Assembly (NCBI RefSeq): GCF_902497625.1
Contig: NZ_CABVGX010000030.1
Span: forward strand, 1-64,000
Direction of reading: 5' to 3'
From: Pseudomonas fluorescens
Lineage (GTDB): Bacteria > Pseudomonadota > Gammaproteobacteria > Pseudomonadales > Pseudomonadaceae
DNA length: 64,000 nt
Shown in pieces: positions 1-64,000 of this stretch. The position numbers and the translations under genes were made by a program. The notes below the pieces were generated by a model, which worked only from the letters and a program-made list of their open reading frames with translations, did no database searches and was not told where the DNA came from. Numbering within the stretch: position 1 is the stretch's first letter; each line of letters starts with the position of its first letter.

Positions 1-284
1 AGGTTCTGCGCAGTGGGCAACCCGGCATGGATGCCGGGTTAGCTGCCGCCGGCCATGGATGGCCGATGGCAGCGGGCCCACGGAGCAGGACCGGAGCGAG
101 GGTATGGCGAGCCTTAGCGAGCCACCGTACGTCAGGGGCGCTTGCGCTTGGTTACTTGGCGCTTTTCCAAGTGACCCGCCGTAAGGGCGGAACCGATAGC
201 AGCCTGACCGCAGCAACGGATATGTACACCCTCAAAACCTACGTCGCCCAAGACAAAGCCATCGCGAGCAAGCTCAGCTCCTCT
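1..284 (+). repeat. Dispersed ~285-bp repeat, copy A
   Basis: This stretch is nearly identical to 7740-8025 (same orientation) and matches the reverse complement of about 7050-7328. It begins with AGGTTCTGCGCAGTGGGCAA and contains the short palindromes ACCCGGCATGGATGCCGGGT and GGCCATGGATGGCC. Open frames across it are repeat artefacts that recur in all copies. I infer a non-coding, Pseudomonas-type dispersed element; no transposase is present. The left end coincides with the window edge, so the copy may extend further left. Confidence 0.85.
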
Positions 285-525
285 GGTTGGTCATGGTGCA
301 TGCGCAAGGAGATGGTCGCCAGACCTATCGCCATCGCCAGCGGACTCGATTCCACCAGAGCAAAACACACCACGCAGCCACTGTTTTCTCCCTGTCATAT
401 TCACCATGCATGCTCAGTCAACCAAACACATCGATGCGCTCACAGCGCGAATCCAGAACTTTCCTTACGGCCCGGTGGTCATTTACTGTGGACACGCCCC
501 AGGCACATTGTTTTCGGACTATTGA
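285..525. other. Intergenic leader before the DUF3509 gene
   Basis: About 240 bases between the repeat copy and the first gene. I see no convincing coding frame. The last 60 bases are AT-richer and probably hold the promoter of the downstream gene, but no clear -35/-10 pair stands out. Confidence 0.5.
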
Positions 526-825
526 GTGGTGATCGAGATGGAAAGTATCAGTCTATTGCTCGGTGAGGCTCTGAGCCCGTATCAGGTTTCGTTGACACCG
601 TCGGGCGCGCAGGGCGAATGCCTCGTGACACTCAAGAGCTCAACAGGCGCAATCGTGGTCGAGCGCGAATTCAACCAGGCACAACTGAGCGACAAACGCC
701 TGCTCACGGATGTGGTCGATGGTTTGCGTCGCGACCTGATGATTGCCGAAGGACGCCTGGAACCTTGCGTCATCGCAGCGTTGCGCAATGCCGCTCAGAA
801 CAAGGCGCTGGCCGGCCCTAACTGA
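526..825 (+). CDS. DUF3509 family small protein
   Basis: The product is a 99-residue acidic soluble protein with no signal peptide or membrane segment. Its sequence (starting MESISLLLGEALSPY after an optional four-residue extension) resembles the Pseudomonas-restricted DUF3509 family, whose function is unknown. Two starts are possible: GTG at 526, with GGA six bases upstream, or ATG at 538, which gives the usual family length of about 95 residues and has no obvious ribosome site. A strong terminator at 947-982 follows, so the gene is probably monocistronic. Confidence 0.75.
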   Translation: MVIEMESISLLLGEALSPYQVSLTPSGAQGECLVTLKSSTGAIVVEREFNQAQLSDKRLLTDVVDGLRRDLMIAEGRLEPCVIAALRNAAQNKALAGPN

Positions 826-946
826 ATTGTTTATTTCACGAAACTTCCGGCGCTGACGTCAGTCAGAGCATGTAACGACGGGATCAAGCATTGTGCTCCG
901 TTGTTTGTGGCCTGTCGTTACTGGTCTTTATGTAGACCACGTTTAA

Positions 947-982
947 CCCCGAGTTGTCTCCCCACTTCTCGGGGTTTCTTTT
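947..982 (+). terminator. Rho-independent terminator after the DUF3509 gene
   Basis: The inverted repeat CCCCGAG (947-953) / CTCGGGG (968-974) has a 14-base loop and is followed by TTTCTTTT. It ends transcription from the gene at 526-825 and lies just before the convergent gene ending at 992. Confidence 0.85.
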
Positions 983-991
983 GTCTGCGAT

Positions 992-1864
992 TTACCAATG
1001 TCCCTCCTGCTGGACAAAAAACAACCTGCTGGTTTCCAGATAATCCGGTCGACTCTCAGGATCGAGCCAAGCCGCGTAGGCCTCGCTCACAGGTGTGCGA
1101 GGCAGGGTCCGCAGCAGTTGGTCAATTTCCCGTACAACCTGCTTACCTCGTGCAGTGGCGCTGCAGCCGATGTAGCCGGAGAGGTATTTGCCTGTGTCGC
1201 GAATCGGAAAAAACTGCAGTTCGTCCTCTGCAATTCCCTGCTGCCGGGCCTGGTAGCGGATTTCCGGTCGATAACCAAGGAGCATTCGCAAACGACTCAG
1301 GCGCTGCATCTGCAACAGACTGCCAAGGGCATCGTTACCGTAATGCAGAATCAGCGAGTTGGCCGGAGCCTGTTTGAGCAGGGCATCAAGATGTTCGCCA
1401 TAATTGCGCTCGGCAATGATGCCGAGCTTTTCGCCACCATCGGCCAGCAGCGCCGCCAGGTCGACTGCGCCTTCCTTGATGAACGGTTTCAAAAATTCCT
1501 GATCGGAGCGACGCACTGCCAGGCCGTTACTCATGGCTAGAAAAACCGGGGCGGTGAAGGCAATCCACTGTTCGCGCTCCTTGCTCCGGTTCAGCGCCGC
1601 ATCGCAGGTGAGTGTCTGCTCCTGAAGCATCTGCAAACCGCGCGCGCGATTCACCCGCATCAGGGTGTGTTGGTATTGCGGCATCCGCGCAATCAGCAAC
1701 GGCAACAATTGATCAATGACGCCGCGACCTTTTTCCGGCCCTTCGAAAATCATCAGCGGCGGCAGATCGCGCAGTAACCAGACGAGCGTTTCTTTGGGTT
1801 GCGCCGCTGACGAAGTCGGCGTGGCGAGCAGAAAAAAAACGGCGAGCGCACGCTGGCCAAGCAT
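992..1864 (-). CDS. Periplasmic solute-binding-like protein (TIGR02285-like)
   Basis: The product is about 290 residues. It has a signal peptide (hydrophobic ALAVFFLL then SSAA, about residues 5-22) followed by a type-3 periplasmic binding protein-like fold (WLLRDLPPLMIF near the mature N terminus). It resembles the TIGR02285 group of uncharacterised Pseudomonas periplasmic proteins related to amino acid-binding proteins; the ligand is unknown. The ATG at 1864 has a poor ribosome site. An in-frame CTG a few codons upstream sits behind GGAG within the end of the preceding CoA-transferase gene, so the true start may be slightly earlier. It starts within about 30 bases of that gene's stop, so the two are probably co-transcribed, although their functions are not obviously linked. 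Confidence 0.7.
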   Translation of the reverse strand: MLGQRALAVFFLLATPTSSAAQPKETLVWLLRDLPPLMIFEGPEKGRGVIDQLLPLLIARMPQYQHTLMRVNRARGLQMLQEQTLTCDAALNRSKEREQWIAFTAPVFLAMSNGLAVRRSDQEFLKPFIKEGAVDLAALLADGGEKLGIIAERNYGEHLDALLKQAPANSLILHYGNDALGSLLQMQRLSRLRMLLGYRPEIRYQARQQGIAEDELQFFPIRDTGKYLSGYIGCSATARGKQVVREIDQLLRTLPRTPVSEAYAAWLDPESRPDYLETSRLFFVQQEGHW

Positions 1865-1889
1865 TGCGCGGGCAAGCAGGCGTCTCAGG

Positions 1890-3089
1890 TTAAATGGCTC
1901 CGTCTGTACGAAGCTTCGCGATCTGGTCCAAGTCGTAGCCAAGGTCGTGGAGTACCTGCGCATTATGTTCGCCCAACTGCGGTCCGACCCATTCCGAACT
2001 GCCGGGTGTCTCAGACAGTTTCGGCACGATGCCCGGCATCTTGAAATCTTTGCCATCCGGTAGTTTTGCCTTGAGGAACATTTCCCGCGCCAGATACTGC
2101 GGATCGCTGAACATGTCTTCGGCGCTGAAGATACGACTGGCCGGCACTTCGGCCTGATTCAATTGCTCGATGATGGTGTCCAGCGGCAACGAATTAACCC
2201 AGCGATCAATCACGCCATAGAGCTCGTCGCGCCGGCTGTCGCGGCCGTCGTTACTGGCCAGCAGGGGATCGTTGGCGAGGTCTTCACGGCCGATGATCAG
2301 CATGAAACGTTTGAAGATCGCATCGCCATTGGCACCAATCTGCACATGTTTGCCGTCGGCGCTGGTGTGGATCGAGGAGGGCGTGATGCCGGGCATGATG
2401 TTGCCGGTGCGTTCGCGGATGAACCCGAACACGTCGAACTCCGGGACCATGCTTTCCATCATCGCGAAGATCGCTTCATACAATGCCACGTCGACCACTT
2501 GGCCGAGACCGCCATTGACCTCGCGATGACGCAACGCCATCAGCGCGCCAATCACACCCCACAGCGCGGCGATCGAATCGCCGATGGAAATTCCGGTGCG
2601 TACCGGCGGGCGGTCTTCGAAACCGGTGATGTAACGCAGGCCGCCCATGGATTCGCCGACCGCGCCAAAACCTGGCTGGTCCTTCATGGGACCGGTCTGA
2701 CCGAATCCCGACAGGCGCACCATCACCAGTTTCGGATTGAGGGCGTGCAGAACGTCCCAGCCCAAGCCGAGTTTCTCGAGCACGCCGGGACGAAAATTCT
2801 CGATCAGAATGTCGGCTTCGCTCAGCAGCTTCTTGAGGATGGCCAGACCCTCAGGGTGCTTCAGGTTCAGCGTCAGGGATTTCTTGTTGCGTGCCTGGAC
2901 GAACCACCACAACGACGTGCCTTCATACAGCTTGCGCCATTTACGCAACGGATCTCCGCCGTCGGGCGACTCGACCTTGATCACGTCGGCACCGAATTCG
3001 CCGCAAATGCGCGAGGCAAAGGGGCCGGCGATCAAGGTGCCCAATTCGATGACTTTCAGGCCTGAGAGCGGTTTGGCGGTGAGCGGCAT
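1890..3089 (-). CDS. CaiB/BaiF class III CoA-transferase
   Basis: 399 residues, the usual length for family III CoA-transferases, which move CoA between carboxylic acids through an aspartyl-CoA intermediate. The N terminus carries LSGLKVIELGTLIAGP, and the family motif GISIGDS places the catalytic aspartate at about residue 171. The protein is cytoplasmic and probably acts as an interlocked dimer. The substrate cannot be read from sequence; relatives near glutaryl-CoA dehydrogenase genes activate dicarboxylic acids, but no such neighbour is present here. It is transcribed divergently from yaeQ and lies upstream of the binding-protein gene at 992-1864. Confidence 0.9.
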   Translation of the reverse strand: MPLTAKPLSGLKVIELGTLIAGPFASRICGEFGADVIKVESPDGGDPLRKWRKLYEGTSLWWFVQARNKKSLTLNLKHPEGLAILKKLLSEADILIENFRPGVLEKLGLGWDVLHALNPKLVMVRLSGFGQTGPMKDQPGFGAVGESMGGLRYITGFEDRPPVRTGISIGDSIAALWGVIGALMALRHREVNGGLGQVVDVALYEAIFAMMESMVPEFDVFGFIRERTGNIMPGITPSSIHTSADGKHVQIGANGDAIFKRFMLIIGREDLANDPLLASNDGRDSRRDELYGVIDRWVNSLPLDTIIEQLNQAEVPASRIFSAEDMFSDPQYLAREMFLKAKLPDGKDFKMPGIVPKLSETPGSSEWVGPQLGEHNAQVLHDLGYDLDQIAKLRTDGAI

Positions 3090-3235
3090 GCTGGATCCTG
3101 TAGGGCAATGGTTGGCTGGTAGAGGGTTTTAGCACAGCCTGTCGTCAGTCGCTCGGGCTTGATCGCCTTCTATTCGATGATTGTCCGCTGCATCGGTTAG
3201 ACTTGCCGCCTTTCCACGTATCAAGAAGCCCGTTC

Positions 3236-3778
3236 ATGGCCCAGCCGTCCACCACCTACAAGTTCGAACTGAACCTCACCGACCTCGACCGTAGCGTCTA
3301 TGAGAACGTGAAGCAGACCATTGCCCGCCACCCTTCGGAAACCGAAGAACGCATGACTGTGCGACTGCTGGCCTACGCCTTCTGGTACAACGAGCAGCTG
3401 TCGTTTGGCCGTGGTCTGTCAGACGTGGACGAGCCTGCCCTGTGGGAAAAGAGTCTGGACGATCGCGTTCTTCACTGGATCGAAGTCGGCCAGCCTGACG
3501 CCGACCGTCTGACCTGGTGTTCGCGGCGTACCGAGCGCACCAGTCTGCTGGCCTACGGCAGCCTGCGCGTCTGGGAAACCAAAGTGATCCCGGCAATCAA
3601 GAACCTGAAGAATGTGCACATCGCGGCCGTGCCTCAGGAAATCCTCGAAACCCTGGCCAAAGACATGCCGCGTGTTATCAAGTGGGATGTGATGATCAGC
3701 GAAGGGACGATGTTCGTCACCGACGATCGTGGTCAACACGAAGTACAGTTGCAGTGGCTGAGCGGCGAACGCGGCTGA
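3236..3778 (+). CDS. yaeQ: YaeQ family protein
   Basis: 180 residues, matching the YaeQ family length. YaeQ proteins have a PD-(D/E)XK nuclease-like fold, but their biochemical role is not settled; the E. coli protein was found as a suppressor related to RfaH. Family signatures are the N-terminal YKFELNLTDLDRSVYE and the central YNEQLSFGRGLS. The ATG at 3236 is preceded by AAGAAG; an upstream in-frame start at 3203 would add 11 unlikely residues. It lies 57 bases before recJ in the same direction, a conserved Pseudomonas pairing from memory. Confidence 0.9.
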   Translation: MAQPSTTYKFELNLTDLDRSVYENVKQTIARHPSETEERMTVRLLAYAFWYNEQLSFGRGLSDVDEPALWEKSLDDRVLHWIEVGQPDADRLTWCSRRTERTSLLAYGSLRVWETKVIPAIKNLKNVHIAAVPQEILETLAKDMPRVIKWDVMISEGTMFVTDDRGQHEVQLQWLSGERG

Positions 3779-3835
3779 TTTTCGCCGCTTCAATCGGTTT
3801 TATCCTACGTCTTGAAGAGAAGCACCTGTCACCCC

Positions 3836-5545
3836 ATGCGCATCGAACCTCGCCTGTTGCCCGACACCCTGCCATTTCTCGGTGATCTGCCGCCGCTACT
3901 TACCCGCTTGTATGCGGCGCGGGGCGTGCAGTCTGAAGCCGAACTGGACAAGAGCCTGGCGCGGTTGATCCCGTTCCAGCAACTCAAAGGCATCGATGCC
4001 GCGGTTGATTTGCTGGTGACTGCACTGGAGCAGCGTCAGCGGATTCTGATCGTCGGCGACTTCGACGCCGATGGCGCCACGGCCAGTACCGTTGGCGTAC
4101 TGGGCCTGCGGTTGCTGGGCGCGGCTCATGTCGATTATCTGGTGCCAAACCGCTTCGAATACGGCTACGGTCTGACACCGGAAATCGTCGAAGTGGCGCT
4201 CACACGCACCCCGCAGCTGCTGATCACGGTCGACAATGGCATCTCCAGTGTCGAAGGTGTGGCCGCTGCGAAACTGGCTGGGCTTCAGGTGCTCGTCACC
4301 GATCACCATTTGCCCGGCGACGAGTTGCCGCTGGCCGATGCCATCGTCAATCCCAATCAGCCAGGCTGTGAGTTCCCGAGCAAGGCGCTGGCCGGCGTCG
4401 GGGTGATTTTTTATGTGCTGATGGCCTTGCGTGCGCGATTGCGCAGCCTCGGTTGGTACGACAACACGCCGCAGCCGAACATCGGTGAGTTGCTCGATCT
4501 GGTGGCCTTGGGCAGCGTCGCCGATGTGGTGCCGCTGGACGCCAACAACCGCATTCTGGTGCATCAGGGGCTGGAGCGGATTCGCGCCGGGCGTGCGCGG
4601 CCAGGCATCAAGGCGATCCTGGAAGTGGCCAAGCGTGATCATGCGCGCATTACGTCCACCGACCTGGGCTTTATCCTCGGCCCGCGCCTGAATGCGGCAG
4701 GCAGGCTGGATGACATGAGTCTGGGCATCGAATGCCTGCTGACTGACAGCGCAGCGCTGGCGCGGGAAATGGCGGCGCAGCTTGACGGCATGAATCAGGA
4801 TCGCAAATCCATCGAGCAGGGCATGCAACGCGAAGCGCTGGCTCAGCTCAAGGATTTGCCGGTGGATTCGATGCCGTTCGGCTTGTGCCTGTTCGATCCC
4901 GAATGGCACCAGGGCGTCATCGGTATCCTCGCCTCGCGTATGAAAGAGCGCTATTTCCGTCCGACCTTTGCCTTCGCTGATGCGGGAGACGGCCTGCTCA
5001 AAGGCTCGGGACGATCGGTTCAGGGCTTCCATATCCGCGACGCCCTGAGCGTGGTGGCGGCGCAGCATCCTAACCTGATCAGCAAATACGGGGGGCACGC
5101 CATGGCGGCCGGTCTGACCCTGCCAGAGGCGAATTTTCCGCTGTTCGCCGAAGCATTTGATGCAGAAGTGCGTCGGCAGTTGCGCGAGGAAGACCTGACC
5201 GGAAGGATGCTCTCGGACGGCACGCTGGCCGTGGAGGAGTTCCATCTGGAACTGGCCCGCGCGCTGCGGCATGCCGGGCCATGGGGCCAGCATTTTCCGG
5301 AGCCGCTGTTTCATGGCGTGTTTCAGCTGGTCGAGCAGCGAGTGGTCGGCGAGCGACACCTGAAAGTGGTGCTCAAAAGCGAATGCGGTGCGGTGAAACT
5401 GGACGGCATCGCGTTCGGCATCGACCGCGAGGTGTGGCCCAATCCGACCATCAAATGGGTGGAGTTGGCGTACAAGCTGGACCTCAACGAATTTCGCGGG
5501 AATGAAACCGTGCAGTTGATGATTGCTCATATCGAGCCTCGTTGA
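3836..5545 (+). CDS. recJ: Single-stranded-DNA-specific exonuclease RecJ
   Basis: 569 residues, the normal RecJ length. RecJ degrades single-stranded DNA 5' to 3' in RecF-pathway recombination, mismatch repair and base-excision repair. The DHH-family motifs are intact: GDFDADG (about 74-80), DNG (133-135) and TDHH (155-158), with GPRLNAAGR further on and GGHAMAAG in the DHHA1 domain. The ATG at 3836 gives the best match to other RecJ N termini. A TTG at 3812 is an alternative, and GAAGAGA lies between the two. It follows yaeQ and probably shares its transcript. Confidence 0.95.
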   Translation: MRIEPRLLPDTLPFLGDLPPLLTRLYAARGVQSEAELDKSLARLIPFQQLKGIDAAVDLLVTALEQRQRILIVGDFDADGATASTVGVLGLRLLGAAHVDYLVPNRFEYGYGLTPEIVEVALTRTPQLLITVDNGISSVEGVAAAKLAGLQVLVTDHHLPGDELPLADAIVNPNQPGCEFPSKALAGVGVIFYVLMALRARLRSLGWYDNTPQPNIGELLDLVALGSVADVVPLDANNRILVHQGLERIRAGRARPGIKAILEVAKRDHARITSTDLGFILGPRLNAAGRLDDMSLGIECLLTDSAALAREMAAQLDGMNQDRKSIEQGMQREALAQLKDLPVDSMPFGLCLFDPEWHQGVIGILASRMKERYFRPTFAFADAGDGLLKGSGRSVQGFHIRDALSVVAAQHPNLISKYGGHAMAAGLTLPEANFPLFAEAFDAEVRRQLREEDLTGRMLSDGTLAVEEFHLELARALRHAGPWGQHFPEPLFHGVFQLVEQRVVGERHLKVVLKSECGAVKLDGIAFGIDREVWPNPTIKWVELAYKLDLNEFRGNETVQLMIAHIEPR

Positions 5546-5550
5546 CCCCA

Positions 5551-5626
5551 TTCGCGAGCAAGCCCGCTTCCCCGTTGGTTTTGTGCACGACGCCGATCCA
5601 CTGCGGGAGCGGGCTTGCCCGCGAAA
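5551..5626. repeat. REPIN (inverted REP pair)
   Basis: TTCGCGAGCAAGCCCGCTTC at 5551-5570 is mirrored by GCGGGAGCGGGCTTGCCCGC ending at 5622. This is the common P. fluorescens REP type arranged head to head, and it lies downstream of recJ. Confidence 0.9.
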
Positions 5627-5825
5627 GTGATTTCCCTCACACCGAATCTCTATGAACCCTCGCTCATCCCCCGATGTCGACTAGGCTCTAAGCACTGCTT
5701 GAAATCCTTGTGACGTCTTGTCGAATGTTTTGCCCGCGGGGGCGGGTGCTGCGCCTTCTTTCCTGTCACTTGTCGACTTTTCAAACAGAACCCTGGAGCC
5801 TGCCCACTGATTCGAGAGGTGCCCC

Positions 5826-6932
5826 ATGAGTCTGCTGCTTGAACCTTACACACTTCGCCAATTGACCCTGCTTAACCGCGTCGCAGTGTCGCCCATGTGT
5901 CAGTACTCCAGCGTCGATGGCCTGGCCAATGACTGGCACCTGGTCCACCTCGGCAGTCGCGCTGTCGGCGGCGCCGGGCTGATTTTCACCGAAGCTACGG
6001 CGATCACTGCCGAGGGTCGTATCACGGCCGAGGACCTCGGTCTGTGGAACGACGAACAGATCGAACCTCTGCAACGCATCACTCGCTTTATTTCAGCGCA
6101 AGGTGCGGTGGCTGGCATTCAGCTGGCGCACGCCGGGCGCAAGGCCAGTACCTTCCGGCCGTGGCTGGGCAAGCATGGCAGCGTCAAACCGGACGACGGT
6201 GGCTGGACCCCGGTCGGCCCCTCGCCGATTGCCTTCGACCCGCAGCATACTCAGCCCACGCCACTCGACGAGGGCGCGATTGCCGACGTCATCCAGGCTT
6301 TTGTCGATGCGGCGAAGCGGGCCCTGACGGCGGGTTTCAAAGTGGTGGAGATTCATGCGGCGCATGGGTATCTGCTGCATCAATTTCTTTCGCCGCTGAG
6401 CAATCAGCGCCGCGATCACTATGGCGGTTCATTTGAAAACCGAATTCGCCTGGTGCTGCAGGTGACGGAAGCGGTGCGTGCGGTATGGCCTGAGGAGTTG
6501 CCGCTATTCGTGCGGGTGTCGGCTACCGATTGGGTGGAGGATGGCTGGAATCCGGATGAAACTGTGGAGTTGGCGCGGCGGCTGAAGGATCTGGGCGTGG
6601 ACTTGATTGATGTTTCTTCGGGTGGCACTGCGGCCAATGCGGAGATTCCTACGGGGCCGGGTTATCAGACGCGGTTTGCCGAGCGCGTGCGCAAAGAGTC
6701 GGGTATGGCAACCGGGACAGTGGGGATGATTACCGAGCCGGCGCAGGCTGAGCATATTTTGCGAACCTGTCAGGCGGACATTATTTTCCTGGCGCGTGAG
6801 TTGTTGCGCGATCCGTATTGGGCGTTGCATGCGGATGATGATCTGGGTGGGCGCAAGGCGATTTGGCCGGCGCAGTATCAGCGGGCCACGCATCGGGATC
6901 AGCCGATTCATGAGTCGGATTTGCGGGATTGA
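5826..6932 (+). CDS. Old Yellow Enzyme family NADH:flavin oxidoreductase (YqjM/XenA-like)
   Basis: 368 residues forming one FMN-binding TIM barrel. The YqjM-type subclass marks are visible: VSPMCQYS with Cys25, QLAHAGRK (99-106), EIHAAHGYLLHQF with substrate-binding His177 and His180, and YGGSFENR. Such enzymes reduce activated C=C bonds of enones and nitro compounds with NAD(P)H; the natural substrate is unknown. The ATG at 5826 is preceded by GAGAGG. It stands alone, about 280 bases after recJ, with a repeat-rich zone behind it. In P. aeruginosa a similar gene also lies near recJ (from memory). Confidence 0.9.
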   Translation: MSLLLEPYTLRQLTLLNRVAVSPMCQYSSVDGLANDWHLVHLGSRAVGGAGLIFTEATAITAEGRITAEDLGLWNDEQIEPLQRITRFISAQGAVAGIQLAHAGRKASTFRPWLGKHGSVKPDDGGWTPVGPSPIAFDPQHTQPTPLDEGAIADVIQAFVDAAKRALTAGFKVVEIHAAHGYLLHQFLSPLSNQRRDHYGGSFENRIRLVLQVTEAVRAVWPEELPLFVRVSATDWVEDGWNPDETVELARRLKDLGVDLIDVSSGGTAANAEIPTGPGYQTRFAERVRKESGMATGTVGMITEPAQAEHILRTCQADIIFLARELLRDPYWALHADDDLGGRKAIWPAQYQRATHRDQPIHESDLRD

Positions 6933-7049
6933 GTTGAGCGGGTTCGGTGATGAGCCTTGGTCCTTGGCTGGGGCTTTTTTGTGGATTGGGGGATGGAATT
7001 TGTTCACAGAGGGCGGCGTGATCGGTCCATTGTGGGCGCTGGCTTGTCA

Positions 7050-7328
7050 GCGATGGCTACGTGTTGGGCGGCTTGGTTTTTGCTGGTTTACATATCCGTT
7101 GCTGAGGTTGCTGCTGATATTGGTTTCGCTCTTACAGCGAGTCACTTGGAAGAGCCTGCGCGGCCCGACACCAAGTAACCAAGTGCTCTTGCCCCTGACG
7201 TCCGGTGCCTCGCCTAGGCTCGCCATGCCTTCGCTCCGGTCCTGCTGCGTGGGCCCGCCGCCATCGGCCATCCATGGCCGGGGGCGGCTAACCCGGCATC
7301 CATGCCGGGTTGCCCACTGCGCAGAACC
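7050..7328 (-). repeat. Dispersed ~285-bp repeat, copy B (inverted)
   Basis: The reverse complement matches copies A (1-284) and C (7740-8025). It is somewhat more diverged at its left end, where the boundary is approximate; the end carrying the reverse complement of AGGTTCTGCGCAGTGGGCAA lies at 7309-7328. Together with copy C it forms a very large inverted repeat around 7329-7739. Confidence 0.85.
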
Positions 7329-7421
7329 TCCACTCAGCCTCCCGACGGGACGCTAACCGCCACAGCCGCCGAGGCGGCCTGATAGCCGACCTGGCTCGCG
7401 GTATTCCGCCACCACACAAAT

Positions 7422-7588
7422 CCCTGTAGCAGCTGGCGAAGCCTGCGTCCGGCTCGGGCCGCGATCGGACGCAGCAGTCGCAAATCATGCGGCGCGGTTG
7501 AATAGATAACCCCATGCTCGGGATCGACGACGACTGCTGCATCCGATCGCGGTCCGAGCCGGACGCAGGCTGCGCCAGCTGCTACAGG
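7422..7588. repeat. REPIN of the GTAGCAGCTGG type
   Basis: The left arm CCTGTAGCAGCTGGCGAAGC (from 7423) is the inverted match of the right arm GGCTGCGCCAGCTGCTACAG ending near 7587. The arms extend through GTCCGGCTCGG…CGATCGGACGCAG and its mirror. It sits in the centre between repeat copies B and C. Confidence 0.85.
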
Positions 7589-7635
7589 TCCTGTGGTGCG
7601 ACGGGCTGAATGGGTCTCGCAGACGAAATTTGTGA

Positions 7636-7717
7636 GCTGCTTTGCTTTGCTTTGCTTTGCTTTGCTTTGCCTTGCTTTGCTTTGCTTTGCTTTGGATCTT
7701 GATCTTGATCTTGATCT
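7636..7717. repeat. Microsatellite: (TTTGC)~10 then (GATCTT)~4
   Basis: At 7641-7690 there are ten tandem TTTGC units (one reads CTTGC), flanked by a related GCTGC unit and a partial TTTG. At 7695-7717 follow nearly four GATCTT units. Short tandem repeats of this kind are uncommon in high-GC Pseudomonas DNA. No gene reads through it that I can support. Confidence 0.95.
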
Positions 7718-7739
7718 GCCCCGTCGGAAGGCCGAGCGC

Positions 7740-8025
7740 AGGTTCTGCGCAGTGGGCAACCCGGCAAGGATGCCGGGTTAGCCGCCCCCGGCCATGGATG
7801 GCCGATGGCGGCGGGCCCACGGAGCAGGACCGAAGCGAGGGTATGGCGAGCCTAGGCGAGCCACCGTACGTCAGGGGCGCTTGCGCTTGGTTACTTGGCG
7901 CTCTTCCAAGTGACCCGCTGTAAAAGCGGAACCGATAGCAGCCCTGACCGCAGCAACGGATATGTACACCCTCAAAACCTAGGTCGCCCAAGACAAAGCC
8001 ATCGCGAGCAAGCTCGGCTCCTACA
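7740..8025 (+). repeat. Dispersed ~285-bp repeat, copy C
   Basis: Same orientation as copy A, with a handful of substitutions and single-base indels over about 285 bases. It ends about 40 bases before the stop of opgC at 8065. It is inverted relative to copy B. Confidence 0.9.
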
Positions 8026-8064
8026 GGATATGCGTACAAGTAGCGGAACCAGTATCCGCCATCT

Positions 8065-9189
8065 TCACGCCGGCACGGCACTCAGCGATCGATTCAAGCG
8101 CTTATTGAAATCAAGCCATGCCCCCAGCAACGCCATCAACCAGACACCCACCAGAGCCGTCATCACCTGCATGACAACAGCATCATTGGTCATCGCATTG
8201 ACCATATCCGCCAACGGCGCCAGCAGCACACCCAGGCAAAAAATCTCCAGCGAATAGCGCCCCATGCGACAACTCTGCTGTGCCAGCCAGTTTTGCGTCC
8301 AGCCAGTGTCCGGCAAAAGCTTTGCAGTGACATAAGCGATCGCCAGGAAGTGCAGCAGGCGTACCGGCGACAGATCGGTCTTGCTGATCGGGTACAACAC
8401 ATTACTCAGACTCGCCGGCATCAACGCGTCGTGAATGTCCGGCCAGCGCCACAGCAGCGTAATGATCCCGGTCACCAACGCGTACGACGCCGCTGCTATA
8501 AATAGCGGCTGACGCCACACAGGACGAATCTCCCGCAAGCGTGGTCGCTGCCCCTGAATCGCCGCAAATCCGCCCAGCACAAACAGCAACTGCCACGTCA
8601 CCGGGTTGAAATACCACACGCCGTCTTTGATCGCCGCAAGGTTCCAGCCGAACGCAGGCGCGAGCAAATACACTGTCACTGATGCCGCAACCACCGCCCA
8701 GGCGTTGCGCATCATCAACGGCAGCACCAACGGCAGGCCAGCCAGAAGCACGATGTACAGCGGCAGCGGGTCCATCAGGTTCGGTTTGAAGCGCAGCAGC
8801 AACTCGTCCGTCAGCGCCTGTTGAGGATTGGTGATGAAGTGCTGCAGGCCCATTTCCTCGACCAAATCGCGGGTCTCCACGTGGCTGTTGGCGAAAAACA
8901 CGATGCCCATGAGCATCGCCAGCAGGAAAATGTGCACCACATAAAGCACCCAGGCGCGGCGCAGGATTTTCACACAGGCGATCAGATGACCGTCGCGCTG
9001 AAGGATTTTCCCGTAAGCCAGAACGGCCGCATAACCGGCGAGAAACACGAAGATCTCGGCGGCATCGCTGAAGCCGAAATTGCGCGGGGTGATTTGCCCC
9101 AGCGGGTTGTGCGGCACGTGATCCCAGAAAATGAAGATCAGCGCCAGGCCTCGAAAAAAGTCGATTCGGTGATCGCGTTCAGACGTCAT
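8065..9189 (-). CDS. opgC: OpgC-family membrane protein
   Basis: 374 residues with about ten hydrophobic segments, matching the OpgC family (acyltransferase-3-like). Characterised OpgC proteins decorate osmoregulated periplasmic glucans with succinyl groups in the inner membrane. The N-terminal family signature RDHRIDFFRGLALIFIFWDH lies at residues 5-24, followed by an NFGFSDAAEIFVFLAG segment. The ATG at 9189 fits this domain start; the longer open frame upstream runs through a REP array and is spurious. No opgGH genes are nearby. The 440 bases upstream, back to the gltB-like gene, are dominated by repeats. Confidence 0.85.
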   Translation of the reverse strand: MTSERDHRIDFFRGLALIFIFWDHVPHNPLGQITPRNFGFSDAAEIFVFLAGYAAVLAYGKILQRDGHLIACVKILRRAWVLYVVHIFLLAMLMGIVFFANSHVETRDLVEEMGLQHFITNPQQALTDELLLRFKPNLMDPLPLYIVLLAGLPLVLPLMMRNAWAVVAASVTVYLLAPAFGWNLAAIKDGVWYFNPVTWQLLFVLGGFAAIQGQRPRLREIRPVWRQPLFIAAASYALVTGIITLLWRWPDIHDALMPASLSNVLYPISKTDLSPVRLLHFLAIAYVTAKLLPDTGWTQNWLAQQSCRMGRYSLEIFCLGVLLAPLADMVNAMTNDAVVMQVMTALVGVWLMALLGAWLDFNKRLNRSLSAVPA

Positions 9190-9271
9190 GGCTGCGGGCT
9201 CGTGAACGGGTGTTGAGTAATGAGTCGTTGGTTTCAGGCATATCGTGCAAGCAGGTTTACGACGGCTTCGC

Positions 9272-9494
9272 CGCCGAACGGGGGCAAGCCCCCTCGCCAC
9301 AGGTGCCAGGCAAACGGGGCAAGCCCCCTCACCACAGGTGCCAGGCAAACGGGGCAAGCCCCCTCGCCACAGGTGCCAGGCAAACGGGGGCAAGGCCCCT
9401 CGCCACAGGTGCCAGGCGAACGGGGCAAGGCCCCTCACCACAGGTGTCAGGCGAACGTGGGCAAGCGCCTTCACCATAGGTGCCAGGCGATGCC
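9272..9494. repeat. Head-to-tail array of six REP-like units (35-36 bp period)
   Basis: Six units start near 9277, 9313, 9348, 9383, 9419 and 9454 with a period of 35-36 bases. Each contains AACGGGGCAAGCCCCCTC followed by GCCACAGGTGCCAGGC. The unit core is a Pseudomonas REP palindrome, but all units point the same way instead of forming an inverted pair. It lies between the stop at 9630 and the opgC start at 9189. It is not a CRISPR: there are no unique spacers between units. Confidence 0.95.
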
Positions 9495-9629
9495 AAAGGT
9501 TGCTCGCCGCACATCGGCGGCGCGCAGGGTGGCGCGAATTGCAGAGAATTGCAAAAAAACGGCTATTACTGAATGTCTCTACCACCGCCGTGCGGGCTCA
9601 TCTGCCTACAAATCTACGCCAGTGGGGTT

Positions 9630-11249
9630 TCAGGCAGCAGCTACCTCGTTGGGCTCAAAACTGTCCGCCCGCGCCATCTGCCACATCCGTGAATAAAACT
9701 CGCCGTTGACCTCACCGGTCAGCAGTTCACCCGGTTTCAGAAACACATGCAGCTGCGAGAACAACTTGATTTCGGTCGCCGACATGCGCCGCACCAAATG
9801 CTTGGCTGACAGTTGCGAAGGGTGATCCAGCCCGGCCGCAGCGAGCATTTCTGCGAGCGCCTTGAGGGTATTGCGATGGAAATTGAAAACGCGTTGGGCT
9901 TTGTCCGGGACGACGAGCGCGCGCTGGCGAAGTATGTCCTGAGTGGCGACGCCAGTCGGGCATTTGTTGGTGTGGCAACTTTGCGACTGGATGCAGCCGA
10001 TGGCGAACATGAAGCCCCGCGCCGAGTTGGCCCAATCGGCGCCGATCGCCAGAACGCTGGCGATGTCGAACGCGCTGACGATCTTGCCGCTGGCGCCGAG
10101 TTTGATCTTGTCCCGCAAGTTCAGCCCGACGAGGGTGTTGTGCACGAACAGCAAACCTTCGCGCATCGGCACACCAATGTGGTCGGTGAACTCCACTGGC
10201 GCCGCGCCGGTGCCGCCTTCCTTGCCGTCGACGACGATGAAGTCCGGAAGAATCCCGGTTTCCAGCATGGCCTTGGCGATGCCCATGAATTCCCACGGGT
10301 GGCCCAGGCAGAACTTGAAACCCACCGGTTTACCGCCAGATAACTCGCGCAGTTGCTGAATGAAGTGCATCAATTCGATCGGCGTGGAAAATGCGCTGTG
10401 GCGTGACGGCGAGATGCAATCTTCGCCCATCAGGATGCCGCGGGTCTCAGCGATTTCCTTGGTCACTTTGTGTTTGGGCAGAATGCCGCCGTGGCCGGGC
10501 TTGGCGCCTTGGCTCATCTTGATTTCGATCATCCGCACCTGCGGTGTCTGCGCCTGGGCGGCGAAGCGTTCTGGATCGAAACGACCGTCGGCGGTGCGAC
10601 AGCCGAAATAGCCGCTGCCCAGTTCCCAGGTCAGGTCGCCACCGTTTTCACGATGATAGGCACTGATGCTGCCTTCGCCGGTGTCATGGGCAAAGTCGCC
10701 GAGTTTGGCGCCCTGATTCAACGCGCGAATGGCGTTGGCACTCAGCGAGCCGAAACTCATCGCCGAGATATTGAACACTGACGCGGAGTAAGGCTGTGTG
10801 CATTGCGGACCGCCGACGATCACCCGGAAACTGTCGGGATTGCTCAATGGCGCCGGGCGCATGGAGTGGCCGATAAACTCGAAACCCGACTGGTAGACGT
10901 CGATCAGTGTGCCGAAGGGTTTATCGGCGCTTTCATTTTTGGCTCGCGAATACACCAGCGAGCGCTGCGCGCGCGAGAAGGGCAGGGCATCGCTGTCGGA
11001 CTCGAGCAGGTATTGGCGGATTTCCGGCCGAATGCCTTCCACCAGATATCGGATGTTGCCCAGGATCGGGTAGTTGCGGCGCACCGCGTGGGGGCTTTGC
11101 AGCAGGTCGAACAAGCCGATCAGGCTGAGGATGCCGGTGACCATTGTGATCGGCCAGAGCCAGTCGTGCGCCAGAAATGGCAGGCTCGCGAGGGTGAAGA
11201 TCACGCAAGCGGCAAAAAAGGCGTAGCGGCTCAGGAGTGACAGGCTCAT
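9630..11249 (-). CDS. FMN-binding glutamate synthase-like membrane-anchored protein
   Basis: 539 residues. The N terminus carries two hydrophobic segments (about 5-50) that would anchor the protein in the inner membrane. The rest is the FMN/Fe-S synthase domain of glutamate synthase large subunits, with GEGSISAYH, KMSQGAKPGHGG, DGKEGGTGAAP and a cysteine cluster C419, C425 and C430 within QSQSCHTNKCPTG for a 3Fe-4S centre. The amidotransferase domain is absent, so it is not a normal glutamate synthase; the reaction is unknown. The ATG at 11249 has AAGGAAA upstream. It stands alone on its strand. Confidence 0.9.
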   Translation of the reverse strand: MSLSLLSRYAFFAACVIFTLASLPFLAHDWLWPITMVTGILSLIGLFDLLQSPHAVRRNYPILGNIRYLVEGIRPEIRQYLLESDSDALPFSRAQRSLVYSRAKNESADKPFGTLIDVYQSGFEFIGHSMRPAPLSNPDSFRVIVGGPQCTQPYSASVFNISAMSFGSLSANAIRALNQGAKLGDFAHDTGEGSISAYHRENGGDLTWELGSGYFGCRTADGRFDPERFAAQAQTPQVRMIEIKMSQGAKPGHGGILPKHKVTKEIAETRGILMGEDCISPSRHSAFSTPIELMHFIQQLRELSGGKPVGFKFCLGHPWEFMGIAKAMLETGILPDFIVVDGKEGGTGAAPVEFTDHIGVPMREGLLFVHNTLVGLNLRDKIKLGASGKIVSAFDIASVLAIGADWANSARGFMFAIGCIQSQSCHTNKCPTGVATQDILRQRALVVPDKAQRVFNFHRNTLKALAEMLAAAGLDHPSQLSAKHLVRRMSATEIKLFSQLHVFLKPGELLTGEVNGEFYSRMWQMARADSFEPNEVAAA

Positions 11250-11311
11250 AAGGTTTCCTTGTGTTCGGACTTGACTGCGTTTAACACAACAGGTGCATGG
11301 AGACAGAAATC

Positions 11312-11403
11312 CTGTGGGAGCGAACCTGCTCGCGATAGCGCTGGTTCAGTCAACATTGACGTAGCAGGCAGACCGCTATCGCGAGCAAGCCCGGCTCCCA
11401 CAC
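11312..11403. repeat. REPIN
   Basis: CTGTGGGAGCGAACCTGCTC at 11312 and its mirror GCGAGCAAGCCCGGCTCCCA ending at 11400 form an inverted REP pair between the gltB-like gene and the LuxR gene. Confidence 0.9.
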
Positions 11404-11424
11404 TGATTGCAGGCATTCAGGCAT

Positions 11425-12225
11425 TCAGGCGTTCTGCGCCTGCAGAAATATCGAAAAAAGCTCGGACTGCGATTTGATGCCCAGCTTGCTGTACATGTGT
11501 TTCTTGTGGACCTTTACGGTTTCGACAGAGATTTCCAGCTTGCGGGCGATTTCCTTGCTTGAGCAACCGCTGAGCATCAACCGTCCGACATCCAGTTCGC
11601 GGGCAGTCAATTGCGCGCCTTTGAGCTGCTGCACCGATGCTTCCAGCTGGACCCGCCAGTCGTTATGGACCGGGGCGGGCGCGAGTGCGACAACCTCGTT
11701 TATTTCATAAGGCAGACGTTGACGCAGAAGGCCCAGCACCCACGGCTGGATGAGCGACAACAAGGCAATCTGTTCACTGCTGAAGCGCTGTCTGCTGCCC
11801 AGCGACAGGCATAACGTACGGTCGCCTTCGAGCTGGCAATTAAACTGGATTTCGTCAGCGACCACATTCACACGAAAGTATCGCTGATAGTACTCGGTCA
11901 GTTCGAAGTGCTCAGGCGCCACTTCCGACAAGCGATAAAGCCCGGTGCGCGACTGTTCGCGGCAGGCGATATAGAACGGGTCGAGCAGATACAAACCGCG
12001 CAAATAATCCTGGAACAGCTGATCCGGGCTGCCGTCCGCCCCCGGGCATTCGGCGAACACTTGCGGGTGCCGGTCAGCGCTGAAAAGCAGCGCCACCCAA
12101 CTGTCGAACGGCACGTATTGATCCAGCAGGCGCACCAATTGCGTCCAGAAGTTGGGCTTGTCGAGCGCGTCGATCAGTTGCCCGACCGAACGGTGCCAAG
12201 CGATGTCATCCAGTGAAAGTGTCAT
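11425..12225 (-). CDS. LuxR family transcriptional regulator
   Basis: 266 residues. The C-terminal part (about 200-260) is a LuxR/NarL helix-turn-helix: LTARELDVGRLMLSG, SSKEIARKLEISVETVKVH, MYSKLGI. The N-terminal about 190 residues resemble no receiver domain (no phospho-acceptor Asp pattern) and may bind a small ligand. It is transcribed divergently from the amidase gene at 12353 across a 127-base gap, so it probably controls that amidase and the permease behind it. The inducing ligand is unknown, possibly an amide, polyamine or amino acid derivative (inference). Confidence 0.85.
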   Translation of the reverse strand: MTLSLDDIAWHRSVGQLIDALDKPNFWTQLVRLLDQYVPFDSWVALLFSADRHPQVFAECPGADGSPDQLFQDYLRGLYLLDPFYIACREQSRTGLYRLSEVAPEHFELTEYYQRYFRVNVVADEIQFNCQLEGDRTLCLSLGSRQRFSSEQIALLSLIQPWVLGLLRQRLPYEINEVVALAPAPVHNDWRVQLEASVQQLKGAQLTARELDVGRLMLSGCSSKEIARKLEISVETVKVHKKHMYSKLGIKSQSELFSIFLQAQNA

Positions 12226-12352
12226 GCTTCTACCCCTATCGGGTTACCCCGGCCGCGTGATTCCCTGGCCGGTTACTTGCTGCGCATACTGGCGCACAGA
12301 CAGCGGCCGGGCAATCTTTCTGCCACCCCGGCGCAGATAACAAGGACTACCC

Positions 12353-13174
12353 ATGAAAGTCGAACTGGCCCAATTGGCCGGCCGTGACAACGACACGGCG
12401 TACAACCTGGAACGTGCACTGGCGGCGATTGCCGCTTGCGCCGCCGACGCGCAAATGATCGTGTTTCCCGAAACTCACTTGATGGGTTTCCCGTCCCTGC
12501 AAGCATTGAGCGAAACCGCCGAGCCACTCGATGGCCCGACCGTCAGTGCGGTGCAAGCGGCGGCACGTGAACGCAACATAGCGGTGGTCATCGGTATGGC
12601 CGAAAACGATAACGGCCGCTTTTACAACACCACGCTGTTGATCACCCCGGATGGTATCGCGTTGAAATACCGCAAGACGCACCTCTGGGCGTCAGACCGT
12701 GGCGTGTTCGAGGCCGGTGACCGTTACGCCACGTGCGAATGGAACGGCGTGCGCGTCGGTTTGCTGATCTGCTACGACATCGAATTTCCTGAAACTGCGC
12801 GCGCGTTGGCGCAACTGGGCGCCGAACTGCTGATCGTCACCAACGGCAACATGGACCCGTACGGGCCGACGCACCGCACCGCAATCATGGCCCGCGCGCA
12901 GGAGAATCAGGCGTTTGCGCTGATGGTCAATCGGGTGGCAGAGGGCGATGGCGGACTGGTCTTCGCCGGTGGCAGCGCACTGGTGGATCCGTCGGGGACG
13001 TTGCTGTTCGAGGCCGGGCGTGATGAAGGACAGTTTGTCGTAGAGCTGAACTTCAGTCAGCTGAACGCGGCGCGGCAGCATTACCGATATCTGGATGATC
13101 AGCGCCTGAAGTTGCCGGGGGAAATCGTTGAGCACGCCGGTGGGTTGCGGGAGTTGCTGATCCCTCGGGGTTGA
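12353..13174 (+). CDS. Nitrilase-superfamily amidase (RamA-like)
   Basis: 273 residues with the complete carbon-nitrogen hydrolase triad: Glu40 in VFPE, Lys108 in KYRKTH and Cys140 in LLICYD. The sequence closely resembles, from memory, the (R)-stereoselective amidase RamA of Pseudomonas sp. (shared VTNGNMDPYGP, HRTAIMARAQENQ, VFAGGS). It would hydrolyse an amide to acid and ammonia in the cytoplasm. The ATG at 12353 has AAGGA eight bases upstream. The LuxR gene is divergent, and a putrescine-importer-like permease follows after a REPIN, suggesting uptake and breakdown of an amide- or amine-type nitrogen source. Confidence 0.88.
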   Translation: MKVELAQLAGRDNDTAYNLERALAAIAACAADAQMIVFPETHLMGFPSLQALSETAEPLDGPTVSAVQAAARERNIAVVIGMAENDNGRFYNTTLLITPDGIALKYRKTHLWASDRGVFEAGDRYATCEWNGVRVGLLICYDIEFPETARALAQLGAELLIVTNGNMDPYGPTHRTAIMARAQENQAFALMVNRVAEGDGGLVFAGGSALVDPSGTLLFEAGRDEGQFVVELNFSQLNAARQHYRYLDDQRLKLPGEIVEHAGGLRELLIPRG

Positions 13175-13200
13175 TCCTGATTCTATGTGTTTCCAACCTC

Positions 13201-13282
13201 GCCATCGCGAACAGGCTCACTCCCACAGGGATTGATGTTGTGACTCAGATCCAGTGTGGGAGCGAGCTTGCTCGCGATGGGG
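13201..13282. repeat. REPIN
   Basis: GCCATCGCGAACAGGCTCAC at 13201 is mirrored by GAGCGAGCTTGCTCGCGATG ending at 13279. It lies between the amidase and permease genes. Confidence 0.88.
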
Positions 13283-13397
13283 CCTTGGCTACGACACAAC
13301 TGTTTGCGCTTGACCCAAGAACAACAAACGCAACACCCGAAATTTTGCGCCGAACTCGGCTCTGCCATAAATCCAATAAAATTCGGAGTAGTCGCTC

Positions 13398-14723
13398 ATG
13401 GCTCGTTTACAACGCACCCTTTCATTAGGCTCGGTGGTGCTGTTCGGCATCGCCTACATGACGCCAATCATCGTGCTTGGCACTTTTGGCATTCTCGCTC
13501 AATCCACCGCCGGCATGGTGCCCGCCGCGTACCTTGCGGCACTGGTGGCAATGTTTTTCACCGCCATGAGCTACGCTCGCATGGCTGCCGCATTCCCGGT
13601 TGCCGGCTCGGCTTACAGCTATGTACGCAAAGCCATCAGCCCCAAACTCGGATTCATTGCCGGCTGGGCGGTGCTGCTCGATTACCTGTTTCTGCCCATG
13701 GCGATCTGGTTGATCGGCGCAGCGTATCTGCATTCGGCATTTCCAGGCGTACCCCAGTGGATCTGGGTGCTGACGTTCATCGGCATCACCAGCGCGATCA
13801 ACATTGTCGGCCTGAAGCTGGCCAACGGCATCAACGCTTTGCTGATGCTCGTGCAGTTTCTGGTGCTGATCGCCTTCATCGCGCTGTGCGTTCACTACAT
13901 TGGTGGCGACGCGAGTACGCCGTTGTGGTCGATCAAACCGTTTTTCAACGGCGACATGCAGATGCCGTTGATCATGAGCGGCGCGGCCATCGCCTGTTAC
14001 TCGTTTCTAGGCTTTGATGCAGTCAGCACCCTGACCGAAGAAACCCGCGATCCACGCCGGACCATTCCACGGGCGATCATGCTGATCACGTTGATTGGCG
14101 GCCTGATCTTCGTCGGCGTGTCGTACTTCGTGCAGATCGCTCATCCCTCGTTCCAGTTCGACAGCGTCGATTCGGCCGCCTATGAAATTGCCCGCAACAT
14201 CGGCGGTGACCTGTTCGTGTCGATCTTTCTGATCGGCCTGATCGTCGGCCAGTTTGCCTCGGGTCTCTCCGCCCAGGCCAGCGGTTCACGGTTATTGTTC
14301 GCCATGGGCCGCGACGGCGTCCTGCCGAAATCGTTCTTCGGCACGTTGCACGAACGCTTCGGCACGCCGGTCAATAGCATCCTGCTCTGCGCCGTGATTG
14401 CGTTGCTGGCGCTGAAACTGGATGTGACCACTTCGACTTCGTTCATCAACTTCGGTGCGTTTCTTGCCTTTAGCCTGGTCAACCTGTCGGTGATTTTTCA
14501 TTACTGGATCGGCGGCGAGAAGAAAGGACTGCGCGAATTTGCATTGTTTCTCCTGTTCCCCTTCATCGGCCTGGCGGCGGACCTGTGGTTGATGGTCAGC
14601 CTCGATCATCTGGCGATTTATCTGGGCTTGAGCTGGCTGGCGATCGGCGTGGTGTACCTCGCGGTGTTGACCGGTGGATTCCGACGTCAACCGCCGGAAA
14701 TAGATTTTCAGGAAGCGACTTGA
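13398..14723 (+). CDS. APC family amino acid/polyamine permease (PuuP-like)
   Basis: 441 residues with about 12 predicted membrane helices. It resembles the E. coli putrescine importer PuuP in spacing and motifs: GIAYMTPI near the N terminus, AFPVAGSAYSYV, DYLFLPM, and ACYSFLGFDAVSTLTEET. I infer import of a polyamine or amino acid at the inner membrane. It lies 223 bases behind the RamA-like amidase with a REPIN between, so it may share regulation with it. It ends convergently with the kinase gene at 14736 across 12 bases. Confidence 0.85.
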   Translation: MARLQRTLSLGSVVLFGIAYMTPIIVLGTFGILAQSTAGMVPAAYLAALVAMFFTAMSYARMAAAFPVAGSAYSYVRKAISPKLGFIAGWAVLLDYLFLPMAIWLIGAAYLHSAFPGVPQWIWVLTFIGITSAINIVGLKLANGINALLMLVQFLVLIAFIALCVHYIGGDASTPLWSIKPFFNGDMQMPLIMSGAAIACYSFLGFDAVSTLTEETRDPRRTIPRAIMLITLIGGLIFVGVSYFVQIAHPSFQFDSVDSAAYEIARNIGGDLFVSIFLIGLIVGQFASGLSAQASGSRLLFAMGRDGVLPKSFFGTLHERFGTPVNSILLCAVIALLALKLDVTTSTSFINFGAFLAFSLVNLSVIFHYWIGGEKKGLREFALFLLFPFIGLAADLWLMVSLDHLAIYLGLSWLAIGVVYLAVLTGGFRRQPPEIDFQEAT

Positions 14724-14735
14724 TCGCTGTTTCAG

Positions 14736-16547
14736 TCACGCCTCCAAGGGCACCGGCGTCAGGGGGATCTGCAAGGTGAACCGGGCGCCTTTGCCCGGTC
14801 CATCGCTGTGCGCAGTGAGATGTCCATTCATTTCGATCGCGGCCAGGGCACAGCTGTGCAAACCGAAACCATGACCTTCTTTGCGGGTGGTGAACCCATG
14901 CGCAAAGATCCGCGTCATGTTTTGCGCAGCAATGCCTTCGCCGTCGTCCTTGACGCTGATTTGCAGGGTTGTCTTGTCGACGATACTGACACTCAGCGTC
15001 ATTGCGCGCGGACGCTTGCTGAGGTCGGACATCGCGTATTTGGCGTTGCTGATCAGGTTGATCAGAATCAGCAGCAGGCGATGCTTGTCGCCCATGATCG
15101 GCGGTACATCGCTGTAATCCTTGACCACGACCACCTGATGGCGGGTCAGCGCGCCGGCATTCATGCGCAAGGCATCTTCCAGCAATTCACTGATGTTCAG
15201 CGGCTCCATCAAGCTGTTGGCGCCGGCATAGGATTGTTGAGTGGAAACGATGTCCTTGATGTAGTCGACGCTTTTACTCAATTGCGCCAGCTCGTCGGCC
15301 ATGTCGCGTTGCTCCAGCGCAATGGCCTCGACCAGTTGATTGAGGTAATTGATCACTAACTTGCCCTTCTCGTCGCGGGTCAGAAAGGTGCCGAGATCAT
15401 CGGGATGTTCGTTGATCAGTTGCATGGCTTTAGCCAGTCCCAGGGCTTTGCTGCCACGCAGTTTGCGACTGACCAGATCAGCCGAAATGTTGACGCTGTT
15501 GAGCACATTGCCGACGTTGTGCAGCACATTCGTCGCGATCTCTGCCATGCCGGCCAGGCGCGCGGTGTCAAGCAGTTCGCTTTGCGTGTCCTGGAGTTCA
15601 CGCGTGCGCTGTTCAACCCGCAACTCCAGCTCGTCGTTGGCGGTCTGCAGGTCAGTGTTGACTCGATGAATTACCGCGAAACTGTGCATCAGACGAATCG
15701 CCAGGTACACCAGCAGCAACACCAACAGCACCGAGAACAGCAGCATGAGGAAGTGGTAGCGCTGGTCGACCGCGTCAGCCTGCTGCTGATCCAGATTCAG
15801 CAAGCGGGTGATCTCATCGAGGCGTTCAGCCACCGGGATCGCTTCGATGCGTTCGAGCAGGTCGTTGACCACCGGTTGCTCGCGCAGGATCAGCGCGATG
15901 TGACTGCTGAGAATCTCGATCGGGCTGTGAAACTGTTCGGGCAAGCGCAGTTTGTTCACGGCCAGTTTGTTCAGGCCCAGGAAAATGTCGGCGGCTTTTT
16001 CGTCGGAAGTGACCTGAGCAAACTCGAGGCTGCTAAGCAGCAGATCGTAAGTGTCAGTAGCTATATTTTGCAGCTGCAGTTTGTCGCCATCGACGAGCTG
16101 GGCGAGTTGCTCTTGAATATCGTCTTCGGCGGCCGGTAAAAAGGCCAGTGAGTTGCGCAGCAGGGCGTTGTGGGATTTGAACTGCTCGACCAGACGGATT
16201 TTTTCCGCGAGTGCATCGCTGAAGGCCGCGTGACTGGCGCGCCAGACCGGCGAGACGTTGCGGCCATGATTCGATTCCATGGTGTTGAAGCGTTCCCACA
16301 ACTCGGTGATCTGGACCAAAGGCATCACCAGCGGATCGTAGTTGGGATCGGTAGCGACCCTGGCCTTGAGAATCTGCGACTCCCACTGTGCGTTCAACTG
16401 CTTGATCCGGCCGATGAGGTCTCGAGAGTCGGCGTAGGTGGATGTCTGATTCGAATTCGACTTGAGGTACAGAAACAGCAGGGTCGACGCCAATAGAACA
16501 GCTGCCAGACTGAGCAGGATCAGGCTGCGTCCGCGGGACATTTTCAT
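14736..16547 (-). CDS. Membrane sensor histidine kinase with all-helical periplasmic domain (DAHL-like)
   Basis: 603 residues. Helix TM1 spans about 8-28, a helical periplasmic domain 30-262 (LNAQWESQILKAR…NYDPLV, DAHL-like), TM2 265-287 and a coiled coil 295-330. His343 in TNVLHNVGNVLNS is the likely phospho-acceptor. The ATPase domain has Asn501, DDGEG (534-538) and HGFGLH (559-564). The ATG at 16547 overlaps the peroxidase stop as ATGA and has GGGAGGG nine bases upstream, so translation is coupled. It is the third gene of an operon with a c-di-GMP response regulator and a cytochrome c peroxidase; I infer that it senses a redox or peroxide-related cue and phosphorylates the regulator. Confidence 0.9.
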   Translation of the reverse strand: MKMSRGRSLILLSLAAVLLASTLLFLYLKSNSNQTSTYADSRDLIGRIKQLNAQWESQILKARVATDPNYDPLVMPLVQITELWERFNTMESNHGRNVSPVWRASHAAFSDALAEKIRLVEQFKSHNALLRNSLAFLPAAEDDIQEQLAQLVDGDKLQLQNIATDTYDLLLSSLEFAQVTSDEKAADIFLGLNKLAVNKLRLPEQFHSPIEILSSHIALILREQPVVNDLLERIEAIPVAERLDEITRLLNLDQQQADAVDQRYHFLMLLFSVLLVLLLVYLAIRLMHSFAVIHRVNTDLQTANDELELRVEQRTRELQDTQSELLDTARLAGMAEIATNVLHNVGNVLNSVNISADLVSRKLRGSKALGLAKAMQLINEHPDDLGTFLTRDEKGKLVINYLNQLVEAIALEQRDMADELAQLSKSVDYIKDIVSTQQSYAGANSLMEPLNISELLEDALRMNAGALTRHQVVVVKDYSDVPPIMGDKHRLLLILINLISNAKYAMSDLSKRPRAMTLSVSIVDKTTLQISVKDDGEGIAAQNMTRIFAHGFTTRKEGHGFGLHSCALAAIEMNGHLTAHSDGPGKGARFTLQIPLTPVPLEA

Positions 16548-17500
16548 AAGGGTTTGCCCTCCCATTCACCGGTCAGGGTCTTGAGAAATTTGATGATCAG
16601 GGTCTTGTCCTCGGCCGATGGAATGCGCCCCAGCTGATACCTGAACATGACCTCTACCGCTTCTTCGAGGGTTTCGGCCGAGCCGTCATGAAAGTACGGT
16701 GCGGTCACGGCGACGTTGCGCAGGCTCGGCACCTTGAACACGTTGCGATCCATCTCGTCCCGGGTAATCTGATAGCGTCCCAGGTCAACTTGGACGACAT
16801 TGCCGCGAGCCTTGAAGTAATCGTCCATTACCCCAAATTTCTGCAGCATGTTGCCGCCAATATTCACGCCTTGATGGCAAGCAATGCAGCCGCTGCTTTT
16901 GAAGCGCTGGTAGCCAGACTTTTCCTCCTGAGTGAGGATCCCGGTGTCGCCTTGCAGGTACTGATCGAAACGCGAGTTGCTGCTGATCAGCGTTCGTTCG
17001 TAAGTGGTGAGGGCATTTTTCACGTTGGTTTCAGTCACCCCGTCGGGGTACGCCTTTTCGAACGATGCCCGGTAGGTGGCATCGGCGCCCAGCATCCGCA
17101 CCACGTCCCTCCAGTTGCCGCTCATTTCGCCCGGGCTCTGAACTGCTTCGTGAACCTGGGCTGGCAGCGTCGTGCTGCGGCCATCCCAGAAGTGCCTGAA
17201 GTTAAGGGCAGCGTTGAAAATGCTGGGGGTATTCACCGAAACCGGCAGACCGAGCACGCCTATGGAAAATGCCACGGAATCAGCACCACCTTTGTTAAGT
17301 TGATGGCAATTAGCGCAAGACAGCGTGTTGTTGGCTGACAGCCGCGTTTCGTTGAACAGCTGACGTCCCAGCTCTACTTGCAATGCATTCAGCGGCGGCA
17401 CCGCAGGCAACGGTTTGATCGGTTCTTCGAGCATCCCGGCCCGGGCGTTCAGGTTGAGGCCGAACAGCATCAGAATCAGCAAAATCAGGGACGGCGACAT
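16544..17500 (-). CDS. Periplasmic di-heme cytochrome c peroxidase family protein
   Basis: 318 residues. A signal peptide (about 1-21, ending NARA) precedes two c-type heme motifs, CANCH (62-66) and CIACH (205-209), with family elements FWDGR near 105 and PYFHDGSAETLEEAV near 268-282. Such proteins reduce hydrogen peroxide in the periplasm using electrons from small cytochromes or azurin. The ATG at 17500 has AGGAA upstream. It lies between a REC-GGDEF-EAL gene (59 bases upstream) and a histidine kinase gene (4-base overlap), which suggests a signalling or redox-sensing role rather than only detoxification (inference). Confidence 0.92.
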   Translation of the reverse strand: MSPSLILLILMLFGLNLNARAGMLEEPIKPLPAVPPLNALQVELGRQLFNETRLSANNTLSCANCHQLNKGGADSVAFSIGVLGLPVSVNTPSIFNAALNFRHFWDGRSTTLPAQVHEAVQSPGEMSGNWRDVVRMLGADATYRASFEKAYPDGVTETNVKNALTTYERTLISSNSRFDQYLQGDTGILTQEEKSGYQRFKSSGCIACHQGVNIGGNMLQKFGVMDDYFKARGNVVQVDLGRYQITRDEMDRNVFKVPSLRNVAVTAPYFHDGSAETLEEAVEVMFRYQLGRIPSAEDKTLIIKFLKTLTGEWEGKPL

Positions 17501-17559
17501 CAGATGATTCCTTGGTTGAACGCCCGCGTGCCGTTGCGCACCTATCACAGTGGGGCAGA

Positions 17560-19425
17560 CTAAGCGGTCTTCACCGATCGCAGGTATTGCACGAACAGGT
17601 CCGGTGTGACCGGTTTACTGAAGTAATAACCCTGCACTTCCTCGCATTGGCGGGCTTTAAGGAATTCCAGTTGCTCAAGGGTTTCCACGCCTTCGGCAAT
17701 GATGGTCAGGTTCAGACTGCGGCCCAGACTGATGATCGCGCTGACCAGTGCTGCGTCATTGCTGTCGCTGCTCAAACCACGGATGAATGACTGATCGATT
17801 TTCAACACATCAATCGGGAACCGACGCAGATAGCTGAGGCTGGAATAGCCGGTGCCAAAATCGTCAATGGCCAGGCGAACCCCCAATGCCTTGATCCGCT
17901 TCAACGTATCGACCGTAGCTTCGACGTTCTGCATCAGTACGCCTTCGGTGATTTCCAGCTCCAGACAGGTCGGATCCATTCCGGTTTGCTGGAGGATCTG
18001 TTCGATACCTTCAACAAAATCGCGCTGGCGAAAGTCGATCGCCGAGACGTTTACTGACATGCAGATCCGCGGTAGACCGGCCGCCAGCCAGGCACACGTT
18101 TGTCGACACGCCTGGGCCAACACCCAGCGGCTGAGCGGGACAATGAGCCCGCTGTCTTCGGCAACTCCGATAAAGTCCGAAGGGTAGACGTATCCCTGGT
18201 CAGGTTTTTCCCAGCGGATCAAGGCCTCGGCGCCTACCACCTGGCCGCTGCCAAGGTCCAGTTTTGGCTGGTAATGCAAGACAAATTCATTGCGCTCCAG
18301 CGCCAGCCGAATGCCGGTCTCGATGCTTTGCTGGTCGCGGGCACGCTGATTCATCTCTTCAATGAAGAAGCTGAACTCGTTTGGGCCGCTTTCCTTGACG
18401 TTACGCATCGCGGTTTCGGCTTTTTTGATCAGGTCGATAGCGTCCAGGCCATCGTCAGGGTAAATGCTGATGCCCAGGGAAGCAGTAACGCTCAAATCGT
18501 GGCCGGCAATGTGCTGCGGACGGCGGATGGACTTCAGCAGCTTTTCGGCAATGCCCTTGGTTTGCTGCGGATGGCGAATGTCGGCAAGGATCAACACGAA
18601 TTCGTCCGAGCCGTAACGAAACACCGAGTCTGACTCGCGCACGGTCGCAATCAGGTTTTGCCCGACCCGTTTGAGCATTTCGTCCCCGGCCGGATGCCCG
18701 AGGGCATTGTTGATACGTTTGAAGCGGTCGAGCCCGAGAAACATCACCGCCAGTTGCTTGTCATGCCGGCGCGACAGGGCCAGCGATTGATTCAGGCGAT
18801 CGCCGAGCAAAGTGCTGTTTGGCAGTTCGGTGAGCACGTCGTATTGCAACAGATGCGAAACCTTGAGCAGTTCGTGAACTCTGGCCTCGATGGTCTGCTC
18901 CAGGCTGAGCATCTTGCTGGCCGCGTCCTGGGCCATCTGCCATTTCCAGGTGAGGGCGCTGGCCATCTGGCGGATTTCCAGACTGTCGAAAGGCTTTTTC
19001 AACACCAGCAACTGGTCGCCGAACTCCAGCCGGTCAGCCATGGCTTCCCAGCTGTAGTCCGAATACGCCGTGCACAGGGCGATTTGCAGCTGCGGATCGA
19101 CTTTCCACAGCTGTTCGATCGTCTCCAGACCGTCCCAGCCCGGAGGCATGCGCATGTCGGTGAATACCAGCGAATAAGGTCTTCCCTCAGCCAGCGCGCG
19201 TTTCACCAACTGCAAGGCCTCCTGGCCCTGATAGGCGGAATCGAGTTCGAATGTCGGCCGTTGTGGCGGCAAGGTGCCAAACAGTGCCGCTTCGGTGTCT
19301 GCCAGAGATTGCTCGCCCTCGGGTGCCGGACTGAGGATTTTGCGAAAATCCAGATGTATGGAGGGTGTATCGTCGACGATCAGAATGCGCCGATTGGTCC
19401 GGGCCAGCGGTCTGCTCATCGACAT
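17560..19425 (-). CDS. Response regulator with GGDEF and EAL domains (c-di-GMP phosphodiesterase)
   Basis: 621 residues: receiver 12-160 (Asp18/19, phospho-acceptor Asp90 in FTDMRMPPGWDG, Lys143/144), a coiled linker 165-195, GGDEF-like domain 195-360 and EAL domain 365-615. The GGDEF signature reads GSDEF (272-276), so cyclase activity is doubtful. The EAL domain keeps EALIRW (400-405), VNVSAIDF, LEITE, IDDFGTGYSSL, KIDQSF and AEGVE, so phosphodiesterase activity is expected. It is the first gene of the peroxidase/kinase operon, and the kinase at 14736 is its probable partner. The likely output is phosphorylation-controlled c-di-GMP breakdown. Confidence 0.92.
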   Translation of the reverse strand: MSMSRPLARTNRRILIVDDTPSIHLDFRKILSPAPEGEQSLADTEAALFGTLPPQRPTFELDSAYQGQEALQLVKRALAEGRPYSLVFTDMRMPPGWDGLETIEQLWKVDPQLQIALCTAYSDYSWEAMADRLEFGDQLLVLKKPFDSLEIRQMASALTWKWQMAQDAASKMLSLEQTIEARVHELLKVSHLLQYDVLTELPNSTLLGDRLNQSLALSRRHDKQLAVMFLGLDRFKRINNALGHPAGDEMLKRVGQNLIATVRESDSVFRYGSDEFVLILADIRHPQQTKGIAEKLLKSIRRPQHIAGHDLSVTASLGISIYPDDGLDAIDLIKKAETAMRNVKESGPNEFSFFIEEMNQRARDQQSIETGIRLALERNEFVLHYQPKLDLGSGQVVGAEALIRWEKPDQGYVYPSDFIGVAEDSGLIVPLSRWVLAQACRQTCAWLAAGLPRICMSVNVSAIDFRQRDFVEGIEQILQQTGMDPTCLELEITEGVLMQNVEATVDTLKRIKALGVRLAIDDFGTGYSSLSYLRRFPIDVLKIDQSFIRGLSSDSNDAALVSAIISLGRSLNLTIIAEGVETLEQLEFLKARQCEEVQGYYFSKPVTPDLFVQYLRSVKTA

Positions 19426-19704
19426 CTGCCTGCAACGGCAGCGATTGGGTGCAAAGCATTCATGCGGGGCATCCTTTCCCTGATCACCTGGCCGAAGGGG
19501 AGATTATGGATCCGAGTCCATGGAGCATAGTCGCCCGGCTGCAACTTCGCGCAACTGAGTGCGACGAATCATTTCCCGGCCGTTGCAGACCGTCTTGCCT
19601 TGCCCGTGATGTCACGCCGGCGCCATTGACACAAACCTCATCCTGCCGTTTGATCGGAGTTCGCCGACGCGACCGCTTGCTCATTCATGCCAAAAGGACT
19701 CGCC

Positions 19705-20343
19705 ATGATTCCGCTTCAGGATCTGCTGATCTTCGCCGCCGCCGCACTGATCATGGTGCTCACGCCGGGGCCGAACATGATCTACCTGATCTCCCGTTCG
19801 ATCTGTCAGGGCCGCAGGGCCGGCGTGACGTCGCTGCTGGGTGTGGCTGCAGGTTTTTTTGTGCATTTGTTTGCCGCAGCCGCCGGGTTGACCGCAGTCT
19901 TTCTGGCAGTGCCGATGGCTTATGAAGTGCTCAAGTGGGCCGGCGCTTTGTACTTGTTGTGGCTGGCGTGGCAGGCGGTCAAACCGGGCGCCCGTTCGCC
20001 GTTTGAAGCGCAGCAATTGCCGGCGGACTCCTCGCGAAAACTGATCACGATGGGTTTCCTCACCAGTTCGTTGAACCCGAAAATCGCAATTTTTTATCTC
20101 TCGGTGTTTCCTCAGTTCATCACACCGGAACATGGTTCGGTGTTCGCCCAGAGCATTGTGCTGGGGCTGACGCAAATCAGCGTCAGTTTCAGCGTCAACC
20201 TGCTGATTGCGCTGTTCGCGGCGGGCATTGCTTCCTGGTTCGTCAGCAACCCAACGTGGCTGGCAGTGCAGCGCTACTTCATGGGGTTCGTGCTGGCTGC
20301 GCTGGCGGTGCGGCTGATGCTCGAGCAACGCAGGACGGCTTGA
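19705..20343 (+). CDS. LysE family amino acid exporter
   Basis: 212 residues with about six membrane helices, the usual size for LysE/RhtB exporters. The family signature MVLTPGPNMIYLISRS is near residues 17-32. Such proteins export amino acids such as lysine, threonine or homoserine lactone derivatives; the substrate here is unknown. The ATG at 19705 has AAAGGA upstream; an in-frame ATG at 19687 would add six residues. The stop at 20341-20343 lies two bases before the start of the GNAT gene at 20346, so the two form an operon. Confidence 0.88.
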   Translation: MIPLQDLLIFAAAALIMVLTPGPNMIYLISRSICQGRRAGVTSLLGVAAGFFVHLFAAAAGLTAVFLAVPMAYEVLKWAGALYLLWLAWQAVKPGARSPFEAQQLPADSSRKLITMGFLTSSLNPKIAIFYLSVFPQFITPEHGSVFAQSIVLGLTQISVSFSVNLLIALFAAGIASWFVSNPTWLAVQRYFMGFVLAALAVRLMLEQRRTA

Positions 20344-20345
20344 AA

Positions 20346-20843
20346 ATGTGGATCGAGCGATTGGATGTCAGCCATGCGCTGGATTATCGGGCACTGATGC
20401 TGGAAGCCTATGACTTGCATCCCCAGGCGTTCACTTCCAGCGTCCGCGAGCGCGCGGTGATGCCGCTGAGTTGGTGGGAATCGCGTCTCTCCAGGAAACT
20501 GGATGAGGTGCTCGGCGCGTTCGACGAGGAGGGGTTGACCGGTATAGTCGGTCTTGCGTTCGAACCCCGTGAAAAAGCCTGTCACAAGGTAACTCTGTTC
20601 GGCATGTACGTGTCCGCCAGAGCCCGTCAGCGTGGCCTGGGTGCTCAACTGGTGCAGGCGGCACTGGCTGAAGCGCAAAGCCATCCGAAGCTGAGGCTGA
20701 TCCAGCTGACCGTCACGGCCGGCAACGAGGCTGCGTTCAAGCTGTACCAGCGCTGCGGCTTTGTTCAATACGGTCTGGAGCCGATGGCCGTGCGGGTGGG
20801 CGAGGATTACTTCGACAAAATCCACATGTGGCGCGAGCTATGA
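20346..20843 (+). CDS. GNAT family N-acetyltransferase
   Basis: 165 residues. The acetyl-CoA-binding motif A is visible in VSARARQRGLGAQLVQAALA (about 94-113), and the C-terminal motif in AFKLYQRCGFVQYG (about 134-147). It would transfer an acetyl group from acetyl-CoA to an unknown amine. The ATG at 20346 follows the LysE-family stop by two bases, which makes a two-gene unit. It ends convergently with metR. Confidence 0.88.
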   Translation: MWIERLDVSHALDYRALMLEAYDLHPQAFTSSVRERAVMPLSWWESRLSRKLDEVLGAFDEEGLTGIVGLAFEPREKACHKVTLFGMYVSARARQRGLGAQLVQAALAEAQSHPKLRLIQLTVTAGNEAAFKLYQRCGFVQYGLEPMAVRVGEDYFDKIHMWREL

Positions 20844-20871
20844 AACCTCCACAGTGATCGATGTGGCGTGA

Positions 20872-21801
20872 TCAACGAACCGCGCTGACCCCGTCGAGCG
20901 TCGAGAAGGAAGTGTCCTTCGCCGTCAGCAGAAAATCACGCATGTAGGGTGCATCCAGCATGTCCGCGCGAATCCCCGCATACAGTGTCGCAAACAGACC
21001 TTTCTCCCCCAGCCGCTTGGCTTTCACGTACCCCCGTGAACTGTATTCATGCAGCGCCCAGTGCGGCATGCCGCACACGCCGCGTCCGCTGGCGACCAGT
21101 TGCATCATCATCACCGTCAGCTCCGAGGTGCGTACCTGCGCCGGTTCGATATCGGCCGGTTCGAGGAAACGGGTGAAGATATCCAGCCGATCGCGTTCCA
21201 CCGGATAAGTGATCAAGGTTTCGCTGAGCAGGTCTTCCGGGACGATGTAGGCCTTGCTGGCCAGCCGGTGCTGATTCGCCACGGCGAGCATCGCTTCATA
21301 AGTGAACAGCGGCACGTAGGTAATGCCCGCCAGTTCCTGCGGATCGGACGTCACCACCAGATCCAGATCGCCGCGGGCCAGGGCGGGCAGCGGTGCGAAC
21401 GCAAAGCCTGACGCCAGGTCCAGTTCGACTTCCGGCCAGGCATCGCGGAACTGATCGATGGTCGGCATCAGCCATTGAAAACAGCTGTGGCATTCGATAG
21501 CCATGTGCAACCGGCCTGCAGTGCCGCCAGCCAGCCGCGCAATGTCACGCTCGGCACCGCGAAGCAACGGCAGAGTCGCGTCGGCCAGTTGCAGCAGGCG
21601 CAAACCGGCGCTTGTGAATCGCACCGGTTTGGTCTTGCGCACGAAAAGCGGCATGCCCATGCGCTCTTCGAGTTCCTTGAACTGGTGCGACAGCGCCGAT
21701 TGCGTCAGGTGCAGGCGATCAGCCGCATCGACCAGGCTGTCGGCTTCGCGCAGGGCATGCAGGGTTTTCAGGTGACGAATTTCAAGCACCGGCGGCTCCA
21801 T
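20872..21801 (-). CDS. metR: LysR-type regulator MetR
   Basis: 309 residues. The N-terminal LysR helix-turn-helix reads ADRLHLTQSALSHQFKELEE, and the effector-binding domain fills the rest. The N terminus VLEIRHLKTLHALREADSLV and the position divergent from metE identify MetR, the activator of methionine genes that responds to homocysteine. The ATG at 21801 lies 108 bases from the metE start; a TGAG-N5-CTCA palindrome (21832-21844) in that gap is a candidate shared operator. Confidence 0.93.
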   Translation of the reverse strand: MEPPVLEIRHLKTLHALREADSLVDAADRLHLTQSALSHQFKELEERMGMPLFVRKTKPVRFTSAGLRLLQLADATLPLLRGAERDIARLAGGTAGRLHMAIECHSCFQWLMPTIDQFRDAWPEVELDLASGFAFAPLPALARGDLDLVVTSDPQELAGITYVPLFTYEAMLAVANQHRLASKAYIVPEDLLSETLITYPVERDRLDIFTRFLEPADIEPAQVRTSELTVMMMQLVASGRGVCGMPHWALHEYSSRGYVKAKRLGEKGLFATLYAGIRADMLDAPYMRDFLLTAKDTSFSTLDGVSAVR

Positions 21802-21831
21802 GAGGAAAACTTGTGATCAACACGAAAAGGT

Positions 21832-21844
21832 TGAGTTTGTCTCA
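21832..21844. promoter_or_regulatory. Candidate MetR operator (TGAG-N5-CTCA)
   Basis: TGAGTTTGTCTCA is a perfect interrupted palindrome with the T-N11-A form of LysR-type sites. It sits 31 bases before metR and 66 bases before metE, similar in form to the enterobacterial TGAA-N5-TTCA MetR box. Binding itself is inferred. Confidence 0.55.
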
Positions 21845-21909
21845 TGTTGCTGTGGCTGTCGACAATGGCGCCATGTTTTACAACATCTTTTACGGAGAGC
21901 AATTTCAAC

Positions 21910-24231
21910 ATGGCCCTGGCACACACACTTGGTTTTCCACGGATTGGCGCAGACCGCGAACTGAAAAAAGCCCTCGAAGCCTACTGGAAGCGTGATCTCG
22001 ATCAGGACGCATTGAAGAGCGTCGGCCGCCAATTGCGCGCGAGCCATTGGCAATTGCAAAAAGACGCCGGCATCGATTTGTTGTCCGTCGGTGACTTCGC
22101 CTGGTACGACCATGTGCTGACCCACTCGCTGATGTTGGGTGTCGTCCCGAAACGCTTCGCCAAGACCGCTGAAAATGGCCTGCCGACCCTTGATACCTTG
22201 TTTGCCATGGCGCGGGGCGCTACCACGGCCTGTTGCGGCGCTGAACATGACAATGTCCAGAACGCCCAAGAACTGACCAAGTGGTTCGACACCAACTATC
22301 ACTACCTGGTCCCGGAATTCAGCGCCCAGCAGTCGTTCACGCTGAGCTGGGAGCAACTGTTTGATGAAGTCGACGAAGCCAAGGCGCTGGGTCACTCCGT
22401 CAAACCGGTGATCATCGGCCCGCTGACCTATCTGTGGCTGGGCAAGGTCAAATCCAACGTCCATCCCGACGGCTTCGATAAGCTCGATCTGCTGGAACGT
22501 TTGCTGCCGGTCTATAACGAAATCCTCGTGCGCCTCGCCGGGCAAGGTGTGGAGTGGGTGCAGATCGACGAACCGATCCTGACGCTCGACTTGCCGCAAG
22601 CCTGGAAAAGCGCCTTCGAGCGCGCTTATCACATCCTGCAATATTCGCCGTTGAAGAAACTCGTGGCCACGTACTTCAGCGGTCTGGAAGACAACCTCGG
22701 GCTGGCGGTCAGCCTGCCGGTGCAAGGCTTGCACATCGACGCCGTGCGCGCCCCGGAGCAGCTTGGGCAGGTGCTGGATCGACTGCCGACTTACAAAATT
22801 CTCTCGGTCGGCCTGGTCAACGGGCGCAACGTCTGGCGCTGCGAACTGGAGCAGGCGCTGGAACAACTGCGACCGGCGCAGGAGCGCTTCGGCGACAACC
22901 TGTGGGTCAGCAGTTCCTGTTCGCTGCTACACAGCCCGGTGGACCTCGAGCGCGAGAACAAGCTAGACCCGGAACTGAAAAGCTGGCTGGCTTTTGCTGT
23001 GCAGAAGTGTGGCGAAATCGCAGTGTTGCGTGATGCCCTCAACGATCCGCACGCGCCAAATGTGCATGCAGCCCTGGCGCAAAGTCGTGCGGTCAAGCTC
23101 AGCCGCGCAGCGTCGCCGCGTATTCATAAAGCCGCTGTTCAGGCGCGGTTGCAAGCTATCAGCGCCGCTGACAGTCAGCGGCCTTCGCCATTTGCCAAAC
23201 GTCTCGAGCGCCAGCGTGAGCGTTTGCAGTTGCCGGCATTTCCCACGACCACCATCGGCTCATTCCCGCAAACCTCTGCGATCCGCCTGGCTCGTCAGGC
23301 GTTCAAGCAAGGCAAGCTCTCGGCCAACGATTACACTGACGCCATGCACAGCGAAATCCGCCATGCCGTTCAGGTGCAGGAACGCCTGGGCCTGGACGTG
23401 CTGGTGCACGGTGAAGCCGAACGCAATGACATGGTCGAGTACTTCGCCGAACAACTGGATGGCTATTTGTTCACCCGCTTCGGCTGGGTTCAAAGTTACG
23501 GTTCGCGGTGCGTGAAGCCGGCAATCATTTACGGCGACCTGAGCCGTCCTAAAGCCATGACGGTCGACTGGATCACCTATGCGCAAAGCCTCACCGACAA
23601 AGTCATGAAAGGCATGCTCACCGGGCCGGTGACCATGTTGATGTGGTCGTTTTCGCGTGAGGATGTTTCGCGCAAGGTCCAGGCGCAGCAATTGGCCTTG
23701 GCCCTGCGCGACGAAGTAACGGATCTGGAAGCGGCCGGCATCAAAATCGTGCAGATCGATGAAGCCGCGTTCCGTGAAGGTCTGCCACTTCGGCGCGGAC
23801 AATGGCAGGAATATCTGGATTGGGCGGTCGAGGCCTTCCGCTTGAGCGCCTCCGGAGTACGCGACGAGACCCAGATCCATACCCACATGTGTTATAGCGA
23901 ATTTAATGACGTGATTGAGTCGATCGCGGCGATGGACGCGGATGTGATCACCATCGAAACTTCACGCTCGGACATGGAACTGTTGCAGGCGTTCGAAGCG
24001 TTCGACTACCCGAACGATATCGGTCCGGGGGTGTACGACATCCATTCGCCACGGGTCCCGGACACAGCGGAGATGGTCAAGTTGATCAGCAAAGCGGTGC
24101 AGCGGATTCCGGCCGAACGCCTGTGGGTCAATCCTGATTGCGGACTGAAGACCCGGGCGTGGCCGGAGACAGAGGCGGCGCTGGTGAACATGGTGGCGGC
24201 GGCGCGGCAGTTGCGTAGTCAGTTGGCGTGA
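21910..24231 (+). CDS. metE: Cobalamin-independent methionine synthase MetE
   Basis: 773 residues, the normal MetE length, made of two related TIM barrels. It methylates homocysteine using 5-methyltetrahydropteroyl-triglutamate. The N terminus [16 protein letters not shown] is typical. The C-terminal half has the zinc-binding pattern HTHMCYSEF and [10 protein letters not shown]. The ATG at 21910 has GGAGAG ten bases upstream; earlier in-frame starts add unrelated residues. It is divergent from metR, so homocysteine-responsive activation is expected. Confidence 0.97.
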
Positions 24232-24729
24232 ATTCAACCAAGGGAGCAGTTTGTCGCCGCTCCCTTGGAACCTCAAAGGGGGCTCGAAGTGCGCAAATAC
24301 GGTTGAGTGTCTGCCGATGTCTGCATAAGGCAGGTCGGGGTTCTCGCACCTGCGGAGAGGCGGCGACCAGTTGCTTCATATCCCGGCTGCTGTCGCGCAG
24401 CCGGGTCGAGGCTATGGAGATCAGGCTGTCGTCGTAAAAAGGCGGCAAGCTTGCGTCGGAAGGCGCAAGGGTGGTCGGGGTAAACGCGAGGTCAAGGTAA
24501 CTTTTGTCGATCATGGGTAACGTGGCTCATGAGGGAGCGGGAAGTCCGCTCCATGCCTGGGCCAATCAAGAGAAATTGCCGCGCGCAATGGCGATACCTA
24601 GTTATCGGGACGACGATAATCGTACCGCTCGGCTTTCTTCATCAAACTGTCATGCAACTGTGGCAGCGCGCTTGAGCAAAATTCATCAGACTCGCGCTCT
24701 ACTGGGGTTCTGCGTTTCGGTGTTTTTTC
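24232..24729. other. 500-base intergenic region after metE
   Basis: It begins with a 10-bp perfect hairpin CCAAGGGAGC/GCTCCCTTGG (24238-24268) with no T-run, probably the metE transcript end. On the minus strand an open frame runs from 24514 into metE; its first 95 residues (MIDKSYLDLAFTPTT…) are not obviously random, but it has no ribosome site or recognised domain. From about 24600 to 24729 the DNA is AT-richer and should hold the promoter of the hydrolase gene. Confidence 0.6.
24238..24268 (+). terminator. Hairpin at the 3' end of metE
   Basis: A stem of ten perfect pairs, CCAAGGGAGC with GCTCCCTTGG, encloses an 11-base loop and starts about seven bases after the metE stop codon. It lacks a T-run on either strand, so it may stabilise the 3' end rather than terminate by itself. 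Confidence 0.5.
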
Positions 24730-25764
24730 ATGCGTGCTTTGTTTTTATCAACGGCCATATTTGTGGTCGCGTTGTTTTTCGGCGTGCCGTCCTTTGCGGC
24801 TTCGCGATGTGATGTCGATGTTCCCACTGAAAGGGTCGATCTGGCGCAGGTAAGTCTGGCGTATCAGAGCATCGGCCGTGCGTCGGATCCAGCGCTGTTG
24901 TTGGTGATGGGCCTCGGCGGGCAGTTGATTCACTGGCCGGATGAGGTAGTGGTCGCGCTGTGTCAGCAAGGTTTTCGGGTCATTCGTTACGACAATCGCG
25001 ATGTCGGCCTGTCCACGTGGCGGACCTCACCGGTGGACGCCAACCTGACCTTCGAAGTGTTGCGCTACAAGCTCGGTTTGCCCGTCGCGGCGCCGTACAC
25101 GCTGACCGACATGGCCGGTGATGCCTTCGGTTTGATGGACGCGTTGCGCGTCGAGCAATTCCACGTGCTGGGCGCGAGCATGGGCGGCATGATCGCCCAG
25201 CACATGGCCGCCATGGCGCCAGCGCGGGTCGAGAGCCTGACGCTGATCATGACCACGTCCGGTGCCGAAGGGCTACCGGCGCCGACCGCGGCATTGGTGC
25301 AATTGCTATCACGCCGCAGTGCGCCGAATCGCGAAGTGGCCCTTGAGCAGCAGGCGGATTTGCTCGCGGCACTGGGCAGCCCGACGATCAGCGATGACCG
25401 GCAGGCGTTGCTGCAGCAAGCGGCTCAATCCTATGACCGGGCGTTCAATCCGGAGGGCGTGAAGCGCCAGATCATGGCGATTCTCGCCGAGCGGAGCAGG
25501 GTGGCGCTGCTCAATCAGCTACGCGTGCCGACCCTGGTCGTGCATGGCACGGCAGATCCTTTGTTACCGGTGATGCACGGCGTTCATCTGGCGGCGCACA
25601 TCCGTGGCAGTCAGTTGAAATTGATTCCTGGACTGGCCCATCGTTTTCAGGAGGCATTCAAGGTGCCATTGCTTGCGGCGGTGTTGCCGTATCTGCAAGC
25701 GCATCGCGAGGACACGTCGCACTGGGCGCAGATTGATCCCGTGCCGGAGCGCAACCTTCTGTAG
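24730..25764 (+). CDS. Exported alpha/beta hydrolase
   Basis: 344 residues. A signal peptide (about 1-24, ending FAAS) precedes an alpha/beta hydrolase domain. The nucleophile elbow GASMGG places Ser150. A later HGTADPLLP supplies the acid, and GLAHRF the likely catalytic histidine. The oxyanion region [12 protein letters not shown] is typical of aclacinomycin methylesterase or lipase-like members. The substrate is unknown; it would act in the periplasm. The gene stands alone and ends 13 bases before the convergent glpM-like gene. Confidence 0.88.
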
Positions 25765-25777
25765 ACGCAGATTTTTC

Positions 25778-26115
25778 TCAGCCGTGAATTCGAATCCAGA
25801 TCGATACCAGCGCCGTTGCTGCAATCAGCCAAGCTACGGCCGCTACCGCGAGCGACGCCTCCAGGCGCATTCGGTCAACCATCACGTACAACGTCACCAG
25901 GTAGATGAAATACGGAATGATCGACCACATGCCGAACACAATGGTGGTCTTCAGATCCTCCAGCGAGCGCCCCTTGCCGACGATGTAATGCGCAATCAGC
26001 GCAAAGGTCGGAAACAGCGGCACCAGCCCGGCGATGTAATAGTTTCTGGTCTTGGCCAGTGCGGCGAGGATCACAACCACCGCCGCGCCGAGGAGTGCTT
26101 TGAACATCAGGTCCA

Positions 26116-26116
<1 letters not shown>
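25778..26116 (-). CDS. glpM: GlpM family membrane protein
   Basis: 112 residues with four hydrophobic segments. The FKALLGAAVVV start and LVPLFPTFALIAHYIVG core match the GlpM family, small inner-membrane proteins linked in P. aeruginosa to alginate production. There glpM lies beside glpD (from memory); here it is separated from glpD by the aau/aat genes and overlaps the aauR stop by one base (TGATG), so it is probably translated from the aauSR transcript. ATG at 26107 is an alternative start that matches the usual family N terminus. Confidence 0.85.
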
Positions 26117-27440
<1,324 letters not shown>

Positions 27441-27444
<4 letters not shown>

Positions 27445-29345
27445 ATTGGCTCGGCGGGAGAAAGGCTTACCAACGGTAAACTGAGAACGAAAGTGGTACC
27501 GCCGCTGGACGGATGCTCGACACCCAAATGCCCACCTGTGGCAGCGGCAAGGCTGGCGGAAAGCGTCAGGCCGAGGCCCAGACCCTGTTCGCCGGGTTTG
27601 GTAGTAAAGAACGGTTCGAACAGGTGCTTGCGCGCTTCGGCATCAATGCCATGGCCGTTGTCGCGTACGCTCAGGCGATACTTGTCATTGAGCATGTCGC
27701 CTTCCAGCCACAGCTCTGGCATTGCCTGCGCCTGCATCGCATCCAGCGCGTTACCGATCAGGTTGACCAGAATCTGCTCCAGCCGTGTCTGGTCGATCTG
27801 TACCTGGACGTCGGTGAAATTGCGATGCACTTGCAAGTGCGCGATTTCGATACGACTGCCCAGCAGTTGCACCGCCGCTTCAACGGCTTTGCCGAGGCTG
27901 GCCTGACCTTTGTCATCGCCGCGGCGGGCAAAGGAGCGCAGGCTGGCGGTAATCCGGCCCATGCGGTCGATCAATTCATTGATGGTTCTAAGGTTGGTGC
28001 TGGCGACGTCCAGCTGACCGCGTTCGAGAAAGCGCACGGTGTTGCCGGACAAGGTCCGCAGCGCCGCCAGCGGCTGGTTCAGTTCGTGGGCGATGCTGGT
28101 GGACATCTGCCCGATGGCCGCGAGTTTACCGGCCTGCACCAGTTCATCCTGAGCTCGGCGCAAGGTCTCTTCCGCCTGCCGCCGCTCACGGATCTGGCTC
28201 TTGAGCCGATCGTTGCTGGCGCGTAGATCGCTGGTGCGTTCGGTAATCCGACGCTCCAGTTGATTGTTGGCTTGCTGCAAGGCTTCCCGGGCAGCGAGGC
28301 GGGTGGCGATGACCTTGCGGCGTTCATTCCAGGCAATCAGCAGGAAGGCCACCAGGGCAAACGCGACCGCCACCAGAATGCCTTGATTGATCGCCTCACG
28401 GCGCAGGTCCTGCAACGGCGTGAGCAGGGTGAAATTCCACGGCGTGTCACTCAGCGGGCGGGTTTGCGAGAGGTAGCTGATGTCTTCCACCTCGGATTCC
28501 ACTTCACTGTTGGCGGGGAAAGTCAGTTTCTCTACGCCTTCGGCAAGTTTCTCCCGGGCAAGCGGCTGCAATTCGTTCAGCGGAAACCAGTAGTACTGAA
28601 GGCTTCGCGCCAGTTTTTCCTTGGTTTCGTCGCTCAGCGGGATGACTGACTTGAGGCGTCGCGCCGGGTCGCTGGAGAGAATGATGATGCCGTTTTCGTC
28701 GCTGACAAAGGCTTCCAGGCGTGCACGCTGCCAACGTTCTTCCATGGCTTCCAGGCGCACCTTGACCACGGCGACGCCAATGATCTTGCCTTGTTCCTCC
28801 AGGCCGTGGGCGAGGTAGTAACCGGGCTCGCCGTTGGTGCTGCCGATGCCATAAAAGCGTCCCGGTTGACCGCGCACGGCGTCCTGGAAATAAGCACGAA
28901 AGGACAGGTCTTCACCAAGATAGCTGTCGAAATCACGCCAGTTGCTGCTGGCCATGACACGCCCGGTGGTGTCCATCACGTAAATGGCCCGGCTGCGGCT
29001 GCGCCGATTGAGGCCTTCGAGGTATTCATTGACCGTTTGCCGGTTCGCCGCAGAAGGCTCGGCCAACAAGTCGGAAACACTGGATTCGAGTTCCAGCAGG
29101 CTGGGCAGGTAAGTGTATTTGCTGATCTCGCTTTCCACGGCGCGAGCATGCAGTTCGAGCTGTCGCTGGCCGTTTTCGCTGAGACTGCGAATGCCGTAAT
29201 GTTCACTGACCCAATAGCCGACGTAGCCCAATCCGATCATCAGGGCGATGACCAGCGGCGGCAGGAACAGATGACGGATCAGACGGGGTTTCACGGCGAG
29301 TGATGGCGGCGCGGCGCGATAAAGAGTGGGGTCGCATTTCATCAC
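27441..29345 (-). CDS. aauS: DctB-type sensor histidine kinase AauS
   Basis: 634 residues. TM1 spans about 23-45, then a large periplasmic double-Cache-like domain (50-315), TM2 about 320-342 and a coiled coil. The phospho-acceptor is in SIAHELNQPLAAL. The ATPase motifs are NLIGNALDAM, DNGHGI, PFFTTKPGEQGLGLGL. It senses acidic amino acids (family knowledge for AauS) and phosphorylates AauR, whose gene overlaps its end by four bases. A MKCD start at 29342 is nearly equivalent. A REPIN separates it from aatP. Confidence 0.9.
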
Positions 29346-29394
29346 AGATGCCTTGGGTCAACCACAACACTTACTTGGAGCACCACCAGCGGTC

Positions 29395-29536
29395 CCTGTG
29401 GGAGCTGGCCCGTGGCGAGGGGGCTGGCCCCCGTTGGGTGGCGAAGCCGGCCCAAAATTGCAGCAACAGTACAATTTTACGACTGCTGCGCAGCCGAACG
29501 GGGGCAAGCCCCCTCGCCACAGAGCCCGCTCCCACA
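29395..29536. repeat. REPIN with composite arms
   Basis: CTGTGGGAGCTGGCCCGTGG…GAGGGGGCTGGCCCCCGTT on the left is mirrored by AACGGGGGCAAGCCCCCTC…GAGCCCGCTCCCAC on the right. Inside are a second pair, TTGGGTGGCGAAG and CGACTGCTGCGCAGCC. It lies between aatP and aauS, exactly where other Pseudomonas keep ansB and ggt (recalled). Confidence 0.85.
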
Positions 29537-29556
29537 TCAGGGGAGCGGTGTGCTTC

Positions 29557-30291
29557 TTAGTGCTGCAGGATTTTCTCGAGGAAATGCTGCGCACGTTCGG
29601 AGCGGGCGCTGATGTCGCCAAAGAATTCCTCTTTCCGGCAATCTTCGATGATCTTGCCCTGGTCCATGAAGATTACCCGGTCGGCCACTTTGCGGGCGAA
29701 GCCCATTTCGTGGGTCACGCACATCATGGTCATGCCTTCGTGGGCCAGCTGCACCATCACATCGAGCACTTCATTGACCATTTCCGGATCCAGGGCCGAG
29801 GTTGGTTCGTCGAACAGCATGACGACCGGATCCATCGCCAGCGCGCGGGCGATTGCCACACGCTGTTGCTGACCCCCGGAGAGCTGACCTGGATGCTTGT
29901 GGGCATGCGCCGAGAGGCCGACACGCTCAAGCAGCTGCATGCCTTTCTTGGTCGCTTCTTCCTTGCTGCGTCCCAACACTTTGATCTGCGCGATGGTCAG
30001 GTTTTCGGTGATGGTCAGGTGTGGAAACAACTCGAAATGCTGGAACACCATGCCGACGCGCGAGCGCAGTTTCGGCAGGTCGGTTTTCGGATCTGCGATG
30101 GACGTGCCATCCACCACCACATCGCCCTTCTGGAACGGTTCCAGCGCATTGACACATTTGATCAGGGTGGATTTGCCGGAACCCGATGGCCCGCACACCA
30201 CAATCACTTCGCCTTTTTTGACCTCGGTGCTGCAATCAGTCAGTACCTGGAAGTCCCCATACCACTTGTTGACGTTCTTGATAGAGATCAT
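29557..30291 (-). CDS. aatP: Acidic amino acid ABC transporter ATPase AatP
   Basis: 244 residues, a complete polar amino acid ABC ATPase. Walker A is GPSGSGKST, the signature LSGGQQQR, Walker [15 protein letters not shown], followed by the switch His in CVTHEMGFA. It powers glutamate/aspartate uptake with AatQ and AatM. It overlaps aatM by four bases (ATGA), and the gene order aatJ-aatQ-aatM-aatP is that of other pseudomonads. Confidence 0.95.
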
Positions 30292-30962
30292 ACGGCGAAC
30301 CTTTTTTGCAGACGCTTGACCAGCTGCGAGGCGGCAAAGCTGATGATGAAGTACACGAGACCTGCGAAGACCAGGAACTCATTGGAGCGGCCGATGATGT
30401 CGCCACTGGCGCGCGATGCATTGAGGAAGTCCACCAGACCGACCGCGTAAACCAGCGAGGTGTCCTGAAACAGGATGATGCTCTGCTGCAGCAACAAAGG
30501 CGTCATCTTGCGAAACGCTTGCGGCAGAATGATCAGGCGCATCACCTGGCTGTAGTTCATTCCCAGCGCCTGGGCTGCACCCATCTGGCCTTTTGGAATG
30601 GATTGCACACCGGCGCGGACGATTTCGCAGAAGTACGCGGCTTCAAACATCATGAAAGCGACGATGCACGAGGCGAACGCGCCGATCGGGGTGTCTTCGC
30701 CGGTGATCCAGCGCAGCACGAACGGCACCGCCAGATAGAACCAGGTAATGACCAGCAGCAGCGGAATCGAGCGGAAATAGTTGACGTAGGCGCCAGCGAT
30801 GTTCGACAGCAGTTTGCTGTGGGACAGACGCATCAAGGCCAGGATGGTACCCAGTATGATCCCGCCGACCACGCCCAGCACCATCAGTTGAAGGGTCATC
30901 ACCATGCCGTTCCACAAGCCCGGCAGGGCAGGGATGATGCCCGAGAAGTCGAATTCCATCAC
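30288..30962 (-). CDS. aatM: Acidic amino acid ABC permease AatM
   Basis: 224 residues with five predicted membrane helices and the EAA-loop region [20 protein letters not shown] typical of HisMQ/GltK permeases. It forms the inner-membrane channel with AatQ. It overlaps aatQ and aatP by four bases each, so translation of all three is coupled. Confidence 0.95.
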
Positions 30963-31705
30963 TTACCCCCTACGGAGATCAGGCCCGGCACGGCGACTTT
31001 CTTCTCGACCATGCGCATCAGCAACATCAGGCTCATGTTCAGCGTGAAGTAAATCAAGGTCGCCAGGGTAAAGGCTTCAAACAGGTTGGCAGAGAACTCG
31101 GCAGTCTGTTTGGTTTGCGCAAGCAGTTCCATCAGGCCGATCAGCGACGCTACCGATGAGTTCTTGAACACGTTCAGGAATTCGGAGGTCAGCGGCGGAA
31201 TGATGATCCGATAAGCCTGGGGCAGCAGTACGTTCCAGTAGATTTGTGGCAGTTTGAAGCCCATCGCGCGGGCCGCCGACTCCTGGCCACGCGGCAGAGC
31301 CTGGATGCCTGTGCGCACCTGCTCGCAGACGCGGGCGGCGGTGAACAGGCCGAGGCAGACGACCACGCTCAAGTAAGCGGATGTGGTCGGGTTGAGGTCC
31401 TGCTTGTACCAGTCCTGCAGGTTTTGCGGCAGCAGGTCCGGTACCAGGAAGTACCAGATAAACAGCTGAACCAGCAACGGTACGTTACGAAACAGTTCGA
31501 CGTAACAGGTCGCGATGCCCGCAACGAAGCGGTTAGGCACGGTGCGCATGACGCCCAGAATCGAGCCCAGCAGCAGGGCAATGATCCAGGCCACAATGGC
31601 AATGGCTATGGTCCAGCCCAAACCGGAGATGTACCAGTCGAGATATGTCTCGCTGCCCACACCGGTGGATCTGAAGAACACGCTCCAGTCCCAATTGTAA
31701 TTCAT
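30959..31705 (-). CDS. aatQ: Acidic amino acid ABC permease AatQ
   Basis: 248 residues. The hydrophobic profile and EAA loop QALPRGQESAARAMGFKLPQ match GltJ-type permeases. The N-terminal YNWDWSVFF segment is typical of this subfamily. It pairs with AatM. The 193-base gap between aatJ and aatQ carries a strong hairpin (31853-31882) that probably sets the ratio of binding protein to permease. Confidence 0.95.
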   Translation of the reverse strand: MNYNWDWSVFFRSTGVGSETYLDWYISGLGWTIAIAIVAWIIALLLGSILGVMRTVPNRFVAGIATCYVELFRNVPLLVQLFIWYFLVPDLLPQNLQDWYKQDLNPTTSAYLSVVVCLGLFTAARVCEQVRTGIQALPRGQESAARAMGFKLPQIYWNVLLPQAYRIIIPPLTSEFLNVFKNSSVASLIGLMELLAQTKQTAEFSANLFEAFTLATLIYFTLNMSLMLLMRMVEKKVAVPGLISVGGK

Positions 31706-31852
31706 CAGGGGTCTCCCCTCGCATTCGATCGATATACAAGTGCCCGCTTGGGGAAAATCCCTTCCCGTCTAACCTCGACGGTCAGACACACACGAACGGC
31801 TCGACAGCCACCGGTTCGAGTGTTTCCAAAAATACCAGCAGGGAGTGACAAA

Positions 31853-31882
31853 CTCCTGAAAGGGCAACAACCCTCTCAGGAG
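31853..31882 (-). terminator. Intra-operon hairpin between aatJ and aatQ
   Basis: CTCCTGA…TCAGGAG with an inner AAGGG/CCCT pair forms a long stem immediately downstream of aatJ. On the minus strand only GAGTTTGTC follows, so termination would be partial. Such hairpins commonly protect the binding-protein message and lower expression of the permease genes. Confidence 0.6.
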
Positions 31883-31898
31883 ACAGGTTAGTCAGAAA

Positions 31899-32813
31899 TC
31901 AGGATTTCTTGTCGTCAGCCGCTTTGTCGGTCGGATTGGCGATCAGTGCTTTGAGCTCGTCGCTCATCGGGAAATTCAGATTCAGGTTCTTTGGCGGGAT
32001 CGGTTGCATGAACCATTTTTCGTAGATCTTGTTGATGTCGCCAGATTTGTAGGTGGCAACGATCGCGTCATCCACGGCTTTCTTGAAGGGCGCGTCACCT
32101 TTGCGAACCATGCAGCCGTAGATTTCGTACGACTGCGGATCGCCGGTCACTTCCCAGTCAGCGGCCTTCTTCGCTTTGGCCGCTTCGCCTGCCAGCAGTG
32201 CGTCGTCCATCATGAACGCTACAGCTCGGCCCGATTCCAGCATCTGGAAGGACTCGCCGTGATCTTTGGCGGAAATGACATTCATGCCCATCTGCTTGTC
32301 GGCGTTCATCGACTTGAGGATGCGCTCGGAGGTGGTGCCCGCAGTGGTCACCACGTTTTTGCCTTTCAGGTCGGCGAAGTTTTTGTACTGGGAGTCTTTC
32401 TTCGACAGCAGGCGGGTGCCGATTTCGAAAATGCCCACGGAGAAGTCAACTTGCTGCTGACGCTCGACGTTGTTGGTGGTGGAGCCGCACTCGAGGTCAA
32501 CGGTGCCATTCTGCACCAGCGGGATACGCGTTTGCGACGTGACCAGGTTGTACTTGACCTTCAGGTCTGGCATGTCGAGGTCTTTCTTGATGGCGTCGAC
32601 AATTTTCAGCTGAATATCGTGGGAGTAACCAACCGGCTTGCCGGAAGCATCCGCGATGTAGGAAAAAGGAATGGAGGCGTCACGGTGCCCGAGGGTGATG
32701 GTGCCGGACTCTTTGATCTTCTTCAGCGTGCCGGTGAGTTCGGCAGCGAAAACTGGAGTGGTAATCAGAGCGGCAGCAATGGCTGCGCCCAGGATATGGG
32801 GAACGATGCGCAT
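31899..32813 (-). CDS. aatJ: Glutamate/aspartate periplasmic binding protein AatJ
   Basis: 304 residues. The signal peptide (1-23, ending VFAA) starts at MRIVPHILGA; the ATG at 32813 has GAGGA nine bases upstream, while upstream in-frame Mets give an unlikely leader. The type-3 binding domain starts ELTGTLKKIKESGTITLGHR and keeps the amino acid-binding pattern SIPFSYID-like (SIPFSYIADASG) and VECG-like LECGSTTNN. It delivers glutamate/aspartate to AatQMP. A sigma-54 promoter and two AauR-like sites lie upstream. Confidence 0.95.
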   Translation of the reverse strand: MRIVPHILGAAIAAALITTPVFAAELTGTLKKIKESGTITLGHRDASIPFSYIADASGKPVGYSHDIQLKIVDAIKKDLDMPDLKVKYNLVTSQTRIPLVQNGTVDLECGSTTNNVERQQQVDFSVGIFEIGTRLLSKKDSQYKNFADLKGKNVVTTAGTTSERILKSMNADKQMGMNVISAKDHGESFQMLESGRAVAFMMDDALLAGEAAKAKKAADWEVTGDPQSYEIYGCMVRKGDAPFKKAVDDAIVATYKSGDINKIYEKWFMQPIPPKNLNLNFPMSDELKALIANPTDKAADDKKS

Positions 32814-32927
32814 CAAATTTTCCTCGACATTGTTTTTTTTATGGAGCCAGTTCATCGGCCCTTTTGTGCTTCGACTGTCCATTGGCTTCCGGAAGGATGC
32901 ACAACAGGCGTTCGCTTAAGAGTGTAG

Positions 32928-32943
32928 AGCATGACTCGTGCCA
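32928..32943 (-). promoter_or_regulatory. Sigma-54 (-24/-12) promoter of aatJ
   Basis: Read on the minus strand, the sequence is TGGCACGAGTCATGCT, which matches the TGGCACG-N4-TTGC consensus with the invariant GG and GC exactly ten bases apart. Transcription would start near 32917, about 105 bases before the aatJ start codon. Its presence fits the AAA+ activator AauR encoded downstream. Confidence 0.85.
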
Positions 32944-33019
32944 GGCCAGCTTCAATCAAACAAGTTATTGATTTTAAAAGAGATTAAATATTTTAACTGT
33001 GATTATTGAAGTCGGTTGA

Positions 33020-33064
33020 TCCGGTTAACCGAATCGGCTGGTGGATTGCGTTCGGAAAACCGAA
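33020..33064. promoter_or_regulatory. Two candidate AauR sites upstream of aatJ
   Basis: TTCGGAAAACCGAA at 33051-33064 is a perfect match to TTCGG-N4-CCGAA, the motif reported for AauR in P. putida (recalled). TCCGGTTAACCGAA at 33020-33033 differs in one base. Their centres are 31 bases apart (about three helical turns) and about 110-140 bases upstream of the predicted start of transcription, the usual place for sigma-54 enhancers. Confidence 0.8.
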
Positions 33065-33106
33065 TGGGCATGCAGCGCGATGCCTGCGCAAACTGGCGAC
33101 AAATGC

Positions 33107-33141
33107 AAAAAGCCCCTGAATCATAAGATTCCAGGGGCTTT
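33107..33141 (-). terminator. Terminator after glpD
   Basis: On the minus strand AAAGCCCCTGGAATC…GATTCAGGGGCTTTTT forms a long stem with a T-run, 20 bases after the glpD stop. It also shields the divergent-facing aatJ control region. Confidence 0.88.
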
Positions 33142-33160
33142 GCTCAATGCCGATATCGGA

Positions 33161-34699
33161 TCAGGCCGCTTCGATCTTGCTGCGATTGTGTTCAACCTTG
33201 CTCAGGTAATCCGCCAGTTTCTGCTGTTCATCCACTGTAGTGAACAAGCCCAGCTTACTGCGCCGCCACAGAATGTCATGCGCAGTGGTTGCCCACTCTT
33301 CACTACACAGATAATCCACTTCGCGGGTGTAGAGACCGCCGCCAATATGCTCACCCAGATCCTTCAGACTCTGCACACCCTCCAGCATACGCCAGGTGCG
33401 GCTGCCGTAGGTGGTGGCCCAACGCCGCGAGATTTCGCTCGGAATCCAGTCGAACTGGTCACGAATACGCGAGCTCAATGCCTGAGGCGTGGTCATGTCC
33501 TCGCCCCCCGGCAGCGTCGCTAACGCTGTCCAGCTTGGTTTGATGTGTTTGAAGTATGGCGCCAGTTGCGCAAGCGCCGACTCGGCAAGCTTACGGTAAG
33601 TGGTGAGCTTGCCACCGAACACCGACAGCAGCGGCGCCTCTTCGCCGGCGCCCGAGAGTGCCAGTGTGTAATCGCGAGTGACGGCCGACGGGTTATCGGA
33701 TTCGTCGTTGCACAGCGGCCGAACGCCGGAGTAGCTGTGCAGGATATCGTCGTGGCTGATCTGTTTTTTGAAGTGGGCGTTGACCACTTTCAGCAGGTAA
33801 TTGGTTTCACCTTCGGTAATTGCCACTTTCGCCGGGTCGCCGGTGTACTCGCGGTCCGTGGTGCCGATCAGTGTGAACTGGTTCAGGTACGGAATGGTGA
33901 AAACGATGCGCTGATCTTCGTTTTGCAGGATATGCGCGTGTTCACCTTCGTAGAGTTTCGGCACGATCAGGTGGCTGCCTTGAATCAAACGGATGCCATA
34001 GGGCGATTCCATCTTCAAGTCGTCACGAATGAACTTGGCGACCCAGGGGCCGGCCGCATTCACTAACGCTTTGGCACGAATCGAAAACAGGCTGCCATCG
34101 GCGCGTTCCAGGTGCAGATGCCACAAGCCCTTGGTGCGACGAGCGCTGACGCAGCGGGTCTGGGTATGTACGTGTGCGCCTTTTTCACGGGCGGCCATGG
34201 CGTTGAGCACCACCAGACGCGCGTCGTCGACCCAGCAATCGGAATACTCAAAGCCCTTGGTGATTTCGCTTTTCAGCGCACTGTCCGCGCCAAACTTCAG
34301 GCTTTTCGAACCTTGCAGTTGCTCGCGTTTGCCGAGGTTGTCGTACAGGAACAGACCGGCGCGAATCATCCAGGCCGGACGCAGATGCGGACGGTGCGGC
34401 AACACGAAGCGCATTTGCTTGACGATGTGCGGTGCTTTCTTCAGTAGCACTTCGCGCTCTGCCAGTGCTTCACGCACCAAGCGGAATTCATAGTGTTCGA
34501 GATAGCGCAGGCCACCGTGGATCAGCTTGCTGCTGGCCGACGAGGTGTGGCTGGCCAGGTCATCCTTTTCGCAGAGGAACACAGAAAGACCGCGGCCGGC
34601 TGCATCTGCTGCGATTCCAACGCCATTGATACCGCCGCCGATGACGGCGACGTCGTAGACCTCTGCAAGAGGGGGCGTAGGCAAGGTAGAAGTTGACAT
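33161..34699 (-). CDS. glpD: Aerobic glycerol-3-phosphate dehydrogenase GlpD
   Basis: 512 residues. The FAD-binding motif YDVAVIGGGINGVGIAADAA is near the N terminus, followed by SSASSKLIHGGLRYLE and the C-terminal DAO domain. It oxidises glycerol-3-phosphate to dihydroxyacetone phosphate at the inner membrane and passes electrons to quinone. It lies after glpR with a 290-base gap holding a REPIN and a GlpR-like palindrome 40 bases before the ATG, so it probably has its own repressed promoter. Confidence 0.96.
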   Translation of the reverse strand: MSTSTLPTPPLAEVYDVAVIGGGINGVGIAADAAGRGLSVFLCEKDDLASHTSSASSKLIHGGLRYLEHYEFRLVREALAEREVLLKKAPHIVKQMRFVLPHRPHLRPAWMIRAGLFLYDNLGKREQLQGSKSLKFGADSALKSEITKGFEYSDCWVDDARLVVLNAMAAREKGAHVHTQTRCVSARRTKGLWHLHLERADGSLFSIRAKALVNAAGPWVAKFIRDDLKMESPYGIRLIQGSHLIVPKLYEGEHAHILQNEDQRIVFTIPYLNQFTLIGTTDREYTGDPAKVAITEGETNYLLKVVNAHFKKQISHDDILHSYSGVRPLCNDESDNPSAVTRDYTLALSGAGEEAPLLSVFGGKLTTYRKLAESALAQLAPYFKHIKPSWTALATLPGGEDMTTPQALSSRIRDQFDWIPSEISRRWATTYGSRTWRMLEGVQSLKDLGEHIGGGLYTREVDYLCSEEWATTAHDILWRRSKLGLFTTVDEQQKLADYLSKVEHNRSKIEAA

Positions 34700-34739
34700 C
34701 GGCTGGCCTCGGGCTTTATTGATTTTCTGTTTGGAATTC

Positions 34740-34753
34740 GAACATTAATGTTC
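34740..34753. promoter_or_regulatory. Candidate GlpR operator before glpD
   Basis: GAACATTAATGTTC is a perfect 14-base palindrome, 41 bases before the glpD start. It carries the AATGTTC/GAACATT half-sites known for GlpR operators in enterobacteria. A lone half-site CCGAACATTT occurs at about 34842. Binding is inferred. Confidence 0.65.
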
Positions 34754-34895
34754 ATTTGCGAAAATGGTAGCCCATAAAGACGCGCACAGCCAGTCTACTT
34801 CGATTGAAAATACTGATCGAAGGACGCTTAAAGGAAAATTTCCGAACATTTAGGTGAGCGCTAAGGCGGGATAGGTGTGGCGGATGGGCGAGCGT

Positions 34896-34963
34896 ATTCG
34901 CGAGCAAGCCCGCTCCCACAGGGCATGCATACAACCTGTGGGAGCGTGGCTTGCCCGCGAAGG
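34896..34963. repeat. REPIN
   Basis: ATTCGCGAGCAAGCCCGCTC and the mirrored GGGAGCGTGGCTTGCCCGCG form an inverted REP pair between glpR and glpD. Confidence 0.9.
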
Positions 34964-34993
34964 CGCCGGTTCAGGCGCCTAATGGCTGGGGGC

Positions 34994-35749
34994 TTAAACG
35001 ACTTCCAGGCGAATTTTGTGCTGCGTTAGCAGTTGCGCCAGGGCCGGGGAGGGCGGCTGATCGGTGACCAGGCAATCGATCAGGCTGATCGGCCCCAGGC
35101 GAATCATCGCATTGCGTCCAAATTTGCTCGAGTCCGCCGCCAGAATCACTTGCCGCGCGTTGGCAATGATCGCCTGCGATACACGCACCTCTTGATAATC
35201 AAAATCCAGCAGGCTGCCGTCTTCATCAATGCCGCTTATCCCGACAAGGGCGAAATCGACCTTGAACTGATTGATAAAGTCGACACTCGCCTGACCAACC
35301 ACGCCACCGTCGCGTCGCACATTGCCACCGGTCAGTAGCACGTCGAAATCATCCTTGGCACTGAGCATCGAGGCTACGTGCAGGTTATTGGTGATGATCT
35401 TCAGATGATTGTGATTGAGCAGCGCTCGGGCAATCGATTCGGTGGTAGTGCCGATATTGATGAACAGCGAGGCGTGATCGGGAATCTGTGCGGCGATGGC
35501 TTCACCGATACGCTGTTTCTCATCGCGCATCTGATCGGCGCGCATCGCGTACGCAGTGTTCTCGACGCTGGAATCGTAGGCCGCGCCGCCGTGGTAGCGG
35601 CGCAGCAGATTGGCTTCTGCGAGCTGATTGATGTCACGGCGGATGGTTTGTGGTGTAACAACGAACAGCGTAGCCATTTCCTCAATGCTGACATAGCCGC
35701 GTTCACGGACCAACTCGAGGATTTGTTGCTGACGGGGAGGCAGATTCAT
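34994..35749 (-). CDS. glpR: DeoR family repressor GlpR
   Basis: 251 residues. The N-terminal DeoR helix-turn-helix has [20 protein letters not shown] and [20 protein letters not shown]; the C-terminal sugar-phosphate sensing domain includes [15 protein letters not shown]. It represses the glycerol genes until glycerol-3-phosphate accumulates. It lies between glpK (95 bases upstream) and glpD. Confidence 0.95.
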
Positions 35750-35844
35750 GGGGCGTCCTTTGGGCTGCCGTGCAAAATTTGCCCATGATGACGCAGGAAT
35801 CCGCTCCCGACCAGTTACAACCTTTTACCATCCAGGTTTGCGGC

Positions 35845-37404
<1,560 letters not shown>

Positions 37405-37420
37405 TCACGCGCCTACGGTA

Positions 37421-38272
37421 TCAAGAAGTTCTTGGTTTGCCGTCAATGGCCGGTGCTGCGTCCTTTGTAGCAGGTTCGGCGCTGGGCAAATGACGGGCTA
37501 TCAGCCCGCGATACGCTGCAGCACCAAGGCAGGCACCGACAATCGGTGCAAAAATCGGAATCAGGAAGTAGGGGACATCGCGACCGCCGGTGAAGGAAAT
37601 TTCACCCCAGCCGGAGAAGAAAGTCATCAGCTTGGGACCGAAGTCGCGGGCCGGATTCATCGCAAAACCGGTCAGAGGGCCCATCGAACTGCCAATCACC
37701 GCAATAAGCAGACCAATCAGCAATGGGGCCATCGGGCCGTTAGGCAGGCCATTGTTGTCGTCAGTCAGGGACATGATCACACCCATGAGGATGGCAGTTA
37801 TGATCATCTCGACCAGGAATGCCTGGGCCGTGGACAGTGCCGAATTCGGGAAAGTAGAAAATACCGACGCCAGTTCAAGGCTGGCTTGGGTGCCGCGAAC
37901 CATGTGATGAGTTTGTTCGTAATCGAAGAATAGATTGCTGTACAGCGTATAGACCAGCAATGCGCCGCAGAAGGCGCCGGCAATTTGCGCGAGAATGTAA
38001 AAGGGCAGTTTGCGTTTTTCGAAGTCGGCAAAAATGCACAGCGCGATGCTGACTGCCGGGTTGAGGTGAGCACCGGAGACCCCGGCAGTCAGGTAAATCG
38101 CCATGCTGACGCCCACCCCCCAGATGATGCTGATTTCCCACAGGCCAAAGCTCGCACCCGCGACCTTGAGTGCGGCAACGCAACCGGTACCAAAAAAAAT
38201 CAGCAACGCAGTGCCCAGAAACTCGGCCATGCATTGGCTGGAGAGTGACGGTTGTCGTAAAGCAGTTGTCAT
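37421..38272 (-). CDS. glpF: Glycerol facilitator GlpF (MIP family)
   Basis: 283 residues with six membrane helices and both half-helix motifs, HLNPAVS and MNPARDFGP, the latter with the Asp typical of aquaglyceroporins. It admits glycerol by facilitated diffusion. The ATG at 38272 has GAGG upstream; a longer open frame to 38338 adds a basic leader not found in the family. It is the first gene of the glycerol cluster. Confidence 0.95.
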   Translation of the reverse strand: MTTALRQPSLSSQCMAEFLGTALLIFFGTGCVAALKVAGASFGLWEISIIWGVGVSMAIYLTAGVSGAHLNPAVSIALCIFADFEKRKLPFYILAQIAGAFCGALLVYTLYSNLFFDYEQTHHMVRGTQASLELASVFSTFPNSALSTAQAFLVEMIITAILMGVIMSLTDDNNGLPNGPMAPLLIGLLIAVIGSSMGPLTGFAMNPARDFGPKLMTFFSGWGEISFTGGRDVPYFLIPIFAPIVGACLGAAAYRGLIARHLPSAEPATKDAAPAIDGKPRTS

Positions 38273-38638
38273 GGAAAGCCTCATTGTTTTTGTTGTCTGG
38301 CGCTTTTTTCTTCGTGGCCAAAGCGCGTTTTTTACCAAGGTAGAATCCCCATCCCGTCCCGGTCTACTGCAGTCTGATTCATGGGTACATGTGTACCTTA
38401 TTCACATTCGAAAAAATATAGACAAGAAACGCTACTGTCAAAGGTCGAAAGTGAACTACCAGTCACATTGCAGCTATTAGTCACATGAATGATCATTTTG
38501 TTTGACGGTACCGCTGCCCGCTGACGAACGGTTTATTCATCAGCAACTCTTTGAAATGCAGTCAATTGGAGCCTTTCGCTAATTGTTGGCCTAGAATTCA
38601 GCGCAAGCTTTTTCACCTCCGATCTACCTGGAGCTGTC
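38273..38638. other. Control region between glpF and ybaK
   Basis: A 366-base divergent gap. It contains AT-rich stretches (TTCACATTCGAAAAAATATA near 38400) with a GlpR-like ATTCGAA half-site, and the palindrome AATGATCATT at 38488-38497. Promoters of glpF (minus) and ybaK (plus) must lie here, but I cannot place -35/-10 boxes firmly. No coding frame is supported. Confidence 0.5.
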
Positions 38639-39109
38639 ATGACCCCCGCATTGGATTTGTTAAAAAAAGTTCGAGCCGAACATCGGGTGCACAGTTACGA
38701 ACATGACCCGAAAGCGGCTTCTTATGGCCTTGAAGCTGCCGAAAAACTGGGGCTGGCTCCGGCGCAAGTGTTCAAGACGTTGCTGGCGGCCAGTGAAAAA
38801 GGCGAATTGCTGGTCGCTGTGGTGCCAGTCGTCGGAACTCTGGACCTGAAAGGTCTCGCTCAGGCGGCGGGGGTCAAGAAGGTCGAGATGGCCGACCCGG
38901 CGGCAGCGCAGCGCTCGAGCGGGTATCTGCTCGGAGGCATCAGTCCGTTAGGACAAAAGAAACGCCTGCGCACGTTCATCGACACATCCGCTCAGCCCTT
39001 CGCGAGCATTTTCGTCAGCGCCGGACGTCGTGGCCTTGAAGTTGAATTGGCACCGGCGGTGCTGGCCGAGCACACCCAGGCGAAGTTTGCCGACATCGGC
39101 CGCGCTTGA
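38639..39109 (+). CDS. ybaK: Cys-tRNA(Pro)/Cys-tRNA deacylase YbaK
   Basis: 156 residues, the YbaK/EbsC length. It hydrolyses Cys mis-charged on tRNA-Pro in trans. Conserved features are the N-terminal [19 protein letters not shown] with the catalytic lysine region, and [21 protein letters not shown] near 100-120. It lies 52 bases before the PhzF-like gene. Confidence 0.93.
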
Positions 39110-39161
39110 TGTCTGGCTTCTGATGGCTTCATGTTGGGTGATCGAACAAAGGGAGAGGTTT

Positions 39162-39944
39162 ATGCAGATCGATTTTTATCAGGTCGATGCGTTCAGTGAC
39201 CGACCGTTCAGTGGCAACCCGGCGATGGTTTACCGGCTGGACGCCTGGCTTGCCGATGAACTGATGCAGAAGATCGCCGCCGAGCATAATCTGGCGGAGA
39301 CTGCGTTTGTCGTCAGGGAAGGGCTGGTCTGGCACATCCGCTGGTTCACCCCGACCACCGAGGTCCCCTTGTGTGGTCATGCAACGCTGGCCAGCGCCTT
39401 TGTGCTGTTCAACGTTTACAACGAGCCGACTGAGCGCCTGGATTTCATGTGCAGATCCGGTCCGCTGAGCGTGAGTCGCGACGTTGAACGCCTGTGGCTG
39501 GATTTTCCGGCCATCGCCCCCATGGAAGTGGGTGTGACTCTGGACGTCGAGCGTGCGCTGGGTGTCGAAGCGGTCGATGTGCTGGGCGGCAATGAACTGT
39601 TTGTGGTGCTGGAGTCAGAGCAGGCGGTTCTGGATTGCCAGCCGGACATGGCGGCCCTGGCCAAGCTGCCGTGGTTAGGGGCGATCGTGACGGCGCGGGG
39701 CATCAAGCACGATTTTGTCTCGCGCTACTTCGCTCCGGCCATTGGCATTAACGAAGACCCGGTGACCGGCTCGACCCATTGCAGCCTGATCCCGTACTGG
39801 TCCAAGCGGTTAGGCAAGTCGAGCCTGACGGCGTATCAGTGTTCGAAACGCGGGGGCGAGTTGTTCTGCCGACTGGAAGGGGATCGGGTCAAAATCGGCG
39901 GGCATGCGGTGCTCGTGGCAAGCGGCACATTGATGTTGGGTTAA
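39162..39944 (+). CDS. PhzF family isomerase
   Basis: 260 residues. The family pattern is QVDAFSDRPFSGNPAMV at the N terminus, HNLAETAF with the catalytic glutamate, PLCGHATLASAF, and EDPVTGSTHCSLIPYW. PhzF-fold enzymes isomerise or epimerise small metabolites; no phenazine genes are nearby, so this is a stand-alone member of unknown substrate. The ATG at 39162 has GGGAGAGG upstream. It ends 9 bases before a degenerate REP pair. Confidence 0.9.
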   Translation: MQIDFYQVDAFSDRPFSGNPAMVYRLDAWLADELMQKIAAEHNLAETAFVVREGLVWHIRWFTPTTEVPLCGHATLASAFVLFNVYNEPTERLDFMCRSGPLSVSRDVERLWLDFPAIAPMEVGVTLDVERALGVEAVDVLGGNELFVVLESEQAVLDCQPDMAALAKLPWLGAIVTARGIKHDFVSRYFAPAIGINEDPVTGSTHCSLIPYWSKRLGKSSLTAYQCSKRGGELFCRLEGDRVKIGGHAVLVASGTLMLG

Positions 39945-39952
39945 CCAGGATG

Positions 39953-40034
39953 GTGTAGGCGCAAGCTTGCTCGCGATGAACGTTGACGCGCTGCGTCGGT
40001 CATGCGCGGTGATGTTATCGCGAGCAATCGAGCG
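39953..40034. repeat. Degenerate REPIN
   Basis: GTGTAGGCGCAAGCTTGCTCGCGAT at the left end (in part) is mirrored by TTATCGCGAGCAATCGAGC, with diverged arms. It lies between the convergent PhzF-like and ABC genes. Confidence 0.6.
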
Positions 40035-40068
40035 TCGACCGGCTGCTCCTGCTGAAGCAGAGAGGGTG

Positions 40069-41178
40069 TCAGCTGGCGGCGCTATGACGCCGGACTCCGG
40101 TTTCGGCCTGTGGAATCTGCGCAGCGGTGCTGCCGGATGCCTGAAACAAAACCAGGTGTTCGGCGGCGACACGAATGCCGACCTCGGCACCGACCAGATG
40201 ATCGGCATGACTCGGGAAAATCGATTCCAGCTGTGCGCCGGTTGGCATCTCCAAGCGATACAGGGTAGATGCGCCTTGAAAAGACTTGCCAACAATCCTT
40301 GCCTTCAAGCCGCTGTCCGGCGCGTAGACGATATCGTCCGGACGCAGTAAAACATCGACTGCGCCGCCAATCGGCCAGGTATAAGCCCGATTGCCGCGAA
40401 GCTCGCCCAATTCTGTCTGCACCGATTCCGGACTGTTCAATTGACCACGAATGAAATAGCCCTGGCCGATGAAGCTGGCCACGTACGGTGTCAGCGGTTC
40501 GTGATAGAGGTTGTAGGGCGTATCCCATTGTTCGAGGCGACCTTCCTTGAAAACCCCGACGTGATCACTGACCGCAAAAGCCTCTTCCTGATCATGCGTC
40601 ACCAGGATCGCGCTGGTGCCGCGAGCCTTGAGGATACCGCGCACTTCATGACTAAGCTTGCGCCGCAGTTCGCCGTCGAGGTTGGAGAAGGGTTCATCGA
40701 GCAGCAACAATTGCGGCTCAGGCGCCAGCGCACGGGCCAGCGCAACACGCTGCTGCTGGCCACCGGAAAGCTCGTGCGGGAAACGTTTGCCAAGATTTTT
40801 CAGATTGACCAGTTCGAGCAACTCTTCGGTCACGCGATTCTTTTGCGGATGCTTGCGGATACCGAATGCAATGTTTTCGGCCACGCTCAAGTGGGGGAAC
40901 AGGGCGTAGTCCTGAAACACCATGCCGATCCGGCGTTTCTCCGGAGCAAGGGTGAAGCCGGCACTGGAGATGGTCTCGCCGGCGAGGGTGATATCGCCCT
41001 CGTGTACCGGCTCGAAACCAGCAATCGCGCGCAAGGTAGTGGTCTTGCCGCAACCCGAGGAGCCGAGCAGGCAGCCAATGTCACCGGCGTTCAAGTGCAG
41101 GTTAAGGTGCTGCACCACGCGTTGATCCTGGTAACCGCAGGCGAGGTTGCGCAGGTTGAGCAGTAATGGCTGGCTCAT
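40069..41178 (-). CDS. Fe(III)/polyamine-type ABC transporter ATPase
   Basis: 369 residues: an ABC ATPase domain (Walker [10 protein letters not shown], signature LSGGQQQR, Walker [13 protein letters not shown]) followed by a C-terminal TOBE-like domain, as in FbpC and PotA. The substrate is not clear; the FbpC-type organisation suggests ferric iron, or thiamine or polyamine. No permease or binding protein is adjacent. The ATG at 41178 overlaps the argF stop (ATGA), so it is translationally coupled to argF, an arrangement also seen at P. aeruginosa argF from memory. Confidence 0.88.
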
Positions 41179-42095
41179 GCGTGGTGGTACGAAGGCGGGA
41201 CGAGAAATTCGAGCAAGGCCTTCTGGGCGTGAAGACGATTTTCCGCTTGATCCCAGGCCACGGAGCGTTTGTCGTCGAGCACGTCCAGACTGATTTCCTC
41301 GCCGCGGTGGGCCGGCAGGCAATGCATGAACAGGACATCCTCGGCGGCCAGATCGAGCAGGGCACGGCTGACCTGATATGGCGCGAAGAGCTTCAAGCGC
41401 TTGGCGGTTTCTTCTTCCTGACCCATCGAGGTCCAGACGTCGGTGCTCACCAGATGAGCGCCGCGCACGGCCTCCTGCGGATCTCGAACGATTGTCACCC
41501 GCTCACCGGCGCGGGCGACGAATTCAGGACTGGGTTCATAACCCTGCGGGCAGGCAATGCGCAACTGGAAGTCGAACTGGATTGCCGCTTCTATATAGCT
41601 GTTGCACATATTGTTGCCGTCGCCGATCCACGCCACGGTTTTGCCCTGGATCGAACCGCGGTGTTCGAGGAACGTCTGCATGTCGGCCAGCAACTGGCAC
41701 GGGTGCAGGTCGTCAGACAGGCCGTTGATTACCGGCACGCGGGAGTTGGCGGCAAATTCAGTCAGGGTGCTATGGGCGAAGGTGCGGATCATCACTGCAT
41801 CGAGCATGCTCGACATCACGATCGCGCAGTCGCCAATAGGTTCGCCACGGCCCAATTGTGTATCGCGAGGGGACAGGAAAATGGCCTGACCGCCGAGCTG
41901 GATCATGCCCGCTTCAAAGGAGATTCGCGTGCGGGTGGAGGATTTTTCGAAAATCATCCCGAGCACGCGGTTTTTCAGAGGCTCGAACAGTACGCCGCGG
42001 TTACGCAGGTCTTTGAGCTCAACGCCTCGACGGATCACGCTGACCAGCTCTTCGGGCGTGCAATCCATCAGGGAGAGAAAGTGCCTTGCGCTCAT
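41175..42095 (-). CDS. argF: Ornithine carbamoyltransferase ArgF (anabolic)
   Basis: 306 residues. It makes citrulline from ornithine and carbamoyl phosphate. The carbamoyl-phosphate loop [16 protein letters not shown], and [12 protein letters not shown] are intact. The start MSARHFLSL at 42095 is that of P. aeruginosa ArgF. It overlaps the ABC ATPase by four bases. A TGTCGC-N8-AA motif at 42221-42236, about 125 bases upstream, is a candidate ArgR site. Confidence 0.96.
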
Positions 42096-42098
42096 CAT

Positions 42099-42501
42099 TG
42101 ACTACCTTTTGCAACGGACCGCAGATACTCAAAGCCTTGTTTAACGGAACAATGGGCGAGACCTGCGGCGTAAGCCGCACGGGGCGACGAAATAGGGGAA
42201 GGCGCGATATTGACATTAAATGTCGCGTCTTTCCAATAGGGCTACAGTGTTTAGGGGATTTCAGAGGGGCTCCGGGATGACCGCGGCAGCGCTTTTGAAG
42301 CCGGTATCCTGACAGCAGCCGCTCATTTGTACACCGTGCCCGCCGGCCTTTGCAATCCGGGCGGGCAAGGATGGTGCGCTGATGGTCGGTTTCCCGCGCA
42401 GGATTTTATGGAATGACAGAGAATTTTCTCCCCTTGAAACACTTGCTCATGCATAGTGCCGGGTTATAAATAAGTCACGAGCGCTGCAGGAAGACTTCGA
42501 A
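42099..42501. other. Control region between argF and the 96-residue gene
   Basis: A 403-base divergent gap. It contains the ArgR-like site at 42221-42236 and a GC-rich hairpin TGCCCGCC/GGCGGGCA (42337-42367) without a T-run. The last 80 bases before 42502 are AT-richer (TTGCTCATGCATAGTGCCGG) and probably hold the promoter of the small gene. No additional coding frame is supported. Confidence 0.5.
42221..42236 (+). promoter_or_regulatory. Candidate ArgR half-site before argF
   Basis: TGTCGCGTCTTTCCAA fits the Pseudomonas ArgR pattern TGTCGC-N8-AA (recalled). It lies 125 bases before the argF start. Only one clear copy is visible; a full operator usually has two in tandem, and the neighbouring sequence is a weak match. 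Confidence 0.5.
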
Positions 42502-42792
42502 ATGGAATCGAAAGAACAACAATTGATGGATTTACTTGGCCTGACGGCCCGTTCACTGACTCACCTCACTGCATCCATGACTTCAATGTCCTTTGAGTTG
42601 TTACGCAGCAACGATGAAATCACCAGGGCAGCAGGTCGGCGGATGATTGATCGCATGGCCACGATCAGTTCGGGGCTCGACGAGCACTGGCGGCTCATCG
42701 GCGAGTTGACCGGTGTACACGTCGCCCAAGAGCAGATCGAGACGATCCAGGAGATTCAGTTACAGGCACCACCAAGGCTGCCGTCGAAATGA
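42502..42792 (+). CDS. Uncharacterised small protein
   Basis: 96 residues, mostly helical by composition (leucine, methionine, glutamate and alanine rich) with no signal peptide, membrane helix or metal-binding cysteines. I do not recognise the family. The ATG at 42502 lacks a clear ribosome site, the nearest purine run being GGAAGA 12 bases upstream. It is 132 bases before the molybdopterin oxidoreductase in the same direction and could be co-transcribed with it; in P. aeruginosa a hypothetical gene also sits beside argF (from memory). Confidence 0.65.
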   Translation: MESKEQQLMDLLGLTARSLTHLTASMTSMSFELLRSNDEITRAAGRRMIDRMATISSGLDEHWRLIGELTGVHVAQEQIETIQEIQLQAPPRLPSK

Positions 42793-42924
42793 TTCCGGGG
42801 AGCATCGGCTGGCCTGATGGTCATCGATTCACGAGACGAACGTCGCTGGCGCAACAGCAGGGCACGGGCCATAGTTTTGTTCCCGCGGTCGATATCGTCC
42901 GCCCAGAACAAACAGAGACTGGCC

Positions 42925-45030
42925 ATGACCAAGACTCTCCATCACCGTGCATGCCACCTGTGTGAAGCTATTTGTGGCCTGACCATCGAGACTACCGAAG
43001 CCGATGGCAACATGCAGATCACCTCGATCAAGGGTGATCCGCTGGACACTTTCAGTCGCGGGCACATTTGCCCGAAGGCTGTCGCCTTGCAGGACATCCA
43101 GAACGATCCCGACCGTTTGCGCCAACCGATGTTGCGCGTGGGAAGCGAATGGCAACCCATTGAGTGGCAAGATGCCTTTAGTCTCGTTGCCGAACGCCTT
43201 GCAGCGATCCAGCAGCGTCACGGGCAAAATGCGGTGGCGGTTTATCAAGGCAACCCCAGCGTTCACAACTACGGCTTGATGACCCACAGCAATTACTTTC
43301 TCGGCCTGTTGAAAACCCGTAATCGATTTTCTGCAACATCTGTCGACCAGTTGCCCCATCACCTGACCAGTCATCTGATGTACGGCCACGGGCTGCTGCT
43401 GCCGATTCCGGACATTGATCACACCGACTTCATGCTGATCCTCGGTGGCAACCCGCTGGCGTCCAACGGCAGCATCATGACCGTGCCCGATGTGGAAAAA
43501 CGCCTGAAGGCCATTCAGGCGCGTGGCGGCAAAGTCGTGGTTGTCGATCCGCGTCGCAGTGAGACGGCGGCAATTGCCGATCAGCATCTGTTCGTGCGCC
43601 CGGGGGGCGATGCGGCATTATTGTTTGGCCTGCTCAACACCTTGTTCGTGGAAGGCCTGACCCGTGACAGTCATTTGCCCGTGGACGGTCTGGATGAGGT
43701 ACGCGACGCCGTTATGTCGTTCACGGCTGAAGCCATGAGCCCCCTGTGCGCGGTGCCGGCCGAGCAGATTCGCCAATTGGCCCGTGACTTCGTGGCGGCG
43801 CCGACAGCGGTCTGCTATGGGCGAATGGGCGTTTCGACCCAGGCGTTCGGCACGTTGTGTCATTGGTTGGTGCAATTGATCAATCTGGTGACCGGCAATC
43901 TGGATCGTGTGGGCGGTGCGTTGTGCACCGAGCCTGCGGTGGATCTGGTGGCTTCTACCTCGGGCGGGCATTTCAACCTGTGGCAGAGTCGCGTGTCGGG
44001 TCGTCCGGAGTACGCGGGAGAATTGCCTGTGTCGGCGCTCGCCGAAGAAATCCTCACCGGCGGGGAAGGGCAGGTTCGCGCGCTGATCACCGTGGCGGGC
44101 AATCCAGTGTTGTCGACACCCAATGGCCGGCAACTGGAGCAGGCGCTGGACGGCCTTGAGTTCATGGTCAGCATTGACCTTTACATTAATGAAACCACGC
44201 GATATGCCGACCTTATCCTGCCGTCCACTTCAGCCCTGGAAAACGACCACTACGACACTACTTTCAATATGTTCGCGATACGCAATGTCAGCCGCTTCAA
44301 CCGCGCGATTCTGGCCAAACCGGCGGGGGCGTTGCATGACTGGGAAATTTTTGTCGGCCTGGCCAAGGCCTTTGCCGCGATGACTGAGAAGGAATTGAAG
44401 CCGACGGTTCCACCTGCACAGATGATCGATCGCGGATTGCGCATGGGGCTGTATGGCGATGAGTCCGCGCATAAATTATCGCTGGCGACTTTGTTTGATC
44501 ATCCACATGGCGTGGATTTGGGCGCACTGAAACCCAATCTGACAGCGCGTTTGAAAACCGGTAACCAGCGAATCCAGGCGGCACCGGCGGCGATCCTTGC
44601 TGATCTTGCGCGCTTCGCCGCCGTACAGGCGCCTGCTACCGATGAACTGCTGATGATTGGCCGCCGTCACGTGCGCAGCAATAATTCCTGGATGCATAAT
44701 TATCATCGTCTGGTGAAAGGCAAGCCACGTCATCAGCTGTTGATGCACCCGCAAGATCTGGCCAGTCGTGGGCTCAATGACGGACAGCGGGTGCGTGTCA
44801 GTTCGCGGGTCGGCGTGATCGAAGTCGAAGTGCTCGGCAGTCTGGACATGATGAGGGGCGTGGTCAGCCTGCCGCACGGCTGGGGCCATGCGCGGCCGGG
44901 TGTGCAGATGAGCATCGCCAGCAGCCAGCCAGGCTCAAGTGCGAATGACCTCACCGATGAGTGTCAGCTTGACGAGTTGTCGGGCAATGCGGCGTTGAAT
45001 GGCGTACCGGTAACTGTTGCCGCGGCGTGA
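42925..45030 (+). CDS. Molybdopterin-dependent oxidoreductase (BisC/FdhF-like)
   Basis: 701 residues. The N terminus binds a [4Fe-4S] cluster (C10, C13, C17, C49), followed by the molybdopterin domains (VVVDPRRSETAA, GRMGVSTQAFGT) and a C-terminal molydopterin dinucleotide-binding domain (LPHGWGHARPG). No Tat signal is visible, so it is probably cytoplasmic. The residue that usually ligates Mo (Cys/SeCys after VD) aligns with Leu147 in SVDQLPHHLTSH. The substrate is unknown. The ATG at 42925 begins the cluster motif directly; the longer frame to 42817 is unlikely. Confidence 0.85.
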   Translation: MTKTLHHRACHLCEAICGLTIETTEADGNMQITSIKGDPLDTFSRGHICPKAVALQDIQNDPDRLRQPMLRVGSEWQPIEWQDAFSLVAERLAAIQQRHGQNAVAVYQGNPSVHNYGLMTHSNYFLGLLKTRNRFSATSVDQLPHHLTSHLMYGHGLLLPIPDIDHTDFMLILGGNPLASNGSIMTVPDVEKRLKAIQARGGKVVVVDPRRSETAAIADQHLFVRPGGDAALLFGLLNTLFVEGLTRDSHLPVDGLDEVRDAVMSFTAEAMSPLCAVPAEQIRQLARDFVAAPTAVCYGRMGVSTQAFGTLCHWLVQLINLVTGNLDRVGGALCTEPAVDLVASTSGGHFNLWQSRVSGRPEYAGELPVSALAEEILTGGEGQVRALITVAGNPVLSTPNGRQLEQALDGLEFMVSIDLYINETTRYADLILPSTSALENDHYDTTFNMFAIRNVSRFNRAILAKPAGALHDWEIFVGLAKAFAAMTEKELKPTVPPAQMIDRGLRMGLYGDESAHKLSLATLFDHPHGVDLGALKPNLTARLKTGNQRIQAAPAAILADLARFAAVQAPATDELLMIGRRHVRSNNSWMHNYHRLVKGKPRHQLLMHPQDLASRGLNDGQRVRVSSRVGVIEVEVLGSLDMMRGVVSLPHGWGHARPGVQMSIASSQPGSSANDLTDECQLDELSGNAALNGVPVTVAAA

Positions 45031-45127
45031 TTGAGTCTGTCGGGGAGTCCGAGCATGGCGCTCGGGTTTCCGTTACAATGCGCCACCGTGCCGACCCTTG
45101 AGTCGGAAAGTTCAGCCGAGGTGCTCC

Positions 45128-45469
45128 ATGGATATCATCGAAACGATTAAAGAGCAGATTGCCAACAACACCATTCTGCTTTACATGAAAGGCTCACCGA
45201 ATGCCCCGCAGTGCGGCTTCTCTGCGAAAGCCGCGCAGGCCGTGATGGCATGCGGTGAAAAGTTTGCATACGTGGACATCCTGCAGAACCCGGAAATCCG
45301 CGCCAACCTGCCAAAATATGCCAACTGGCCAACCTTCCCACAGCTGTGGGTCGGTGGTGAACTGGTCGGCGGTAGCGACATCATGACCGAGATGGCTGCA
45401 GACGGTTCGTTGCAAAGCACCATCAAAACAGCTGTTGAAGCGGCTGCTGCGAACAAGACTGAAGCCTGA
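45128..45469 (+). CDS. grxD: Monothiol glutaredoxin GrxD (Grx4)
   Basis: 113 residues with the CGFS active site in PQCGFSAKA. Such proteins carry [2Fe-2S] clusters and help iron-sulfur assembly and iron sensing. The ATG at 45128 fits the family N terminus MDIIETIKEQI. It lies just upstream of an expanded 11-bp tandem repeat and a terminator shared with bfr. Confidence 0.95.
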   Translation: MDIIETIKEQIANNTILLYMKGSPNAPQCGFSAKAAQAVMACGEKFAYVDILQNPEIRANLPKYANWPTFPQLWVGGELVGGSDIMTEMAADGSLQSTIKTAVEAAAANKTEA

Positions 45470-45484
45470 TGCACCTGGCTCCCT

Positions 45485-45561
45485 GCAGAAGCCGTGCAGA
45501 AGCCGTGCAGGAGCTGTGTAGGAGCTGTGTAGGAGCTGTGTAGGAGCTGTGTAGGAGCTGT
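45485..45561. repeat. 11-bp tandem repeat, seven copies
   Basis: Seven consecutive 11-mers: GCAGAAGCCGT twice, GCAGGAGCTGT, then GTAGGAGCTGT four times. The unit is the end of a REP arm of the GTAGGAGCTG type; the array is followed by CGAGTGAAACGAGGCTGCGAT, whose mirror ATCGCAGCCTCGTTGCACTCGACAGCTGCTAC lies at 45687-45718. It looks like a REPIN whose outer end has expanded. Confidence 0.93.
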
Positions 45562-45720
45562 CGAGTGAAACGAGGCTGCGATCTTCTCACCGCCAGCCCC
45601 AAAAAAAGCCCCGCCTCTCGAAAGAAGGCGGGGCTTTTTATTACGCTTGATAAGTTATGTCGGTGTCGGCGCTGTTATCGCCAGTATCGCAGCCTCGTTG
45701 CACTCGACAGCTGCTACGCA
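45562..45720. repeat. REPIN core around the grxD/bfr terminator
   Basis: The arm CGAGTGAAACGAGGCTGCGA (45562-45581) is mirrored by TCGCAGCCTCGTTGCACTCG (45688-45707). The bidirectional terminator lies in the loop. Confidence 0.85.
45601..45640. terminator. Bidirectional terminator between grxD and bfr
   Basis: AAAAAAGCCCCGCCTT…AAGGCGGGGCTTTTT: a GC-rich stem with A-run before and T-run after it, serving grxD on the plus strand and bfr on the minus strand. Confidence 0.93.
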
Positions 45721-45758
45721 ACCGGCTACACCTCCGCTAAACCGCTCCTGCGCAGCTC

Positions 45759-46232
45759 TTACTCTTCGCCCATCTGCGATTGCAGGTAGTTCTCGAGACC
45801 AATCTTGTCGATCAGGCCCAATTGGGTTTCCAGCCAGTCGATGTGTTCTTCTTCGGCTTCGAGAATGTCTTCAAGCAGTTCACGACTGCCGAAATCGCCA
45901 ACGGTCTCGCAATGCGCAATTGCGACTTTCAGGTCGGCATGGCCGGTGCGTTCGATGCGCAGGTCGCATTCCAGCATTTCACGGGTGTGTTCGCCGATTT
46001 GCAGCTTGCCCAGATCCTGGACATTCGGCAGGCCTTCGAGGAACAAGATGCGCTTGATCAGCTTGTCTGCATGTTTCATCTCGTCGATGGATTCATCGTA
46101 CTCATGCTTGCCGAGCTTGTTCAGACCCCAATCTTCATACATGCGCGCATGCAGAAAGTATTGATTGATCGCGACCAGTTCATTGGCAAGGATCTTGTTG
46201 AGATGCTGGATGACTGTGATGTCGCCTTTCAT
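45759..46232 (-). CDS. bfr: Heme-containing bacterioferritin
   Basis: 157 residues, 24-mer iron-storage protein. Ferroxidase residues are in the four-helix bundle ([22 protein letters not shown]), and Met52 ([11 protein letters not shown]) is the heme-ligating position of Bfr. It stores ferric iron and, with Bfd, releases it. It is convergent with grxD across the REPIN/terminator. The bfd gene, encoding its partner, lies upstream on the same strand. Confidence 0.95.
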
Positions 46233-46389
46233 GATGGGGTCCTGCCCTGTATTCGCTGACTATAGGGCAGAGTTTGAGCCGCGCACCTAAGAGTGTCAAA
46301 CCTAAGTTATTGAAAGTTAAGTGAAAATTAATCGGAATAAGAATGTTTGTGTTCCGCGTCTAACACGTAAGCAATTGATTTGCAGACAT

Positions 46390-46417
46390 AAAAAACCGGA
46401 CACTAAGTCCGGTTCTT
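46390..46417 (-). terminator. Terminator after bfd
   Basis: AACCGGAC…GTCCGGTT with a 5-base loop and, on the minus strand, a T-run after the stem. It ends the bfd transcript 15 bases after the stop codon. Confidence 0.9.
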
Positions 46418-46431
46418 TGAAATAGGGGTTT

Positions 46432-46650
46432 TTACGCGGCAGTAAATTCTACCGGGAAAGGAATCGCCGCTTGGGCGGTTTGGACTTTGGTCAGGGTTTC
46501 ACGCACCACTTCCTTGGCAAGGCAGGCGCATTTTCCACATTGGCTGGCTACGCCGGTAGCCTGACGGACTTCCTTGTAGCTGCAGCATCCTTCATAGATT
46601 GCATCGCGGATTTGACCGTCGGTGACGCCAGTGCAGAGGCAGACATACAT
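46432..46650 (-). CDS. bfd: Bacterioferritin-associated ferredoxin Bfd
   Basis: 72 residues with the four cluster cysteines C4, C6, C38 and C41 (MYVCLC and QCGKC) that bind a [2Fe-2S] cluster. It gives electrons to bacterioferritin so that stored iron is released. The ATG at 46650 gives the family length; an upstream in-frame ATG adds ten residues. A Fur-box-like sequence lies 50 bases upstream, consistent with induction under iron limitation. Confidence 0.94.
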   Translation of the reverse strand: MYVCLCTGVTDGQIRDAIYEGCCSYKEVRQATGVASQCGKCACLAKEVVRETLTKVQTAQAAIPFPVEFTAA

Positions 46651-46698
46651 AAGTGAGAACCGTCGCTGGTTGTGACTCAATTGCGATGGATCTTAATG

Positions 46699-46717
46699 TT
46701 AACGAGAATGATTGTCA
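46699..46717. promoter_or_regulatory. Candidate Fur box before bfd
   Basis: TTAACGAGAATGATTGTCA resembles the Fur consensus (ATAATGAGAATCATTATC) with about three mismatches in the core. It sits 49 bases upstream of the bfd start, where it would repress bfd when iron is plentiful. Confidence 0.75.
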
Positions 46718-46953
46718 AAGTGCTTTCTGAAAGCTTCGCGTTATAACTGCGCATGGCTGACGAACGGTTTGTGCTGACGAGGCAGGGGGATTGCGTATTT
46801 TTGCCCCGCGAGGAAATCCGTGGAAGACAGGCGAAAAACCCAGTGTATGATGGCCGGTCCTTATGAAGCGGGTGGGTGTCACAGGGCTGTCGCCTGAGGG
46901 TGGCAGGCTGGCGCAAACCCGGAACTTCACGTTTTCACACCAGGAGATATTCA

Positions 46954-47556
46954 ATGAGCGTACTCGTAGGCAAGCAAGCCCCTGACTTCACCGTACCGGC
47001 GGTACTCGGCAATGGCGAAATCGTCGACAGCTTCACCCTGTCGTCGGCCATCAAAGGCAAATACGGCCTGGTGTTCTTCTACCCGTTGGACTTCACCTTC
47101 GTTTGCCCGTCGGAGCTGATCGCTCTGGACAACCGCATGTCTGACTTCAAGGCACGCAACGTTGAGGTGATCGCTGTGTCGATCGACTCGCACTTCACCC
47201 ACAACGCCTGGCGTAACACCCCGGTGAACAATGGCGGTATCGGCCAGGTTCGCTACACCATGGCTGCCGACATGAAACACGAAATCGCCAAGGCCTACGA
47301 CGTGGAATCCGAAGGCGGCGTGGCTTTCCGTGGCGCGTTCCTGATCGACGACAAAGGCATTGTCCGTTCGCAGATCATCAACGACCTGCCGCTGGGCCGT
47401 AACATGGAAGAGCTGATCCGTCTGGTCGACGCTTTGCAATTCCATGAAGAGCACGGCGAAGTCTGCCCTGCCAACTGGAAAAAAGGTGACAAAGGCATGA
47501 CCGCTTCCACCGAAGGTGTTGCGGCTTACCTGACCGAGAACGCTGCTGCCCTGTAA
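46954..47556 (+). CDS. Typical 2-Cys peroxiredoxin (AhpC/Prx family)
   Basis: 200 residues. The peroxidatic Cys51 is in DFTFVCPSE and the resolving Cys171 in GEVCPANW. It reduces hydrogen peroxide and alkyl hydroperoxides in the cytoplasm, using a reductant such as thioredoxin or AhpF. The ATG at 46954 has AGGAGA eight bases upstream. It is divergent from bfd with 303 bases between, and is followed by a strong terminator. Confidence 0.94.
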   Translation: MSVLVGKQAPDFTVPAVLGNGEIVDSFTLSSAIKGKYGLVFFYPLDFTFVCPSELIALDNRMSDFKARNVEVIAVSIDSHFTHNAWRNTPVNNGGIGQVRYTMAADMKHEIAKAYDVESEGGVAFRGAFLIDDKGIVRSQIINDLPLGRNMEELIRLVDALQFHEEHGEVCPANWKKGDKGMTASTEGVAAYLTENAAAL

Positions 47557-47572
47557 GGCGCGTTCGAGGCAT

Positions 47573-47603
47573 AAAAAAACCGGCCATCAAGGCCGGTTTT
47601 TTT
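47573..47603 (+). terminator. Terminator after the peroxiredoxin gene
   Basis: AAACCGGCC ATCAA GGCCGGTTTTTTT: nine-pair stem with a T-run after it and an A-run before it, so it can act on both strands. Confidence 0.93.
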
Positions 47604-47626
47604 GTCCGCGGAACTAACGCAGGTCC

Positions 47627-47713
47627 CTGTAGGAGTCGGTTTCTGGTGATCCAATCACCTCGGTAATCGGGCAAACCGCGTTGCCTGATTCGCCAGCAAG
47701 CCGGCTCCTACGA
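47627..47713. repeat. REPIN
   Basis: CTGTAGGAGTCGGTTTCTGG near 47627 and its mirror CCAGCAAGCCGGCTCCTAC ending near 47710 form an inverted REP pair between the peroxiredoxin and rnt genes. Confidence 0.8.
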
Positions 47714-47721
47714 AAAGCCGA

Positions 47722-48399
47722 TCAGTCGTTGTAGTCTTCCCAGCCACCCATTTGCTTCCAGCGATTGACGATGCCGCAGAACAGCTCGGCCGTCTTCTCG
47801 GTGTCATAGCGCGCGGAATGAGCCTCACGGCCATCGAAGTCGATATCGGCAGCCTGGCAGGCCTTGGCCAATACGGTCTGGCCGTAAGCAAGACCGGCGA
47901 GCGTCGCGGTATCGAAGCTGGAAAACGGATGAAACGGGTTGCGTTTCATATCCAGACGGGCAACAGCGGCGTTGAGGAAGCCGAGGTCAAAGCTGCTGTT
48001 ATGACCCACCAGAATCGCTCGCTTGCAGCCATTCGCTTTCAACGCTTTGCGAATGCCACGGAAGATATCGGTCAGCGCCGTTTCTTCGCTCACAGCCATG
48101 CGCAGAGGGTGGTCGAGTTTGATCCCGGTGAATTCCAGTGCAGCCGCCTCGACATTGGCGCCTTCGAACGGCTCTACGCGAAAGAAGTAGGTGTGATCGG
48201 GGTATACGAAACCTTTCTCGTCCATGCCGATTGTGGTCGCGGCGATTTCCAGCAGAGCGTCAGTGGCAGAGTTGAAACCGCCGGTTTCGACGTCGACAAC
48301 GACTGGCAGGTAACCACGGAACCGCTCGGCCATCGGGTGGCGTGAACCACCTCCACCGCCTTGACCGTCCTGTTCGTCGTCGAAATGGTCTTCACTCAC
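47722..48399 (-). CDS. rnt: Ribonuclease T
   Basis: 225 residues, a DEDD-family 3' to 5' exoribonuclease that trims tRNA and other stable RNA ends. Exo I reads [11 protein letters not shown], Exo [13 protein letters not shown], and Exo [14 protein letters not shown]. It starts within the last codons of pyrC (4-base overlap), so the two are translationally coupled. Confidence 0.95.
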
Positions 48400-49442
48400 G
48401 CGTTTTCCTCCAGCAGGCGCCAGCGCAGTTTTTCACCGGCGCGCAGCGGGATTACGGTCAGCTCGCCAAATGGCAGGCTGGTTGGGGCGGTCCACTCTTG
48501 ACGGACCAGGGTGATGCGATCGGTGTTCACTGGCAAACCGTAGAAACGCGGGCCGTTGAGGCTGGCGAAAGCTTCGAGCTTGTCGAGCGAATTACGCTGT
48601 TCAAAGGCTTCGGCATACATCTCTATTGCCGCGTAGGCGGTGTAGCAGCCGGCACAGCCGCAAGCAGCTTCTTTGGCATGTTGAGCGTGAGGGGCCGAAT
48701 CGGTGCCGAGAAAAAACTTCTCGCTGCCACTGGTGGCGGCATCAAGCAGGGTTTCCTGATGCGTGTTGCGCTTGAGGATCGGCAGGCAGTAAAAGTGCGG
48801 CCGGATCCCGCCCACGAGCATGTGGTTGCGGTTGTACAGCAAGTGATGTGCGGTGATGGTGGCGCCAACGTTGGCCGAGGCCTCATTGACGAACTGCACG
48901 GCGTCGGCGGTGGTGATGTGTTCAAACACCACCTTGAGCGTCGGGAAACGCTCGACCACACGGCGCATGTGCTCATCGATGAAAATCTTTTCGCGATCGA
49001 ACACATCGACATCGCCACGGGTGACTTCACCGTGGATCAGCAGCGGCATGCCGACTTCGGCCATGACCTCGATCGCAGGGAAGATCTTGTCGATGCTGGT
49101 GACGCCAGAATCCGAGTTGGTGGTCGCGCCAGCCGGATACAGCTTGGCGGCGTGCACGAAACCGCTGGCCCTGGCTTCACGAATTTCTTCGGGCTGGGTA
49201 CGGTCGGTGAGGTACAGAACCATCAACGGCTCGAAACGGCTGCCGGCCGGACGGGCAGCGAGAATCCGCTGGCGATAGCTGTCGGCTTCAGCGGCGTTGC
49301 GCACCGGCGGGACCAGGTTGGGCATAATGATGGCGCGGCCAAACGTGCGCGCAACATCCGCAACGGTATTGGTCAACACGGCACCATCGCGAAGATGAAT
49401 ATGCCAGTCGTCGGGACGCAGCAGGGTCAGGCGGTCGGACAT
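48396..49442 (-). CDS. pyrC: Dihydroorotase PyrC
   Basis: 348 residues, class II dihydroorotase of pyrimidine synthesis. The metal-binding [10 protein letters not shown] is at the N terminus, and the IMPNL and [14 protein letters not shown] motifs follow. It overlaps rnt by four bases. In P. aeruginosa the order is also pyrC-rnt (from memory). Confidence 0.96.
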
Positions 49443-49599
49443 GAGGGAATTCCAGGCGGGTCAAACTGAGGGGAATGCTACCGGAAAAGACTCTTCCAGG
49501 CACTCGCTATCAAGTTTTGAAGGAAGCTTCCGATATCCAACAGGTATGCCGTAAACATCTGTATCGGTCTTTTTGTTGTAGAAGCCAGTGGAGCCTCCC

Positions 49600-50508
49600 G
49601 TGCGCCAGCGTTATTTAGCCTTGCTCAGTGTGTTTGCCAGCCTTCCCGCGATGGCGCTCACTTTCCAGACTCGCCTGGAGAGCATTGAGTGGACGGTCGA
49701 AGGGGACAAGTTCGAATGCCGTCTCACGCAACCGATTACTGATTTCGGTTCCGGCGAGTTCGTGCGCCGGGCCGGCGAGCAGGCGATATTTCGTTTGACA
49801 GCTTATAACGCGATCATCGGCGGTGGTTCGGCAACCTTGCTGGCGGCAGCCGCACCGTGGCAACCGGGGCGCGGCGACATCAATCTCGGTTCGGTACAGA
49901 TCGGCAGCGGTAACGTGCTGTTTAACACTTCGCAGGTGCAGGCGGGCCGGTTGATCAGTGGTTTGATGGATGGACGCAGCCCGGTCATACGGCGCGCATC
50001 GGGTGACGGCCGGGTATCGGAAGTGCGCCTGTTGCCGGTCAAGTTCAACAAAGCATTCAACGACTACCAGAGTTGCGTGGCCAAATTGCTGCCGAAGAAT
50101 TTCGAGCAGGTCAAACAGGCGCAGATCGGCTTCCCTGGCGAGGGCAATGACCTCGACGCGCAGGCCAAGGCGCAACTGCAAGTGATGCTGGAGTTCATGA
50201 AGGCTGATCCGACTGTCAACCACGTCGAGCTCGACGGTCACTCCGACAATAGCGGCAATCGCCTGACCAATCGCGACCTTTCGCGGCGGCGGGCGCTGGC
50301 GGTTGTGGACTTCTTGAAGGCCAATGGCATTCAGGAATCACAGATCACCATGCGTTTCCACGGCGAGCGATATCCGCTGGTGCCTAACACCAATTCCGCC
50401 AACCGGGCGAAAAACCGGCGGGTCAACGTGCATCTGGCGCGAGTCGCTCCCGCCGAGCCCGCAGCCCCGCAAACCACCGCATCGGCGAGTGCCGCGAAGA
50501 CATCCTGA
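49600..50508 (+). CDS. motY: Flagellar stator-associated protein MotY
   Basis: 302 residues. A signal peptide (about 1-20, ending AMA) precedes the MotY N-terminal domain and an OmpA-like peptidoglycan-binding domain (VELDGHSDNSGN near 210, NRAKNRRVNVHL). It forms part of the T ring that anchors MotAB/MotCD stators. The start is a GTG at 49600 with GGAG six bases upstream; the GTG at 49588 would add four residues. Confidence 0.92.
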   Translation: MRQRYLALLSVFASLPAMALTFQTRLESIEWTVEGDKFECRLTQPITDFGSGEFVRRAGEQAIFRLTAYNAIIGGGSATLLAAAAPWQPGRGDINLGSVQIGSGNVLFNTSQVQAGRLISGLMDGRSPVIRRASGDGRVSEVRLLPVKFNKAFNDYQSCVAKLLPKNFEQVKQAQIGFPGEGNDLDAQAKAQLQVMLEFMKADPTVNHVELDGHSDNSGNRLTNRDLSRRRALAVVDFLKANGIQESQITMRFHGERYPLVPNTNSANRAKNRRVNVHLARVAPAEPAAPQTTASASAAKTS

Positions 50509-50637
50509 CTGACCGGTCATCGTCGCGCAATCGACACGCTCTGTCGCTTCGTCGTCATAAGCTGTCGCGCCTCTGTAAATTATTCTGCATGACCGGTAGA
50601 CTTGACGGCTTTCCGTAGAACCCCGTGGAGTGATGGC

Positions 50638-51855
50638 ATGGCGGACGTAAACAAGGTCGTTCTGGCGTATTCCGGCGGCCTGGACACTTCGGTGATCCTC
50701 AAGTGGCTGCAGGATACTTATAACTGTGAAGTGGTGACCTTCACCGCTGATCTCGGGCAGGGCGAGGAGGTCGAACCGGCCCGCGCCAAGGCTCAGGCCA
50801 TGGGCGTCAAAGAAATCTACATCGACGACTTGCGCGAAGAATTCGTCCGCGATTTCGTGTTCCCGATGTTCCGCGCCAACACCGTCTACGAAGGTGAGTA
50901 CCTGCTGGGTACTTCCATCGCTCGCCCGTTGATTGCCAAACGCTTGATCGAAATCGCCAATGAAACCGGCGCTGACGCCATTTCCCACGGCGCAACCGGC
51001 AAAGGCAACGACCAGGTACGTTTCGAGCTGGGCGCCTACGCGCTGAAACCGGGCGTGAAAGTCATTGCGCCGTGGCGCGAATGGGACCTTCTGTCCCGTG
51101 AAAAGCTCATGGATTACGCCGAAAAGCATGCGATCCCGATCGAGCGTCACGGCAAGAAAAAATCTCCGTACTCGATGGATGCCAACCTGCTGCACATCTC
51201 CTATGAGGGCGGCGTGCTGGAAGACACCTGGACCGAGCACGAAGAGGACATGTGGAAATGGACCGTCTCCCCGGAGAACGCTCCTGATCAGGCGCAATAC
51301 CTGGAGCTGACCTACCGCAATGGCGACATCGTCGCGCTGGACGGCGTCGAAATGACCCCGGCCACTGTGCTGGCGACCCTGAACCGCATCGGTGGCGAAC
51401 ACGGTATCGGCCGTCTCGACATCGTCGAAAACCGTTACGTGGGCATGAAGTCCCGTGGTTGTTACGAAACGCCGGGCGGTACGATCATGCTGCGCGCTCA
51501 CCGTGCGATCGAATCGATCACACTGGACCGTGAAGTGGCCCACCTCAAAGACGAGCTGATGCCGAAGTACGCCAGCCTGATCTACACCGGTTACTGGTGG
51601 AGTCCTGAACGTCTGATGTTGCAACAGATGATCGATGCGTCCCAGGCCCACGTGAACGGCGTCGTGCGCCTGAAGCTGTACAAGGGCAACGTAATCGTTA
51701 CTGGCCGCAAGTCGGACGAATCGCTGTTCGATGCCAACATCGCAACGTTTGAAGAAGACGGTGGTGCTTATAACCAGGCAGACGCTGCGGGTTTCATCAA
51801 GCTCAACGCCTTGCGCATGCGTATTGCTGCCAACAAGGGCCGGAAGTTGTTCTGA
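50638..51855 (+). CDS. argG: Argininosuccinate synthase ArgG
   Basis: 405 residues. It condenses citrulline and aspartate with ATP. The PP-loop [11 protein letters not shown] is at the N terminus, and [13 protein letters not shown] is a family signature. The ATG at 50638 has GGAGTGATG upstream. It follows motY by 129 bases. Together with argF in this window it covers two of the last steps of arginine synthesis. Confidence 0.97.
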
Positions 51856-51875
51856 AACAAGTGATGGCGTGACGG

Positions 51876-51909
51876 ATATGTGGCCTGGATCTCGGATCCG
51901 GCCACATAT
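51876..51909 (+). terminator. Terminator-like hairpin after argG
   Basis: Ten perfect pairs, ATATGTGGCC with GGCCACATAT, enclose GGATC/GATCC. The stem is strong; only a short TTTGA follows, so it may be a weak terminator. Confidence 0.6.
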
Positions 51910-51961
51910 TTGAGAATAGGGATGGTGGTGCTGACAGTGCATGGATCATTCTTGTTGTTTT

Positions 51962-52684
51962 TCAAACTTCTTCCGATTGCTTTCTTACTGGTCGTTCTGG
52001 TGCCTGCAACGCCTCCTTTTTACTCGTCAATGGCCAGGTCTCAGCTATCACTGTCACTTCACGCGAAATCACGTTGTAGGCGACGCAAAACATCGAATTA
52101 CAGTGCTTTTTTGCATTTTCAGTAAACTTCGGTGCACATGACCTCAGTGATTTTTCCGGATCACGGCCCGTTATGAACAAGACAAGCCGTGGCGCATCAC
52201 TCCTCTCGCACGGATGTCTTTCGCAAAGATCGCGCATGTCGATCTTTCCATTCTTGCCTCGTGTGTCGAAAATTTGCAGGTCTTCGAATGGTGCCGCAAG
52301 TCGAACCAGATTTCGCCGGCACAAGTAAGTTCGCAGTCCGGGCTGTTCTGGCGGATCTTGAGCGATGTTTGGTCGTTGTTGGCACGGTTCAACAATGGGA
52401 TTTTTCGAATTGCCATGCCCCGAGCGATCATTGTCCATGGCTTTAATAAAGTGCTTCCCTTTTACAAAGTCTGAGGGCGCGTAAAGTGAGCGATAATTAA
52501 AGTTAAGCGTGATGAAGAATAGAAAAATCAGGTAAAAAGGAAAGCTTATCAAAAACCATACGTAGGTCTGCCTCTCCTCGTCGTCGAGGAACGGTAAGGA
52601 TATGGCCGCGGAGGTTTCAGACAGTGTCGCGAATATTGCAATGACTGTCATGGGGTTGGTGATCGTTTTTTTGAATTTTCTCAT
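51962..52684 (-). CDS. Uncharacterised membrane protein
   Basis: 240 residues. The first 70 contain two strongly hydrophobic helices (about 10-28 and 43-60) in a sequence (NPMTVIAIFATLSETS, then LNFNYRSLYAPSDF) that recurs, from memory, in unrelated bacterial membrane proteins of unknown role. The remaining 170 residues are polar and cysteine-containing with no recognised domain. The codons are AT-richer than the neighbours, and the gene is flanked by about 440 bases of AT-rich DNA, so recent gain is likely. No ribosome site is clear before the ATG at 52684. Confidence 0.6.
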   Translation of the reverse strand: MRKFKKTITNPMTVIAIFATLSETSAAISLPFLDDEERQTYVWFLISFPFYLIFLFFITLNFNYRSLYAPSDFVKGKHFIKAMDNDRSGHGNSKNPIVEPCQQRPNIAQDPPEQPGLRTYLCRRNLVRLAAPFEDLQIFDTRGKNGKIDMRDLCERHPCERSDAPRLVLFITGRDPEKSLRSCAPKFTENAKKHCNSMFCVAYNVISREVTVIAETWPLTSKKEALQAPERPVRKQSEEV

Positions 52685-53119
52685 CTGTTGTACTCATGGG
52701 TAAGATTGTTTTCTCGGTGGTTTGGCTGATTGGGTAGGGGTTGATGTTTTATATACTAACTTGTTTCTGTTTTTGCGGTATAAGGTTGTAGTTTTTCTGG
52801 TCTGTCCCGGACCGTCTGAGTTGGCTCAGGTCGTTTGCTATTAACAACTCCCTCCAGTGTGCAGTGCCTGAAGATTATCGGAAATAATTATTTATTTTAA
52901 TTAGTATATTAATATCTGCGTCTTAATTATTGGAAACATGAAGTAATCACTATTATTTTTGGATCAGGGTGCTTGTAGATTTCCTGTAGGAAGTTTCTGA
53001 GATATTAGTAGGAAGTGTCTTTGGTTGTGGGTGACTGGGGGAGGCGGCATGCCACGGATGAAACGACTAGGCTATTGTGCGGGCTCTAAAAAATCGAACA
53101 GCGAAAATTGGACTTGCCC
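52685..53119. other. AT-rich intergenic region
   Basis: A 435-base stretch clearly richer in A and T than its neighbours (for example TATTTATTTTAATTAGTATA near 52890). No coding frame of length is visible. It must hold divergent promoters for the membrane protein and the response regulator. It may be the edge of an insertion. Confidence 0.5.
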
Positions 53120-53746
53120 ATGAATAGAGTGCTGATCGTGGATGATCACCCTGTCATTCGTCTTGCGGTACGAATGCTGATGGAGCGTCATGGCTACGAA
53201 GTCATTGCAGAAACAGACAACGGTATCGACGCGCTGCAACTTGCCCGGGAACATATGCCGGACATTGTCATACTGGATATTGGGATACCGAAGCTCGACG
53301 GGCTGGAAGTCATAGCGCGTCTGTCATCTGCAGCCATGCCCGTGAAGGTCCTGATATTGACATCTCAGTCCCCAGGACATTTCTCAATGCGTTGCATGCA
53401 GTCCGGCGCCGCTGGATATGTTTGCAAACAGCAGGATCTTACCGAGTTGCTTAGTGCGATCAAGGCGGTTCTTTCAGGCTACAGTTATTTCCCAAATCAA
53501 GCCTTGCACACGGTGCGTTCCAGTTTGGGGAATGCCAGCGAGGCCGATATGGTAGATCGTCTCTCGGGCCGAGAGATGATGGTGTTGCAACAGCTGGCTC
53601 GAGGCAAGACCAACAAGGAGATCGCCGATGGAATGTTTCTCAGTAATAAAACCGTTAGCACCTACAAAACCCGGCTGCTGCTGAAACTGAATGCACGATC
53701 ACTGGTTGATCTGATTGAACTGGCCCAGCGTAACGGGCTGGTCTAG
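53120..53746 (+). CDS. NarL/FixJ-type response regulator (BvgA/EvgA-like)
   Basis: 208 residues. The receiver spans 1-120 (DDHP near residue 9-12, phospho-acceptor in VILDIGIPKLDG), and the LuxR-type helix-turn-helix 145-205 (LSGREMMVLQQLARGKTNKEIAD). The composition GAAGYVCKQQDLTELLSAIK is typical of BvgA/EvgA regulators. No kinase gene is adjacent. The ATG at 53120 is preferred over a TTG at 53108. It is transcribed toward a terminator-like repeat near 53800. Confidence 0.88.
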   Translation: MNRVLIVDDHPVIRLAVRMLMERHGYEVIAETDNGIDALQLAREHMPDIVILDIGIPKLDGLEVIARLSSAAMPVKVLILTSQSPGHFSMRCMQSGAAGYVCKQQDLTELLSAIKAVLSGYSYFPNQALHTVRSSLGNASEADMVDRLSGREMMVLQQLARGKTNKEIADGMFLSNKTVSTYKTRLLLKLNARSLVDLIELAQRNGLV

Positions 53747-53796
53747 CCCGCGTTGAATGGAAGCGGCGGGGAGCCTGTGTAGCTTTTGTATCCGAT

Positions 53797-53825
53797 AAAA
53801 AAGCCTCCATTGCGGGAGGCCTTCA
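53797..53825 (-). terminator. Terminator between the response regulator and PA3496-type gene
   Basis: GCCTCC…GGAGGC with an A-run on the plus strand, giving a T-run on the minus strand. It ends the PA3496-type gene and perhaps the plus-strand regulator. Confidence 0.8.
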
Positions 53826-53829
53826 GGTA

Positions 53830-54003
53830 TTACAGATCAAAATCGTAATCGGCCAATTGCTTCTGCAATCGACGCTCCTCCAACAGGTTATCAATGGTGC
53901 GGCGTTTGCTCAGGTTGGTCTTCGCCACTTCCACCGGCGGTTCATCGTTGTTCGGCTCTGAGAAGTCTTCTACTGCATCCAGCGGCTCTTTATCAGTACT
54001 CAT
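53830..54003 (-). CDS. PA3496-family small protein
   Basis: 57 residues, too short for the usual cutoffs: it begins MSTDKEPLDAVEDFSE and ends KQLADYDFDL. It is acidic, with a basic middle (NLSKRRTIDNLLEERRLQKQ). The sequence matches, from memory, the PA3496 family annotated as putative envelope-integrity proteins, next to nth in P. aeruginosa too. No signal or membrane helix is present. It follows nth by 105 bases on the same strand. Confidence 0.8.
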   Translation of the reverse strand: MSTDKEPLDAVEDFSEPNNDEPPVEVAKTNLSKRRTIDNLLEERRLQKQLADYDFDL

Positions 54004-54108
54004 CAGGCTACTCCAGGCTAAGATTGCCTTGGGGCTCCTTATATCGACAATTTTCCGGCGGGTACAAAAGATTTTTTCAATCGATCAGATACAAAAACAA
54101 GGGGCGTC

Positions 54109-54747
54109 TCAATCGTCTGAGGTTTTGTGCTTATACTCGCACAGGTCTTCGATCCGGCAACTGCCACACCGGGGCCTGCGGGCCAGGCATACGTAGCGTC
54201 CGTGGAGGATCAGCCAATGATGCGCGTCGAGCAGGTATTGTCTGGGTACAAATTTCATCAACTTTTGTTCAACCTCGACCACGTTCTTGCCTGGAGCAAT
54301 GCCGGTGCGGTTGCTTACCCTGAAAATATGCGTGTCTACGGCCATCGTCAGCTGGCGAAAAGCAGTGTTGAGAACAACGTTTGCGGTTTTGCGGCCGACA
54401 CCCGGGAGCGCCTCCAACGCCTCTCGGGTCTGTGGTACTTCGCCTGCGTGATGCTCCAACAACAGGCGACAGGTTTCGATCACGTTCCTGGCTTTGCTGT
54501 TAAACAGGCCAATTGTCTTGATGTATTCCGATAAGCCCTCGACGCCTAGTGCATAAATGGTCTGCGGTGTATTGGCCACCGGATAAAGCCTGGAGGTGGC
54601 TTTGTTGACGCCGACGTCTGTCGACTGCGCTGACAGGATGACGGCGATCAGCAGTTCGAAGGGCGAGGAATACGCCAGTTCGGTTTTCGGTTCCGGGTTG
54701 TCTTCATGCAACCTGCGAAATATTTCCTGACGTTTTGCGGCATTCAT
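54109..54747 (-). CDS. nth: Endonuclease III
   Basis: 212 residues, DNA glycosylase/AP lyase for oxidised pyrimidines. The helix-hairpin-helix LPGVGRKTA carries Lys120, the catalytic Asp138 is in VDTHIFRV, and the C-terminal CX6CX2CX5C [4Fe-4S] loop is intact. It overlaps rnfE by four bases as the last gene of the rnf operon, an old association in proteobacteria. Confidence 0.96.
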   Translation of the reverse strand: MNAAKRQEIFRRLHEDNPEPKTELAYSSPFELLIAVILSAQSTDVGVNKATSRLYPVANTPQTIYALGVEGLSEYIKTIGLFNSKARNVIETCRLLLEHHAGEVPQTREALEALPGVGRKTANVVLNTAFRQLTMAVDTHIFRVSNRTGIAPGKNVVEVEQKLMKFVPRQYLLDAHHWLILHGRYVCLARRPRCGSCRIEDLCEYKHKTSDD

Positions 54748-55283
54748 GGCGGATCAATTTTTCCTAAGTTTTGTTTATTGCCGGCATGCGTTGGCTGCCA
54801 GGCCTGCCAGGCGGCGAGCAGCAGGCCGAGCAGGATGAAGCCGCCAGGTGCCAAAGTCGCCAGACGCCAGCCACTGCTGCCCAGGAACATTCGCAACGCG
54901 GCCAGGCCCAGCATCAACACGCCGAACTGGAGGCTCAAGCGCAGACGATCACGTACGGCGTTATGGAAAAAACCGGTGTGATCCAAAACAACGCATTGCA
55001 ACGCAATCAGCCCTGCATAAATGCCCATTGGCTGATGCCATTGAAGCGACCAGGCTTGCGTGGCAATTTCTGCACAACTGGTCAGGGTCGCTGCCAGAAG
55101 GATACCCCCCGGCAAGTGCGCTTGCGGAACCAGCCGATGGCGCAACAGCGTCATGCCCGCTCCATAGGCACTGATCACGACGATGAACATCAGCCAGACT
55201 CCCAGGGCGCTTGCGAAGAAGCCGGTTGCGCCGATCAGAGGCGTAAGCATCAAGCAACTTTGTAGCGCGCCGGGCTTATTCAT
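54744..55283 (-). CDS. rnfE: RnfE-like electron transport complex subunit (degenerate)
   Basis: 179 residues, shorter than the usual 220-230. Six hydrophobic segments remain. The conserved LGLCP loop of RnfE/RsxE reads LMLTP (Thr14), so the first cluster cysteine is lost; the second, Cys97 in ALQCVVL, is kept. In canonical complexes RnfA and RnfE share an Fe-S cluster through four such cysteines. It overlaps rnfG and nth. Confidence 0.85.
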   Translation of the reverse strand: MNKPGALQSCLMLTPLIGATGFFASALGVWLMFIVVISAYGAGMTLLRHRLVPQAHLPGGILLAATLTSCAEIATQAWSLQWHQPMGIYAGLIALQCVVLDHTGFFHNAVRDRLRLSLQFGVLMLGLAALRMFLGSSGWRLATLAPGGFILLGLLLAAWQAWQPTHAGNKQNLGKIDPP

Positions 55284-55887
55284 GGGGACTGTTCCCGGTC
55301 AGCATTTGTGAATGCGCGTCGAAATATTTCAACGCGTCATGGACCGCATTGATCACTGCTCTTGAAGTGATGGTCGCGCCAGCGATCTGATCAAATTGCC
55401 CCTGATCCTTCCTCAACGCCCAGGCATTGTCAGGCGATCCGGTACGGGACTTGCCCGTGAAACCTTGAAGCCAGGCATTGGGCCAATCGGCGATTCGGGC
55501 CCCGAGCCCCTGGGTTTCCGATTGCGAGAGCGTTTTCACCCCCAGTAGCTTCCCGTGAGTGTCAATCGCGATCATCAATACGATGGCGCCTGCGTAACCG
55601 ATCGTCTCGCTTTGCAGTAACACGGCGCTGGGTTGGCCGCCCTTGGTGGCCAGATATCCAGCCAACAACCTGCTATGGGTCAAAACGCTGCTGGCAGGTT
55701 GTAGTGGCTGCTGCAGCGGATCGTTGTCGTAACTGTCTGCCGGCAGCAGGTCCAGGAGGTTTCGGCGGTCAATCAACCGTTGCTCGGCAGCAATGTGCGG
55801 CGTGCTGGTGTAGTAAACCAGATAAGTCGCGCCCGCTCCCGTCATAGCCAACAACAGCAGAATGATCACGCTCGATGTGCGGTTCAT
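55276..55887 (-). CDS. rnfG: RnfG-like electron transport complex subunit
   Basis: 203 residues: an N-terminal membrane helix (6-26) and a periplasmic FMN-binding domain. The FMN-attachment motif reads DQIAGATITSRAV, with the acceptor threonine (about 172) kept although the preceding S/T is Ala. It overlaps rnfE and rnfD. It would carry a covalent FMN in the electron path. Confidence 0.88.
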   Translation of the reverse strand: MNRTSSVIILLLLAMTGAGATYLVYYTSTPHIAAEQRLIDRRNLLDLLPADSYDNDPLQQPLQPASSVLTHSRLLAGYLATKGGQPSAVLLQSETIGYAGAIVLMIAIDTHGKLLGVKTLSQSETQGLGARIADWPNAWLQGFTGKSRTGSPDNAWALRKDQGQFDQIAGATITSRAVINAVHDALKYFDAHSQMLTGNSPHE

Positions 55888-56873
55888 GGTGCCAATCGCT
55901 CCGCTCTGGAGGCGACCATTCGCTCCAGCGTCGGTACGCCCAGATTCATCAACAGGACCGCAAATGCCAGGCCGTCTGGATAGCCGCCCCAGGTGCGGAT
56001 CAGGTAAGTGAGCAACCCCACACCGACGCCGAACATCAGTCGTGCGCCGGGGCTTTTGGCGCCGGACACCGGTTCCGTGACAATGAAAAAGGCGCCGACC
56101 ATGGTCGCACCGGTGAGCAGATGAAACAGAGGCGAGCCGTGGGAGTCCGAGCCCGAACCGTTCCAGCACAGCAGACTGATGATAAAAAGGCTGGCGAGCA
56201 TGCCGACCGGCGCGTGCCAGGTGAATATTCGTTGCTGCAGGAGAAAAGCGCCCCCCGCGAGGAAAGCCAGGTTGACCCACTCCATGCCGCGCCCACCGAA
56301 GGTACCGAACGCCGGATTGGCCGAAAACAGCTCTTCCATCGTCAGGCTTTTATTGATGCGCACACTGTCCAGTGCCGTGGCCTGAGCCCAGGCATCCGGT
56401 GCCCCGGTGTCGAATCCGAAAAAATGCTGCATACCACCGAGCAGGTCCATGCCGTGAACCGCCGGCCATTGAGTCATCTGCTGCGGGAACGACACCAGCA
56501 CCAATGCGTAACCCAGCATGGCCGGATTGAGCGGATTGCTGCCGACGCCGCCATAAAGGTGCTTACCCAACAGCATGGCCGATACTGCCGCGCTCACCGT
56601 CAGCCACCATGGGCAATAGGCGGGCAACGCGATCGCCAGCAGCATCGCACTGACCAAGGCACTGCCGTCCAGCAGAGAAGGCTTGAGTGGACGTCTTCGC
56701 AATTTCATCACCAGCGCTTCAATCGTCAGCGCTGAGATGGCCGCCAGCAGCAGGTTCAGCAACACCCCCCAGCCATAAAACCAGAACAGTGTCAGCAGAC
56801 CGGGGATTGCAGCCAGCAGCACCCGCTTCATGGCGTGCTGGAGACGTTGGTCTATCGATTCAAGGGGCGACAT
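55884..56873 (-). CDS. rnfD: RnfD-like electron transport complex subunit
   Basis: 329 residues with about nine membrane helices. The family motifs [18 protein letters not shown] and the flavin motif [11 protein letters not shown] are kept. It binds covalent FMN in canonical complexes and forms part of the ion-translocating core. It overlaps rnfB (14 bases) and rnfG (4 bases). There is no room for rnfC before it. Confidence 0.9.
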
Positions 56874-57870
56874 GGGCGTCGACCTGACGTTGCGCCTCGT
56901 TCACTGCTCTTTCCAGTGACGCGATGTGTTCAGCCGACGCACCGGCGGTGTGTGCTTTATTGAGTTCGGCGCGGCGCATGGCCAATTGAATCTTGGCCCG
57001 TTTCAGCTCGGCACTTTGCGCCGGGGCTGCAACGACGGGAGCCCGTGGCGCGGTCTTTTCCAGATCTGTCAGCACAGCTTCCGCCGCCTCGAATTGCTGT
57101 TGCAGCACGATCAATTGCGATTGCTGTTCGAAGGTCGGCGGGTGCCCAAAAGCTTTCAGCGATTTGTTCAACTGGGCGCGGCTCATCGCTACTTCAATTC
57201 TGGCTTTCTTCAGCGCCGCATCGGCATTGGCGAGCTTTTGCGCGCTCACCCGTTCGAGGGCGACTTGCACGGGATCTGCCGTCGCTGCACCGGGCGGATT
57301 TGCAGCGCGTTGCGCACGAGCCTGGCGCTCGGCGAGTCTCTGCTGTTCCTCTCGCTGGAGTCGGGCGTTGCGCTGCTCGAATCGCCGCCGCGCATGATTA
57401 CGTTTGGCAGCCCGGGCCTGTTGTTCTTCGAGATTAAACGCCAGACCGCCGACAATCGGCACCACTGTCGCCGGTTGCAATGGTCGCATCTCGATGCAAT
57501 CAACCGGGCAGGGCGCTACGCACAGATCACAACCGGTGCATTCATCAACGAGCACCGTGTGCATGAGTTTCGCTGCGCCGACGATGGCGTCTACCGGGCA
57601 GGCCTGGATGCACTTGGTGCAGCCGATGCACTCTGCTTCACGGATGTAGGCCAGTTGCGCCGGGGCCGAGCCGCGGCTGACGTCCAGTTCAAGCACCGGC
57701 ACTTTCAGCAGCTCAGCCAGTGCCGAGAGGGTTTCGCGACCACCGGGCGGGCACTTGTTGATCGGTTCGCCGTTGGCGATGCCTTCGGCGTAGGGCTTGC
57801 AGCCGGGATGCCCGCACTTGCCGCATTGGGTCTGCGGCAGCAGTGCGTCGATGCGTTGAATCAGACTCAT
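56860..57870 (-). CDS. rnfB: RnfB-like ferredoxin subunit with RnfC-type tail
   Basis: 336 residues, far longer than the usual 190. It starts directly at [20 protein letters not shown], so the N-terminal membrane helix of RnfB is absent. Residues 16-40 hold the four-cysteine cluster and 81-125 two [4Fe-4S] motifs (CIGCTKC, CTGCDLC). After about 145 comes a helical basic tail ([15 protein letters not shown], then two repeats [10 protein letters not shown] and [10 protein letters not shown]), which resembles the tail of RnfC. I infer an in-frame fusion that removed the rnfC catalytic core. Confidence 0.85.
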
Positions 57871-58436
57871 GTTTTGATCAGCCCGCTGAATCCGAGAAAA
57901 GCCACTGCGATCAGTCCGGCGCCGATCAGATCGATCGGCAAGCCACGGAAGGGCAGGGGGACATCATTGTCGAGGGTGCGCTGACGCAAGTCGTTGAACA
58001 GAACCAGTATCAGCCAGAATCCCAGGCCGGCGCCAAGGCTCAGGGCCGTGGCGTAGAGGATGTCCTTATCTACCTGAGCGTTGAACAGTGTCACCCCGAG
58101 CACGCCGGCATTGCCCAGCAATAGCGGCCAGAGCCCCTCGAACGACCAAGCTGGAAATACCCGTGCAAGCAGCTTGAGCATGGGCGTGATCAGCAGCACA
58201 CTCAGCGGCAGCAGTACGAACAGCTTGAGCGACGTCAGCTCAAACGGTAACAGCAGCCAGTAAAAAAAAGCATGGCCAAGAAAACCGGCGATCAGCATCA
58301 GGCACGTTGTCGCAAGGCCCAATGCGTGAACCTGACGACGTTCGGCAGCCAATAGCGGGTCAGCGGCAAGCGGCCAGTGCAACACGCAGTTGTTGATCAG
58401 GGCGGCGCTGATGATCGTAAGAAGCAGTTCGGTCAT
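57867..58436 (-). CDS. rnfA: RnfA-like electron transport complex subunit (degenerate)
   Basis: 189 residues with six hydrophobic segments, first gene of the cluster. [15 protein letters not shown] replaces the usual NNFVLVKFLGLCPFM, so the cluster cysteine at about 26 is Asp, and GNAGVLGV replaces TNCAVLGV, so the second is Ala110. Family membership is clear ([20 protein letters not shown] at the C terminus), but the iron-sulfur ligands are gone. It overlaps rnfB by four bases. Confidence 0.82.
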
Positions 58437-58480
58437 GATCGTCCGTATGCACACAATTATTACTGGTCGCGAATGGTTCC

Positions 58481-58558
58481 GTAGGAGCTGCCAAAGGCTG
58501 CAATCTTCAGGTCTTGCTCGTTGAGATCGAAAGATCGCTGCCTTCGGCAGCTCCTACA
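58481..58558. repeat. REPIN of the GTAGGAGCTGCC type
   Basis: GTAGGAGCTGCCAAAGGCTG at 58481 and its mirror CTGCCTTCGGCAGCTCCTAC ending at 58557 form an inverted pair upstream of rnfA and downstream of metG. Confidence 0.9.
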
Positions 58559-58597
58559 CAATAAAGCCCTTCTTCAGAGATGTTTGCGCCAGATATG

Positions 58598-58634
58598 AAA
58601 AATCCCACAGTCGCATCTGGCACGACTGTGGGAT
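58598..58634 (-). terminator. Terminator after metG
   Basis: ATCCCACAGTCG (58602-58613) pairs with CGACTGTGGGAT (58623-58634), and on the minus strand the stem is followed by a T-run. It ends metG 17 bases after the stop. Confidence 0.9.
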
Positions 58635-58650
58635 CGGTGCAGCGCAGAGC

Positions 58651-60702
58651 TTACTTGATACGCTGACCCGGCTTGGCGCCGCTGTCGGGGCTGAGCAGGT
58701 AGATTTCTTCACCGCCAGGGCCGGCCGCCATCACCATGCCTTCGGAAATACCGAACTTCATTTTCCGTGGCTTGAGGTTGGCGATCATCATGGTCAGGCG
58801 ACCATCGAGCTTGGACGGGTCCGGGTAAGCGCTCTTGATCCCGGAGAACACGTTACGTTGCTCGTCACCGATGTCCAGGGTCAGACGCAACAGCTTGTCC
58901 GCGCCTTCCACGGCTTCGGCCTTGAGGATCAGCGCAACACGCAGGTCGATCGCGGCAAACGCGTCGAAATCGATTTCCGGCGACAGCGGGTCCTTGGCCA
59001 GTTCGCCGTTGCCGGCCGGTGCAGCACTGCCGGTGTCGGTTGCGCTGGCGGTCAGGTCTTCTTTCGAGGCGTCTGTCATGGCTTGCACTTTCACTGGGTC
59101 GATGCGGGTCATCAACGGCTTGAATTCGTTGAGCTGATGGTTGGCGAGCAACGTCGCGTGGTCGTTCCAGGTCAACGGTGCGACGTTCAGGAAGGCCTCT
59201 GCATCGGCGGCCAGCAATGGCAGCACCGGCTTGAGAAAGATCACCAGCTGGCGGAACAGGTTGATGCCCAGTGCGCAGATGGCCTGGACTTCATCCTGCT
59301 TGCCTTCCTGTTTATTCAGCGACCACGGCGCTTTGTCGGCGATCCACGCGTTAGCGCGGTCGGCCAGACCCATGATCTCGCGCATGGCACGCGCGAAGTC
59401 GCGGGCTTCGTAGGCTTCAGCGATGCTAGGCGCGGCCGCCAGGAATGCATCGGTCAGCTCCGGCGCAGCATTGCCGGCCACCAGCACGCCGGCGTTGCCT
59501 TTGTGGATAAAACCGGCGCAACGGCTGGCAATATTGACGACTTTGCCGACCAGGTCGGAGTTGACCTTCTGCACGAAGTCTTCGAGGTTCAGATCGAGGT
59601 CGTCAACACCACGGCCCAGCTTGGCTGCGTAGTAGTAGCGCAGGTATTCCGGCGACAGGTGATCCAGGTAGGTCCGGGCCTTGACGAAGGTGCCACGGGA
59701 TTTGGACATCTTCTGGCCGTTGACGGTCAGGTAGCCGTGCACGTTGATGCCGGTCGGCTTGCGCAAACCTGCGCCCTCGAGCATCGCTGGCCAGAACAGG
59801 GCGTGGAAGTTGACGATGTCCTTGCCGATGAAATGGTACAGCTCGGCCGTTGAATCCTTGTTCCAGAACGCGTCGAAGTCCAGCTCCGGCGTGCGATCAC
59901 AGAGGTTCTTGAAACTGGCCATGTAACCGATCGGCGCATCCAGCCAGACGTAGAAGTACTTGCCTGGCTCGTCAGGGATTTCGAAACCGAAGTACGGCGC
60001 ATCGCGGGAGATGTCCCACTGTTGCAGGCCGGCATCCAGCCATTCGGCGATCTTGTTGGCGACTGCTTCCTGCAACGTGCCGCTACGGGTCCAGGCTTGC
60101 AGCATTTCCTGGAAGTCCGGCAGTTTGAAGAAGAAGTGCTGGGAATCCTTGAGCACCGGGGTGGCGCCAGAGATTGCCGACTTCGGATCCTTCAGGTCGG
60201 TCGGTGCGTAGGTCGCACCGCATTTTTCGCAGTTGTCGCCGTACTGGTCTTCAGTGCCGCACTTCGGGCAGGTGCCCTTGATGAAGCGGTCGGCCAGGAA
60301 CATTTTCTTTTCCGGGTCGAAATACTGGGTGATCGAGCGCTGGGCGATGTGCCCGGCGTCGCGCAACTTCAGGTAGATCTGGCTCGACAGCTCACGGTTT
60401 TCTTCGGCGTGAGTGGAGTGGAAGTTGTCGAAGTCGACCAGGAAATCGGCAAAGTCGGCGCTGTGTTCAGCCTGGACGTTGGCGATCAGTTGTTCCGGGG
60501 TAATGCCTTCCTTTTCCGCACGCAGCATGATGGCCGAACCGTGAGCGTCGTCGGCGCAGACATAGATGCATTGATTGCCGCGGTGCTTCTGGAAGCGCAC
60601 CCACATATCGGTCTGGATATATTCCAGCATGTGGCCAAGATGGATCGAACCATTGGCATAGGGCAGGGCGCTGGTAACGAGGATCTTGCGTGGCTCGGAC
60701 AT
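58651..60702 (-). CDS. metG: Methionyl-tRNA synthetase
   Basis: 683 residues: catalytic domain with [10 protein letters not shown] (HIGH-type) and [10 protein letters not shown], a zinc knuckle ([17 protein letters not shown]), and a C-terminal tRNA-binding EMAP-like domain. It charges tRNA-Met. It is divergent from apbC with a REPIN in the gap. Confidence 0.97.
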
Positions 60703-61034
60703 GGGGCTCGGCTACTTGATGAAACGGAGGTCGGCCACTATAAAGCGCCGGCGCATATTTTTCACCCCCGCCTCAGACATCCACGAGCCCATGTAGCAGC
60801 TGGCGAAGCCTGCGTTCGGCGGCGAAGCAGTCGTTAAATCGGATACCTGAGTGTTGCAGGTAAACCGAGTTGCCTGGATTTACGACTGCTGCGCAGCCGG
60901 TCGCAGGCTGCGCCAGCTGCTACAAGTTGTGAGGTCAGCCCCGGATTGAAGACACATTCTGAAAGCATGCCGTCCAGACTTTAGAACAGGTACGATACCC
61001 GCCTGATTTTCCAGTCTTGCTATCGGAGTTGCCC
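60703..61034. other. Divergent gap metG/apbC with REPIN
   Basis: 332 bases. A REPIN (60792-60925) fills its centre, leaving about 90 bases before metG and about 110 before apbC for promoters. No coding frame is supported. Confidence 0.6.
60792..60925. repeat. REPIN of the GTAGCAGCTGG type
   Basis: TGTAGCAGCTGGCGAAGCCT at 60792 is mirrored by AGGCTGCGCCAGCTGCTACA ending at 60924. It has the same arms as the element at 7422-7588. Confidence 0.9.
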
Positions 61035-62129
61035 ATGAGCGCCGTCAATCGCGCAGCGGTGGAAGCCGTCCTTCGCCAATACACCGACCCTTATCTCAAC
61101 GCGGACCCGGTCAGCGCCGGGTGCGTGCGCAACATCGACATCCTGGGTGACCACGTCAGCGTCCAAATCGAATTGGGCTATGCCGCCGGACTGTTCAAGA
61201 GTGGCTGGTCGCAGATGCTGCAGATGGCACTCGAAGGCCTGGACGGCGTGACCAACGCCCGCGTCGACATCACCAGCGTGATCGCTGCGCACAAGGCTCA
61301 GGCGCAGATTCCGGGCCTGGCCAACGTCAAGAACGTGGTGGCCGTGGCCTCGGGCAAGGGCGGCGTAGGCAAGTCGACCACCGCCGCGAACCTGGCCCTC
61401 GCACTCGCTCGTGAAGGCGCCAAAGTCGGCATTCTCGACGCGGATATTTACGGCCCGAGCCAGGGCATCATGTTCGGTATTCCCGAAGGCACCCGCCCGC
61501 AGGTCAAGGATCAGAAGTGGTTCGTGCCGATTGTGTCCCATGGCGTCGAGGTGATGTCGATGGCCTTCCTCACCGACGACAACACGCCGATGGTCTGGCG
61601 CGGACCAATGGTCTCCGGCGCGCTGCTGCAACTGGTCACGCAGACCGCGTGGGGCGATCTGGATTACCTGGTCATCGATATGCCGCCAGGCACCGGCGAC
61701 ATCCAGCTGACCCTGGCGCAGAAGGTCCCGGTGGCCGGCGCAGTGATCGTCACAACCCCGCAAGACCTCGCGCTGCTGGACGCGCGCAAGGGTGTGGAAA
61801 TGTTCCGCAAGGTCAACATTCCGGTGTTGGGCGTGGTGGAAAACATGGCCGTGCACATTTGCTCAAATTGTGGGCATGCCGAGCATCTGTTTGGCGAAGG
61901 TGGCGGGGTGAAGCTGGCCGACCAGTATGGCGTCGAACTGCTGGCCTCGTTGCCGCTGGCGATGGCCATTCGCGAGCAGGCCGATGGCGGTAAACCAACG
62001 GTGATCGCCGAGCCGGACAGCCCTGTCGCCATGGTTTACCAGGAACTCGCGCGGCATGTCGGCGCGCGAATTGTGTTGCAGGAAGCAGCGTCGCCGGCGA
62101 TGCCCAATATCACCATCAGCGACGATTGA
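61035..62129 (+). CDS. apbC: Iron-sulfur cluster carrier protein ApbC/Mrp
   Basis: 364 residues. An N-terminal MIP18-like domain (1-80) precedes the P-loop ATPase with GKGGVGKST and a CXXC pair (CSNCGHAEHLF). Mrp proteins carry [4Fe-4S] clusters to apoproteins. The ATG at 61035 has GGAG upstream; the track-start 18 bases earlier is less likely. It lies just before a REPIN. Confidence 0.93.
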   Translation: MSAVNRAAVEAVLRQYTDPYLNADPVSAGCVRNIDILGDHVSVQIELGYAAGLFKSGWSQMLQMALEGLDGVTNARVDITSVIAAHKAQAQIPGLANVKNVVAVASGKGGVGKSTTAANLALALAREGAKVGILDADIYGPSQGIMFGIPEGTRPQVKDQKWFVPIVSHGVEVMSMAFLTDDNTPMVWRGPMVSGALLQLVTQTAWGDLDYLVIDMPPGTGDIQLTLAQKVPVAGAVIVTTPQDLALLDARKGVEMFRKVNIPVLGVVENMAVHICSNCGHAEHLFGEGGGVKLADQYGVELLASLPLAMAIREQADGGKPTVIAEPDSPVAMVYQELARHVGARIVLQEAASPAMPNITISDD

Positions 62130-62156
62130 TTTACAGAAAGTATCGCAGCCTCCTCA

Positions 62157-62276
62157 TGTAGCAGCTGCCGAAATGTAGCAGCTGCCGAGGTACGAGGCTG
62201 CGTTGGGCTGCGTAGCGGCCCCCCGTGGCGTCCTGCGGACACACGACGCAGCCTCGTGCCTCGGCAGCTGCTACAC
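62157..62276. repeat. REPIN of the GTAGCAGCTGCC type
   Basis: TGTAGCAGCTGCCGAAATGT and the second TGTAGCAGCTGCCGAGGTAC at the left are mirrored by GCCTCGGCAGCTGCTACACA at the right. The left arm is partly doubled (two TGTAGCAGCTGCCGA in tandem). It lies between apbC and the convergent SDR gene. Confidence 0.9.
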
Positions 62277-62327
62277 AGCGAAGCCTCGTGTTCGACGATG
62301 GCTACACAGCGAAGTGATGGTTTTGCG

Positions 62328-63086
62328 TTAAATCCGCAACCCGCCGTCCATCTCCAGAATGCGCCCGGTGTAATAGTCGTTCTCGAAAATGTACGCTGCC
62401 GAATGGGCGATTTCCTCGGGTTTGCCCATGCGCTTGAGCGGTATTCCGGCAGTCATTTTCTCCAGCGCTTCCGGCTTCATGCCGAGCGTCATCTCTGTTT
62501 CGATAAAGCCCGGCGCAATGCCCGCGACGCGGATGCCGTAGCGCGCCAGCTCCTTGGCCCAGGTCACGGTCGCCGCCGCGACGCCGGCCTTGGCGGCAGA
62601 GTAGTTGGTCTGGCCGACGTTGCCGGCGCGCGAGATCGAGGAGATATTGATGATCGCGCCGCTGTTCTTCAGCTCGACCATTTTCGCCGCGACTTCACGG
62701 GTGCAGAGGAACACGCCGGTCAGGTTGACGTCGATGACCGCTTGCCATTGCGCCAGGCTCATCTTGGTCATTTCGCCATCCTTGACCTTCAGCAGCAGGC
62801 TGTCGCGCAAGATGCCCGCGTTGTTGATCAGGCCATGGATCGCGCCGAAATCTTCGGCCACCCGAGCGACCATGTGCGTCACCTGATCTTCATTGGCGAC
62901 GTTGCACAAATAGGCGCGGGCTTCGACGCCCTTGGCTTTGCACGCGGCGACCGTATCGTCGAGCTTTTCCTGGTTGAGATCGACCAGTGCAAGCTTCGCG
63001 CCTTTGCCGGCGAAATACTCGGCCATCGAGCGGCCTAAACCCTGGCAACCGCCGGTGATAATGATTACTTTGTCAGTGAGTTGCAT
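62328..63086 (-). CDS. SDR family 3-oxoacyl-ACP reductase-like oxidoreductase
   Basis: 252 residues. The NAD(P)-binding motif [12 protein letters not shown], and the catalytic Ser/Tyr-Lys (YSAAK) are present, in the FabG-like group. The substrate is unknown. The start at 63086 ([13 protein letters not shown]) has GGGG nine bases upstream and is preferred over the ATG two codons earlier. It is convergent with apbC and divergent from the HugZ-like gene. Confidence 0.9.
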
Positions 63087-63250
63087 TCGCATGCCCCGGT
63101 AGCCGTTTTGGAGTGGTCTTCTTATTAGAGAGGCTCTCGATCTGCACCGGCATAGGCCTGGTTGCACGAGAAATTGCCCAAAGGGCGTAGCGGAACTTGT
63201 CCGCGGAGCCTGTCCGTTTTTTCGACGGATTCTAGATAAGGAGTCATAAA

Positions 63251-63982
63251 TTGAGCGTTGAAGCGGCCAAGAATGCCCGAGAATTACTTCTCAAGGAATA
63301 CCGCGGAGTGCTTTCGACACACTCGAAAGCAATGCCTGGTTTTCCCTTCGGTTCGGTCGTTCCGTACTGCCTGGATGGGCAGGGGCGCCCTCTGATCCTG
63401 ATCAGCCGCATTGCCCAGCACACCCACAACCTGCAGAAAGATCCAAAATGCTCACTGTTTGTGGGCGAGCGCGGAGCAGAAGACGTACAAGCGGTCGGTC
63501 GCCTGACTTACCTAGCAGAGGCGCAAAAACTTGAAGACAATTGCGCCATCGACGCTGCTGCCGATCGCTACTACCGCTATTTCCCCGAGTCGCAGAATTA
63601 TCACCAGGCCCATGATTTCGATTTCTGGGTACTCGAGCCCGTGCGTCATCGCTACATCGGCGGCTTTGGCGCTATTCACTGGATCGATCAACTGACACTG
63701 GCAAACCCTTTCGCCGGCAAGGCCGAAATCAGCATGGTCGAGCACATGAATACCGACCACGCCAAAGCCATTGCCCACTATGTCGAACTGGCCGGATTGC
63801 CGAAGACCGAACCGGCATTGTTAGCCGGTATTGACACTGAAGGGATGCACCTGCGAATCGGTCAGGCCCTCTACTGGCTGCCGTTTCAAGCACCATGTAA
63901 TACGCCGACACAAGTGCGCGAAGCCTTGGTTTTTCTGGCTCATGCCGAGCATTGGCCGAAAAATGAAGTGGCCGATGCTTGA
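63251..63982 (+). CDS. HugZ/PNPOx-like family protein (DUF2470)
   Basis: 243 residues: a pyridoxamine 5'-phosphate oxidase-like split barrel in the first 150 residues ([25 protein letters not shown]) and a C-terminal DUF2470 domain ([16 protein letters not shown]). HugZ-type proteins bind or degrade heme; other members use flavin. The start is TTG at 63251 with AAGGAG nine bases upstream. The stop lies near the window end, so nothing is known of its right neighbour. Confidence 0.85.
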
Positions 63983-64000
63983 ATTCACGAAACGGCGACG

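Follow-up and report, generated by a model that had tools for sequence, protein, structure and literature searches.

Gene organization of the locus

The window is a stretch of 64,000 nucleotides from Pseudomonas fluorescens (contig NZ_CABVGX010000030.1). The locus consists of three genes on the minus strand, transcribed in the order REC-GGDEF-EAL regulator, di-heme cytochrome c peroxidase (CCP) and DAHL kinase. The features are as follows.

17560..19425, minus strand: REC-GGDEF-EAL response regulator, 621 aa (Pfam REC, GGDEF and EAL; site-by-site alignment with 74 relatives)
16544..17500, minus strand: secreted di-heme CCP, 318-aa precursor with CANCH and CIACH, of the kinase-linked CCP group (Pfam CCP_MauG, 3.6e-53; PDB relatives 1iqc and 9qdt; start codon; residue comparison; tree)
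14736..16547, minus strand: DAHL sensor histidine kinase, 603 aa, H box HNVGN with His343, HATPase_c (ORF, Pfam, start codon)
15750..16460, minus strand: periplasmic all-helical DAHL sensor domain, residues 36–272 of the 609-aa reading (Pfam DAHL; predicted TorS-like fold)

A preliminary description of this DNA had placed three same-strand genes here, and all three open reading frames end as it gave them. The regulator that it had called REC-GGDEF-EAL matches Pfam REC, GGDEF and EAL at 19425–17560. The CANCH and CIACH motifs of the peroxidase were confirmed, and its proposed secretion agrees with a putative signal peptide judged by eye. The longest ORF of the CCP is 17548–16544 (334 aa). The ATG at 17500, which is preceded by AAGGA, is the likely start and gives a precursor of 318 aa; with this start, the gap to the REC-GGDEF-EAL gene is 59 bp, not 11. 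The longest ORF of the kinase is 16565–14736 (609 aa), and the ATG at 16547 gives 603 aa. This ATG and the CCP stop codon share exactly four bases (ATGA), which is the overlap described before. The helical periplasmic domain is likewise recovered as Pfam DAHL (5.6e-47), and in the 603-aa reading the HNVGN motif holds His343. A consensus scan of the locus, which proves little, gave no promoter-like site (1.7 expected) and four terminator-like sites (5.3 expected).

The regulator and its Pseudomonas relatives

The receiver of the regulator has Asp90 and Lys143, and all catalytic residues of the EAL domain are present in the alignment with 74 relatives. The receiver Asp and Lys and the EAL sites are intact in all 74. 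The GGDEF motif is degenerate (the window reads GSDEF, and all 74 relatives have Ser, Ala or Thr there), and the domain lacks the signature of a diguanylate cyclase. Judged from these residues, the output is likely that of a c-di-GMP phosphodiesterase.

The neighbourhood recurs in relatives. At 80 Pseudomonas loci, the CCP gene is directly before the kinase in 79 and the EAL regulator is present in 75. These loci also contain a REC-kinase (77) and a GGDEF regulator (54), and the latter opposes the EAL regulator. Both extra genes are missing from the window and from locus L032. At L043 the CCP is missing, yet the kinase and both c-di-GMP regulators are retained. The REC-kinase and the GGDEF regulator have related receivers and are further candidate partners of the kinase. 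A simple EAL-only circuit was rejected, since relatives carry these two further regulators. The window genome is without them. Since the EAL regulator persists in most of the loci, the caveat raised before, that the kinase may have another cognate partner, applies in part only.

Pairing of CCP and DAHL across genomes

Two whole-genome samples were searched, one of 398 genomes of the phylum and one of 369 genomes of the class. In all, 128 DAHL domains pass the Pfam cut-off, and for 113 of them a CCP gene is located directly upstream on the same strand (60/70 in the first sample, and 53/58 new ones in the second). This frequency, like the 79/80 at the Pseudomonas loci, greatly exceeds chance expectation. 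The co-occurrence of this periplasmic domain with di-heme peroxidases extends beyond what the preliminary description had seen. Four of the 15 misses lie at contig ends with less than 1.2 kb of upstream sequence. According to the longest-ORF starts, CCP and kinase genes overlap in 55 of the first 60 pairs, 32 of them by exactly 4 nt. In the sequence stretch examined, no CCP was found for 14 DAHL kinases (L111–L113, L167, L184, L185, L186, L189, L193, L195, L314, L357, L367 and L368). Beside DAHL matches below the cut-off, a CCP was found in none of the 16 cases examined (both samples; 4 of 15 were fetched in the second).

The pair is also present in Rhizobium, Agrobacterium, Vitreoscilla, Indioceanicola and the cyanobacterium Gloeocapsa, the last on one cyanobacterial plasmid, and DAHL is over the cut-off in all eight of these kinases. 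The 12 plasmid records examined were chosen from the 40 listed of 169 matches, some of them since the annotation already named a kinase.

The distances among CCPs and among DAHL domains are correlated (r = 0.537, 111 pairs), and none of 2000 within-genome partner swaps reaches this value. Two of the 113 pairs, with short CCP fragments, were excluded by length. CCP and DAHL diverge as partners, and this could also reflect simple co-inheritance.

For the scan of receptor architecture, 52 of the 60 linked proteins were used; the rest are incomplete or more than 75% identical to a retained one. Fused c-di-GMP domains are scarce (GGDEF 4/52, EAL 2/52), and the majority are histidine kinases. In L218, a DAHL domain behind a CCP continues into PAS-GGDEF-EAL-CZB in one protein. 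What is conserved is the unit of CCP and DAHL, and the outputs are varied. The term 'dedicated redox-to-c-di-GMP circuit' used in the preliminary description is thus too narrow as a general statement.

Kinase-linked peroxidases

With its CCP_MauG domain and two CxxCH motifs, the window protein is a bacterial di-heme cytochrome c peroxidase. It has W121, Q131, E141 and M301 (334-aa numbering; minus 16 for the 318-aa start). Among the linked CCPs, these are kept in 60/60, 56/60, 49/60 and 60/60, respectively. The Trp, Gln, Glu and Met positions have catalytic and ligand roles. The classical di-heme CCPs 1iqc and 1eb7, from Nitrosomonas and P. aeruginosa, belong to the same family and share the two CxxCH motifs and the four positions. 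They differ in the mobile-loop His (SIGH in 1iqc; His71 in the P. aeruginosa numbering) and in that the linked CCPs are gene-coupled to a kinase. The mobile-loop His was found in 0/60 linked CCPs against 23/40 other CCPs, and Val98 takes its place in the window CCP. In the classical, reductively activated CcpA subgroup, the peroxidatic heme of the resting enzyme is ligated by this His; the window CCP lacks it and falls outside that subgroup.

Most of the linked CCPs have Q226, N233 and W146, and the window CCP bears the HQG..GGN mark. In the tree, the linked CCPs form a nearly separate cluster, with two rows excepted. The 40 comparison CCPs, from loci not adjoining a Pfam-DAHL gene, were hand-picked among the matches listed. 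Five of them show the marks of the linked group; in four, a same-strand kinase then follows directly downstream, and the fifth is at a contig end. Among the other 35, outside the linked group, no same-strand kinase was found directly downstream. The four kinases behind these signature CCPs have no Pfam DAHL match; they may be diverged DAHL proteins (hhalign E 0.0057, probability 6.4, 181 columns). A MauG-like role was also considered. In MauG, Tyr replaces Met as the distal ligand of the second heme. Such a role was rejected according to Met301 in all 60 linked CCPs and an NCBIfam MauG score of 132.9 against a cut-off of 443.85.

The DAHL sensor domain

The window kinase matches Pfam DAHL (PF19443) with 160.8 bits against a cut-off of 38, and HATPase_c with 66.5 against 26.4; it is thus a DAHL sensor histidine kinase. 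PF19443 is included in an alignment benchmark, as far as the accessible part of that publication indicates. Among the 13 families listed for the window kinase, none is named after TorS.

The predicted model of the DAHL domain has a mean pLDDT of 84. Using Foldseek, the TorS fold was matched with a probability of 1.00 and TM scores of 0.66/0.68, the best E-value being only 1.4e-3. The comparison with TorS (3i9y) gave a Z score of 17.1, an r.m.s. difference of 3.0 and 212 aligned residues; helical models with no clear match typically reach Z 14, and the margin is modest. The TorS–TorT complexes 3o1h, 3o1i and 3o1j match at Z of about 15. The sensor domain of McpS, whose structure contains bound malate and succinate, fits equally well (Z 16.9). 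Each of the top nine structural matches is a sensor domain of TorS, McpS or PilJ. As judged from the model, the domain is predicted to have the TorS sensor fold.

In the window, the CCP-associated DAHL residues are D77, N138, S139 and H222 (609-aa numbering). Their association with CCP is strong in the first sample (60 linked and 13 unlinked domains, of which three are Pseudomonas paralogs). It is weaker in the second, in which the linked domains have N138 in 44/53, S139 in 38/53 and H222 in 43/53, and the unlinked ones in 3/5, 2/5 and 3/5. The D77 position is an alignment gap in 34 of these 53 linked rows, and the count of D77 among the 13 unlinked domains varies with the alignment (2 or 5). 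L185, L195, L314 and L357, which have no CCP, retain three or four of the residues. The four residues were therefore rejected as a mark of CCP dependence.

Proposed mechanism and alternatives

We propose, with a probability of about 0.58, that peroxidase and DAHL domain act together in the periplasm as a single sensing unit, which is read by contact and has its output to the EAL regulator. The CCP would most probably be the co-sensor, with DAHL as its receptor. The secreted two-heme CCP would meet peroxide or a redox partner in the periplasm, and peroxide or redox would be the signal. By touching the CCP, the all-helical DAHL domain may then sense its state (peroxide-reacted, oxidised or reduced), by analogy with TorT and TorS. 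The signal across the membrane would set the phosphorylation of His343, and the kinase would pass the phosphate on to the REC domain of the REC-GGDEF-EAL regulator. The intact EAL domain would hydrolyse c-di-GMP, and the direction of the c-di-GMP change is likewise presumed. That the CCP gene is directly before one kinase type in many bacteria suggests that the CCP is the signal-detecting part. The conserved adjacency, the nearly separate CCP group, the paired divergence and the TorS-like predicted fold strengthen the idea of the preliminary description that the kinase reads the peroxidase as a periplasmic sensor or cue producer; it is still a step that we infer. Several observations weigh against the proposal: the equally good fit of McpS, the modest Foldseek E-value, the L043 locus, the 14 DAHL kinases for which no CCP was found, and the REC-kinase and GGDEF regulator as possible further targets in most Pseudomonas relatives.

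The CCP may instead act at a distance. It would remove or make a small molecule (peroxide or an oxidised product), and DAHL would bind this molecule itself, as McpS binds malate or succinate, with no contact between the proteins. The equal match of DAHL to McpS and TorS is in line with this, and the conserved polar residues D77, N138, S139 and H222 could line a putative ligand pocket. With a diffusing cue, however, there would be no need for each CCP to diverge along with its own DAHL in genomes with several pairs, nor for so uniform an overlap in gene order, and we regard this alternative as unlikely. Very unlikely, in our judgement, is that the CCP is an ordinary detoxifying or respiratory enzyme, sharing the operon with a kinase that senses something else, so that the link is co-expression only. 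The catalytic positions kept in most linked CCPs, the persistence of the L043 kinase and the lack of a further CCP_MauG match in the window genome fit such an enzyme. Against it, a same-strand kinase directly downstream is missing for all 35 other CCPs compared, the linked CCPs are nearly separate with marks of their own, and co-expression alone leaves the arrangement across Pseudomonadota and a cyanobacterium unexplained.

A further alternative concerns the output only and is compatible with the other readings. The main target of the kinase would be the downstream REC-kinase of the relatives, the EAL protein would be secondary, and the three-gene form of the window would be a reduced remnant. 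In line with it are the frequencies at the 80 Pseudomonas loci (REC-kinase 77, EAL regulator 75, GGDEF regulator 54) and the absence of both extra genes from the window and L032. On the other hand, the phosphorylation and EAL sites are intact in the window, and no second protein with a closely related receiver came up when the whole genome was searched with the EAL regulator. We consider this alternative quite unlikely.

A broader form of the contact-read sensing unit would apply to Pseudomonadota and at least one cyanobacterium. In their TorS-fold receptor kinases, the subunit that senses the ligand would come from a specialised branch of two-heme peroxidases, and the outputs, c-di-GMP turnover among them, would be interchangeable. 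We see an even chance that such a class of periplasmic redox receptors exists, widespread and not described before. To our knowledge, peroxide or respiratory redox sensing outside the cytoplasm is poorly known in bacteria. If a large receptor family also uses the peroxidase as its sensor, the DAHL domain gains a function, the peroxidase branch without the usual activation His is explained, and periplasmic redox chemistry is tied directly to biofilm signalling in Pseudomonas. In our literature searches, with subscription journals mostly outside, no publication on the DAHL–peroxidase pairing was found among all entries of the short result lists and the best entries of the larger ones.

Comparison with known systems

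TorS is the trimethylamine N-oxide receptor, and TorT is a periplasmic binding protein encoded beside it. According to the titles of 3o1h, 3o1i and 3o1j, TorS was solved in complex with TorT. Like the sensor domain of TorS, the predicted DAHL domain is the periplasmic part of a histidine kinase, consists of helices only and has a similar overall fold. It differs in that the candidate partner is a two-heme peroxidase and in that DAHL is a Pfam family of its own.

VirA reads the sugar protein ChvE. Three annotated examples of rhizobial VirA-like sensor kinases (PRK13837) have DAHL and are directly behind a CCP. The window kinase differs in scoring 136.2 bits over residues 20–324 against the PRK13837 cut-off of 647, and is not a member. 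ArrS/ArrR of Aeromonas was set aside as a parallel, the sensor being of another type as far as the accessible part of the source indicates. The kinase of the Lpl0330/Lpl0329 pair of Legionella has an unusual H box. The pair, compared by the title of a 2011 paper alone, appears similar in that a kinase controls a bifunctional c-di-GMP partner.

Organization of the locus

The genes are listed in transcription order:

19425–17560, minus strand: REC-GGDEF-EAL regulator (first)
17500–16544 (likely), minus strand: di-heme cytochrome c peroxidase, CCP (second)
16547–14736, minus strand: histidine kinase with a periplasmic DAHL domain (third)

The peroxidase stop codon and the kinase start codon overlap by the four bases stated in the preliminary description, in the motif ATGA, and the phospho-acceptor His343 that it named is present in the kinase; its observation of the locus was right. 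No second CCP_MauG gene was found in this Pseudomonas genome. When the genome was searched with the whole regulator, no further close relative of the receiver came up. The other matches mostly start within or after the GGDEF region; a few extend into the receiver but are weak (e.g. residues 85–351 at 30%).

Conserved pair of peroxidase and DAHL receptor

The real find is a conserved peroxidase–receptor pair. In a Pfam search for DAHL in 398 genomes spread across the phylum, 70 matches over the cut-off and 12 weaker ones were obtained, and the surroundings of all 82 were inspected. A CCP gene is located directly upstream on the same strand for 60 of the 70 matches over the cut-off, and for none of the 12 weaker matches. 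The DAHL domain was absent from all 14 control genomes. In a second sample (369 genomes of the class), CCP is present for 53 of 58 further matches over the cut-off, giving 113 paired DAHL domains out of 128 for both samples. Among the misses, L187, L191, L197 and L341 each have less than 1.2 kb of upstream sequence; that of L314 and L367 is also short, about 1.5 kb. According to the longest-ORF starts, 55 of the first 60 pairs overlap, 32 of them by exactly four bases. Eight contrast loci with a related kinase core (L114–L119, L121 and L122), which show no tblastn match to the DAHL domain of the window, have no CCP within up to about 7 kb on each side (flanks are shorter at contig ends).

Plasmids were also checked. 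Twelve of 169 records with a CCP match, partly picked by annotation, were inspected, and a kinase is the next gene after CCP in eight (Vitreoscilla, Gloeocapsa, Indioceanicola, three Rhizobium and two Agrobacterium). All eight kinases carry DAHL. As Gloeocapsa is a cyanobacterium, the pair spans a phylum boundary in at least one case. No kinase is located next to CCP in the Paraburkholderia, Methylotuvimicrobium and Azospirillum records, and the region beside CCP in the Persicobacter record is without annotation.

The CCP and DAHL distances are correlated (r = 0.537 over 111 pairs). When partners were swapped within the 19 genomes having more than one pair, none of 2000 trials reached this value (mean 0.470, maximum 0.530), indicating coupled divergence of the paired genes, paralogs included. 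Such joint divergence is expected of a dedicated pair; co-inheritance alone would give it too. One genome, G096, has five separate pairs (L215, L159, L161, L164 and L188), a useful natural set for partner-specificity tests.

Several loci stand against the pairing. Pseudomonas fluorescens PS862 (L043, 7900–8200) keeps the DAHL kinase and both c-di-GMP regulators, but no CCP gene separates the kinase from the EAL regulator, and the REC-kinase is also missing; the strain offers a natural peroxidase-free version of the system for comparison. CCP is absent from the stretch examined at 14 further DAHL kinases (L111–L113, L167, L184–L186, L189, L193, L195, L314, L357, L367 and L368). The link between certain DAHL residues and CCP presence is clear in one of the two samples and less so in the other. 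In the Pseudomonas kinases L111, L112, L113 and L167, most CCP-associated residues are changed, and the sensor-domain identity of L111–L113 is 33–37%.

Features of the linked peroxidases

The 60 DAHL-linked CCPs were compared with 40 others picked from a list of CCP matches (numbering of the 334-aa ORF). Both CxxCH motifs, Trp121 and Met301 are kept in all 60 linked CCPs, Gln131 in 56 and Glu141 in 49. His at position 98 is found in none of the 60, versus 23 of the 40 others. In classical enzymes, this His is the ligand that has to be displaced for activity; thus, judging from its loss, the linked CCPs may be permanently ready.

Common marks of the linked CCPs are Gln226 (59/60), Asn233 (60/60) and Trp146 (58/60). 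Trp146 and Gln226 occur together in five of the 40 others (L281, L283, L286, L289 and L290), all but L289 also having Asn233. A hybrid kinase is located directly downstream of four of the five, and the fifth, L290, is at a contig end. The periplasmic regions of these four kinases (about 210 aa) are not recognised by Pfam, and are possibly strongly diverged DAHL domains. In a tblastn search with the cytoplasmic parts of DAHL kinases (about 4 kb each side), no same-strand kinase-like match lies directly downstream of the remaining 35 CCPs; one match is about 0.3 kb away on the opposite strand (L287), and the others are at least 1.8 kb distant. A quick likelihood tree with moderate deep-fork support (about 85–90) places the linked and marked CCPs on one side, except for two isolated rows, L220 and L286. 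On this tree, the DAHL-linked label requires 4 changes, versus 31.5 in shuffles.

Fold of the sensor domain

The DAHL domain was modeled from residues 36–272 of the window kinase and 35 Pseudomonas relatives. The predicted domain is all-helical (mean pLDDT 84), and its best structural match is the TorS sensor domain (Z 17.1, 212 residues, r.m.s.d. 3.0). Since a Z of 14 is typical of helical models that lack a clear match, the predicted likeness to TorS is good rather than certain. With Foldseek, the best E-value was 1.4e-3, none being below 0.001. According to the structure titles, TorS was solved in complex with TorT. This is the best precedent for the mechanism, in that a helical receptor reads a periplasmic protein. 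However, the McpS sensor domain matches at Z 16.9, level with TorS. DAHL might bind a small molecule itself without contacting CCP, and this alternative is kept because McpS was solved with small acids bound. We assign moderate confidence to the putative co-sensor role of the peroxidase. The underlying idea of a peroxidase read by the kinase has more support than the preliminary description could know. Among the matches listed, no paper on the DAHL–peroxidase pair was found in the open literature. General background is drawn on for TorS biology, ChvE–VirA, CcpA activation and the H box of Lpl0330.

Outputs and c-di-GMP regulators

At E 1e-5, 52 CCP-linked DAHL proteins carry HATPase (46), HisKA (38), receiver (33), Hpt (18), GGDEF (4) and EAL (2) domains. 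These varied outputs indicate a general sensor, and the c-di-GMP link of the window is one output among them. At L218, a DAHL protein behind CCP is fused to PAS-GGDEF-EAL-CZB, which joins the sensor unit and c-di-GMP within one polypeptide.

The window regulator has GSDEF as its GGDEF motif, and Ser, Ala or Thr replaces the second Gly in all 74 Pseudomonas relatives. All 74 retain every EAL catalytic position checked, as well as the Asp and Lys of the receiver. From these residues, the regulator most likely acts as a phosphodiesterase under the control of phosphorylation.

Eighty loci were taken as the best matches to the window kinase; this choice makes them all Pseudomonas rather than a random sample. 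In 54 of them a second regulator, REC-PAS-GGDEF-EAL, is located upstream. Its GGDEF is intact in 54/54, and its EAL is degenerate, the catalytic Asn being changed in at least 53/54. The two regulators are an opposing pair with related receivers in these 54 loci. At L031 (2778–5147), the second regulator is beside the first, in which GGDEF is degenerate and EAL intact. A REC-histidine kinase is located downstream in 77/80 loci, and overlaps the DAHL kinase at L031. The receivers of both additional proteins are about 52–64% identical to that of the window in most of 11 loci compared; one stretch in L067 is 44% identical. Both proteins are absent in the window and in L032.

Elsewhere in the window, a tandem repeat at 9275–9490 (35-bp unit, about 6 copies, 91% matches) is located in the 5' part of the minus-strand ORF 8065–9585, the true start of which is probably later than the ORF start.
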